A stretch of DNA of 45,795 bases, taken from contig CAJXVJ010000003.1 in assembly GCA_913061105.1 (NCBI GenBank), positions 1 through 45,795 of the forward strand, in the 5' to 3' direction. The DNA comes from an uncultured Alcanivoracaceae bacterium. GTDB lineage: Bacteria > Pseudomonadota > Gammaproteobacteria > Xanthomonadales > Marinicellaceae. The notes beneath the pieces are model-generated. The model was not told the origin of the DNA. It was given only the letters and a program-made list of their open reading frames with translations, and made no database searches. Numbering within the stretch: position 1 is the stretch's first letter; every line of letters begins with the position of its first letter. A program made the translations under genes and the position numbers. Positions 1 through 45,795 of the stretch are shown here, piece by piece.

Positions 1-46
1 AGATTTCTGCCTGTCTCGTGGGCTCGGAGATGTGTATAAGAGACAG
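1..46 (+). other. Nextera i7 sequencing adapter left on the contig end (artifact)
   Basis: This is synthetic sequence, not genome. Positions 28-46 are the Tn5 mosaic end AGATGTGTATAAGAGACAG and 13-27 are the Nextera read-2 adapter GTCTCGTGGGCTCGG. Positions 5-12 (TTCTGCCT) match the i7 index I know as N703, and 1-4 (AGAT) match the end of the P7 oligo. The reverse complement of the same adapter is at 45751-45795. Genomic sequence starts at 47, so the first gene is cut by library or assembly processing and not by a mutation. Confidence 0.98.
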
Positions 47-48
47 AA

Positions 49-750
49 ATAGAAGCGTTGTTTTACGACTCAAAATTTTGGAGCATTAACAAATTCAATC
101 TTGTATCAATTAAAAACAAAGACTATGTTAACCCTGGATCAGAAAGTATTAATATTAAAATAAGAAAATACATCATAGAAAAAACCGATCGACGTTTTGA
201 TGGGAAAATATTTTTATTTACACATCCAAGGTACTTAGGGTTCGGTTTTAATTCTGTTAATTTTTATTTTTGTTTTGAAGGCAATGCAATCAAATACATT
301 ATATCAGAGATAAATAATACGCCTTGGAAAGAAAAGCACCTGTACTTTCATGATAACAGCGAAAATACAAATCCAACAAAAGATAACAAATCTGGCGTAT
401 TATCATTTAACTTTAATAAAGAGTTTCACATTTCTCCGTTTGTTGATATGGATATCAAATACGACTGGAAGTTTGAATTGACCGAAGACAAAATAAAAAT
501 TTCTATGAAACTTTTAAAAGGCAATACAACTCCTCTGAAGGTTTATTTGAATACAAGTTTAACTCACATAAAAAAGAGCAACACATCAAAATGGGCCTTA
601 AAAAAACCATATCAGGCTTTGAAAATGTCAGCAGGCATCTATTGGCAGGCGTTTAAATTGTGGTTAAAAAAAGTTCCAATTTATGATCATCCCAAAACAG
701 CCAACGAAGAAGCAATTAACAACAATATCAAATCCAAGATTAAGAGATAA
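49..750 (+). CDS. DUF1365 family protein, 5'-truncated by the contig end
   Basis: About 234 codons are readable from the first base after the adapter. The visible part matches the DUF1365 family: an FNL block near its start, then the conserved stretch HPRYLGFGFNSVNFYFCFE and a conserved EINNT. Full members run about 250-270 residues and begin with a short segment of the type HRRFxPxxHxF, which is missing here, so roughly 30-40 N-terminal residues lie off the contig. A TTG at 58 is not a credible start, because the reading frame is open back to the adapter and homology begins before it. DUF1365 genes sit next to CFA-type methyltransferases and often an FAD-dependent oxidoreductase; their biochemical role is not established. 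It ends four bases before the next ATG, so the two are co-transcribed. Confidence 0.88.
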   Translation: MEALFYDSKFWSINKFNLVSIKNKDYVNPGSESINIKIRKYIIEKTDRRFDGKIFLFTHPRYLGFGFNSVNFYFCFEGNAIKYIISEINNTPWKEKHLYFHDNSENTNPTKDNKSGVLSFNFNKEFHISPFVDMDIKYDWKFELTEDKIKISMKLLKGNTTPLKVYLNTSLTHIKKSNTSKWALKKPYQALKMSAGIYWQAFKLWLKKVPIYDHPKTANEEAINNNIKSKIKR

Positions 751-754
751 CAAC

Positions 755-2017
755 ATGAACAAAACAAAAGCCATCAATGCAGGCTCAATAGCAAAACAAG
801 ACAGTAAATTTGATTCTATAATCAAGTCTCAATTTTTAAAACAGATGAGCAAGTTAGAACGGTGCCATTTAGAAATCATTGATGGTCAAGACAGCTATAT
901 TTTTGGAGATGAATCTAGTGAATTGAAATCAACGATAGCCATCCATGACAATGAGTTTTATCATGCTATTGCATTTAAAGGCAGCATTGGAGCTGCAGAA
1001 CAGTATATGTTAAAACACTGGACGACTACAAACCTGACTGATTTGGTCAGGGTTTTTGTTAGAAACCAAGATTTACTCGACCAACTTGAAGGTGGTAGCG
1101 CATGGTTGAAAAATGCGATGTTCAAAGTGGCCCATTTCTTTAATAAAAACACCAAAGATGGGAGTAAGAAAAACATATCAATGCACTATGACTTAGGCAA
1201 TGAGTTGTTTAAACATTTTCTAGATGACAAAATGATGTATTCATCGGCGATTTATCAGTCCCCAGATGACTCACTTGAAACAGCCAGTGATTTTAAATTA
1301 AAAACAATTTGTGAAAAATTAAATTTATCGCCATCCGATAACTTGATAGAAATTGGCACAGGATGGGGTGGGCTGGCCATATATGCTGCAAAAAAATATG
1401 GCTGTCATGTAACCACAACGACTATATCAAATGAACAATTTGCTTATGCTAAGGACTTGATAAAGAAGAACAACCTAGAAGATAGAATCACATTATTAAA
1501 ACAAGATTACCGCAATTTGACTGGCAAATATAATAAATTAGTATCAGTAGAAATGATTGAAGCTGTAGGTCATCAATACCTGGAAACATATTTGCAAAAA
1601 TGCAATGACTTACTGACAGATGATGGGCAGGCATTAATCCAAGCCATTACCATTGAAGATCATCGTTATCTACAATCTTTGAAATCAGTAGACTTTATTA
1701 AGAAGTACATATTTCCCGGGAGTTTTATTCCATCGGTTTCAGCAATAATGAATGCGAGTGTAACATCTACAAAGCTGAAACTATTCAATATGGAAGATTT
1801 TGGCATGAGTTATGCCAGAACATTAAATGCTTGGAATACCCGCTTCAACCAAAATATTAAAGAAATAGATGCATTGGGTTATGACGATACCTTCAAAAGA
1901 ATGTGGGAGTTTTATTTTAGTTATTGCGAAGGTGGTTTTATTGAAAAATCAATCAGTGTGGTACATTTGTTGTTTACAAAGCCACAGTGTGAAAAATCAC
2001 AGATATTGGCATATTAA
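755..2017 (+). CDS. Cyclopropane-fatty-acid-synthase-like SAM methyltransferase (operon type, copy 1)
   Basis: A 420-residue class-I methyltransferase of the CFA synthase family, expected to transfer a methyl or methylene group from S-adenosylmethionine to the double bond of an unsaturated phospholipid acyl chain at the inner membrane. The SAM motif IEIGTGWGG is at residues 198-206, a catalytic-type Glu lies in MIEAVG (267-272), YIFPG follows at 318-322, and a conserved Cys is in FSYCEGGF (391). Two positions differ from E. coli Cfa as I recall it: Ser in YSSAIY (about 164) where Cfa has Cys139, and Gln in LIQAITI (296) where Cfa has His266. These changes seem typical of the DUF1365-linked subfamily and may mean another product, such as a methylated unsaturated acid. 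I chose the ATG at 755, right after the DUF1365 stop; an in-frame start at 683 would overlap that gene by 68 bases and add residues with no family match. Confidence 0.9.
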   Translation: MNKTKAINAGSIAKQDSKFDSIIKSQFLKQMSKLERCHLEIIDGQDSYIFGDESSELKSTIAIHDNEFYHAIAFKGSIGAAEQYMLKHWTTTNLTDLVRVFVRNQDLLDQLEGGSAWLKNAMFKVAHFFNKNTKDGSKKNISMHYDLGNELFKHFLDDKMMYSSAIYQSPDDSLETASDFKLKTICEKLNLSPSDNLIEIGTGWGGLAIYAAKKYGCHVTTTTISNEQFAYAKDLIKKNNLEDRITLLKQDYRNLTGKYNKLVSVEMIEAVGHQYLETYLQKCNDLLTDDGQALIQAITIEDHRYLQSLKSVDFIKKYIFPGSFIPSVSAIMNASVTSTKLKLFNMEDFGMSYARTLNAWNTRFNQNIKEIDALGYDDTFKRMWEFYFSYCEGGFIEKSISVVHLLFTKPQCEKSQILAY

Positions 2018-2019
2018 GC

Positions 2020-2547
2020 ATGAGCAATACGGTCAATTTTATTCTTTTTCAAATGTTGTGGTTGAGTTCAGTTCTGGGAGCAGCTAACGGTATTTTGTGG
2101 CCAGCATGTGTGACTTTATCTTTGATGGTTGTTGTTTTCTTAAAATCAAAATACGCCCATTCTGCCAACTTAAAGTATGTTGTTTTTTCTGTGTTCTTTG
2201 GGTTTGTTATAGACAGTATTTTGGCAAGCTCTGGCTTAATTGAATACAAGTATAATCTTGGAATTATTTATTTGGCTCCTATTTGGATACTGTTTTTATG
2301 GATTGGTTTTGCATTGACTTTTAATCATTCAATGGCATGGATGTTTAAAAACAAAATGATGGCTAATGTTTTTATTGGACTGGGTGCCCCATTGTCTTAT
2401 TTTTCAGCAGCAAAACTCAGCGCCATAGAAATAAATAACCTTTCTTTAACGCTGATCTTGATTTCCATCTTATGGCTGGGATTTTTTAATTTTATAGGCG
2501 TTTTACAAGGATCAATCAAACAAAAAGAGGCATATCATCATGTATGA
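2020..2547 (+). CDS. DUF2878 family membrane protein
   Basis: A 175-residue integral membrane protein with about five hydrophobic segments. The N-terminal WLSSVLGAANGILWPA, a later GFVIDSIL, and the middle motif APIWILFLWIGFALTFNHSM are what I recognise as DUF2878, a family found almost only in clusters with DUF1365, DUF1295 and CFA-like genes. Its function is unknown; a role in presenting or exporting modified lipids is only a guess. It starts two bases after the upstream stop and its last 8 bases overlap the next gene, so translation is probably coupled. Confidence 0.8.
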   Translation: MSNTVNFILFQMLWLSSVLGAANGILWPACVTLSLMVVVFLKSKYAHSANLKYVVFSVFFGFVIDSILASSGLIEYKYNLGIIYLAPIWILFLWIGFALTFNHSMAWMFKNKMMANVFIGLGAPLSYFSAAKLSAIEINNLSLTLILISILWLGFFNFIGVLQGSIKQKEAYHHV

Positions 2548-3313
2548 ATATTTTTTTGAAGCTTTTGTTATTTGCGTGTTGATGCAATCTGTTGCATGGT
2601 GCTGGCAATACAAAACCAAAAATGCTGACATTGTCGACATCACATGGTCTCTGGGCATTGTTGTTTGTGCATTGTATTTTTATTTCGCTCTTGGTGATGT
2701 ATTCAAGACTTCTGCATTGATGCTAATTTTTCCAGCGTTGTGGTATTTGAGATTGTCCATTCATCTCATTTACCGGTATCGAGTTGCGCACGAAGACAAT
2801 AGGTACGCTTACTTAAGAAGCCATTGGAAAAAAAACACCCAACTCAAGTTTTTTCTATTTTTTATGTTCCAAGCTTTATTGATTTGGGTATTTTCTGTGC
2901 CTGCCTATTGGATCAGTCAGGTGCCATTTGAACTGAAAACAAATATAGTTATGGCTTTTATTGTGGGCGGTATTTCATTAATTGGAGTGACAATTGCAGA
3001 CAGTCAATTGTTTCAATTTAAGCAATACAACCAAAACAAAAATAAAGTTTGTGACACTGGATTATGGAAATATTCAAGACACCCCAACTATTTTTTTGAG
3101 TGGGTCCATTGGCTTGTCTACCCCATTTTATTGATAGATACCATCTATTTTGGATGGTCACTAATTTATCCATTTTTAATGCTGTATTTTTTATTAAAAC
3201 TAACAGGCATTCCTTTTTCAGAACAGCAATCATTAATTAACCGAGGAGATTCATACCGTGAATACCAAAACAGAACAAACAAATTTTTCCCATGGAAGCC
3301 AAAAGTCAGTTGA
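2540..3313 (+). CDS. DUF1295 membrane protein (steroid 5-alpha-reductase/isoprenylcysteine methyltransferase fold)
   Basis: A 257-residue protein with six or seven hydrophobic segments. The NADIVDITWSLG block (28-39) and the C-terminal SRHPNYFFEWVHW (179-191) are hallmarks of DUF1295, which is related to membrane reductases and methyltransferases that bind NADPH or SAM near this HPNY motif. In this setting it probably acts on the lipid or fatty acid made by the methyltransferases on either side, for example as a reductase; that is inference. A good ribosome site (AGAGG) precedes the ATG at 2540. The 3' end overlaps the next coding region by 56 bases. Confidence 0.85.
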   Translation: MYEYFFEAFVICVLMQSVAWCWQYKTKNADIVDITWSLGIVVCALYFYFALGDVFKTSALMLIFPALWYLRLSIHLIYRYRVAHEDNRYAYLRSHWKKNTQLKFFLFFMFQALLIWVFSVPAYWISQVPFELKTNIVMAFIVGGISLIGVTIADSQLFQFKQYNQNKNKVCDTGLWKYSRHPNYFFEWVHWLVYPILLIDTIYFGWSLIYPFLMLYFLLKLTGIPFSEQQSLINRGDSYREYQNRTNKFFPWKPKVS

Positions 3314-4337
3314 TTTGGCCATAAAAGTTGTTGAAAAAGGATTACTTCCAGATTTTATGGTCCGGTTTGCAATCAGACAATTAGTAAAACAACGTCTTAA
3401 TGAAGAAAGTGCTGGCGATCCTGAAATGAGCAGTCTAAAGTACAACAAGTTTTTACAATCATTAAAACAATCCTTTTTAGCCATCGATACAGATAAGGCC
3501 AATGAACAACATTATGAAGTTGATGCAGACTTTTATCACTTGGCACTTGGGAAAAGAAAAAAATACTCTTCATGTTATTACAATGGCAATGAATCGATTG
3601 ATGAAGCTGAATTAAACATGCTGGAACTTTATTGCCAACGCGGGCAATTTGTTGATGGTCAAGAGATCCTTGAATTGGGTTGTGGCTGGGGCTCATTAAC
3701 TTTGTTTCTGGCCGAAAAATATCCAAATTCTAATATTACTGGACTTTCAAATTCGCATTCACAAAGAGAGTACATTCAAAACCAGGCAAAAGAAAAAGGC
3801 TTAACAAATATTCATATCATTACATGCGACATCAATGAGTTTGAAATCAATAAAACATTTGATCGTGTCGTTTCCATCGAAATGTTCGAACATGTTAGAA
3901 ACTATCAAAATCTATTTAATCAAATTTCACAGTGGTTAAAAGCTGATGGTTTGTTATTTATCCATGTATTTTGCCACAGATTTCTGATGTACCCTTTTCA
4001 GTCTGAAGGCAGTGATAATTGGATGGGCAAGTATTTCTTTTCTGGTGGGCAAATGCCAGCAGCAGATACTTTTCTTAACTTTCAAGAAAAGCTAAAAATT
4101 GAAACTCGGTGGATTAATAACGGCCAACATTATGAAAAAACTTCTAATGACTGGCTAAAAAACACAGATAAGCATAAACTTGAAATCCTACAAATATTTA
4201 AAAAAGTGTATGGACCAGACTATAAAATATGGTTTCAGCGCTGGAGAATTTTCTTTATGTCTTGTGCAGAATTATTTGGTTACAACAAAGGCAATGAATG
4301 GCTTGTAGGGCATTATTTATTTTCGAATAGAACGTGA
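3258..4337 (+). CDS. Cyclopropane-fatty-acid-synthase-like SAM methyltransferase (copy 2)
   Basis: A 359-residue second member of the CFA family, only distantly similar to copy 1. It has the SAM site ILELGCGWGS (137-146), YSSCYY (103-108), VSIEMFEHV (205-213), FIHVFCHR (234-241) and SCAELF (335-340). Unlike copy 1 it keeps the Cys of YSSC and the His of FIHV, which correspond to the bicarbonate-binding Cys and His of E. coli Cfa. The GTG at 3258 is the likely start because GAGGAG lies 9 bases upstream, although this makes a 56-base overlap with DUF1295. The stop overlaps the kinase start in a GTGA. Related proteins are often annotated just as SAM-dependent or class-I methyltransferases; the acyl substrate cannot be read from sequence. 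Confidence 0.85.
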   Translation: MNTKTEQTNFSHGSQKSVDLAIKVVEKGLLPDFMVRFAIRQLVKQRLNEESAGDPEMSSLKYNKFLQSLKQSFLAIDTDKANEQHYEVDADFYHLALGKRKKYSSCYYNGNESIDEAELNMLELYCQRGQFVDGQEILELGCGWGSLTLFLAEKYPNSNITGLSNSHSQREYIQNQAKEKGLTNIHIITCDINEFEINKTFDRVVSIEMFEHVRNYQNLFNQISQWLKADGLLFIHVFCHRFLMYPFQSEGSDNWMGKYFFSGGQMPAADTFLNFQEKLKIETRWINNGQHYEKTSNDWLKNTDKHKLEILQIFKKVYGPDYKIWFQRWRIFFMSCAELFGYNKGNEWLVGHYLFSNRT

Positions 4338-5647
4338 AAACACAATACAAGAAATCATCGGACACTTATAAAAAGCTAAATAAGGTTTTTTATATACAAC
4401 TCGTTTTCATTAGTTTGGTTACCATTGCCAGTGTTTTTGGCGCGGCCAAAGTTGTAGAAAATGTGCTGATAAAAGAAGCGCTAATAGGCGAGGCGGAATT
4501 TTTCTGGGAACATTATGATGAAGACAAAAATTTTACATTGCCAGTAACCATGAATTTAACGGGGTACTTGGTAACAGACAATGATTACTCACAAGTACCT
4601 GAACAATTAAGTCATTTACACGAAAACTATCAAAGAATTGATTTAAACGAAAAGCTTCCGATTGTTTATTTTACTGAGAAAGACAATAAAAAGCTGTATT
4701 TAATTTTTGAAGAAGCCCAGGTTTCTAAGTTGGCATTGTATTTTGGTATAGCGCCTTTGATCATTGTATTGTTGGCAATTTACTTACCGGCATTTTATTC
4801 ATATGTACAATCTAAACGCGCAATTTCACCCATTTTGCAAGTCATTAAAAAAATTGAATCAGTCAAAGTTAGCAAGGGAGAACTTGAAAACTTAAATTTT
4901 GATTCGGTTTTGACCAGTGGCAACCAAGAAGTGGGTGCATTGGTAAATTCCTTCCAACAATTCTCTATGAGAATTACTGATTTTGTTAAAAGAGAACGTA
5001 ATTTTGCACGATATGCCAGCCATGAATTAAGAACGCCATTAGCAGTTTTAAAAGGCTCTATAGCATTGCTAAAAATTCAAGACCTGACACCCAAACAACA
5101 ACCCATTGTTAACCGCATGAACACCATGGTTTTAGAGATGCAAGATTTGCTCGATTCTTTGTTGCTTTTATCAAGGGAACAAGACATTGTTTTATCTCAA
5201 CAACCGATTATTATTAACGACTATTTAAAAGAGATTGTTGCCAAAGCTGATGATGTTGTTGTTGAAAAGAACATAAAAATAAGCTTAGATTCGATTAACC
5301 TTATAGAGGCCCATATACCTGAACAATTATTTAGTATTGTCGTTAATAACTTGATTCGAAATGCATGTTTGTATAGTGAAGAAAATAGCATTATTAATAT
5401 TTCCATAAGAGGATCAAAAATCATCATCCAAGATCGTGGCTTGGGCATGAGCCCGCAACAGTTAAAAGAGATTTTCAATCCATTTTATCGCGCAAATGAA
5501 CATTCTGGTGTTAAAGGTTTTGGTTTGGGTTTATCGATTGTTCAATGGATTTGCACTCAGTGTAACTGGGAGATTGAATTTCACAGTGAATTGGATAAGG
5601 GCACAGTGGTAACTCTTGATATTAAAAATGTAACCAAGCTTACTTAG
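4334..5647 (+). CDS. Sensor histidine kinase, last gene of the lipid operon
   Basis: A 437-residue membrane sensor kinase. One transmembrane segment lies near 18-40 and another near 133-155, enclosing a periplasmic loop of about 90 residues with no domain I recognise. A linker (157-222) leads to the HisKA domain with phospho-acceptor His230 in ASHELRTPL. The ATPase domain has the N box NNLIRNA (about 332-338), the G1 box DRGLGM and the G2 box GFGLGLS. It starts with GTG overlapping the upstream stop by four bases, so it is coupled to the fatty-acid methyltransferase. The only response regulator nearby is the convergent gene at 5675-6358, the likely partner. The signal may be a membrane state that the operon corrects, by inference from coupling alone. 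Confidence 0.9.
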   Translation: MKTQYKKSSDTYKKLNKVFYIQLVFISLVTIASVFGAAKVVENVLIKEALIGEAEFFWEHYDEDKNFTLPVTMNLTGYLVTDNDYSQVPEQLSHLHENYQRIDLNEKLPIVYFTEKDNKKLYLIFEEAQVSKLALYFGIAPLIIVLLAIYLPAFYSYVQSKRAISPILQVIKKIESVKVSKGELENLNFDSVLTSGNQEVGALVNSFQQFSMRITDFVKRERNFARYASHELRTPLAVLKGSIALLKIQDLTPKQQPIVNRMNTMVLEMQDLLDSLLLLSREQDIVLSQQPIIINDYLKEIVAKADDVVVEKNIKISLDSINLIEAHIPEQLFSIVVNNLIRNACLYSEENSIINISIRGSKIIIQDRGLGMSPQQLKEIFNPFYRANEHSGVKGFGLGLSIVQWICTQCNWEIEFHSELDKGTVVTLDIKNVTKLT

Positions 5648-5674
5648 TTTGAATGCCATTACCTGGTTGAAGCA

Positions 5675-6358
5675 TTACATGTCTTCCAATTTAATGCCGA
5701 TTGTTGGAATGGTGTGTAACAATTGCTTATCAAAGGGCTTATCAATGGTTTTTCTTAATAGATAAAGGTGGCTTCTTAACACGTCAGATTCAGGAGATAA
5801 ATCACCCCACAGTTCTTTGGATAGCCTTTCTTTTGAAATGACTTCTGGAGATTTCAACATTAGGACTTTTAAAATTTGAAGGCCTGTTGGCGATACTTTT
5901 AGTACTTTTCCTTGTCGACTCACTTGGAGTGTTGCTTGATCAAAAATCAAATCGCCTACCGATAAGCTAGATTTGTTGAGTTCGCCTTTGAATCTTTTGA
6001 TTAATGCCGTTAATCTGGCGACTAATTCTTTCGGATCAAATGGCTTTACCAAATAATCATCAGCACCAGTATCAAACCCTTTAAGCTTATCATCCATTTG
6101 ATCTCTGGCAGTCAACATGATAATTGGGATATCAGATTTTGCTTCGTTTCGCACTTTATCACACACCGCAAACCCATCTATTCCTGGTAGCATGATGTCT
6201 AATACGATGGCATCATAAATATTGGTGACAGCCAAATGAAGACCAGACAAACCATCCAACGCATAATCAACATCGAACCCTGAGTGTTGAAGGTATTCAC
6301 CAATAGTGGTTGCCAATTCTTTGTGGTCTTCAATGATTAATACCGAAGCTTTGTTCAT
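5675..6358 (-). CDS. OmpR/PhoB-family response regulator
   Basis: A 227-residue two-domain transcription factor. The receiver domain has the acidic pair E10/D11, phospho-acceptor Asp54 in VLDIMLPG, Thr in MLTARD and Lys in LVKPFDP. A winged-helix DNA-binding domain follows from about residue 130, with ISKERLSKELWG and SHLYLLRKTID as recognition-region landmarks. Its 3' end faces the histidine kinase 27 bases away, so the pair are adjacent but convergent, which is unusual for partners. It lies 66 bases downstream of the nitrilase, and that gap carries a palindrome (6409-6423) and a possible promoter, so it may be transcribed on its own. The lipid operon and the hydrolase genes are the obvious candidate targets. 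Confidence 0.93.
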   Translation of the reverse strand: MNKASVLIIEDHKELATTIGEYLQHSGFDVDYALDGLSGLHLAVTNIYDAIVLDIMLPGIDGFAVCDKVRNEAKSDIPIIMLTARDQMDDKLKGFDTGADDYLVKPFDPKELVARLTALIKRFKGELNKSSLSVGDLIFDQATLQVSRQGKVLKVSPTGLQILKVLMLKSPEVISKERLSKELWGDLSPESDVLRSHLYLLRKTIDKPFDKQLLHTIPTIGIKLEDM

Positions 6359-6408
6359 GTGATTTTCTGCTGGTTAATTGAACACTATTTTAACATAATA
6401 TCGTAAAA

Positions 6409-6423
6409 CAAAAGTAACTTTTG
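6409..6423. promoter_or_regulatory. Palindrome upstream of the response regulator (possible operator)
   Basis: CAAAAGT-A-ACTTTTG is a perfect 7+1+7 palindrome 51 bases before the response-regulator start and just after the nitrilase stop. On the minus strand TTGATC and TACGAT spaced by 17 bases overlap it and could be a weak promoter. It may be an operator for autoregulation; it lacks the GC content and T-run of a terminator. Confidence 0.35.
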
Positions 6424-6424
6424 A

Positions 6425-7378
6425 TCAATCTAGGTAATCCACTACTTGTTGTCTTTTTCTGTCCACAGTTAATCGGGTAATATCTGGCCTAGAGTAATGT
6501 CCACAGGCATCAAAGTTCTGTCTTTCCTCTAATACTCGGTTGTAATCTATCTCTGCACAGATGATTTCTTCATTGTTTTCAACTGGAGGAACGACCCATT
6601 GTCCATCAGGTCCAGCAATACAAGAGCCTCCATTGGCTAACACATCTGGTGCGTTGTTTAAAATCAAGTCAAGATGTGGCGTTTCTTTTGGGAAATCTGA
6701 TGCTCTCATAATACTTGAAACCGAAACCACAAATGAACGTGATTCTTTGGCAATGAAACGGGTGATATCTTTTGTATTGTTTACAGAGCCAGGCCACACT
6801 GCGATGTGAAGGTTTTCACCTTGTCCATATAGGGCGGTTCTGGCCAAAGGCATCCAGTTTTCCCAACAATTTAAACCGCCTACAGTAAATGGAGGCAAAT
6901 CATGTACAACCAGCCCATTGCCATCACCAGGTGACCAACTTAAGCGTTCTTCATAAGTTGGTTGTAGTTTTCTGTGGACGGATTTAATCTGACCATTTTG
7001 ATTGATGTAAACCAATGAACAATAGAGGCTGTGCCCGCCCCTGTTTTGTGCTCTTTCTATAATACCTAAATAAACAGCAATTTTGTTTTGAGCAGCCATT
7101 TGGCAAATGCCATCCAAGTCACCTTTGTCTATTTGTATTGAGGCACGAAGGTAATGTGCATGAATTTCTTTCTGAATTTTAGAATCAAATTCTGAAGCAT
7201 TTGTTAATGACAGCCAAAAAGGATAACCTGGTAATAAGCCTTCAGAAAAAACCACCAACTCACAATTTTTGTTTGTTGCATCATTAATTGAGGCTTTAAC
7301 TTTTTCAATGGTTTTTTCTTTATTAAGCCATACAGGAGCAATTTGTGCCATACCAATTTTGAGCGTGTTTTTAGACAT
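6425..7378 (-). CDS. Nitrilase (carbon-nitrogen hydrolase)
   Basis: A 317-residue member of the nitrilase superfamily. The catalytic triad is visible: Glu in VVFSEGLLPGYP, Lys in VHRKLQPTYEER and Cys in GGLNCWENWMP. The CWENWMP signature is that of true nitrilases (branch 1), which turn nitriles into carboxylic acids and ammonia, rather than of amidases. I start at the ATG at 7378; a TTG three codons upstream is less likely. The first 8 bases overlap the end of the VOC gene, so the genes from 8512 down to 6425 are one transcription unit. A detoxifying role for plant- or cyanobacteria-derived nitriles is plausible, but the substrate is not evident. Confidence 0.9.
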   Translation of the reverse strand: MSKNTLKIGMAQIAPVWLNKEKTIEKVKASINDATNKNCELVVFSEGLLPGYPFWLSLTNASEFDSKIQKEIHAHYLRASIQIDKGDLDGICQMAAQNKIAVYLGIIERAQNRGGHSLYCSLVYINQNGQIKSVHRKLQPTYEERLSWSPGDGNGLVVHDLPPFTVGGLNCWENWMPLARTALYGQGENLHIAVWPGSVNNTKDITRFIAKESRSFVVSVSSIMRASDFPKETPHLDLILNNAPDVLANGGSCIAGPDGQWVVPPVENNEEIICAEIDYNRVLEERQNFDACGHYSRPDITRLTVDRKRQQVVDYLD

Positions 7379-7742
7379 TTTGATCAACTAAAATTATATT
7401 TCCATCAGGATCAATAACAGAAAAACTGCCAGGACCAGAATCATCTGCTAGGTTTTCTTGGACAGTTTCAATGCCCTTGGTATTAAACTCTTTGTGCAAG
7501 ACACGAACATCATCGAATTCATCAAGTTCGTTACAGTCTTTGTCCCAACCAGGATTAAAAGTCATTAAATTCGAATCAAACATGCCTTGGAATAGTCCAA
7601 TAGTATGATCGCCATTTCTTAAAATTAACCACCCTTGTGCTTGTACACCACCTATTTGAATGAATCCTATTTTTTCATAAAATTCTTTTGATTTTTCAAT
7701 GTCTTTTACAGTTAAACTGACTGAAAATGCGCCTAGTTTCAT
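7371..7742 (-). CDS. VOC (glyoxalase/bleomycin-resistance fold) protein
   Basis: A 123-residue single-copy VOC domain protein. The N-terminal FSVSLTVKDIEKSKEFYEKIG and C-terminal VIDPDGNIILVDQ are typical of the fold, which forms a metal site from paired beta-alpha-beta-beta-beta modules in a dimer. It could be a dioxygenase, a lyase or a binding protein; sequence alone does not tell. A strong AAGGTGA ribosome site sits inside the end of the upstream hydrolase, with which it overlaps by four bases (ATGA), and its 3' end overlaps the nitrilase. The tight packing suggests a shared catabolic or detoxification task. Confidence 0.85.
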   Translation of the reverse strand: MKLGAFSVSLTVKDIEKSKEFYEKIGFIQIGGVQAQGWLILRNGDHTIGLFQGMFDSNLMTFNPGWDKDCNELDEFDDVRVLHKEFNTKGIETVQENLADDSGPGSFSVIDPDGNIILVDQNV

Positions 7743-8512
7743 ATATCACCTTGTGTTTTATTATTTTTTTCCAGAAATGCCAAAACAACATCCCAGGCTT
7801 TTTTAGTTGAATGTTTGGTTCTTTCTTCAACTAACATGGAGGAACCATGTACTCCGTTTTCAGAGATCAGCATTTGAAATCCATGTTTTTTGAACAATTC
7901 GAATTGTTTTTTTGCAGAAGGGTATTCCATTTCTTTATCAGGTCTGGCTATCAACCCTTTTACAGATAGCTTATCTGCCAAATCATTTGGTGAACAATTC
8001 CCCATGGGTTTGCCTGATGCTGGTGAAAATGCCAAAAACGCAGAAATGTCTTCAGGATATTCAACCGCCAATTTAATCACCAAGGCAGCACTAAAACTAC
8101 TTCCCCAAACGTAAACCGGGCTGGCTTCATTTGAGTTTTTAATGTATTTTAAACTGGCCACCAAATCAGGGTAGGCTTGACAATAACTGTAATCTTTCTT
8201 GGTGAGTGAAGCAACAGTTCGATTAGGTGCTCCAAATTTATCTCCTCCACTTCTTAAATCGACAGCCAAAACATTGTAGTTGTTTGCTGTTAATTTAGGG
8301 ATGATAGATGCATACTCTCCTTGTGCGCTGCCACGCGCTTGATGGAACAATATGATTGTAGGTGCTTTTGTATTGGTTTTTTGTTGGAAGTAATCGGCAT
8401 AGATTGTGGTGCCATCTTCAGATTGATAATTGACAGCTTTGTTATTTGTTTTTTTGCTTAATACCGTTTGTGAAAAAAGAACCAATGTAAATAAGAGAAG
8501 AAGGCTTTTCAT
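7739..8512 (-). CDS. Secreted alpha/beta hydrolase, dienelactone-hydrolase-like
   Basis: A 257-residue protein with an N-terminal signal peptide (residues 1-19, hydrophobic LLLLFTLVLFSQTVLS). Strand and oxyanion landmarks IILFHQARGS (53-62) and VLAVDLRSGG (81-90) lead to the nucleophile elbow G-S-S-F-S with Ser139; His222 in NGVHGSS is the likely catalytic base. It is probably a periplasmic or envelope esterase/lactonase; the substrate is unknown. An SD-like GAGGT lies six bases before the ATG. It is 15 bases downstream of another secreted esterase and overlaps the VOC gene, so these form one operon. Confidence 0.82.
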   Translation of the reverse strand: MKSLLLLFTLVLFSQTVLSKKTNNKAVNYQSEDGTTIYADYFQQKTNTKAPTIILFHQARGSAQGEYASIIPKLTANNYNVLAVDLRSGGDKFGAPNRTVASLTKKDYSYCQAYPDLVASLKYIKNSNEASPVYVWGSSFSAALVIKLAVEYPEDISAFLAFSPASGKPMGNCSPNDLADKLSVKGLIARPDKEMEYPSAKKQFELFKKHGFQMLISENGVHGSSMLVEERTKHSTKKAWDVVLAFLEKNNKTQGDI

Positions 8513-8527
8513 AGAATACCTCGTGTT

Positions 8528-9328
8528 TTATTGTTTCATTATCCACCTCATGCCGTTTCTAAAGGCATCAGGAGCTGCAGAAAAGTGGTTGTGGTCTTCA
8601 AGCCACGCTACTTTCATAGACCATGGATGGGTTTTTTCGTTCCAATAACTCAGCCATTCATTTAAAGGTTGAATATAACGAGCTTCGTCATTTTTTGCTC
8701 TTGAAACATACAAAAGCCCTGGTTTTTTATTGTCGAAAGGAGTGCCTTTAAAAAATTCTAAGTTTCTATGTATGGCTGGATTACTTGCAATAACACCCCA
8801 AAAATTCTTGGGATGATACATTGTATTAAAAAGGGCAAACTGCCCACCCAATGATTGTCCAAACAATATTCTTTTCTGTTTATCAGATGGATAATTCTTC
8901 TCAATCATTGGGAAAAGCTCTTGGTTAAGCATGGATTGAAATTTTTCAGCACCACCATAATGTGCCCTGCCATTAGCAGGAGCAGTAAAATCATGACCTC
9001 TTGAATTGCCTTTCTTAAAATCATCAGTTCCATATGAAATGCCAACAAGGATAATATCAGGAATATCTTCAGCCAAATTTAAATATTTAGAATAGGATGC
9101 TAAAAGCGGAAATGTAATATCACCATCAAGCAAGTAGACGGTGATATATTTTGTTTTTTCTTTAAGTGGTTTAGGTGCTTTTACGTGAATGTGGTAGGTT
9201 TTATTCAGAACCTTTGAGTGCAATTCATGATAAACAGTATTTTCAATACTGTTTAGTTTTTCAAAGTCATTGGCAATGACACTGTTACACTTTATAAAAA
9301 TTAACAGTATTACAAATAATATTTTCAT
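8528..9328 (-). CDS. Secreted esterase, esterase-D/enterochelin-esterase-like (PF00756 type)
   Basis: A protein of about 266 residues beginning with a signal peptide (MKILFVILLIFIKCNSVIA). It has VYLLDGD, an ILVGISYG strand, the nucleophile motif FGQSLGGQFA (Ser163 if counted from the alternative start at 9340) and a C-terminal EDHNHFSA carrying the likely catalytic His. This arrangement matches esterase-D-like hydrolases, which include S-formylglutathione hydrolases, siderophore esterases and feruloyl esterases; the signal peptide argues against S-formylglutathione hydrolase. No siderophore genes are near, so the substrate stays open. The ATG four codons upstream at 9340 is also possible. 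It heads the minus-strand string that ends at the nitrilase. Confidence 0.8.
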   Translation of the reverse strand: MKILFVILLIFIKCNSVIANDFEKLNSIENTVYHELHSKVLNKTYHIHVKAPKPLKEKTKYITVYLLDGDITFPLLASYSKYLNLAEDIPDIILVGISYGTDDFKKGNSRGHDFTAPANGRAHYGGAEKFQSMLNQELFPMIEKNYPSDKQKRILFGQSLGGQFALFNTMYHPKNFWGVIASNPAIHRNLEFFKGTPFDNKKPGLLYVSRAKNDEARYIQPLNEWLSYWNEKTHPWSMKVAWLEDHNHFSAAPDAFRNGMRWIMKQ

Positions 9329-9407
9329 GTTTAATACCATACTTAAGATTTAATTTACGCCAAGAGATAACTAAACATGCTTATTTCATAATCATTTTAT
9401 GAAATCT

Positions 9408-9436
9408 AAAGCAACAGATTGTATTTCTGTTGCTTT
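9408..9436 (-). terminator. Hairpin terminator after the cupredoxin gene
   Basis: AAAGCAACAG and CTGTTGCTTT form a perfect 10-bp stem around a 9-base loop, 19 bases past the cupredoxin stop on the minus strand. The T-run is poor (CTTTAGATTT), so it may act as an mRNA 3'-end stabiliser as much as a terminator. A second 7-bp stem lies at 9384-9404. Confidence 0.55.
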
Positions 9437-9454
9437 AAATAATTAGCTTTTATC

Positions 9455-10165
9455 TCATTCAAATCCATTGGTAAAAATATTGTCTTCTGCAACAACTCGA
9501 ATTATTCCTGACATTCCATTTCCACCAGGGCTACCATGAGGCTCGCAAAAATACCTGCTATTTCCCACTTCATTAAATGGGATATAAAAATTCCAATTAC
9601 TTAAACTGGCTGAGGATGGTAGATTAAAACCGCTACCCAAACAACCTTCTGAACATAAAAAGCTGTCATCATCTGCCCGAACATTGTGGAATCCTTCGTC
9701 ATTGATAAAATTAACAAAATCTCCTACTTCTATTTCGAGATCATCGGGAGAAAATTCAAAATTACTAGAACGTACTTCATGAACAACTCCTGTAGTTGGG
9801 GCCACAACATTGATTACGCCAGACATGCCAGAACCACCAGAACCACCATGAATTTCACAGAAGTAGTTAAAACTTCCAACAGTGTTAAATGTAATTTCTA
9901 TTACCCATGCACCTGAACTTGGTTGGCCGCCACCATCTAATGGAACAACTTCACAATCTGTTGAGCAGCGAAAAGATCCATTATCAGCTACAACATTGTG
10001 TAAACCACTGGTATTAGTAAAGATGACTGAGTCTCCTGCTTCAATGTTTAATACAGCAGGTGAAAAAGTATTTGATGATACGGTGACGTTATGAACAGCA
10101 GAGATTGAGGCAAAACTGATGCACAGTAGTATTAGTGTGACGGTTATTTTAGTCGAAGTTTTCAT
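9455..10165 (-). CDS. Secreted tandem cupredoxin (plastocyanin-like, two type-1 copper sites)
   Basis: A protein of about 236 residues with a signal peptide, two repeated cupredoxin domains and a short C-terminal tail. Counting from the upstream alternative start at 10177, domain 1 has ligands His60, Cys107, His110 and Met118 (CEIH...GM) and domain 2 has His164, Cys211, His214 and Met222 (CEPH...GM), so both type-1 copper sites look complete. Each domain also has an extra Cys pair (CSTDC, CSEGC), probably a disulfide. The protein ends in NIFTNGFE, a tail that recurs on secreted proteins of some gammaproteobacteria and may be a sorting signal. I chose the ATG at 10165 because GAGAAA precedes it and it leads straight into the signal peptide. 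It is probably a periplasmic or extracellular electron carrier; the partner is unknown. Confidence 0.85.
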   Translation of the reverse strand: MKTSTKITVTLILLCISFASISAVHNVTVSSNTFSPAVLNIEAGDSVIFTNTSGLHNVVADNGSFRCSTDCEVVPLDGGGQPSSGAWVIEITFNTVGSFNYFCEIHGGSGGSGMSGVINVVAPTTGVVHEVRSSNFEFSPDDLEIEVGDFVNFINDEGFHNVRADDDSFLCSEGCLGSGFNLPSSASLSNWNFYIPFNEVGNSRYFCEPHGSPGGNGMSGIIRVVAEDNIFTNGFE

Positions 10166-10284
10166 GCGGTTTCTCATTAATGATTTGAATGTATAGGTTT
10201 ATTATAAGTATTTTGGGCTTATAATATTAACACATTTTCAGATTGATGGCTTGGCAAAAACCTTAGATAGCTTGAAAATATATG

Positions 10285-11100
10285 CTATTTTTGGCATAAA
10301 CTGCAATAAAATGTACTGCGTTGGCCAATGGTCTTTTGAAGAATTTTTTTACCGCAATTGACGCAAGGTAAATCTTTTCTGCCATAGACTTTTAATTCTT
10401 GTGCAAAATAACCAGGTTTGCCATCGGCATTGATAAAATCTTTTAATGTGGTGCCACCAGATTGAATGGCTTGTGCAAGTACCTGTTTGATGACAAGTGC
10501 CAATTGTTTGTATTTGGCTAATGACACCTTACCCGCAGGTTTATTTGGATGAATGCCTGCTATAAACAATGACTCGCTGGCATAGATATTGCCAACACCA
10601 ACAACAATGTGTCCGTCCATAATAAAGTTTTTTACTGCTTGGGTTTTATTTAAAGATTTTTTCTTTAAATATTGACCATCAAAATCTGGTAACAAGGGCT
10701 CAGGTCCAAGTTTATATATCAATTTGTGGTTTTTAAAATCTTGGGAATCAAGCACGCACCCAAAACGCCTTGGATCATTAAACCTTAAAATTGTACCATC
10801 ATCCATAATCATTTCAAAATGGTCGTGTTTAGCCAGCGGCGTTTCATTATTTATAATCATTAATGATCCTGACATGCCTAAATGGAGAATCAGGGTGGCT
10901 TTGGTTTCTAGGTGTATGAGGATGTATTTTGCACGCCTTGATATTGATGTTATTTTTTGAGTTAAATATTTTTCAGGAAGGTCGTCAGGAATCGCCCACC
11001 TTAAAGACGGGTTGTATACATTTATTTTTTGGATTCTTTTGTTTTCTAGCCAAGGCTTTATACCGTTAACAGTGGTTTCTACCTCTGGCAGTTCAGGCAT
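10285..11100 (-). CDS. mutM: Formamidopyrimidine-DNA glycosylase (Fpg/MutM)
   Basis: A 271-residue base-excision repair enzyme that removes 8-oxoguanine and formamidopyrimidines and nicks the abasic site. The N terminus is the invariant MPELPEVET, giving catalytic Pro2 and Glu3. Lys58 lies in RRAKYILIHL, and GVGNIYASESLF forms the helix-two-turn-helix region. The C-terminal zinc finger has Cys246, Cys249, Cys266 and Cys269 with the Arg finger in GQRSTFYC. Length and all key residues are normal. It overlaps the upstream nudC by 8 bases, so both are made from one message; both deal with oxidised or unusual nucleotides. Confidence 0.98.
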   Translation of the reverse strand: MPELPEVETTVNGIKPWLENKRIQKINVYNPSLRWAIPDDLPEKYLTQKITSISRRAKYILIHLETKATLILHLGMSGSLMIINNETPLAKHDHFEMIMDDGTILRFNDPRRFGCVLDSQDFKNHKLIYKLGPEPLLPDFDGQYLKKKSLNKTQAVKNFIMDGHIVVGVGNIYASESLFIAGIHPNKPAGKVSLAKYKQLALVIKQVLAQAIQSGGTTLKDFINADGKPGYFAQELKVYGRKDLPCVNCGKKILQKTIGQRSTFYCSLCQK

Positions 11101-11983
11101 CTTTGTCCTCTAACCAGCCAACTATCAAATTATGCGCAACGGTATATCTTGGGGCTATTGTAATGTAGCCATCTTTCATCATTTCTTGTAATTGTAGGCG
11201 TGTAAACCATTGGACATCTTCCAGCTCATCATCAACTTTGATGTCTTCATTTTCAGCTTCGGCAGTAAATGCCAACATTAATGAGGCGGGAAAAGGCCAA
11301 GGTTGTGATCCAAAATACTTAATGTTATTGACACGAATATTGGATTCTTCCTCAACTTCACGTTTAACTGCTTCTTCAATCGTTTCCCCGGGCTCAACAA
11401 ATCCAGCAAGGGTTGAATAGGCATAGGTGGGCCATTCTGCTTTTCTACCCAGTAAACATTTGTCTTCATAGGTGACCATCACAATAATGGCGGGTTCAAT
11501 GTGGGGAAATTGTTCATGGTTGTTTTGGCACACCAATTTATGGCCTGCCATTTCAAGAGTATTGGCGGTCCCACATTTCGGACAAAATTTCCGATTGCGT
11601 TGCCACAAATCTAATCCACGGGAATACAAGGCAATATGTGCCAGTTCATCATCTAGTTTTAAGGCGTACCTTCGCAGCGATGCAAAACGTTTGCCGACTT
11701 CTTTTTCTAGATCAGCTGCTTGCTCATCGTTTAACGGGCAGGAGTACCACATTTGATCTCCAATTAACCCAAGAAAGCATTGATCCTCACAGTCAAAAGG
11801 GTTGCTTCTTCTATAAAAACTGCTGTGTTGGTTCATGTAGATATGGCGACCATTGTAGACAGGAATATATTTGGCATCGTGGCTTTGCTTCATTTCTTCT
11901 AACTGTGCTGTTCTCTCACGCAAATGAGAGGCACGATTTAGCTTATCAGTACCAAAATATATGTTCTTTTCTTTTTTTGCCAT
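11093..11983 (-). CDS. nudC: NADH pyrophosphatase / RNA deNADding hydrolase NudC
   Basis: A 296-residue Nudix hydrolase that splits NAD(H) and removes 5'-NAD caps from RNA. The order is the variable N-terminal NudC domain, a zinc ribbon, then the Nudix domain. The Nudix box runs from Gly194 to about residue 215 (GFVEPGE...REVEEES), followed by the family-defining SQPWPFP (226-232). The zinc ribbon has Cys134, Cys137 and Cys152, but the fourth ligand, a Cys three residues on in E. coli, is absent; CQNNH puts a His at 156, which may take its place. Its last bases overlap mutM. Confidence 0.95.
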   Translation of the reverse strand: MAKKEKNIYFGTDKLNRASHLRERTAQLEEMKQSHDAKYIPVYNGRHIYMNQHSSFYRRSNPFDCEDQCFLGLIGDQMWYSCPLNDEQAADLEKEVGKRFASLRRYALKLDDELAHIALYSRGLDLWQRNRKFCPKCGTANTLEMAGHKLVCQNNHEQFPHIEPAIIVMVTYEDKCLLGRKAEWPTYAYSTLAGFVEPGETIEEAVKREVEEESNIRVNNIKYFGSQPWPFPASLMLAFTAEAENEDIKVDDELEDVQWFTRLQLQEMMKDGYITIAPRYTVAHNLIVGWLEDKDA

Positions 11984-11992
11984 AAAATGTAT

Positions 11993-12325
11993 TTATATTG
12001 AAAAGGAACTGCCGCACCCACAAGTAGTTTTTGCATTGGGGTTTTCAATGACGAACCTAGAGCCTTGTAAATCCTCTTTGTAGTTTACTACTGAGCCCAT
12101 TAAATAGGGAAAACTCATTGGATCAACCATCATTTCAACGCCATCGTTTGTAATGATAAAATCTCCATCTTCGGTTTCTTCTTCGAATGCAAAGCCATAT
12201 TGAAAACCAGAACAACCTCCACCAATGATATAAACCCGCAGTTTTAAATCTGGATTTTGTTCTTCTAAAACCAGTTCTCGAACCTTGTTAGCTGCAGAAT
12301 CAGAAAGTACCATGTTTTGTTGCAT
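11993..12325 (-). CDS. erpA: Iron-sulfur cluster insertion protein ErpA (A-type carrier)
   Basis: A 110-residue A-type Fe-S carrier with the three ligand cysteines Cys38 (GGGCSGFQY), Cys102 and Cys104 (CGCGSSF). The acidic loop EEETEDGDF and the [19 protein letters not shown] ending fit ErpA better than IscA or SufA. It delivers [4Fe-4S] clusters to targets such as the isoprenoid enzymes IspG and IspH. It begins at ATG 12325 behind an AGGCGA element; a second ATG four codons later lacks one. It lies 15 bases after the bactofilin gene. Confidence 0.93.
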
Positions 12326-12340
12326 GTTATTTATCGCCTG

Positions 12341-12772
12341 CTACTTAGATTTTTTATCATCAATTTTAGTGATGCTTCTGGGTTTGTCTGCTTCTTGATA
12401 AATTAATTGACCATTAATTTTAGAACCTGTTTCCATCTCTATGTTTTGATAATACACATTGCCTTCAATGTTGGCTTTTGAAGCCACTTCAATTTTCCCA
12501 GAGGCTGTTATGTCACCTTTTACTGTTCCATTGACTATTAAGTTTGCCACTTGAATTTTTCCTTCGACGATGCCTGTTTCACTTATGGTTAACACATCAT
12601 CGGTTTGTTCACCAATAAGGCTACCAGTTACTTTGCCATCTAGGTGTAAAACACCTTTAAAAATGACATCACCGTTGATGTTGGTATTTTGGCCCAATAA
12701 TGTATCAAGTTTTGAGGGTGTAGCAGATGAAATGCTATTTGGTGTTGTATTATTGTCTTTATTATTAAACAT
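12341..12772 (-). CDS. Bactofilin (polymer-forming cytoskeletal protein)
   Basis: A 143-residue bactofilin (DUF583). The central part, about residues 30-125, is a right-handed beta-helix with short hydrophobic repeats of the type INGDVIF-LHLDGKVTGSL-GIVEGKIQVANLIVNGTVKGDI, flanked by disordered polar tails. Bactofilins polymerise without nucleotides, associate with the inner membrane and localise cell-wall enzymes. The upstream gene encodes a membrane-anchored coiled-coil protein that could be its anchor. I recall the order coiled-coil protein, bactofilin, ErpA as common in gammaproteobacteria, so this is an ancestral cluster rather than a recent arrival. Confidence 0.92.
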   Translation of the reverse strand: MFNNKDNNTTPNSISSATPSKLDTLLGQNTNINGDVIFKGVLHLDGKVTGSLIGEQTDDVLTISETGIVEGKIQVANLIVNGTVKGDITASGKIEVASKANIEGNVYYQNIEMETGSKINGQLIYQEADKPRSITKIDDKKSK

Positions 12773-12782
12773 ACTCGTGTAC

Positions 12783-13490
12783 CTATTTTAAGTGTGAAGC
12801 CCAATTAACATTATGTTTTACGGACTTGGATTTTTTGTTTTGGGGGAATAATTCTACTACCAGTTGTTCCGCTTTGAAACCTTTGGGCAATGAAAAGTCC
12901 AAAGAAATCTTTTGAAAATACTTAAATTCATACTTTGAGTCTTCTTTTTTATCTATTGAAATGGTTTTTTTGATATCTTCTTGCTTACCAATCACACTAA
13001 TTTCAAAGCTGCCAGAAATAATGCTAGCTTTCTGAATCTTCTGGACCAAGGTGGCTTCAAGCCTATAATTGTTGTTATCCATTACAAAAATATTATTATC
13101 AAAAACCCTCAACCCTTTATTTTCTGAGTTAGGACTTAATAATTGTTGATAAAAACTTATCTCTGACTCCAAATTATTTTGAATGTTTAGTTGGGTTTTA
13201 AAATCGTTTTGTAAATTTTTAACAGCTTCATTTTTTATGGTGTTTTCAGCATTTAATTGACTGATTTCGACTGCCATTTCTTCAACTTTTTGTTGGGCTG
13301 TCGTTTGTAATTGCTCAAGTATTTGATTTCTTTCAACAGTTCTGCTAATTGAGTTTTCAGAAAATATTTTATAACCAAAATAGCCTGCTATTAATCCTAA
13401 TAGAAACAATATTACAGGAAAAATTTTATTTAACTTTTTTGATTCTTCATGGGTTTCTTGAATGGAATATTTTGGTAGTTCGATGCTCAC
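12783..13490 (-). CDS. Membrane-anchored coiled-coil protein next to bactofilin (DUF6776-like)
   Basis: A 235-residue protein with a 20-residue cytoplasmic start, one transmembrane segment (about 23-43) and a long coiled coil (about 50-115, rich in Gln, Glu, Asn and Leu). A C-terminal beta-rich domain of about 110 residues contains SFEISVIGKQEDIKKT and the ending FKAEQLVVELFPQ. The topology is one-pass with the bulk in the periplasm. I believe this corresponds to DUF6776, seen beside bactofilins; its function is unknown. It ends 11 bases before the bactofilin start, and a role as its membrane partner is an inference from adjacency. Confidence 0.7.
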   Translation of the reverse strand: MSIELPKYSIQETHEESKKLNKIFPVILFLLGLIAGYFGYKIFSENSISRTVERNQILEQLQTTAQQKVEEMAVEISQLNAENTIKNEAVKNLQNDFKTQLNIQNNLESEISFYQQLLSPNSENKGLRVFDNNIFVMDNNNYRLEATLVQKIQKASIISGSFEISVIGKQEDIKKTISIDKKEDSKYEFKYFQKISLDFSLPKGFKAEQLVVELFPQNKKSKSVKHNVNWASHLK

Positions 13491-13576
13491 AATGATTTAT
13501 TTTAAAAAGGACGTTAGATTATAACACTTAGTGGTCATGACAAGGTAAAATACAACTTTTGCAGGGTGATAATCTC

Positions 13577-14008
13577 ATGTTATGGGTTAAAATATTTCAT
13601 ATATTCTTTGTTATATCGTGGTTTGCAGGAATATTTTATCTGCCTAGATTATTTGTTAACCATGCCACTAATAAACTGGGTGAGAAACACAAAATGTTGT
13701 GTGGAATGGAACACCGTTTGTTAAAAATGATGGATTTCACATTGGTTTTTGTTCTTATCTCAGGAGTTGGTTTTTTATATTTGATGTCAAGTGGGTTTGA
13801 AGGATATTATTTTCAGTCGCTTTGGATTCACCTAAAATTAAGTTTGGTAGCGGTACTTATTATGTATCATTTTTGGTGTAAACAGATTCATAAAAAGTTT
13901 TTACTAGGAACAGAAACACATTCACACAAATGGTTTAGGGTGTTCAATGAATTGCCTGTATTTGTTTTGTTAGCAATATTGTATTTGGTGATTGTTAAAC
14001 CAATTTAA
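13577..14008 (+). CDS. hemJ: Protoporphyrinogen oxidase HemJ (UPF0093/CopD-like membrane protein)
   Basis: A 143-residue four-helix membrane protein. The N-terminal MLWVKIFHIFFVISWFAG and LPRLFVNHA, with the conserved His near residue 9, are diagnostic of HemJ, the oxidase that converts protoporphyrinogen IX to protoporphyrin IX in bacteria lacking HemG and HemY. I start at ATG 13577 because AGGGTGA precedes it and the family begins MLW; the upstream in-frame TTG at 13559 adds six unmatched residues. It is divergent from the bactofilin group and convergent with the acyltransferase gene. Confidence 0.85.
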   Translation: MLWVKIFHIFFVISWFAGIFYLPRLFVNHATNKLGEKHKMLCGMEHRLLKMMDFTLVFVLISGVGFLYLMSSGFEGYYFQSLWIHLKLSLVAVLIMYHFWCKQIHKKFLLGTETHSHKWFRVFNELPVFVLLAILYLVIVKPI

Positions 14009-14020
14009 GAGAATAAACTC

Positions 14021-14923
14021 TTAACTATAAGGGTTTGCTTCACCGTTTTCTGTGGTTTTGAATCTTTTGTGAACCCATAAATATTCCGATGGATTGCGCT
14101 TGACCATTTCTTCGATGCCTTGATTAACGAGTGCGGTATCAGATATGGAATCTTTTGTTGGAAAATTATCCATTGGCGATGAAATTGTTAGGGTGTAATG
14201 GGGTGGTTGTTGGTTTCTTTGAACATGAAAAAACAAAACTTTACATTTTGATAATCGCGCCATTTGGTGTGTGGCTGTGATCGTGGCAGCAGGCTTTCCA
14301 AAAAAGGGCACAAAAACGGACTGTCCTCTTCGGTAGTCTTGATCTGGGGCGTACCACAATATACCTCCTGATTTTAAGTGTTTGATTATAGGGCGCAGTT
14401 CATCGCGTTTGAACATCTTTGTTGCATATTTTAGGCGTGATTTTGTGACAATGTATTCCGTCAATGGGTGCTTGTGAGGTCGATACATGCCTGCTATGGG
14501 ATATTTGTTACAAAGAATTTTACCGCCCATGTCTAGCGCTGTGAAATGTCCAGCGACCAACAATATGCCTTGATTTTTATGCAAACATTCTTGTATGTGT
14601 TCACCACCAATGATTTTGGCATTTGATTCTATTTTTTTAGTCGATCCAAGAAAGGCTTTAATGGTTTGGGTAAACATGATGCCCAGTTCGTTAAAGTGTT
14701 GTTTAATGAGTTGTTTTTTTTCAGATGGATTTAATTCAGGAAAGCAAATACTTAAATTGATGGCAACAACATTGCGCCGTGATTTTAGTACCAGTTTGAC
14801 AAATCCGCCTAAACCTTTACCAAAGACAATGAGTATTTGGTAAGGTAATTGAGCAATTAACCAAACAAATGAATAAATTATCCAACTTAAAGCAAATTTG
14901 AAAAATGAAGGTTTTTGAATCAT
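14021..14923 (-). CDS. Lipid A biosynthesis acyltransferase, LpxL/LpxM family
   Basis: A 300-residue inner-membrane acyltransferase that adds a secondary acyl chain to Kdo2-lipid IVA. It has an N-terminal hydrophobic anchor (about 10-38) and the catalytic HX4D motif as HFTALD (His126, Asp131). The substrate-binding block WYAPDQDYRRGQSVFVPFFG and the C-terminal YLWVHKRFK complete the family pattern. I start at ATG 14923; the frame is open to 15046, but those 41 extra residues are polar, lack homology and would overlap nhaB. Sequence does not separate LpxL from LpxM or LpxP. The last residues NGEANPYS are a short unrelated tail. Confidence 0.9.
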   Translation of the reverse strand: MIQKPSFFKFALSWIIYSFVWLIAQLPYQILIVFGKGLGGFVKLVLKSRRNVVAINLSICFPELNPSEKKQLIKQHFNELGIMFTQTIKAFLGSTKKIESNAKIIGGEHIQECLHKNQGILLVAGHFTALDMGGKILCNKYPIAGMYRPHKHPLTEYIVTKSRLKYATKMFKRDELRPIIKHLKSGGILWYAPDQDYRRGQSVFVPFFGKPAATITATHQMARLSKCKVLFFHVQRNQQPPHYTLTISSPMDNFPTKDSISDTALVNQGIEEMVKRNPSEYLWVHKRFKTTENGEANPYS

Positions 14924-15013
14924 TGGTGAATTATAACAATGACTGAGACGGATATTCTTAATTTTTAATAGAAACTGGTGTAAAATGATTTTTTTAATAA
15001 TTTTGGTGATGGT

Positions 15014-16492
15014 GTGAATACAGTGTTCAATCAATTTCTTGGTCATAGCCCTAAGTGGTTTAAACTAGCAATGATCGTTTTTTTAGTCATTTGTTATCCA
15101 GCAAAATTGCTGTTGGGTGATGACAATGTTGATGTGCTTGGTTGGGCATTTATTGCCATGTTTATTATGACATTGGCGATGGCGTTAAAATGTTACCCTT
15201 TACAATCAGGGGGCTTGCTTGGGTTAGCAATACTCATACTTGGGTTGACCGACTATCATCATGTTTGGAAAGAAATTGTCGATAACTTAGAAGTCATTCT
15301 CTTGCTTGTTTTTATGGTAAGTTTCATCTATTTTATGAAACCTTTGTTGGTGTTTATATTTGGTAAGTTACTTGTAAAAGTTAAAAACAAGATAGTTATA
15401 TCTTTGCTGTTCTCTTTTTCAGCTGCTTTTTTATCGGCCTTTTTAGATGCGTTAACCGTTACTGCTGTATTAATAACTGTATTTGTTGCCTTATATGGCG
15501 TATATGAAAAAGTGCATTCGACCATTGGCATTGATTATGACCATGATGGTACCTTGGATAGAAAACAAATGGGTGGTGAAACACTGGCAAAATTTCGTGC
15601 TTTTATACGTTCATTGGTGATGCATGGTGCAGTAGGTACAGCATTGGGTGGCGTATGTACAACTGTTGGTGAACCACAAAACTTACTAATTGCGGGCAAA
15701 ATGGGTTGGGATTTTATGGAGTTTGCCTCTCAAATGGCGCACGTTACTATTCCTGTATTTATTGCTGGTATGTGTACGGTTGTAGTTGTTGAGGTTACCA
15801 AAACATTTGGTTTTGGTGCAAAATTAGATGACGGCGTGCGTGAAATTTTAAAAAATTACATGCAAGAAGAAGATGAAAAAAGAAACAGAAAGGATAAATA
15901 TGCATTAATCATACAAGGAATCAGTGGTATTTTATTGATTGTGGGTTTGGCAATACACATTATGCCAGTTGGTTTAATTGGCCTAAGTTTATTAGTCATA
16001 GTAACAGCTTTTACAGGGATTACAGAGGAGCACCAAATAGGTAAAGCCTTTGAAGAGTCATTGCCTTTTGTATCGTTGTTGGTTATATTTTTTATTGTAG
16101 TTGCTATGATTTCAGATTTAGGGTTGTTTAAACCTGTGATTCAATATGTTTTAGAAATGCCGCTGGAACAACAGCCTAAAGCTTTTTTTCTAGCTAACGG
16201 TTTACTCTCTGCAATTAGCGATAATGTGTTTGTAGCAACAGTCTATATCAAAGAGATTGAGGCTGCGTTTAATGCTGGTCAAATAACTAGAGAGCACTTT
16301 GATGCTTTAGCTGTTGCAATTAATACGGGAACTAATTTACCGTCTGTAGCAACACCGAATGGTCAAGCAGCCTTTTTATTCTTACTGACCTCAGCTTTAG
16401 CACCAGTGATTAAATTGGGTTATATGCGCATGGTTATTATGGCTTTACCGTACACCATTGTGTTAACTATAGTGGGCTATATAGCTCAGTAA
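15014..16492 (+). CDS. nhaB: Na+/H+ antiporter NhaB
   Basis: A 492-residue antiporter with about 12 transmembrane helices that expels Na+ in exchange for protons. The stretch GGVCTTVGEPQNLLIAGKMGW, the N-terminal NQFLGHSPKWFK and NTGTNLPSVATPNGQAAFLFLLTSA are characteristic NhaB sequence. Length is close to the usual 500-530 residues. It starts with GTG at 15014, and its terminator is at 16518-16543. With the Na+-pumping OadGAB 3 kb away, this region handles sodium. Confidence 0.96.
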   Translation: MNTVFNQFLGHSPKWFKLAMIVFLVICYPAKLLLGDDNVDVLGWAFIAMFIMTLAMALKCYPLQSGGLLGLAILILGLTDYHHVWKEIVDNLEVILLLVFMVSFIYFMKPLLVFIFGKLLVKVKNKIVISLLFSFSAAFLSAFLDALTVTAVLITVFVALYGVYEKVHSTIGIDYDHDGTLDRKQMGGETLAKFRAFIRSLVMHGAVGTALGGVCTTVGEPQNLLIAGKMGWDFMEFASQMAHVTIPVFIAGMCTVVVVEVTKTFGFGAKLDDGVREILKNYMQEEDEKRNRKDKYALIIQGISGILLIVGLAIHIMPVGLIGLSLLVIVTAFTGITEEHQIGKAFEESLPFVSLLVIFFIVVAMISDLGLFKPVIQYVLEMPLEQQPKAFFLANGLLSAISDNVFVATVYIKEIEAAFNAGQITREHFDALAVAINTGTNLPSVATPNGQAAFLFLLTSALAPVIKLGYMRMVIMALPYTIVLTIVGYIAQ

Positions 16493-16517
16493 ATATTTAC
16501 TCACTATAGAAAGATTA

Positions 16518-16543
16518 AACGCTCATATTATTGGGCGTTTTTT
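16518..16543 (+). terminator. Rho-independent terminator of nhaB
   Basis: AACGCTC and GGGCGTT form a 7-bp stem (one G-T pair) around an 8-base loop and run into TTTTTT, 25 bases after the nhaB stop. Confidence 0.85.
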
Positions 16544-16583
16544 GTGTGTATAAGTTATTGAATTACGTTTATGAATTTTAGGT

Positions 16584-16614
16584 AAAAAAACCCAGCAACA
16601 ATAAAGTTGCTGGG
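16584..16614 (-). terminator. Rho-independent terminator on the minus strand
   Basis: CCCAGCAAC and GTTGCTGGG pair perfectly around a 6-base loop. Read on the minus strand the stem is followed by seven T. It lies about 245 bases past the VPS10 gene stop, so it ends either that message after a long 3' UTR or a separate small RNA from 16615-16760. Confidence 0.8.
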
Positions 16615-16858
16615 AAATAAAAAATTGATTTGGGGAAATCAATTTTTCAGATTCATTCAAAAAGGGGGGAGAATGAATCATAAACAGCATAAGGTATGCC
16701 ACTTATTCGTGTATAAGAACATGAATTAATTTAAATTGCAAGCCACATTTTAGCAATTGCTAATATATACTATGCATTTAACGAAAATTTAACCTGATTA
16801 AGGTTTTTTAACCAACAATGACAATATTTATTTTGTCTGATCATAATATAATCTTCCA

Positions 16859-19702
16859 TTATTCCACCAGTAAATCAATGGTTTGTGAATCATCACCATC
16901 AGAGAATTTAATGGTATACTTGCCTTTTTGGATATATATATCATGCCCTAACCTTATTCCCTCACTTACTGGAGTTAAAGATTTATTCAAGGGTTTTTCT
17001 TTGTCTTTATTTTTGGTTTTTTCTGCTTTAAGTGCTAATTCAATATCAACTTTATAATCCCAATTCCAAACATTTAAGCCTGTAGAGAAGTGCTCATGAC
17101 TGGCATAAACAACCTGTTCATTTTCATCAATAATATCAACATGCACTGTTTTTTCAGATCCAGACCAGACCATAAACTCATGTTTATCTGGGGTATCATT
17201 AATGAACCAACGTGATGGTCGAGCATTCCAAGAAGACTTGGCTTTAATGTCATTGGGTTTGAATATATACAGTTCCTTATCTGTGAAATCTTTGTGGTTT
17301 TGTATCATAGAAACATCTGTTATCCAGATACTGCGACCATGTGTGGCAACAACCAATTCATTGTCTCGAGGATGTACGACTAAATCGTGCACAGGAACGG
17401 TTGGGAAGTCATTGCCTAAAGCTTGCCACTTTTGTCCAGCATTGATAGAAAAGTAAACCCCTTTATCAGTGCCAACATAAACCAAATTTTTGGTTTTAGG
17501 ATCTTCTTTGATGACATTAACGGCTTCATTTGGCAAGTTATTGGCAATTGATTTCCATGTTTTACCAAAATTAGTGGAGTGATAAACATAACTTTGAATG
17601 TCATCACTGCGGTAATTATTTAAAGTTAGCCACAATGTGTTTTTATCATGTTCTGAGGCAACAACACGTGAAACCCATAATTTTGCAGGTAATTTTTTTC
17701 CAACATTTTTCCAATTTCTGCCATCATCAGAAGTGACCCAAATCATACCATCATCAGTACCAACAATCATTCGTCCAAATTCTAGGGGAGATTCTGAAAT
17801 ACTAGTTATGGTTGCATAGGGCACGTCACCGTTTTTAAAAGACTGGGTTAAATCTTTACTGATGGCTTTCCAATTTTCACCTTTATCAAAACTGCGAAAC
17901 AGCTTATTGGCTCCATAATAAATGATTTCTGGGTTGTGGTTGGATAGAATCACAGGTGTATTCCAATTGTACCTTAATGGTTTTTCATCGATGAAATTGG
18001 GTGGTTTAATTGATTTAGGTTGTCCTTCTCCAAGCTTAAAATAGTTGCCAAATTGAAACCCAACATATGTAGTATCATCATCAACACTGACATACATACC
18101 ATCACCGCCAAAAAGTCTTTTCCAAGATTCTCCATCTTCCCACTTTGTTTGACTGGAGCCTTTTAAGGTGCCATTGTCTTGCAATCCACCATAGACATTA
18201 TAAGGTTCATTCATGTCGACATTGACAGTGTAAAACTGCCCCACAGGTTGGTAATCCAGTTTGCGCCAGTGCTCTCCTCCATCATAGGATTCATCCGCAC
18301 CGCCATCATTGGCTGCAATAATGTGTGATGAGTTGTTTGGGTCAATCCAGACTTCATGATAATCGACATGGACACTGGGATCATACAGTGATGTCCAGTT
18401 TTTGCCACCATCGGTAGATTTGACCAATGGAACGCCCATTGTATAAATGGTGTCAGCATCATTTGGATCAACATGAATTTTGCCAAAATAATAACCATAG
18501 GTGAATACTATATTTGATAAGGGCAATTCATGGGTTTTAGTAAAGCTATTACCAGCATCATCTGATCGGTACACTTCAAGCCCTTTAATATCTGTATTGA
18601 ATAAATTGCTATTGGCATCTTTTAATGATTTGACCAATTCTTGAGGGTTCATAGTGCCATCTTTTAAATCCTTTAATACAGTTTCAGATGTGGTTTGCGG
18701 TGGAAAATTGTTGTCTCTTAAAAATTTCTCCAGCTCTTTCTCATCCTGCAACAGTAATTCCTCGGAGCTCATGGTTTTTAAGCGCTTGGCATTTATAGCA
18801 GTATCACCCATGTCCCATTGCGCTTCTGGCAATATTTCTTGGTTGTCGACAACTACATAGACAATATTTGAATCTGATTGGGCAACATCAACACCCATGC
18901 GGCCAACATACTTACCAGTAGGCAAACCATTTGTTAGTTCTTTCCAGCTTTTTCCTTGATCGCTGCTTTTGTAGATCTTGCTTCCTGGGCCTGATTCTAT
19001 AAAGTCCCAAGCTTTCCTCTCTCGTTGCCAAGCACTGGCATATATATCACCATTACTGGCCAGGGACAAATCTACAAAGCCAGTTACCTTGTCACCTTCT
19101 AATGTTTTGTTCCATGTTACACCGGCATCTTCAGATACAAAAACCCCACGGTCACCACCTTTTGAATACAAAGGCCCCAGAGAAGCGACATAAATTCGAT
19201 TGGAGTTTTTTGGATCAACAATGACATCTCCAATACGGCTCGTATCACCTAGTCCCATGTGTTTCCAACTTACTCCGGCATCTGTAGACATATAGACACC
19301 CATGCCCGCATAAGAAGAACGTGAAGAGTTGTTTTCACCTGTTCCCATCCACAATATTTGATCGTTATTGGGGTCAACATCGAAACCACCTATGATTTGC
19401 GTGGGCAGTTTATCAGTCATCGGTTGAAATGTTATGCCTTTGTTTTCTGATTTCCAAAGGCCGCCTGAGGCATAGGCAATATATAAAATATTTTCGTTTT
19501 GTCTTGATGTTCGAATGGCAACGCTCCGACCGCCTTGAACAACGGGTCCAACATTGCGCCATGGCAATGCTTTGTAGTTGGATTGATCAACCAATTTTTT
19601 ATGCTGATCCCATGCTTGTTGTTGGTTCTGATAATTGTCATCAACAAAGGCAAAAACACCAAAACTAATAAAGGTGAGGAGAATTGTGTTAAAAATTTTC
19701 AT
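16859..19702 (-). CDS. Large secreted VPS10/sortilin-type Asp-box beta-propeller protein
   Basis: A protein of about 947 residues with a signal peptide (MKIFNTILLTFISFGVFA), so periplasmic or exported. It is built from many beta-propeller blades marked by Asp-box repeats of the form S-x-D-x-G-x-x-W; I count about eleven, for example STDAGVSW, SEDAGVTW, SSDQGKSW, STDGGKNW, SYDGGEHW, SFDKGENW and TSDDGRNW. This is the pattern of the sortilin VPS10 and BNR-hydrolase-like families. An insertion at about 290-370 breaks the repeats, and a beta-rich C-terminal region (about 840-947) has no motif I know. Bacterial members are often annotated as glycosyl hydrolases, but no catalytic set is evident; a binding or peptide-processing role is equally possible. 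The ATG two codons upstream at 19708 is an alternative start. Confidence 0.85.
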   Translation of the reverse strand: MKIFNTILLTFISFGVFAFVDDNYQNQQQAWDQHKKLVDQSNYKALPWRNVGPVVQGGRSVAIRTSRQNENILYIAYASGGLWKSENKGITFQPMTDKLPTQIIGGFDVDPNNDQILWMGTGENNSSRSSYAGMGVYMSTDAGVSWKHMGLGDTSRIGDVIVDPKNSNRIYVASLGPLYSKGGDRGVFVSEDAGVTWNKTLEGDKVTGFVDLSLASNGDIYASAWQRERKAWDFIESGPGSKIYKSSDQGKSWKELTNGLPTGKYVGRMGVDVAQSDSNIVYVVVDNQEILPEAQWDMGDTAINAKRLKTMSSEELLLQDEKELEKFLRDNNFPPQTTSETVLKDLKDGTMNPQELVKSLKDANSNLFNTDIKGLEVYRSDDAGNSFTKTHELPLSNIVFTYGYYFGKIHVDPNDADTIYTMGVPLVKSTDGGKNWTSLYDPSVHVDYHEVWIDPNNSSHIIAANDGGADESYDGGEHWRKLDYQPVGQFYTVNVDMNEPYNVYGGLQDNGTLKGSSQTKWEDGESWKRLFGGDGMYVSVDDDTTYVGFQFGNYFKLGEGQPKSIKPPNFIDEKPLRYNWNTPVILSNHNPEIIYYGANKLFRSFDKGENWKAISKDLTQSFKNGDVPYATITSISESPLEFGRMIVGTDDGMIWVTSDDGRNWKNVGKKLPAKLWVSRVVASEHDKNTLWLTLNNYRSDDIQSYVYHSTNFGKTWKSIANNLPNEAVNVIKEDPKTKNLVYVGTDKGVYFSINAGQKWQALGNDFPTVPVHDLVVHPRDNELVVATHGRSIWITDVSMIQNHKDFTDKELYIFKPNDIKAKSSWNARPSRWFINDTPDKHEFMVWSGSEKTVHVDIIDENEQVVYASHEHFSTGLNVWNWDYKVDIELALKAEKTKNKDKEKPLNKSLTPVSEGIRLGHDIYIQKGKYTIKFSDGDDSQTIDLLVE

Positions 19703-19734
19703 ATACATACAGTCTGATTTTGAAAGTATCTATG

Positions 19735-19763
19735 ATTATGCTTATCAATTGGTTGTGTTACAA
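19735..19763 (-). promoter_or_regulatory. Putative sigma-70 promoter of the VPS10 gene
   Basis: On the minus strand TTGTAA (19763-19758) and CATAAT (19740-19735) are spaced by 17 bases, 33 bases before the start codon. Both boxes match consensus at four or five positions. Confidence 0.5.
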
Positions 19764-19789
19764 TATTTTTTTTAAAATTGTGGTATTAG

Positions 19790-19819
19790 TTGCTGTTAGT
19801 ATGAAAGTATGAATATAAT
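19790..19819 (+). promoter_or_regulatory. Putative sigma-70 promoter of oadGAB
   Basis: TTGCTG (19790-19795) and a perfect TATAAT (19814-19819) are spaced by 18 bases, 30 bases before the oadG ATG. The 141-base region also holds the divergent VPS10 promoter. Confidence 0.6.
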
Positions 19820-19849
19820 TATGTCATTAAACCTTCAAATAAAACAAAT

Positions 19850-20098
19850 ATGCCAGACATAGAAGTTTCTAATCAATTATTTACACAAGCCGCCATGTTA
19901 ATGTTTGTGGGAATGGGCTTTGTCTTCGCCTTTTTGGGGTTGTTAATTGTTGTCATACGGTATTTTATTTCTCCATTGGCAAAAAGGTTCCCAGATAAAG
20001 TCACCACCACAACAACAAACATATCAAACAATCAAGATACTGCAGTTATTGCCGCCATTACTGGTGCCATCAATAATTATCGCAAAAAACACAAATAA
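19850..20098 (+). CDS. oadG: Oxaloacetate decarboxylase gamma chain OadG
   Basis: An 82-residue subunit with one N-terminal transmembrane helix (about 14-40), a cytoplasmic linker rich in Thr and Asn, and a C-terminal [18 protein letters not shown] helix. Length and layout are normal for OadG, which holds the alpha chain to the membrane-bound beta chain; in characterised homologues the C-terminal part helps bind Zn2+. It opens the oadGAB operon, 32 bases before oadA. Confidence 0.9.
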
Positions 20099-20130
20099 AA
20101 AGCACAAATACAAAACAGGAAAAGCATAAC

Positions 20131-21912
20131 ATGCAAAAAAACACAAAGCCATTGGGCATCACTGAACTGGTATTAAGAGACGCGCATCAATCACTGTTAG
20201 CCACACGCATGCGCATTGAGGACATGTTGCCCATTGCACCAGTACTTGATGAAGTGGGATTTTGGTCGATTGAATCTTGGGGTGGTGCGACATTTGATTC
20301 TTGTATTCGATATTTAGGGGAGGATCCTTGGGAGAGGATTCGTGAATTAAAAAAACTCATGCCTAAAACAAAACAGCAGATGTTATTTCGAGGACAAAAC
20401 ATATTGGGATATCGTCATTATGCTGATGACTTGGTTGAGAAATTTGTAGAAAGAGCCTATGTTAACGGCGTAGAAGTTTTTAGAATATTTGATGCGATGA
20501 ATGATGTGCGCAACATGCAATCTGCCATTAAAGCCACCAATTTAGTGGGTGGTCATGCCCAAGGGACTCTTAGCTATACAGTCAGCCCTGTTCACAATTT
20601 GGAAGGTTGGCTAACCATGGCAAAACAATTGGAAGACATGGGTTCTGACTCATTGTGCATAAAAGACATGGCAGGATTATTAAAACCCTATGTTGCAACA
20701 GAATTGATAACAGAAATTAAAAAAGTGGTCGATATTCCCATAGCTTTACATTGTCATGCAACCACTGGATTAAGTATGGCAACACACATGAAGGCCATCG
20801 ATGCAGACATTGACGTGATTGATACGGCGATATCATCAATGAGTATGACTTATGGCCATTCACCAACTGAAACCATGATTGCCATAGTTGAGGGAACAGA
20901 ACGTGATACTGGATTGGATATCAATAAATTAGAAGAAGTAGCGACATATTTTAGAAAGGTACGAAAAAAATATGCTAAGTTTGAAGGCAGTCTGCAGGGA
21001 GTAGATGCACGCATATTAACCGCACAAGTACCAGGTGGCATGTTGACCAACATGGAAGGTCAGCTAAAAGAACAAGGTGCGGCTGATAAATTAGATGAAG
21101 TATTAAAAGAAATTCCTAAAGTGCGCAAAGACTTAGGCTTTATACCATTGGTGACTCCAACTTCACAAATTGTTGGCACTCAAGCTGTGTTGAATGTATT
21201 AACCGGTGAACGTTATAAATCTATCACAAAAGAAACAGAGGGCGTTCTCAAAGGAGAATATGGAGCCACAGCAGCAGAGGTTAATAAAGATTTACAACAA
21301 AAAGTGTTAGCTGGTGAAGATGTTGTTACCTGTAGGCCTGCAGATTTATTAGCCCCTGAAGTTGAGAGTTTAACCAAGGAATTATTAGATATTGTAAAAA
21401 AAGAAGACATAACATTAGCGGAGAATGTCATTGATGATGTTTTAACCTATGCTCTATTTTCACAAATAGGCCTCAAGTTTCTAAAAAACCGCAACAATAA
21501 AGCGGCCTTTGAACCGGTACCTAGTGCCAATGATGTTGAAAAACCAGCAAATAATAATGCAACTCCTCAGGCCAATACCAGTAATGCGATAGAAAACTAT
21601 TCAGTCACTGTAAATGGAAAAGCCTATGAGGTTGAAGTGGCTCCATCGGGAACCATTAGTCAAATTGTGCAATCACCTGTTGTTGAGAATGAAGCGTCAG
21701 GTAAAACTTTGGATGCTCCTTTATCTGGAAACATATTCAAAGTGAATGTTAATGTTGGTGATCAGGTCAATGAAGGCGATGTGGTTATTGTGATGGAGGC
21801 AATGAAAATGGAGACAGAAATTACTGCATCATTTTCAGGAACTGTATCATCGGTACAAGTTCAACAAGGCGACAACGTTAAGGTTGGCGATGTGTTGTTG
21901 AGATTCGGATAA
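20131..21912 (+). CDS. oadA: Oxaloacetate decarboxylase alpha chain OadA (biotin carboxyltransferase)
   Basis: A 593-residue protein with an N-terminal carboxyltransferase TIM barrel and a C-terminal biotinyl domain. The metal-binding LRDAHQS starts the barrel, and CIKDMAGLL and LHCHATTGL are the conserved metal and substrate segments. An Asn/Ala-rich linker (about 470-490) leads to the biotinyl domain with biotin attached to Lys559 in MEAMKMET. It moves the carboxyl group of oxaloacetate to biotin, giving pyruvate. AGGA precedes the ATG. The gap to oadB is four bases. Confidence 0.96.
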
Positions 21913-21916
21913 CACA

Positions 21917-23050
21917 ATGGATTTATTAAACACATTGTGGCATTCAACAGGCTTGGCGAATTTCCAAATGGGCCAAGTTATCATGATGTTGGTGGGCATT
22001 GGGTTGCTTTATTTGGCAATCGTGAAAAAATTTGAACCATTATTGCTTATGCCAATCGGTTTTGGAGCCATTTTAACCAATATACCCTTGGCCGGCTTCA
22101 CAGAAGTGGGTGGTTTATTGCATTATATTTATTATGCAGGCATCGATACTGGGATCTTTCCCTTATTAATATTTATGGGTGTTGGTGCAATGACTGACTT
22201 TGGGGCATTAATTGCAAACCCTAAGATGTTGCTACTCGGTGCGGCGGCCCAATTCGGTATATTTACCACTTTATTTGGAGCCATTGCACTCAGTTCTATT
22301 CCAGGCATAGATTTTACTATTCAAGATGCATCAGCGATTGCCATTATCGGTGGTGCCGATGGACCGACGGCCATATTTTTGGCATCAAAACTGGCGCCAG
22401 ACTTATTGGGGGCCATAGCCGTAGCGGCCTATTCCTATATGGCATTGGTACCAATCATTCAACCACCAATCATGCGTGCATTGACCACAAAAGAAGAAAG
22501 AAAAATTGAAATGGTGCAGTTAAGACATGTGACCAAAATAGAAAAAATCATCTTCCCATTGGCAGTGTTATTGTTAACTGTTTTCTTTTTACCTGCAGCA
22601 ACACCATTGGTGGGCATGTTTTGTTTTGGTAACCTCATGCGTGAATCTGGGGTGGTTGATAGACTCAGTTCTACTTCACAAAACGAGCTCATTAATATAG
22701 TCACAATATTTCTTGGTCTCGGTGTGGGCTCTAAATTAAGCGCAGACAAATTTCTCAATGTTGAAACTTTAGGGATTTTAGGCTTGGGTGCCGTTGCCTT
22801 TTCAATTGGAACGGCCACAGGTGTTCTGATGGCAAAACTCATGAACAAATTATCAAAAGACCCAATCAACCCATTAATTGGAGCAGCGGGTGTTTCTGCT
22901 GTACCAATGGCAGCTCGAGTTGCGAACAAACTGGGTTTAGAAGCCAACCCACACAATTTTTTACTCATGCATGCGATGGGTCCAAATGTCGCTGGTGTTT
23001 TAGGTTCTGCCGTTGCCGCGGGTGTATTATTGGCTTTGGTTGGTCAGTAA
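21917..23050 (+). CDS. oadB: Oxaloacetate decarboxylase beta chain OadB (Na+ pump)
   Basis: A 377-residue membrane protein that decarboxylates carboxybiotin and exports Na+. The characteristic [21 protein letters not shown] and the C-terminal [18 protein letters not shown] are both present. It is of the shorter OadB type (about 375-435 residues). The three subunits in order G-A-B make a complete primary sodium pump coupled to oxaloacetate or malate use. Confidence 0.96.
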
Positions 23051-23062
23051 ACAGGGGTAAAA

Positions 23063-24145
23063 TTATTTTTGAGGTGAAATAAGGGCTTCAATTTCTTTTA
23101 TGCCTGCATCTGTTATTGGGTAGTAAAACTCTAATCCTTCTTTTCCATCACTGACTTGATAAAACAAAACTCCTAGGTGTGGATGGTCATTTTTATCAAC
23201 AATCATTTCTTTTGTGTTATCTAATGGACGGATAATTTCATGGTAAAATTCACCTGTTAAACGACCTTGATCCAATGTTGCAAAACAAATGTGTTCTTCA
23301 CTAACTGGCCATGTTTCTTGTGTTGGTACGAATTGTCTGACATCTAATCCATGTTCTTTAAGAGTAGCAACATGTTGTCTTTGTACTTGAGTATAGTGTA
23401 AATAGGCTTCTTGATTGTTGTCTAAATTTTTTCCAGGACCATAATTGCTCCACATCATAAATGAGAAAAAAGGAGTAAAAACAATCTTTTTAGACAAGTA
23501 AAACTCATTGTGTTGTGGCGTTTTCGCCTTGGTTTCAGGGTTTTGGTTAAAAAGTGCCTGTTCTAAAATTTTCCACAGTGGTTCAAAACCTGCCATTTGC
23601 AAATGGTTGTGCATCATCGCAGCTAAGTCTAAAACAGTCATAAAATTAACATGTCTGATCTTTAATCCAATGGCTTGTTGTAGCTGTTGTAATAAATCAA
23701 CAGAGCCCATGCCTTTGTGCATGAGTTGCTTTTCAAAGACATCTTTACTTTCATCATTTTCAGTGATGATAACAAAAGGCAAAAGTAGCAAAGGTGTCAT
23801 TTGGGCAGTTTTATTGTGTCTTAAACCTTTAGGCAGTTTTGACTCATTTGCACCAATTATTAATTGATTGCGGCGGTTGTTCTCACCTTTGAGCGCTGCG
23901 TTGGCATACTGTCGCAACTGGCTATGGATTGGAAACCCTGGTTGTAGTACTTCACTGCTTTGGTATAAACCACCAACTATGGCATAAGTAGAATCATCTA
24001 GATTGGGAACAATATTCTGTAACTCTTTTGCTATTTGAATATTCAGTTGTTTGATGACATCTTGTTCTAAAACAAGTTTTGGTTGTGCACCACCATCGAA
24101 AAAAGTTTCAATGGTTAACATGCCTTGTAAGCACCTAAAAGTCAT
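23063..24145 (-). CDS. Uncharacterised protein, 360 residues, no recognised domain
   Basis: I do not recognise this protein. It has no signal peptide and no clear membrane helix; a hydrophobic block LLLLPFVIITE (about 118-128) looks like a buried strand. Other features are an N-terminal LTIETFFDGGAQPKLVLEQ, a His-containing TVLDLAAMMHNHLQMAGFEPLW, FTPFFSFMMWSNYGPGKNLD, and a C-terminal GLEFYYPITDAGIKEIEALIS. The composition is soluble and globular, with normal codon use for the window. It lies 21 bases downstream of engB on the same strand behind AGTGGA, so it may be its operon partner, and it converges on oadB. A second ATG eight codons in is possible. It is probably a lineage-restricted cytoplasmic protein. 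Confidence 0.8.
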   Translation of the reverse strand: MTFRCLQGMLTIETFFDGGAQPKLVLEQDVIKQLNIQIAKELQNIVPNLDDSTYAIVGGLYQSSEVLQPGFPIHSQLRQYANAALKGENNRRNQLIIGANESKLPKGLRHNKTAQMTPLLLLPFVIITENDESKDVFEKQLMHKGMGSVDLLQQLQQAIGLKIRHVNFMTVLDLAAMMHNHLQMAGFEPLWKILEQALFNQNPETKAKTPQHNEFYLSKKIVFTPFFSFMMWSNYGPGKNLDNNQEAYLHYTQVQRQHVATLKEHGLDVRQFVPTQETWPVSEEHICFATLDQGRLTGEFYHEIIRPLDNTKEMIVDKNDHPHLGVLFYQVSDGKEGLEFYYPITDAGIKEIEALISPQK

Positions 24146-24166
24146 ATTAAATCCACTTTCTTCTTA

Positions 24167-24808
24167 TTATTCATCGTCATCATTATCATCTTCATCTAAA
24201 CCAGCCACGCTTGGATCATTGTACCAAGACATCAATGTGGCAGATAATTCTGGAACGCCTTCGTTTTTTAAACCAGAGAAAGTTTGAATGGTTGATGTAC
24301 GTGAAATATTCGCCATTTCTCGTTTAACCTCTAATAATGCTGCTTTGCGTTTACCGGATTTAAATTTGTCCGATTTGTTTAATAATACATGAGAATACAA
24401 ACCAGATTGATCGGCCCAATGTAAAAACTGTCTATCAAATTCCTTTAATGGGTGTCGTATGTCCATCACTATCACGACACCAATAAGGCTTTTTCTTTGT
24501 TGTAAATAAATATTGATTTCATGTTGCCAATGGGCTTTGACTTTTTTAGGCACTTTTGCATAACCATAACCTGGCAAATCGACCAGGCGTAAATTATCAC
24601 CCAAATCAAAACAATTCAGCAATTGTGTGCGCCCCGGTGTTTTACTGACTTTAGCCAGTTTCTTATTACCAACCAATGTATTTAATGTGGTGGATTTACC
24701 AGCATTAGATCGCCCAGCAATGGCTATTTCTAATCCTTTGTCATCAGGTAATTGAGAAACCTTATGGGCAGAGGTTAGAAACTGTGTTCGTGCAAATATA
24801 TTTTTCAT
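24167..24808 (-). CDS. engB: Ribosome-biogenesis GTPase EngB (YihA/YsxC)
   Basis: A 213-residue GTPase needed for assembly of the large ribosomal subunit. The G1 motif is AGRSNAGKST, G2 is the TPGRT segment, G3 is DLPGYGYAKV and G4 is LNKSDK. The protein ends in an acidic tail (GLDEDDNDDDE), longer than usual. I use the ATG at 24808; the frame continues to a TTG at 24829, which is less likely. Confidence 0.95.
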   Translation of the reverse strand: MKNIFARTQFLTSAHKVSQLPDDKGLEIAIAGRSNAGKSTTLNTLVGNKKLAKVSKTPGRTQLLNCFDLGDNLRLVDLPGYGYAKVPKKVKAHWQHEINIYLQQRKSLIGVVIVMDIRHPLKEFDRQFLHWADQSGLYSHVLLNKSDKFKSGKRKAALLEVKREMANISRTSTIQTFSGLKNEGVPELSATLMSWYNDPSVAGLDEDDNDDDE

Positions 24809-24948
24809 TGTTTTATTATTCAAACCCAATCATTTTAATGGCATTGTTAATTAAAACAGAACAAAGTCACTAAAACGCTAAGTTATGGAGAATTATTGAG
24901 CGGCCATTTTAAATCAAAGATTTAATAATTTCTATTTATCCCAGTTTC

Positions 24949-24979
24949 TTGGCTCATAAACAAAGGCTTCTGTTATAAT
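24949..24979 (+). promoter_or_regulatory. Putative promoter of rep
   Basis: A perfect TATAAT at 24974-24979 lies 31 bases before the rep ATG. The best -35 candidate is TTGGCT (24949-24954) with a long 19-base spacer. AAGG-AAAAA-CCTT near 24992-25004 could fold in the leader. The rest of the 24830-25010 gap shows nothing clear. Confidence 0.5.
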
Positions 24980-25010
24980 TCTTCGCTTTTTAAGGAAAAA
25001 CCTTCAAGAA

Positions 25011-26987
25011 ATGCTTAACCCCCAACAAAATTCAGCTGTTAGTTATTGTGAAGGCCCATTATTGGTCTTGGCTGGTGCTGGTTGTGGAAAAACCCGTGTT
25101 ATTACTGAAAAAATAGCCCATTTAATGGCATATAAAAGGGTCAGTCATCACAACATATTTGCCATAACCTTTACCAACAAAGCAGCCAAAGAAATGGCGC
25201 AGCGTGCGGCTAAAATGGTCAACTTACCTGAAGGTGAACGCTTGAGTATTTCAACCTTTCATGCCTTGGGTATGCGCATTATTCGTGAAGAAATAACACA
25301 CACTCCTTATCGTTTTGGCTTTAGTATTTTTGACAGTTCAGAAACCCACAACATAGTTAAAGACCTGTTACCAAAAGGCAGTAATCGCGAACAAATTAAC
25401 ACCATTCAATGGCAAATATCAGCATGGAAGAATGAGGGTTTGAAGGCAGAAGATTTAAACACCCAATTTACATTGGCCGAGCAAGTCTACCAAAAATACC
25501 AGCAACGGTTAATTGATTTTAATGCCCTTGATTTTGATGATTTAATCTTGCAGACATTAAATTTACTACAAAACAATGCTGAGGTATTAAATCGATGGCA
25601 AGATAAAATGCACTATGTTTTGGTCGATGAATACCAAGACACCAATGGTAGCCAATATAAGATGCTAAAACAATTGGTCAGCAAACACAGAAATATTATT
25701 TGTGTGGGTGATGATGATCAATCTATCTATGGTTGGCGCGGAGCACAAGCAGAAAACTTATCAATATTGAAACAAGATTTTCCAGAATTAAAAGTGGTTA
25801 AACTAGAACAAAATTACCGTTCAACTCAAAACATATTAGGAGCAGCATATGATGTTATTAAGCACAACCCGCATGAATTTGAGAAAAAACTCTGGAGCGA
25901 TTTGGCCATTGGTGACCTGATTAAAATCAGTAGCTTTAATTCGCCAGAAGAAGAATCCCTACAATTATCTGCAGAAATTGATTACCAACGCATACTCAAA
26001 AAAAACAATTTTTCTGATTACGCAGTTTTATACCGTTCAAACCATCAAGCTAAATTGGTAGAACAGGTTTTTCGCAGCAACAATATTCCCTATGTCATGA
26101 GTGGTGGAAGATCGTTTTTTGATTTCGCTGAAATTAAAGATGTTATGGCATATATTCGTTTGTTATGTAACCCAAAAGATAATTCAGCCTTTTTAAGAAT
26201 TGTCAATGTGCCAAGGCGTGGCATTGGTTCTTCTTCCTTGGCAAAATTGGCTCAAAATGCAGAGTCACAACACATGGGTTACTTTAAAGCAGCTGGCAAT
26301 GATTCAATGTTATCTAACCTTCCTGCCCGTGCCGCACAGAAATTAAAAGAGTTTCATGCCAATATTTTAAAACTACAAAAGAAAACCCTGGCTGGAATCA
26401 GGGCCGATGCCATTGTAGATGAGTTAATCACAGAAATTGATTATATTGCCTGGATTGCTCAAACCAGTAAAGACAAAACAGGCAAGTTTAACCGCACTAA
26501 ATTAGTGACAGATTTTCAAAAATGGATGCGTTCTTTTAGCAAGGAAAAAGACATGAACTTGATTGATGCTGCGGCTCAAATAACATTGCAAACCAATAAA
26601 GATGACAGCAGTAATGAAGATGCTGTGCAAATGATGACATTGCATGCTGCCAAAGGTTTGGAGTTCACCCATGTTTATATGATAGGTGTGGAAGAAGGCA
26701 TTTTACCCCACAAAAATTCCATTGAAGAAGACACGGTAGAAGAAGAACGTCGACTAATGTATGTAGGCATGACCAGAGCCATGCAAAACTTAAACATCAG
26801 CTTTGTTAAAAAACGAAAAAACAGGTTTGCCCAAGATGACACATTGGACGTAGGTCCAAGTCGATTTTTAGATGAGTTACCAGTTAGGTATATCAGCGGT
26901 TATGGGAAAGTAAATCAAAAAGACAAAGAAGACCAAAGTGTCAGTCGTAAAAGCCATCTTGCAGCTCTTAGAGCAATGTTAGATTAA
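25011..26987 (+). CDS. rep: ATP-dependent DNA helicase Rep (UvrD/Rep superfamily 1)
   Basis: A 658-residue SF1A helicase, close to the 670 residues of E. coli Rep, which helps replication forks past bound proteins. Motif I is AGAGCGKT near the start, motif Ia is AITFTNKAAKEMAQR, motif II is VLVDEYQDTN, motif III is GDDDQSIYGWRGA, motif IV is LEQNYRST, motif V is MTLHAAKGLEF and motif VI is RRLMYVGMTRA. The N-terminal LNPQQNSAV is the Q motif. Rep rather than UvrD is suggested by length and by PRRGIGSSSL; this distinction is moderately sure. Confidence 0.95.
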   Translation: MLNPQQNSAVSYCEGPLLVLAGAGCGKTRVITEKIAHLMAYKRVSHHNIFAITFTNKAAKEMAQRAAKMVNLPEGERLSISTFHALGMRIIREEITHTPYRFGFSIFDSSETHNIVKDLLPKGSNREQINTIQWQISAWKNEGLKAEDLNTQFTLAEQVYQKYQQRLIDFNALDFDDLILQTLNLLQNNAEVLNRWQDKMHYVLVDEYQDTNGSQYKMLKQLVSKHRNIICVGDDDQSIYGWRGAQAENLSILKQDFPELKVVKLEQNYRSTQNILGAAYDVIKHNPHEFEKKLWSDLAIGDLIKISSFNSPEEESLQLSAEIDYQRILKKNNFSDYAVLYRSNHQAKLVEQVFRSNNIPYVMSGGRSFFDFAEIKDVMAYIRLLCNPKDNSAFLRIVNVPRRGIGSSSLAKLAQNAESQHMGYFKAAGNDSMLSNLPARAAQKLKEFHANILKLQKKTLAGIRADAIVDELITEIDYIAWIAQTSKDKTGKFNRTKLVTDFQKWMRSFSKEKDMNLIDAAAQITLQTNKDDSSNEDAVQMMTLHAAKGLEFTHVYMIGVEEGILPHKNSIEEDTVEEERRLMYVGMTRAMQNLNISFVKKRKNRFAQDDTLDVGPSRFLDELPVRYISGYGKVNQKDKEDQSVSRKSHLAALRAMLD

Positions 26988-27027
26988 TTAATTGATTAAA
27001 ATTGTATAGTTGTGTTTTAATGTTTTA

Positions 27028-28503
27028 ATGCAAGCTCATTATACCCAAGGGTCAATTTACAAACACATCATCAGCATGTCACTTATGTCAGCTGTTGGTT
27101 TACTGTCAATTTTTATTGTTGATTTAGTCGACCTCTATTTTTTGAGTTTACTCGGTGAAATTGAAATGGCCTCAGCCGTTGGTTTTGCCGGAACTATACT
27201 GTTCTTTACCATTGCCATCAGTATCGGATTTATGATCGCCATGGGTGCCTTGGTTGCCAGAGAAATAGGGGCTAAAAATACGGAAGCAGCGAGATATTTC
27301 TTTGTTAATATCATGGTGATATGTATAGTTGTCGGTGTTATTGTTGGATTTTTTGTTTGGTTGTATACACCAGAACTATTGGCATTAATGGGAGCCAAAG
27401 GGCGCACCCTTGAGCTATCCAGTGCCTATCTGAGCATCATAGTTCCCTCATTGCCTATTTTATGTATTGGTATGGCAGCAACAGGTGCATTGCGTTCTGT
27501 AGGTGATGCCAAGCAAGGCATGTTTGTAACATTAATAGCCGGTATTGTTAATGCGGTATTGGATCCTATCTTTATATTTGTACTGGATATGGGCATTGAA
27601 GGCGCAGCTTGGGCATCTGTTATGGCACGCGTGGCGATGATGTTTTATGCCTTGTATTTTGTTATTAAGAAACACAATTTGTTAGTCAAATTCAAGGCAT
27701 CAAAATTTGTTGAGGACTTATCTGAAATATCAAAAGTTGCCATTCCTGCTATTTTAACCAACATAGCCACACCGATTGGCAATGCTTATATTATGTTTAC
27801 ATTAGCTGATTTTGGTGATTCTGCTGTTGCGGGATATTCAATTATAGGTCGCATTCTCCCAGTTGGGTTCTGTTTGGTTTTCGCCATATCTGGTGCCGTT
27901 GGTCCTATCATTGGTCAAAATCACGGCGCAGGATTATATGACCGTGTACGAGAAACCATCAGTAAATCATTTGTGGTAATTGTGCTTTACTGTATTTTTA
28001 TTTCACTCGTTTTATTTGTTATAAAAGACAACATTGTTTCTGTGTTTGGTGTTGATGGCGAGGCGGCAAATTTAATTGTTCTGTTTTGTATTTGGGTGGC
28101 AATACTCACTATTTTTCGAGGATTTTTATTTGTTGCCAATGCCAGTTTTAACAATCTTGGTAAAGCCAAATATTCTACTGTCATGAACTTTGGCAAAGCC
28201 ACTATTGGCACCATTCCTTTTGTTTATTATGGTGCCATGTATTATGGTGCGTTTGGTATTATGCTTTTTGAGGCCATAGGAGCGGTGGTTTTTGGTATCA
28301 TCAGTTCAGTCTTGGCCTTTAGAGTGGTAAAAACCATTGAAGACAATCATATCCCTGTTGTTGATGAAGACAGATCGAAACACATTGCAGAAACCCAACA
28401 TTTAGGTTCAACTGCTTCAGGCTTGGCCAGAACTATGGAATGCAACACTTATGAACATGGTTTTTGGAAGAGACAAGTACATAAAATAAGAAATCTATTT
28501 TAA
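27028..28503 (+). CDS. MATE-family multidrug efflux transporter
   Basis: A protein of about 491 residues with twelve predicted membrane helices in two similar halves, as in MATE exporters that expel cationic drugs using Na+ or H+. Landmarks are VDLVDLYFLSLLGE in the first helix, GALRSVGDAKQGMFV and the second-half copy IFRGFLFVANASFNNLGKAK. A cytoplasmic tail of about 45 residues (from FRVVKTIEDNH) is longer than typical. I start at ATG 27028; the frame extends to a TTG six codons upstream. It follows rep by 40 bases and overlaps the stop of the convergent gamma-glutamyltransferase by four bases. Confidence 0.9.
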   Translation: MQAHYTQGSIYKHIISMSLMSAVGLLSIFIVDLVDLYFLSLLGEIEMASAVGFAGTILFFTIAISIGFMIAMGALVAREIGAKNTEAARYFFVNIMVICIVVGVIVGFFVWLYTPELLALMGAKGRTLELSSAYLSIIVPSLPILCIGMAATGALRSVGDAKQGMFVTLIAGIVNAVLDPIFIFVLDMGIEGAAWASVMARVAMMFYALYFVIKKHNLLVKFKASKFVEDLSEISKVAIPAILTNIATPIGNAYIMFTLADFGDSAVAGYSIIGRILPVGFCLVFAISGAVGPIIGQNHGAGLYDRVRETISKSFVVIVLYCIFISLVLFVIKDNIVSVFGVDGEAANLIVLFCIWVAILTIFRGFLFVANASFNNLGKAKYSTVMNFGKATIGTIPFVYYGAMYYGAFGIMLFEAIGAVVFGIISSVLAFRVVKTIEDNHIPVVDEDRSKHIAETQHLGSTASGLARTMECNTYEHGFWKRQVHKIRNLF

Positions 28504-29939
28504 CCAGTGTTCTTCACCAAACCAACACCATTGCGACGGCTATCGCCAATCGCTAACTGTGATGAGCCTTGTGAAACTGCATTTATGCCTCCAAAATAAA
28601 GACTTCTTTGCTGCCATTGGTTAATATTTGAGTAGCGCTTTGCTAAGTTTTGTATGGTGGCTTGGTTTACGCCCTTTTCAATGTCTAATACACCGTTTTC
28701 ATAATGAAAACGCGGTTGATTTATGGCTTTATCTAAGGTTTTATTCTCTGCTATGATTTGCCAAATGACTTGAAACATGGCTGTTTTAATCCGATTAGAA
28801 CCCCCTGTTCCCAATGCAATGAGGTCATCTCCATTTTCGATTATGGTTGGTGACATCATAGATGCCATGCGGCTGTTTTCATCAAAATTAAAAAAACCTT
28901 TGGTATTAATGTCTTCTTCACCCAAAAAGTTATTAAGCATGAAGCCACAGTTTGGCACCATATATCCACAACCCTCGCCATTAGAGACCGTTAGGCTAGC
29001 CACATTGCCATCTTGATCAATGACGCTCATATGAGATGTGCCTTTTGAAGATTGAAAAACGTTTTGATTTTTAAGTTGATCGGCGTATTCCATGGCCATA
29101 ATCAGCTTATCGTTGATATCTCGAACTGGGTTTTTCAATGCATGTTTTAATTGTTCTATAATTAAGTATCCACCAGTAGTTGGTGCGGCATTGGTGATGA
29201 CTTTCCAATTATTTATCTCAGCAATTAGTGGTTCCCTAATGCTGACCTGATATGAATCAAAGTCAATTTTGCTTAATAATCCTGCGGATCGATTCATATC
29301 AGAAACTATGCTGTTTGCAGGATTACCACAATAAAACCAATCATTTGGCAGTTGTGCAAAATTTTCTAGAAAATTTGCTAAATCAGGATTGGCTTTAACA
29401 TCACCTAATGCTAGTAATTCTTCATTGTTTTTTGAAAAAATGGATTTCGCATAATCAGAATGGTTTATTATTGGTGATAAGATTTGGATTACATCTGCAT
29501 GTAAGGCATTCACTTCCATGCCAATTTTGGCTTTTTTAATGGCTGCACTGGCAATTTCAATTAAAGGCAGGCTTCCATAGCTTTCATGAATGGCGAATAT
29601 TCCTGCGGGAATTCCAGGTGTGGCAGCCGAAGCCATGCCAATGTGAAACTCTTGCTGGGTTGTTCCAAAATCCCCTTGAATGGGATAAAAATCCTTATCA
29701 TCCGTATTTTTTTTATGCGGTGTTTGGGCAAAGAAATCAAATATTTTGGCGGTCTTATTTTTTGGGTGAGCCAATAAATACCCGCCTCCACCTGGTGATG
29801 ATAACAGTGGCTCACAGACAAATGACATAAATAGGGCAGCTAGAATGGCATCATAGGCATTACCGCCTTTGTCTAAGATCTCTGCTGCTGCCTGTGTGCT
29901 GTGATAATTGCCTGTGGCAATGGTGTAGGATTTTAGCAT
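28500..29939 (-). CDS. Gamma-glutamyltransferase-family Ntn hydrolase, short and without signal peptide
   Basis: A 479-residue member of the gamma-glutamyltranspeptidase family. The predicted autoprocessing nucleophile is Thr301 in KGTSHMSVID, starting the small subunit. The SSPGGGGYLL block (47-56), GMASAATPGIPAG (101-113), AAPTTGGYLI (251-260) and GTGGSNRI match the family, GTGGSNRI replacing the usual GxPGGxxI. It lacks the N-terminal export signal of classical Ggt and is about 100 residues shorter, so it is probably cytoplasmic and may act on a gamma-glutamyl or acyl-amide substrate other than glutathione. Its start overlaps the end of dtd by 7 bases. Confidence 0.88.
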   Translation of the reverse strand: MLKSYTIATGNYHSTQAAAEILDKGGNAYDAILAALFMSFVCEPLLSSPGGGGYLLAHPKNKTAKIFDFFAQTPHKKNTDDKDFYPIQGDFGTTQQEFHIGMASAATPGIPAGIFAIHESYGSLPLIEIASAAIKKAKIGMEVNALHADVIQILSPIINHSDYAKSIFSKNNEELLALGDVKANPDLANFLENFAQLPNDWFYCGNPANSIVSDMNRSAGLLSKIDFDSYQVSIREPLIAEINNWKVITNAAPTTGGYLIIEQLKHALKNPVRDINDKLIMAMEYADQLKNQNVFQSSKGTSHMSVIDQDGNVASLTVSNGEGCGYMVPNCGFMLNNFLGEEDINTKGFFNFDENSRMASMMSPTIIENGDDLIALGTGGSNRIKTAMFQVIWQIIAENKTLDKAINQPRFHYENGVLDIEKGVNQATIQNLAKRYSNINQWQQRSLYFGGINAVSQGSSQLAIGDSRRNGVGLVKNTG

Positions 29940-30370
29940 TCTAAATTAAAAGTCACGGGTCCATCATTAACCAAGCTGATTTGCATATTGGCCGCAAACA
30001 CGCCAGTTTGTATGTTTAAATTTGTGGTTTTGGCTTGTTGTATCATGTATTCGTATAATTCTGCGCTTAATTTTGGATTGGCAGCACTTGAAAAACTGGG
30101 ACGCAAGCCTTTTTTTGTATTGGCCACTAGAGTAAATTGAGAGACCAAAAGTATTTCACCATTAATGTCTTCAACAGACAGATTCATTTTACCACCATCG
30201 TCTGAAAAGATACGGTAGGAAAGAAGTTTTTTCAACATTCTTTGAGTACTTTCCTTGGTGTCATCTTTCTCTACACCGACAAAGGCTAAAATGCCTTGTT
30301 TTATTTGGCCAACAGCTTTACCTTCCACATCGACACGGGCTTTCTTAACTCTTTGAATAAGTACTTTCAT
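29933..30370 (-). CDS. dtd: D-aminoacyl-tRNA deacylase (D-Tyr-tRNA deacylase)
   Basis: A 145-residue enzyme that removes D-amino acids, and glycine from tRNA-Ala, using the tRNA itself for catalysis. The two family signatures are present: SQFTL (77-81) and the C-terminal NDGPVTF, whose Gly-Pro pair gives chiral selection. MKVLIQRVKKARV is a standard N terminus. Length is normal. It is translationally coupled to the gamma-glutamyltransferase gene. Confidence 0.97.
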   Translation of the reverse strand: MKVLIQRVKKARVDVEGKAVGQIKQGILAFVGVEKDDTKESTQRMLKKLLSYRIFSDDGGKMNLSVEDINGEILLVSQFTLVANTKKGLRPSFSSAANPKLSAELYEYMIQQAKTTNLNIQTGVFAANMQISLVNDGPVTFNLEC

Positions 30371-30483
30371 GTAATCATTATAAATGAGAGCTTTGAAAAA
30401 TTCTCTAATTTTATTTATAAAAAAGTGAGAGATTAGTTGGTTTTAATTCATTAACTATTATGGAGATTTTATTTAATCTATTT

Positions 30484-30797
30484 GATACGGGTGTTTTGTA
30501 GGAAAAACACCTACAAAGGAAAAGTCTTTTACCTATATTTATTTTCTGATAAATACAGATAATGGATACATGGATGCGAGATAAATGATTTATCTCATTA
30601 TTGCTCTACTCACAACTATCATAAGGCTTGTGGTTGTTGGGTAATTAAGGATTGATAGGATTAGCAACAAATGATCGCGTAGGAAGGCAATTATTTGACA
30701 AACGGATTTGTGGCATAAGGATGTGTATTTCGGGGAAAAGGAATGGGTCAGGGAGACCATTTTTAAACCGCTGGGTTAATACCTGGCGGTTTTTTTT
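30484..30797 (+). ncRNA. Candidate CsrB/RsmZ-type regulatory RNA (CsrA/RsmA sponge)
   Basis: This part of the 437-base gap holds no ORF of note but shows the pattern of Csr/Rsm RNAs. On the plus strand GGA occurs at 30501, 30518, 30564, 30572, 30649, 30658, 30682, 30704, 30719, 30734, 30740 and 30752, plus one just upstream at 30462. Several are in hairpin loops: GGTGTTTT-GTAGGA-AAAACACC (30490-30511), ACAAA-CGGA-TTTGT (30698-30711), GGTC-AGGGA-GACC (30746-30758) and CAT-AAGG-ATG (30714-30723). A perfect 8-bp stem is at 30578-30596. The RNA ends in a strong terminator. In known members each A(N)GGA loop binds the translational regulator CsrA/RsmA and titrates it away from mRNAs. The 5' end is inferred from the first hairpin; I see no clear GacA box or good promoter. 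Size (~310 nt) is nearer CsrB than RsmZ. Confidence 0.75.
30765..30797 (+). terminator. Rho-independent terminator of the candidate Csr/Rsm RNA
   Basis: Arms 30765-30776 and 30781-30792 pair over 12 bp (two wobble pairs) around a UAAU loop, then run into five more T. The structure lies on the plus strand just outside the convergent zinc-ribbon gene. Confidence 0.88.
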
Positions 30798-30807
30798 ATT
30801 CCATTAA

Positions 30808-31173
30808 CTATTTTTTGCCAGCTTTATAGTTGCTTTTTGCAACATACATTGAGGCCCTAACTCCCACATACATTGCAAAGCCGATAAAAATCAAATAAAC
30901 ACCCCAATGGTTTAGAAAGTTAGCATTAAATCCATAATCAATGGCTTTGGCATAAGTCCATAACATTGGAACCAATCCAATAATGGCGATGGCCATGGCT
31001 GTAAAAGTCAACATTTTAAAACGGAACATTTTATCTCTGTATTTACGGTACCTAAGTACTTTCAAGCGTTCAAGATCATCACCGCTTTGATTCAAAGAGT
31101 ATTCACAGTGTGGGCACAGCTCTAATTTATCAGAAATTTGATTTTGACAAGATGGACATTTTATTAATGACAT
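30808..31173 (-). CDS. Small zinc-ribbon membrane protein
   Basis: A 121-residue protein. An N-terminal zinc ribbon has two CXXC pairs, CPSC (6-9) and CPHC (20-23), followed by a basic helix (about 35-52) and two transmembrane helices (about 54-74 and 88-107). I do not recognise a named family; many bacteria have such zinc-ribbon two-helix proteins of unknown function. It is a single gene converging on the candidate Csr/Rsm RNA, whose terminator ends 11 bases past this gene's stop. Confidence 0.75.
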   Translation of the reverse strand: MSLIKCPSCQNQISDKLELCPHCEYSLNQSGDDLERLKVLRYRKYRDKMFRFKMLTFTAMAIAIIGLVPMLWTYAKAIDYGFNANFLNHWGVYLIFIGFAMYVGVRASMYVAKSNYKAGKK

Positions 31174-31301
31174 AAGATAAATTCGTGTTGTTGACTTGTT
31201 TCATTTTAGCAAGTTATGGGCTAAATGGTTAATTTTTTAATCTGAGAAAGCTTTTTCATCATTTAAGTACGTGATATAAAAGGCCTCTTTGGATTTATAT
31301 C

Positions 31302-32165
31302 CTAACGGATGAGTAAAAAATTTGTATCACTTTGCTGTATCATTTTGGTGGTAAAACTACCGAAGAAGAACCCATGCAATTTACCATGGCTGAATGCTCC
31401 CATTGCTGTAATATCAATCGCATTTTGCTTTTGATAAGAGGTTAACTGTTCTATGGTGTCTCCCGTTAAAGCTTGGGTGATAATTGAATTGTTAGACTGT
31501 GATAAAACCTGCTTGGCTTCATCGGCCAAAGATTCTGCCAGTTTAATGTCACTATTGACACAGACCACATGGATTTCAAGTGGTTCTTTATAAATGTTTC
31601 CTTGCGTTATCATGCTGATGGCACGTTTGGATGTTGGGCTACCGTTGTAGGCAAACATCACTTTTGTTGGTGTTGTAAATTCTTTTTGGGCAATAAAAAC
31701 AGGTGTGTCAGTTGCTCGAATGGATTCTTCAAGATGAAACCCAAGCCCTTTGTCTATTATAGAATGGCTTTTGCCTTTAGAACCTAACATGACAAAAGCT
31801 ATTTCATCTTTTAAATCTTCAATGGCTTCAGGCAATGTGCCATGTCTAAGTTTGGCCACAACATTATCTATGCCTGCTGCTATGACTTTTTCTTTGGCTG
31901 AATTAATCAGTTCCTTGCCTTTTGCGATCAACTGTTTGCTTTCTATGCGCTCTTCATCTGAAAGCTCTTTTAACAATTCACGGCGAATATTGGGGGTAAG
32001 ATTGCCTTCGTGGTGGGCTTGTTCGCTTTTATGTGAATGTTCAATGATGTGTAATAGTTTGATAGTAAGCCCATTGCTTTTAGCCAACCAAATGGCATAT
32101 TGCACCAAAGAATCACTGATGGCTGAACCGTCTATTCCGACAAGTATGTATTTTGTGTTGTTCAT
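31302..32165 (-). CDS. Tandem universal stress protein (UspA) downstream of SulP
   Basis: A 287-residue protein with two UspA domains in a row. Domain 1 (about 1-155) has VGIDGSAISDSLVQYA and the nucleotide-binding-type LGSKGKSHSI; domain 2 (about 160-287) has FAYNGSPTSKRA and GAFSHGKLHGFFFGS, a GX2GX9GS-like loop. The second half keeps the ATP-loop pattern better, so ATP binding is likely but unproven. I start at ATG 32165, one base after the SulP stop; a GTG four codons upstream is possible. The tight pairing with SulP suggests it regulates or senses for that transporter. Confidence 0.88.
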   Translation of the reverse strand: MNNTKYILVGIDGSAISDSLVQYAIWLAKSNGLTIKLLHIIEHSHKSEQAHHEGNLTPNIRRELLKELSDEERIESKQLIAKGKELINSAKEKVIAAGIDNVVAKLRHGTLPEAIEDLKDEIAFVMLGSKGKSHSIIDKGLGFHLEESIRATDTPVFIAQKEFTTPTKVMFAYNGSPTSKRAISMITQGNIYKEPLEIHVVCVNSDIKLAESLADEAKQVLSQSNNSIITQALTGDTIEQLTSYQKQNAIDITAMGAFSHGKLHGFFFGSFTTKMIQQSDTNFLLIR

Positions 32166-32166
32166 A

Positions 32167-33666
32167 TTAATGCCCACTCATAAATTTTTCAATGGCATCA
32201 GGGTCCTCATGAATGGCAAACTTATCCATCATGGTTTCACTGGCCTTGTTTAAACCGATTATTTTTACATCAGCACCTTCACGGCGTAACTTTATGACCA
32301 CCTTATCTAAGGCCGCCACCGATGTGATGTCATAAAAGTGTGATCGCTTCACATTGATTATTATTTTATCCACAGCTTCTTTAAAGTCAAAGTAAGAAAT
32401 AAACTTTTCTGATGAGTTAAAGAAAACCTGACCAACCACATGGTAGGTTCTGGTATCACTATCTTCATCATATTCTGATCGTACAAACATAAACTGACTG
32501 AGTCTCTGTGCCAAAAATAGCGACCCAATTAGTATTCCAGTAAAGACACCATAAGCCAAATTATGGGTCCAAACCACAACAATAACGGTTGCAATCATCA
32601 CTATGCTTGAGCTTTTCGGGTTGGTTTTTAATTCTTTCACCGATGCCCAGCTAAAGGTTCCGATTGAGACCATGATCATCACAGCAACCAATGCTGCCAT
32701 GGGTACTATTTTCAAAAGATCGCTTAAAAACACCACCAAAATCAACAAAAATACACCGGCAACAACTGTAGATAATCTTCCGCGACCACCCGATTTAATA
32801 TTAATGATTGATTGTCCAATCATGGCGCAACCTGCCATTCCACCAATTAAGCCAGAACCAATATTGGCAATGCCTTGTCCTTTGCATTCGCGTTTTTTAT
32901 CACTTTCTGTGTCGGTTAATTCATCAACAACATTAGCAGTCATCAAGGATTCTAATAAACCAACAATGGCAATTGAAATAGAGTATGGCATGATAATTTT
33001 TAATGTTTCAAAATTAAAAGGGACATCTGGCCACAAGAATAGTGGCAATGTGTCAGGCAATTCACCCATGTCACTTATGGTACGTATGCCCATGCTTTCG
33101 TTGCCAAAATAAAAAGCAACAAGTGTAATGGTAATGATGTTGACCAATGGTGATGGCAATATCTTTCCAACAAATGGAACATAAGGAAACAAGTAAATTA
33201 TGGCTAGGCCAAAGGCAACAAGCGCATACACCTGCCAAGTGACATTGGTTAACTCAGGCAGTTGTGCCATAAAGATTAAGATCGCTAAGGCATTTAAAAA
33301 GCCTGTCATAACAGACTTTGATACAAAGCTCATGAATTTATGTAAATTTAAATACCCAGCAATAATTTGTAAAACACCGGCTAATACTGTTGCGGCCAGT
33401 AAGTATTGTAAACCGTTGTCCTTAACCAATGTGACCATTAATAAGGCTGTTGCTGCTGTTGCTGCTGAGATCATGCCAGCTCTACCACCCACAAAAGCAA
33501 TCATAACGGCAATGGCGAAAGAGGCATACAATCCTACTTTCGGATCAACACCCGCAATCACTGAAAACGCAATCGCCTCAGGAATTAATGCCAGTGCCAC
33601 AACTATTCCAGCCAGTACATCACCTTTGATGTTACCAAACCAGTCACTTTTTGGAGAATACAACAT
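32167..33666 (-). CDS. SulP-family anion transporter with STAS domain
   Basis: A 499-residue SLC26/SulP transporter. About the first 390 residues form the membrane core, starting GDVLAGIVVALALIPEAIAFS with the usual SVIAGVDPKVGLYAS; GGMAGCAMIGQSIINIKSGGRGRLST is the conserved mid block. A cytoplasmic STAS domain follows (about 405-499, with HFYDITSVAALDKVV). Bacterial SulP proteins carry sulfate, bicarbonate or dicarboxylates. Sequence cannot choose, but pairing with UspA and the absence of cys genes make bicarbonate a reasonable guess. Confidence 0.93.
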   Translation of the reverse strand: MLYSPKSDWFGNIKGDVLAGIVVALALIPEAIAFSVIAGVDPKVGLYASFAIAVMIAFVGGRAGMISAATAATALLMVTLVKDNGLQYLLAATVLAGVLQIIAGYLNLHKFMSFVSKSVMTGFLNALAILIFMAQLPELTNVTWQVYALVAFGLAIIYLFPYVPFVGKILPSPLVNIITITLVAFYFGNESMGIRTISDMGELPDTLPLFLWPDVPFNFETLKIIMPYSISIAIVGLLESLMTANVVDELTDTESDKKRECKGQGIANIGSGLIGGMAGCAMIGQSIINIKSGGRGRLSTVVAGVFLLILVVFLSDLLKIVPMAALVAVMIMVSIGTFSWASVKELKTNPKSSSIVMIATVIVVVWTHNLAYGVFTGILIGSLFLAQRLSQFMFVRSEYDEDSDTRTYHVVGQVFFNSSEKFISYFDFKEAVDKIIINVKRSHFYDITSVAALDKVVIKLRREGADVKIIGLNKASETMMDKFAIHEDPDAIEKFMSGH

Positions 33667-33840
33667 GTTAAAACTCAGAACTCATTAAATGGAGCGCTTT
33701 ATACCATATATGCTTAATACATTATAGTCTTAGCTTGGATTGCTGGCTATTTCAATATTTTTATTGATAGAATATTTGTTTTCACGGCATATACGAGTAA
33801 AATCTCTGCTTCTATAATTCTTTGAGACGACAATAAAACC
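33667..33840. promoter_or_regulatory. Divergent promoter region between SulP and gcvPB
   Basis: An AT-rich 174-base gap. A perfect TATAAT at 33813-33818 lies 23 bases before the gcvPB ATG, but no good -35 box sits at the right distance. I looked for the paired aptamers of a glycine riboswitch and do not see them; the gap is too short and too AT-rich. Confidence 0.35.
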
Positions 33841-35286
33841 ATGTTGATTTTTGAGCATTCTAAAGTTGGCCGCCATGCAGCGGCTCAAGCACCGACCCCA
33901 ACAGATAATTCGGTAAATATACCTAAGGAGTTACAGAGAACTTCTGATTTGGGATTACCACAGGTTTCTGAATTAGACGTAGTCAGACATTACACCCGAT
34001 TAAGTCAGAAGAATTTTTCTATAGACACCCATTTTTATCCACTGGGTTCATGTACCATGAAACACAATCCACGTGTGTGCAACTCTTTGGCATTGTTAGA
34101 TGGTTTTATCAATCAACATCCATTGGCACCAATCAGTTTATCTCAAGGTACATTATCTTGTATGTTTGATTTACAAGAAATATTACAAGACGTTACAGGC
34201 TTAGATGCGGTTTCGTTAACACCAATGGCTGGAGCCCAAGGTGAGTTTTCAGGAATTGCCATGATCAAAGCCTATCACGAAGACCGTGGCGATGTTGAGC
34301 GAAATGAAATTATTGTTCCAGATGCGGCCCATGGAACCAATCCTGCAACAGCGATTATGTGTGGCTACAAAGTCAAAGAGATCAGAACCAATCGCGAAGG
34401 CAATATAAACATTCATGACTTAATACCTTTATTGGGCCCCCAAACGGCAGGTATCATGCTAACCAACCCATCAACTCTGGGTGTATTTGAACCCAATATC
34501 ATGGAAATTTCTAAATTGGTTCATGAAGCTGGTGGCCTACTTTATTATGATGGAGCAAACTTGAACGCCATTTTAGGTAAGGTCAGACCTGGAGACATGG
34601 ATTTTGATGTGATTCATATGAACTTACACAAAACATTTTCAACACCTCATGGCGGCGGCGGCCCTGGTTCAGGTGCCATTGGTGTGGGCAAAAGATTGGT
34701 GCCGTACATGCCAACACCTTATATTGGCAAAGATGATTCTGGTTATCATTACGTGAACAAACAACAAGCCCCAAAAACCATAGGAAGATTATCGGCCTTT
34801 GCTGGTAATATGGGCGTTAATTTAAGGGCATATATTTATGCCTTGATGTTGGGCAAAGAAGGCATGCCACGCATAGCTGAATTTGCCACATTAAACGCCA
34901 ATTACTTAATGAAAGAGTTAGAACGAATTGGTTTTGATTTGGCTTTTCCTACCCGTCGAGCCAGCCACGAGTTTATCGTGACTTTAAAGAAACAAGCCAA
35001 ACAATACAGTTTGACTGCCACAGATGTGGCCAAACGACTATTAGACTATGGCATGCATGCTCCTACCATTTATTTCCCGTTATTGGTCGCCGAGTGTATG
35101 TTAATCGAACCAACTGAAACAGAGTCAAAACAAACCATTGATAAGTTCATTGTCGCTATGGGTGATATTCTTAGACAAGCCAAAGAAGACATTGGCGTGA
35201 TTAAATCAGCCCCACACACTGCTCCAAACAGACGTTTGGATGATGCCAAGGCAGTTAAACAACCCAATCTTGTTTGGCAAGGTTAG
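33841..35286 (+). CDS. gcvPB: Glycine dehydrogenase (decarboxylating) subunit 2, P-protein beta half
   Basis: A 481-residue PLP enzyme subunit of the glycine cleavage system. The PLP lysine is Lys264 in [29 protein letters not shown] and [12 protein letters not shown] are active-site segments. This is the C-terminal half of a split P-protein, which works with GcvPA to decarboxylate glycine and pass the aminomethyl group to GcvH. No gcvPA, gcvH or gcvT lies in the window, so the system is scattered. It is followed 14 bases later by dgkA. Confidence 0.95.
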
Positions 35287-35300
35287 ACCAAGTAATAGCT

Positions 35301-35675
35301 ATGGCAAGCACTGAACGCAGAGGCATAAAACAAATCATTAATGCAGGAAAGTGGTCCATGCAAGGACTAAAGGCCACTTTTAAGCACGAAGCCTCGTTTC
35401 GTTTAGAGTTTTATTTGGCGGTTATTTTACTGCCCATCGCGATATACATATCGCAATCGGCCATGCAATTATTGTTGCTACTGTCTTGTATCTTGTTTGT
35501 TTTAATACTAGAAATTATCAATTCAGCAATTGAAGCAGTGGTTGATATGGTTTGTGGTGAAAAATACCACGATTTGGCCAAACGCGCCAAAGACATGGGT
35601 TCAGCTGCTGTGTTTTTAGGACAAATGTTGGTACTTGGAACTTGGGGAACGGTTGTTTATATCAATTATTTATAA
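35301..35675 (+). CDS. dgkA: Diacylglycerol kinase DgkA
   Basis: A 124-residue three-helix membrane enzyme that phosphorylates diacylglycerol left over from membrane-derived oligosaccharide synthesis. It has the N-terminal amphipathic ATFKHEASFRLEFYL with the conserved Glu, the catalytic ILEIINSAIEAVVD, and KRAKDMGSAAV. I start at ATG 35301; the frame extends upstream to 35274, into the end of gcvPB, but homology begins here. Its stop codon lies inside the left arm of a long inverted repeat. Confidence 0.95.
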   Translation: MASTERRGIKQIINAGKWSMQGLKATFKHEASFRLEFYLAVILLPIAIYISQSAMQLLLLLSCILFVLILEIINSAIEAVVDMVCGEKYHDLAKRAKDMGSAAVFLGQMLVLGTWGTVVYINYL

Positions 35676-35710
35676 GAGAGTTAAGAAAGCCACTCTTATA
35701 AATAATTGAT
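35661..35710. terminator. 18-bp inverted repeat, bidirectional terminator between dgkA and purA
   Basis: Arms 35661-35678 and 35693-35710 are perfect complements of 18 bases separated by 14. The left arm includes the dgkA stop codon. The stem is AT-rich except for the GAG/CTC next to the loop, with ATTT/AAAT at the outer ends. It sits exactly between convergent dgkA and purA, so it probably ends both transcripts. Confidence 0.7.
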
Positions 35711-35722
35711 TTAGGATAAAAC

Positions 35723-37015
<1,293 letters not shown>

Positions 37016-37036
37016 TTATATGAGTCCGTATTTGGT

Positions 37037-37903
37037 TTATTGTACTTGTTTGTTATTAAAAAATTTGAAAAAATCTGATTTTGGATCGAGTACCATCATA
37101 TTATTAGATCCATCGAAACTGTTTCTATAAGCTTCTAGACTTCTTAAAAAAGAATAAAGATCAGAGTTTTGATTGTAAGCAACAGCGTATGTCTTAGTTG
37201 CTGTTGCATCTCCTTGACCTTTTAACAAGGCCGCTGTTTTAGTGGCCTCTGCAACAATTATTCGGATTTGCTTATCAGTATTTGCACGAATATTTACCGC
37301 TTCTTTTTGGCCAGTTGACCTGTGCTCAGCTGCCTCTGCCGCACGTTCAGATCGCATCCTATCGAATACAGAGTCACTGACAGCATCATTTAGATTAATT
37401 CTTTTGATTCTAACATCAACTATTTCAATGCCAAAGTCTTTCGCAATAGGTTTGGTTTTATCTTGAACTGATGCAACCAACTCTAATCTTTGAGTGGAGA
37501 TCACTTGTTGTAATGTTCTGTTGGAAAATTCTTCAGATAAGGCATTTTTAATGACATCACTTAAGCGTCTTTCAGCATCAAGTTTTAATCCATTAAATGT
37601 GGTGTAATATGTCACTGGATCTTGTATTCTCCACTTTACAAAATAATCAACCTCTAAATATTCCTTATCGGTATTTAGAATCGATTCAGGTTTATTGTCA
37701 AGGGTTTGAATGCGCGAATCAAACTTTTTAATTTCATTTACAAAGGGTATTCTCCACTGTAATCCGGGTGTATAATCTGATTTTATTACTTTACCTATTT
37801 TTAATTTAACAGCCAGTTCCTTTTCAGTAACAGTAAAAGTAAAAGTTTTTAATCCTATAATCGATAATATGATTAATATGAGAATGATTGGTAATTTATT
37901 CAT
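37037..37903 (-). CDS. hflC: HflC, FtsH protease modulator (SPFH protein)
   Basis: A 288-residue band-7/SPFH protein with an N-terminal membrane anchor (about 4-22) and the family start FTFTVTEKELAVKLKIGKV. DVRIKRINLNDAVSDSVFDRMRSER and SLEAYRNSF are typical HflC stretches. With HflK it forms the large periplasmic cage that encloses FtsH hexamers and controls membrane-protein degradation. Two bases separate it from hflK. Confidence 0.96.
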   Translation of the reverse strand: MNKLPIILILIILSIIGLKTFTFTVTEKELAVKLKIGKVIKSDYTPGLQWRIPFVNEIKKFDSRIQTLDNKPESILNTDKEYLEVDYFVKWRIQDPVTYYTTFNGLKLDAERRLSDVIKNALSEEFSNRTLQQVISTQRLELVASVQDKTKPIAKDFGIEIVDVRIKRINLNDAVSDSVFDRMRSERAAEAAEHRSTGQKEAVNIRANTDKQIRIIVAEATKTAALLKGQGDATATKTYAVAYNQNSDLYSFLRSLEAYRNSFDGSNNMMVLDPKSDFFKFFNNKQVQ

Positions 37904-37905
37904 GA

Positions 37906-39081
37906 TTATTGACCTCCTCTACCAACACGTTTTGTTGGTGTTCTGTTAGTACTGCGAACATAAGTTGATTGTTTCTCTTTAGGTGTTACTGTTTGTGTTC
38001 CAAGAAACAAAGAGTCTGCTTGTTTTGAGTTCTTCATCATTTGATCGAGAGGTAAATACATCATGTTGTTGCTACTGTTGGAATCAATGATTACTTTGGA
38101 AGTATTGCCAAAGACTTTTTCCATAGTATCTAAATACAGCCTTTCTTTTGTTACTTCAGGTGCTAACTCATACTGAGTTCTTACCAAATCAAATTGTTGA
38201 GACTCACCTTCAGCTTTTGCAATGATGGCTTCTTTATAAGCTTCGGCTTCTTGGATGATTTTTAATGCGTCACCTTCTGCTAATGGAATTTCTTGGTTGG
38301 CGTACTCGTTGGCTTGATTGATAAAGGTTTTTGCATCCTCTCGGGCTTTTACCACATCATTAAATGCCGCTTTTACTTGCGCTGGAGGATGTATTTCCTT
38401 TATATTAAAATTAGTAACTAAGATTCCAGAAGAATATTGATCAAGCATATTTTGTAATTCTAGAACAATTTCTTCAATTTTAATGGTACGGTTTTCATTG
38501 ATTAAGTGACTCATGGTATTGATACCCACCACTTGTCTCACAGCGCTTTCTGCAGAATGTTTAACTGTTGCATCTGGCATTTCAAGTTCAAACAAATAAT
38601 CAGTTATGTTTTCTTCTCTGATTCTGTATTGAATATCAAATTCTATAAAAATTAAATTTTTATCTTCAGTTAGCATTTCTCCTTCTCCACCAACAGAGTA
38701 TATTTTTTGGATATCAACTTTGTAGACTTCAGAAATAGGTTTTGGCCAGGTGAAATTCAATCCAGGTTGCATAATTGTTTCAGATTCCTTACCAAAAACA
38801 AGTACCACACCACGTTCAGATGGGCCAATTTTATGGGCTGAGGTATACAATAAATAACCCACTATCACCATTAAAATTAATACAATAGGAACTGCTGATG
38901 AACCTTTGTTACTGCCACCTTCCATTCCAAATGCTTTTTTAACCTTGTTAAAAAAACCAGTAATCATTTGCTCAAGATCAGGCGGCTTGTTGCCACCAGA
39001 ACCCCAAGGGTCATTGGGCTTTTTATCACCGTTGCCTTGATTGTTATTGTCTTTATTTCCGCCAGGTTCGTTCCAGGCCAT
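37906..39081 (-). CDS. hflK: HflK, FtsH protease modulator (SPFH protein)
   Basis: A 391-residue protein. The N terminus is MAWNEPGGN followed by a Gly/Asn/Lys-rich cytoplasmic segment with PNDPWG; a transmembrane helix is near 65-85, then the SPFH domain starting GPSERGVVLVFGK. IHPPAQVKAAFNDVVKAREDA and the long helix after it are typical. I start at 39081 because GGAGAC precedes that ATG and HflK begins MAWNEPG; the frame runs open to 39147, inside hflX, without homology. The C-terminal tail (after about 345) is short and basic. Confidence 0.96.
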   Translation of the reverse strand: MAWNEPGGNKDNNNQGNGDKKPNDPWGSGGNKPPDLEQMITGFFNKVKKAFGMEGGSNKGSSAVPIVLILMVIVGYLLYTSAHKIGPSERGVVLVFGKESETIMQPGLNFTWPKPISEVYKVDIQKIYSVGGEGEMLTEDKNLIFIEFDIQYRIREENITDYLFELEMPDATVKHSAESAVRQVVGINTMSHLINENRTIKIEEIVLELQNMLDQYSSGILVTNFNIKEIHPPAQVKAAFNDVVKAREDAKTFINQANEYANQEIPLAEGDALKIIQEAEAYKEAIIAKAEGESQQFDLVRTQYELAPEVTKERLYLDTMEKVFGNTSKVIIDSNSSNNMMYLPLDQMMKNSKQADSLFLGTQTVTPKEKQSTYVRSTNRTPTKRVGRGGQ

Positions 39082-39097
39082 AATAGTCTCCAAAGTG

Positions 39098-40399
39098 TTA
39101 TAATAGTTGGTGAACAAATTGTCCACATTCATCGTTTCTAGCTGCAATTTTATTCCATTTTTCAGGAGGCAGTTCTACTTTTAAGGACCAGCTGTTATCA
39201 TCGTTAAAAGATTCTTCTCGAACGGCTTCCATCTCATAGAATAAAGCCCTCAATTTACCCATATGGGCGGGTAACTGAATATCCTTTTGTACATGGGTAC
39301 GATTGAAGCGTTCTTCAATGGCTTTTAAAAACTTTTCTACCCCTTCTCCTGTTTCAGCAGACAGCCAACATTGGGTCACAAATTCTTCATTGTTGCTATT
39401 GACTTGTCTATGCACCCGGGCTTCAACCCCTGATAAATCAATTTTATTGTAGACTTCAAGCACGGGTATTTTATCAGCCTTGATTTGTTTTAACACGGAT
39501 TTCACTTCATTTATGTGTTCATCTTGTTCTGGGTTGCTTGAATCAATCACATGAATTAATAAATCGGCTTCAATGGCCTCTTGTAATGTAGCTTGAAAGG
39601 CGGCGACCAAATCATGCGGTAAATCACGAACAAAACCAACAGTGTCACTGGCAACAACTTGCGTGCCTTGAATGCCAGGAAGTTTTCTCACAGTTGGATC
39701 CAGTGTTGCAAATAATTGATCGGCTGCATAAACTTTGGATTCTGTTAATCGATTAAACAAAGTTGATTTACCGGCATTGGTATAGCCTACAAAAGCCAGC
39801 ATTTTGGTACCACTTTGTTTTCGGCTGTTTCTGCCTTGTTCGCGTTGTTTGACTACTTTGTTAAGTTTGTTTTTTAATTTTTTTACCCGAATGGCCAATA
39901 AACGCCTATCCGTTTCTAACTGGGTTTCCCCAGGACCACGCATACCAATCCCACCTTTTTGGCGTTCCAAATGGGTCCATCCACGCACTAAACGGGTAGC
40001 CAAGTGTCGCAATTGTGCCAGTTCTACTTGTAACATGCCCTCATATGAGCGCGCACGTTGAGAGAATATGTCTAGTATTAACGATGTTCTGTCTAAGACA
40101 CGGCATTGGCACAAAGATTCAAGGTTTCTTTCTTGTACCGGACTGAGAGGAACATCAACCAATACCAAATCAGCAGAATGTTGTGCAACTGTTTCGGCTA
40201 CTTTATCGGCGTTACCTGAGCCGATAAAAAACTTGGCTTCTGGAAATTTTCTGGAGGTAATAAGGGTGTCAAAAATTTGCGCACCTGCAGACAGTGCCAA
40301 TTCACTAAATTCGGATACTTTTTCTTTGTGTCCTAGCCCTGTGACTGGACAGACCAATATGGCTCGGTTGCCTTTTTTACTGCGTTCTTGATCTAACAA
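39098..40399 (-). CDS. hflX: Ribosome-associated GTPase HflX
   Basis: A 433-residue GTPase that splits stalled or heat-damaged 70S ribosomes. The N-terminal HflX domain ends in QKGGIGMRGPGETQLETD, the signature next to the coiled coil; the G domain has GYTNAGKSTLFN (G1), DTVGFVRDLPH (G3) and NKID (G4). It appears to start with TTG at 40399: an in-frame stop lies five codons upstream and no ATG is available before the conserved region, and there is no clear ribosome site. Expression may therefore be weak. It is 143 bases after hfq, and a terminator lies in that gap. Confidence 0.94.
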   Translation of the reverse strand: MLDQERSKKGNRAILVCPVTGLGHKEKVSEFSELALSAGAQIFDTLITSRKFPEAKFFIGSGNADKVAETVAQHSADLVLVDVPLSPVQERNLESLCQCRVLDRTSLILDIFSQRARSYEGMLQVELAQLRHLATRLVRGWTHLERQKGGIGMRGPGETQLETDRRLLAIRVKKLKNKLNKVVKQREQGRNSRKQSGTKMLAFVGYTNAGKSTLFNRLTESKVYAADQLFATLDPTVRKLPGIQGTQVVASDTVGFVRDLPHDLVAAFQATLQEAIEADLLIHVIDSSNPEQDEHINEVKSVLKQIKADKIPVLEVYNKIDLSGVEARVHRQVNSNNEEFVTQCWLSAETGEGVEKFLKAIEERFNRTHVQKDIQLPAHMGKLRALFYEMEAVREESFNDDNSWSLKVELPPEKWNKIAARNDECGQFVHQLL

Positions 40400-40466
40400 T
40401 AGATGTGTGTGTTATTTAAAGCATGCATTATAACCTGCATGTTTCATTCTAGAATAGAGATTTGGG

Positions 40467-40493
40467 AAAAAAGGACAAGTGTTTTGCCCTTTT
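40467..40493 (-). terminator. Terminator or attenuator between hfq and hflX
   Basis: On the minus strand AAAAGG and CCTTTT pair, with an inner CAA/TTG step and a small loop, and the right arm ends in six T. It lies about 50 bases past the hfq stop, so much hfq message may end here and leave hflX partly uncoupled. Confidence 0.6.
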
Positions 40494-40542
40494 CGGTTTG
40501 AGCCATATTCAAGACCACGTTTTAGTGATGAATATACTTTAC

Positions 40543-40773
40543 TTAATCATTTTCAAAATTTTGTGTATTGACACTTTTTGATGGCACAATGGTTGATATA
40601 GCATGCTTATAAACCATTTGATTTGTGTTGTTGTTTAGAACAATCACAAATTGATCAAAAGACTCTATAACGCCCTGTAATTTTATGCCGTTTATTAGAA
40701 AGATTGATACCGGGATTTTGTCTTTTCTTAGGGTATTTAAAAATGGATCTTGAAGAGATGTTCCTTTAGCCAT
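40543..40773 (-). CDS. hfq: RNA chaperone Hfq
   Basis: A 76-residue Hfq. Residues [23 protein letters not shown] (opening), [18 protein letters not shown] (Sm1) and the Sm2 motif YKHAIS are all standard, giving the hexameric ring that pairs small RNAs with mRNAs. The C-terminal tail after STIVPS is only about 12 residues, far shorter than in E. coli (102 residues total). GGAG precedes the ATG. With the candidate Csr/Rsm RNA this window holds parts of both global RNA-based control systems. Confidence 0.98.
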
Positions 40774-40815
40774 GATGTTTTCTCCAGAGTTTTATTATTA
40801 TTAATCGGATAATAG

Positions 40816-40830
40816 CACACATTTTGTGTG
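40816..40830. promoter_or_regulatory. Inverted repeat in the hfq promoter region
   Basis: CACAC-ATTTT-GTGTG lies 43 bases upstream of the hfq ATG, next to a TATTAT that could be its -10 box on the minus strand. It may be an operator or a weak hairpin; nothing else stands out in the 104-base gap. Confidence 0.3.
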
Positions 40831-40877
40831 ATTTTTGTGAATTGGTTAAATGTTACAATTATTTACGATTACATTAA

Positions 40878-42362
40878 TCACTTGCGTCCAAATAAACTTT
40901 TCCAAACAGCGTTAATGACCTTGGTACCAAAGCGTCTGGCGGCTGTTTTTCCTGCAGCTTCCCAAACCGTGTCTTTACTGCTAGATCTCTTTTTGGTGCT
41001 TCTGTATGACTTTTGTTTTTCCTTTTCTTTTTGTAACTCAATTTCTGCTTTTAACTTTTGATCTTCTATTTGTTTTTGTCGCTTCTGTAATTTTTCAAAA
41101 GCCGATTCTTTATCTAAATCTTGATCATATTTTGATCCAATTGGAGACCGTGCCATCACTTGTTTGCGTTCACTGTCAGTGGCGGCCCCCATGCGACATC
41201 TTGGAGGCGCAATTTTTACTCTGTCAACAACCGATGGCGCACCATCGGCATCAAGTGTAGATACCAAGGCCTCTCCAACACCTAACTGAGTAATAACATC
41301 GCCTGTGTCAAAATTAGGATTGGGCCTAAAACTATCAGCTGCCGCTTTGATTATCTTTTTATCTTTGGGTGTGTAAGAACGCAAAGCATGTTGAACTTTG
41401 TTTGCCAATTGCCCCAATATGGTTTCAGGGACATCGCCTGGTGACTGGGTACAAAAATAAATCCCCACACCTTTTGAGCGAACCAATCGTGCCACTTGTT
41501 CCACTTTTTTCAATAAAGCTCTTGGTGCATCATCAAAAATAAGATGGGCTTCATCAAAAAACAGGATTAACTTGGGCAATTGTTGGTCGCCTACTTCAGG
41601 CAATGACTCAAACAATTCGGTCATTAACCAGAGCATAAATGTGGCATACATTTGTGGGTTTTGGATTAAATCACGAGAATCCATAATGTTAATGATACCA
41701 TTGCCAGATAAATCTTGTTTCATGAAATCTGATAATTCAATCGCTGGTTCGCCCAATAATTTATCAACGCCTTGTTGTTCTAGTTTTAACAACCTTCTTT
41801 GGATTGCACCAATAGATGCGCTGGTAACTCGCCCATATTTGTTGGAAACATCTTTGTGGTTATCACCCATATAATTGAGTAATTGTTGTAAATCTTTTAA
41901 GTCTAATAAGGCCAGTTTTTCTTCTTGGGCCATTTTAAAACCAACATTTAGTACGCCTTCTTGCACATCGGACAATTCCAAAAAACGCCCCAATAACATC
42001 GGTCCCAATTCAATTAATGTGGTACGCACTGGGTGACCATACTTGCGGTAAATGTCCCAAAAAACTGTTGGAGATCCTTCGAATGCATAATCTTTTACAT
42101 CTAATTTGTTGGCCCTTTCGACTAATTTTTCTTTGGCTTTACCGGCTTGTGACAAGCCCGATACGTCACCTTTAACATCAGTGACAAAGACTGGTACACC
42201 TAAGCGTGAAAAGTTTTCAGCCAATACTTGAACGGTTACGGTCTTACCAGTACCTGTTGCCCCAGTAATTAAACCATGACGGTTGGCAAAATGGCCCAAA
42301 ATTTGTGCAGGGTTTTCACCTTTACCAAAATGTAACTTTACTGTTTCAAAATCTTCTGCCAT
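40878..42362 (-). CDS. HerA-like P-loop ATPase (DUF853, YjgR family)
   Basis: A 494-residue ATPase of the HerA/FtsK branch. Walker A is GATGTGKT (34-41), Walker B is LILFFDEAHLIF, and an arginine-finger-type VARLVRSKGVGIYFCTQSP follows, all hallmarks of DUF853, whose E. coli member is YjgR. The C terminus (about 420-470) is a highly charged Lys/Glu/Gln coiled coil. HerA enzymes pump DNA, but the role of this family is unknown. It begins two bases after the aminopeptidase stop. Confidence 0.9.
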   Translation of the reverse strand: MAEDFETVKLHFGKGENPAQILGHFANRHGLITGATGTGKTVTVQVLAENFSRLGVPVFVTDVKGDVSGLSQAGKAKEKLVERANKLDVKDYAFEGSPTVFWDIYRKYGHPVRTTLIELGPMLLGRFLELSDVQEGVLNVGFKMAQEEKLALLDLKDLQQLLNYMGDNHKDVSNKYGRVTSASIGAIQRRLLKLEQQGVDKLLGEPAIELSDFMKQDLSGNGIINIMDSRDLIQNPQMYATFMLWLMTELFESLPEVGDQQLPKLILFFDEAHLIFDDAPRALLKKVEQVARLVRSKGVGIYFCTQSPGDVPETILGQLANKVQHALRSYTPKDKKIIKAAADSFRPNPNFDTGDVITQLGVGEALVSTLDADGAPSVVDRVKIAPPRCRMGAATDSERKQVMARSPIGSKYDQDLDKESAFEKLQKRQKQIEDQKLKAEIELQKEKEKQKSYRSTKKRSSSKDTVWEAAGKTAARRFGTKVINAVWKSLFGRK

Positions 42363-42364
42363 GT

Positions 42365-43741
42365 TTACGCTCCAAATCTCTTGCTAATCCAATTATACAT
42401 GGCACTCATGCCCAAAGCATCGCCACCAGTTTTATGTCCAGTTCTTCCATTTGACCAACCAAAGGTATCAATATGAACCCAGGGAATATCATCACCGACA
42501 AATTCTTGTAAAAATAAGGCTGCGGTAATACACCCACCCATTGGCACGGATCCTGTGTTTCTTAAGTCTGCGATGTCTGGCACTATTTGTGCTTTATATG
42601 GTGCGTATAGAGGCAACGGCCACATCGGATCAAATACCTCATTAGAACAGGCCATGATTTCTGTATTAAAATGTTGCTCATTACTGAAAAACGGAGGCAA
42701 ATCTGCCCCCATTGCTGTTCTTGCTGCGCCTGTTAAGGTAGCAAAATCAACGATCAATTCAGGATTAAATTCACTGGCATAAGTTAGCGCATCTGATAAA
42801 ACCATGCGGCCTTCAGCATCAGTATGGCCAATTTCAACTGTCAAACCTTTGCGGGTCTCAACAATATCTCCTTGGCGGTGCGCGTTACCAGCTATGGCAT
42901 TTTCAACGGCAGAAATTAACACTTTGAGGCGAACTGGTAAGTTTAAACGCATAATCATTTGAGCCAAACCCAAAACATGGGCAGCACCACCCATGTCTTT
43001 TTTCATGTTGCGCATGCTTGTTGCTGGTTTGACATTGTTGCCACCAGTATCAAAACAAACGCCTTTACCGACCAAGCAAACCAAAGGGTCATTGGCTTTG
43101 CCCCAATCAAGCTTGAGTAATCTTGGTTCTTTAAATGAGGCTCTCCCGACTAAATGAATAGCAGGAAAATTTTGTTTCAGCAAGTCTTCACCAACAACTT
43201 CACTGTATTGCGCTCCGTGTCTTTCAGCTATGCTGGCAGTTTCAATCGCCAGTTCAGTTGGTCCCATGTCATCGGCCGGCGTGTTGATTAAATCTCTGAC
43301 CAATGTGGTTGAATTGACGGTTTCAATCGCCCTTGCATATTTTGAGTTTAAGTGTTCTACAGTTAAAGTGGCTGGCTGTTTATTGTTTTTCTTGTAGCGA
43401 TCAAAAAAATAAGCACCCATTCCCCAACCTACGATACAGGCATGAATTAAATCAGCATCATCAGATTCTAAATGATAATTGCCAATGGGTAAATCATAGG
43501 GTAATTTTGCAAAATCATGTAAGTCATAAGTGCCAGATGTGATGCAGACAATTGTATTAAGCTCACCCGAGCTGTTCAAAACACATAAACTAGATCCGAT
43601 ATTTTTTCCAAAACCATATAAAACTGCTGTATTTTGAGTAGTTGCGTCTTGATTTTCTATCCATAAATTATAATTGTCTTTGGTGACAGGAATTATGGCT
43701 ATTGAATTTGAATTGTTTTGATCGATTATATGTGCTGACAT
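42365..43741 (-). CDS. M17 leucyl-aminopeptidase-family peptidase
   Basis: A 458-residue dizinc aminopeptidase of family M17, shorter than PepA (503) because its N-terminal domain is reduced. The catalytic domain keeps the metal ligands: Lys and Asp in VGKGVCFDTGG, Asp in MKKDMGGAAH, and Asp and Glu in HTDAEGRMVLSDAL, with the active-site Arg. His replaces the usual Asn in the NTDAEGRL signature. No N-terminal signal, so cytosolic; it trims N-terminal residues from peptides. It is the first gene of a unit with the HerA-like ATPase. Confidence 0.93.
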   Translation of the reverse strand: MSAHIIDQNNSNSIAIIPVTKDNYNLWIENQDATTQNTAVLYGFGKNIGSSLCVLNSSGELNTIVCITSGTYDLHDFAKLPYDLPIGNYHLESDDADLIHACIVGWGMGAYFFDRYKKNNKQPATLTVEHLNSKYARAIETVNSTTLVRDLINTPADDMGPTELAIETASIAERHGAQYSEVVGEDLLKQNFPAIHLVGRASFKEPRLLKLDWGKANDPLVCLVGKGVCFDTGGNNVKPATSMRNMKKDMGGAAHVLGLAQMIMRLNLPVRLKVLISAVENAIAGNAHRQGDIVETRKGLTVEIGHTDAEGRMVLSDALTYASEFNPELIVDFATLTGAARTAMGADLPPFFSNEQHFNTEIMACSNEVFDPMWPLPLYAPYKAQIVPDIADLRNTGSVPMGGCITAALFLQEFVGDDIPWVHIDTFGWSNGRTGHKTGGDALGMSAMYNWISKRFGA

Positions 43742-43858
43742 AAGACTGAGTACAGTTAAAAAACAGTATTATAACAGTCATTCTTGAACGGATTGTAATT
43801 TTATGTCAACTACAAAGCCATTTTTTATTCAGCTTTATATAACAGTGTAAAAACGTTA

Positions 43859-44662
43859 TTATTTGGAGGGGATAATCAGCTGTGGATCCAATCGTGTTTT
43901 GCCTAAGTTCATTCGCCAATCTAAATGCGGCCCCGTGGCGCGACCAGTCATGCCAATTTCACCAATTTTTTCGCCTTGTTCAATGCGAGACCCTGCTTCA
44001 ACATCTACTTGAGACAAGTGCATAAAAGTGGTGGTTAAACCATAGCCGTGATCAATAATAATGGTTCCACCGGTATAATACATGCCAGTTTCTGCCATGC
44101 GTACGATTCCAGAAGCGGGAGAAACAACCTCTGTGCCAGTCTTGTTGGCGATGTCCATGCCATAATGTGGACGTTTTGGTTCTCCATTTAAGATACGCCT
44201 TGATCCATAAACACCACTGACTCGGCCGTTACTTGGCCAGATAAATTGTTGTAAAAAGTCTTCACGTTTGTCATAAAAAGAACGGGCTTTGGCGACTTTG
44301 GCATTGTCCCTTTTTATTTGAGCATAAACCTCAGGTTGTGGGTTGACCTTGCTTGGCGGCAACCCGTCAATCACTTCTGTTGGAAACTCACGGTTCGTCA
44401 CATCAATGGTGGCATTGTATTTTATGCCATCAAAACTGATACTGAGTTGGATCGGTTTTTCATCAAACCGACCAAAACCAAACATAAAATAACCATCAGT
44501 TGTTGTGTCTGTTTTCTTACCATTGACTAAAACCGTGGCAGAATTATTGGTTTGTGCAATAATTAAGCCACCTTGCGTGGGTTTGCCTTTAAGGTTGAGG
44601 AAGTAATCTTCGGCAAAACCTGAAAAGGATAATAATAGGAGCGTGGTTAATAATATTTTCAT
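43859..44662 (-). CDS. M23 family metallopeptidase (LytM domain), periplasmic
   Basis: A 267-residue exported protein with a signal peptide (1-17). An N-terminal beta domain (about 20-95) precedes a LytM domain (about 140-260). Zinc ligands His166 and Asp170 are in HYGMD, and His215 in FMHLS is the usual catalytic His. The third ligand motif HXH is HLD here (His246, Asp248), so Asp seems to take the place of the last His. I recall GPHLDWRMN as common in a proteobacterial subfamily, so this is a family trait and activity is likely but not certain. It probably cuts peptidoglycan cross-links. The 117 bases to the next gene show no clear signal. Confidence 0.88.
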   Translation of the reverse strand: MKILLTTLLLLSFSGFAEDYFLNLKGKPTQGGLIIAQTNNSATVLVNGKKTDTTTDGYFMFGFGRFDEKPIQLSISFDGIKYNATIDVTNREFPTEVIDGLPPSKVNPQPEVYAQIKRDNAKVAKARSFYDKREDFLQQFIWPSNGRVSGVYGSRRILNGEPKRPHYGMDIANKTGTEVVSPASGIVRMAETGMYYTGGTIIIDHGYGLTTTFMHLSQVDVEAGSRIEQGEKIGEIGMTGRATGPHLDWRMNLGKTRLDPQLIIPSK

Positions 44663-44752
44663 ATTGGGTTAGATTGTACTGTTTTAAAAATTTCAGTAAC
44701 ATTATAAACACAAATTATATCAATTAAACAAACTAACAATTTAAATGAGGGT

Positions 44753-44782
44753 TTTACAAAAAGTACCAATTATTGGTATAAT
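44753..44782 (+). promoter_or_regulatory. Promoter and operator of parDE
   Basis: TTTACA (44753-44758) and a perfect TATAAT (44777-44782) are spaced by 18 bases. The spacer contains the palindrome TACCAAT-T-ATTGGTA (44764-44778), overlapping the -10 box. This is the expected layout for autorepression by the ParD antitoxin or the ParDE complex. Confidence 0.8.
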
Positions 44783-44811
44783 ACTTATATTTAATAAACC
44801 AGAGTAATCTC

Positions 44812-45078
44812 ATGAGTAAAAATACAAGCATCACATTGGGAGATCATTTTGAAAAATTCATCAATGCTCAGCTCAGTTCTGGTCGATTTAACTCCACCAG
44901 TGAAGTATTACGTGCAGGATTAAGGCTGTTAGAAAATAACGAAAGCAAGTTAAAAGTATTGCGTGATCATCTGGCAAAAAGTGAAGCTCAAGCTGACCAA
45001 GGTGAGTTTGTAGATTATAGTCTTAATGGATTGATTGCAGAAATGGATGCTGACTATGAATCAAACAAACATAAATGA
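44812..45078 (+). CDS. parD: ParD-family antitoxin
   Basis: An 88-residue antitoxin. The N-terminal ribbon-helix-helix (SITLGDHFEKFINAQLSSGRFNSTSEVLRAGLRLLE, about 6-40) binds the operator as a dimer; the acidic C-terminal part (about 55-88) wraps the toxin. It belongs to the CC2985/ParD type-II family. The stop overlaps the parE start in ATGA. Base composition is like the neighbours, so any transfer is not recent. Confidence 0.92.
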   Translation: MSKNTSITLGDHFEKFINAQLSSGRFNSTSEVLRAGLRLLENNESKLKVLRDHLAKSEAQADQGEFVDYSLNGLIAEMDADYESNKHK

Positions 45079-45365
45079 GTCATTTTAAGATAACACCTCA
45101 AGCTTATGAAGATTTAAAAGAAATAGCACGATATACTCAAAACAAATGGGGAGTCAAAAAACGAAACCTGTATATTTCCGCAATTAATAGCAGATTTGAG
45201 TGGTTGTCTAAAAACCCAGAAATTGGCAAAACCCGTGAAGATATCAAAAAAGGCTATTTAAGTTATCCAGAAGGCAAGCACGTGATATTTTACAGAGATA
45301 AGACTATCCATATTGAAATATTGGCCATTCTTCACCAGAGTATGGACTATGAATTGCACCTGTAA
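45075..45365 (+). CDS. parE: ParE-family toxin (RelE/ParE superfamily)
   Basis: A 96-residue toxin starting SHFKITPQAYEDLKEIARYTQNKWG, with the conserved NPEIGKTREDIKKGYLSYPEGKHVIFYR core and an IEILAILHQSMD end. In the family ParE poisons DNA gyrase, unlike RelE, which cuts mRNA; the YPEGKHVIFYR pattern is of the ParE type. It is intact and coupled to its antitoxin. Confidence 0.92.
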   Translation: MSHFKITPQAYEDLKEIARYTQNKWGVKKRNLYISAINSRFEWLSKNPEIGKTREDIKKGYLSYPEGKHVIFYRDKTIHIEILAILHQSMDYELHL

Positions 45366-45412
45366 TCTAGAATGATGCCTTAAAGTAAATAACAACCAGC
45401 ATAGGAAAAAAT

Positions 45413-45501
45413 GTCATTGCGAGGGAGGAACGACCGTGGCAATCTCATGAATCTACTATCAAAACAACAGATTGCAACTGTCGTTCCTCCTTCGCAATGA
45501 C
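45413..45501. repeat. MITE-like inverted repeat with GTCATTGCGA termini
   Basis: Two 33-base arms (45413-45445 and 45469-45501) match at 30 of 33 positions when one is reversed, flanking 23 unrelated bases. Both outer ends read GTCATTGCGA inward, the mark of a widespread family of short palindromic bacterial repeats. The element has no coding capacity and the RNA would fold into a long hairpin, which could also end parDE transcription. A target-site duplication is not obvious. Confidence 0.85.
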
Positions 45502-45579
45502 TGGGGTTTTGATTTATTAACCCTTCTTGTTTATTAAACTCTCTGTTATTATTAACAATTGACTAAAACCAATCAAGCA

Positions 45580-45750
45580 ATGATGAAATATTTCCTAAAT
45601 AGAAAAAATATAAAATTATCAAGGGTTCTATACTATAATTTAACAAACATCCTAAGTGAAACACTACCTTTTATTAAAGCAGATAGTCATTGGATTCTAC
45701 ACAAAGTACATTTCACAAATATCAATGATATACATTGTATGATGTATTAT
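45580..45750 (+). CDS. Possible ORF cut off by the contig end, unrecognised
   Basis: From an ATG-ATG pair at 45580 the frame stays open for 57 codons up to the adapter. The translation begins MMKYFLNRKNIKLSRVLYYN and is rich in Ile, Asn and His. There is no good ribosome site and no homology I recognise. It is either the start of a gene cut by the contig end or an accident of AT-rich sequence. Confidence 0.3.
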
Positions 45751-45795
45751 CTGTCTCTTATACACATCTCCGAGCCCACGAGACAGGCAGAAATC
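45751..45795 (-). other. Nextera i7 sequencing adapter left on the contig end (artifact)
   Basis: Reverse complement of the adapter at 1-46: mosaic end (45751-45769), read-2 adapter (45770-45784), i7 index AGGCAGAA (45785-45792) and the first three bases of P7. Genomic sequence ends at 45750. Confidence 0.98.

Follow-up and report, generated by a model that had tools for sequence, protein, structure and literature searches.

The gap between dtd and a zinc-ribbon gene in the window (the whole stretch of DNA analysed, 45,795 nucleotides, contig C3 of the source genome) very probably contains the gene of a GacA-controlled, CsrA-sequestering small RNA; we put the probability of this reading at about 0.88. 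The predicted sRNA (30570 to 30797, plus strand) is approximately 228 nt long and carries nine GGA and no TCC triplets. Both neighbours, dtd (D-aminoacyl-tRNA deacylase, 29933 to 30370) and the gene of a small zinc-ribbon membrane protein (30808-31173), are on the minus strand; the divergent dtd lies outside the RNA and is the landmark of the conserved locus. A Csr/Rsm-type sponge RNA, as proposed in the original prediction, is by far the best reading of the locus and is well supported, because GGA-containing loops are conserved with compensatory changes, the RNA is present throughout the genus, a GacA-type box stands at a fixed distance and the genome has a CsrA gene. These features, together with the excess and strand bias of GGA and the conservation of the terminator, were observed by sequence analysis and comparison.

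The source genome is a 3.59-Mb draft of 371 contigs (94.8% complete). Among named dtd genes, the closest were found in Marinicella gelatinilytica and M. pacifica, which places the organism within or adjoining the Marinicellaceae, order Lysobacterales.

GGA motifs, hairpins and terminator

The thirteen GGA triplets originally claimed for the plus strand between 30462 and 30754 were found again on recounting (starting at 30462, 30501, 30518, 30564, 30572, 30649, 30658, 30682, 30704, 30719, 30734, 30740 and 30752), with no TCC, the equivalent of a minus-strand GGA. In the suggested GGA-density scan this 300-nt stretch had the highest skew of the 45.8-kb window on both strands (+13, the runner-up having 8). 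The first four GGAs (30462-30564) are located upstream of the predicted RNA start and nine remain in the RNA. When dinucleotides were preserved, the excess in the interval first assigned to the RNA (30484-30797) was modest on its own: 12 GGAs were counted, the shuffled sequences contained 8.6 on average (sd 2.0), and 139 of 2000 shuffles reached 12. It is the combination of 13 related RNAs, not the window interval alone, that makes the GGA excess significant. These contain 6-15 GGA and 0-2 TCC each, and compared with dinucleotide shuffles their combined z was 8.6, a value to which the sequences, being related by descent, do not contribute independently. Most members also had more GGAs within potential hairpin loops than the shuffles (combined z 7.0). 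The number of GGAs is maintained while the remaining sequence diverges, and GGA triplets were kept in 4.9 of 10 relatives compared with 2.0 of 10 for other triplets (permutation p 0.007).

In an alignment of 11 sequences (the window and ten genus relatives), where a GGA was counted as kept if it occurred in the same column or at most two columns away, six GGAs were kept in the ten relatives: 30572, 30682, 30704, 30734, 30740 and 30752 (for 30734 the count is 8/10 or 10/10, depending on how gaps are treated). Three of the six are in hairpin loops with compensatory changes. The hairpin at 30674 to 30691 (plus strand, as are all the following elements) has AGGA in its loop, with GGA 30682 kept in 10/10 relatives, and its stem shows compensatory changes with 100% of the cells paired. 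The second, ACAAA-CGGA-TTTGT at 30698 to 30711, presents GGA 30704, which is likewise kept in 10/10. In the third, GGTC-AGGGA-GACC at 30746 to 30758, the stem is changed to GAAT/GTTC in two relatives. GGAs 30734 and 30740 belong to the conserved sequence TCGGGGAAAAGGA (30730 to 30742), recognisable in other genera of the Marinicellaceae, too. The claim that GGAs are displayed in hairpin loops was thus borne out for the CGGA and AGGGA loops, whereas the 'GTAGGA hairpin' at 30497-30515 proved to be a palindrome of the promoter DNA (see below).

RNAalifold applied to the alignment placed hairpins around several of the kept GGAs. Once a spurious long-range helix had been removed, the five remaining helices had 92.6% of cells paired and two-sided changes in 13 of 27 pairs, compared with 6.1 (sd 1.7) in shuffled alignments, none of 500 reaching 13. 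Structures slid along the alignment were 28-56% paired and had 2-6 pairs with two-sided changes, a comparison that is biased toward the consensus because that alignment was also the source of the structure. In most members a GGA occupies the loop of each conserved hairpin except the terminator; the first helix lacks one in the window sequence, where that part has diverged. The predicted terminator, a 12-bp stem followed by a T-run, is real: the element spans 30765 to 30797, with a stem (30765-30792) containing 6 G-C pairs, and T8. Folding, another of the suggested checks, gave a plus-strand structure from 30440 better than 100/100 shuffles (z -4.8); from the predicted start z was -2.9. The window RNA is 24-50 nt longer than the RNAs of the genus relatives.

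Promoter, box and regulatory proteins

The sequence TGTAGG-AAAAACA-CCTACA (30497 to 30515, plus strand) was recognised from the relatives and from the published GacA/UvrY consensus, TGTAAGN6CTTACA (PMC4682653; PMC3171408), as a palindromic box of the GacA/UvrY/LetA type. The original prediction reported no such box because the palindrome had been counted as the first hairpin of the RNA; it is conserved in 11/11 genus genomes. The spacer is 7 nt in the window genome and 6 nt in 10/10 relatives (TGTAGGN6CCTACA), where the box is a perfect or near-perfect palindrome, mostly TGTAGGAAATTTCCTACA. The boxes of genus g3 read TGTAGGAAATTTCTTACA or TGTAGGAATTTTCTTACA and contain one canonical GacA/UvrY half-site; in TGTAGGAAATTTCTTACA this half is identical to the published one (PMC4682653). 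The hexamer CCTATA (30532 to 30537), a possible extra half-site, follows the box at a distance of about two helical turns, and several relatives share the spacing. A -10 hexamer, GATAAT, is found at 30558 to 30563 and is CATAAT or GATAAT throughout the genus relatives; a good -35 element was not detected before the predicted sRNA. The distance from the centre of the box to the end of the -10 hexamer is 57.5 nt in the window, 57.0 nt in 10/10 genus relatives and 58 nt in two g3 genomes whose CATAAT is clear. In more distant genomes, with the -10 picked by eye, it is 80-83 nt, approximately two helical turns more. Because this distance is fixed in the relatives, the palindrome is assigned to the promoter and the RNA is predicted to start near 30570, a position deduced from the -10 and accurate within a few bases. 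The start originally placed at 30484 was therefore wrong, and the end at 30797 stands.

We infer that the gene is transcribed, that its RNA binds CsrA and that GacA activates it. Phosphorylated GacA (UvrY) would bind the box about 63 bp ahead of the start and activate a promoter that has a -10 and is without a good -35. The transcript would run from approximately 30570 to the intrinsic terminator at 30797, and its nine GGAs, several of them in small hairpin loops, would bind several CsrA dimers, thereby releasing the mRNA targets of CsrA.

One CsrA gene was found in the genome (CsrA family, E 4.7e-26; protein of 52 letters). Nine of the 11 genus genomes and nearly all of the family have a GacA orthologue, 46-50% identical to E. 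coli UvrY; in the gacA copy of genome G006 the reading passes through one stop. Searching the draft genome of the window yielded no GacA orthologue, the best match being a 31% paralogue. This gene (C134:384-1019) encodes a different, NarL-type regulator adjoining a histidine kinase, and a similar second match (~32%) occurs in most relatives. In relatives gacA is flanked by a GAPDH-like gene, which was missing from the draft as well, where just a 40% paralogue fragment was found; a gap in the assembly is therefore likelier than loss of gacA. The position of gacA could not be traced through uvrC, the two genes being on separate contigs in relatives.

The only other such box of the genome, TGTAGGN7CCTACA, is upstream of recA (C32:2206-2224), with no GGA-rich RNA beside it; it could be an operator of the SOS type, a target of GacA or a chance occurrence. 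Four further copies are present in G006 (L123, L132, L135 and L136), each ahead of a gene with a secretion-signal-like start, and in three of the four a -10-like element, CATAATGG, is located between box and gene. This suggests that these protein genes are direct targets of the same regulator. In family f12, several genomes of genus g42 contain 4-9 TGTAGGN6CCTACA palindromes, compared with 0-2 in most of the order. The few that were read had no convincing GGA-rich RNA adjoining, and they are possibly a different repeat or operator.

Occurrence in related genomes

With dtd as anchor, the locus was compared in 40 related genomes. Upstream of dtd, 10/10 genus relatives have box, -10, GGA-rich stretch and terminator in the same order, so that the predicted sRNA is beside dtd in all 11 genus genomes. 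The GGA loops and the terminator, whose loss from the syntenic gap had been named as evidence against a sponge, were retained in the relatives with the dtd locus. One genome, G010, has a tandem duplicate of the RNA (L013, minus strand 1058-860) with its own box, TGTATGAATTTTCCTACA, at 57-nt spacing, and with seven GGAs in less than 100 nt ahead of its terminator. The zinc-ribbon protein gave no relatives when searched as a synteny marker, and no match to it was located at the dtd locus of the genus relatives; several of them have, as the neighbour on the far side, an acyltransferase-like gene on the plus strand. No DNA similarity to the RNA region was found in plasmid sequences.

A covariance model of the 3' half of the RNA (R1) recovered 11/11 genus members. 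Its second match in the window (9403-9495, minus strand) consisted of the terminal part of a protein gene together with a hairpin, and was not a second RNA. In genus g3, six weak R1 matches (L219, L220, L221, L226, L227 and L229) were clear orthologues on reading, having the terminator, a TCGGG motif, a box or half-box, mostly a GGA-rich sequence and often a hairpin resembling GGTAC-AGGA-GTACC. The RNA is 13-20 kb away from dtd in the g3 genomes G016, G018, G021 and G023. In genus g4 it is beside dtd in L038, and in L186 it was located through the box, on a different contig. Several other weak R1 matches in the other genera of the family (L216, L217, L218, L222, L223, L224, L228 and L230) were gene ends with terminators. 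Orthologues thus occur in two other Marinicellaceae genera, and in other families belonging to the order there are look-alikes at the dtd locus. Family f7 (L032, L033) has a box and 13-15 GGAs beside dtd, with weak R1 support (22 bits), and family f5 (L035, L039) has a variant of the box and GGA-rich sequence there; homology outside the Marinicellaceae is based on locus and architecture, not on sequence. The upstream regions of 80 named dtd loci from other Gammaproteobacteria contained neither the box nor a convincing RNA.

Alternative readings and known systems

Two observations count against GacA control, the 7-nt spacer, found in this genome only, and the lack of a detected GacA orthologue in this draft. 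They would fit a CsrA sponge that has escaped from GacA in this species, the box having decayed by a 1-bp insertion and gacA having been lost, with transcription directed by another regulator or constitutive. Such uncoupling is unlikely, since both half-sites and the -10 are intact despite the longer spacer, the draft, which is in 371 contigs and 95% complete, lacks the neighbourhood of gacA, and G003 has a perfect box though gacA is undetectable there as well. Somewhat less probable still is that the palindrome belongs to a different regulator of the RNA, e.g. an SOS or stress regulator. The similar 7-nt-spacer palindrome upstream of recA in the same genome and the four extra copies ahead of protein genes in G006 point in this direction, but in 7/10 genus relatives the only copy of the genome is the one upstream of the predicted sRNA, one half of the g3 version is the published GacA/UvrY half-site, and GacA is conserved across the family.

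Many sRNAs are intergenic and have comparable terminators, and the GGA excess of the window over dinucleotide shuffles is modest; the GGAs could then be incidental to the purine-rich sequence of an ordinary base-pairing sRNA. The better retention of GGA than of other triplets, its location in covarying loops and the 6-15 copies maintained per RNA despite divergence elsewhere make this improbable. That the stretch is the 5' leader of a neighbouring gene, or a short ORF belonging to it, is hardly credible: frames of 49-61 aa, the longest present, are not kept in relatives, where length differences break them, which agrees with the original statement that no ORF competes. Moreover, a strong terminator stands ahead of any gene on the plus strand, and the genes flanking the RNA in the window are both encoded on the minus strand. 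As to the wider significance of the predicted sRNA, we tentatively suggest, as a less than even chance, that it is the sponge, driven by GacA, that has been missing from the Csr system of the Lysobacterales/Xanthomonadales. In this view an old RNA of the dtd-acyltransferase locus would have been kept in Marinicellaceae and several other families and lost in Xanthomonas (which has RsmU instead), and the species of the window would be in the course of uncoupling from GacA through the 1-bp change in the box.

Rfam searches at gathering cut-offs and at E 10 returned non-significant weak matches only, chiefly to the terminator. CsrB (RF00018) gave no match in the window and 13.4 bits in the distant relative L032 (cut-off 71), RsmY (RF00195) gave 10.8 bits (cut-off 57, E 6.3), and PrrB_RsmZ (RF00166) had no match in the window even at E 10. 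The expectation that the RNA would be too diverged for detection by similarity was correct, and the predicted sRNA represents, by these comparisons, a new sequence family, uncatalogued in Rfam, of the well-known Csr/Rsm kind. A search of the available literature turned up no paper describing an RNA of this kind in Marinicella. The locus would provide a concrete Csr sponge for a group in which the known families are not detectable by sequence and in which Xanthomonas is reported to be without them. Box position, GGA strand bias and synteny can detect such RNAs where covariance models fail, and the alignment supplied can be the basis for building a new RNA family.

The class features of Csr/Rsm RNAs were seen: multiple GGAs, several in hairpin loops, a GacA-type box and a CsrA gene. 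In Xanthomonas, a member of the same order, RsmU is also an RsmA-binding RNA with GGA motifs; unlike the predicted sRNA, it is released by cleavage from an mRNA 3' UTR, and its authors found no homologue of CsrB/RsmB, CsrC or RsmV-Z in any Xanthomonas (PMC7694677). CsrB and CsrC of E. coli are likewise CsrA sponges, controlled by BarA-UvrY through an 18-nt palindrome, and the Shewanella CsrB genes (CsrB1/CsrB2) have the box TGTAAGN6CTTACA (PMC3171408). E. coli csrB contains 22 GGA and 2 TCC in 369 nt, and its box is centred at -182/-183 (PMC4682653), compared with about -63 in the predicted sRNA. In P. fluorescens SS101, RsmY (118 nt) and RsmZ (133 nt) carry eight GGAs each (PMC4353343). The predicted sRNA differs from RsmY/RsmZ in its length of ~228 nt, its location beside dtd, its half-site TGTAGG instead of TGTAAG and the lack of a sequence or covariance-model match, but, judged by its sequence, it resembles these Pseudomonas RNAs in being a single, free-standing intergenic gene with a GacA-box promoter of its own, repeated GGAs in loops and an intrinsic terminator.
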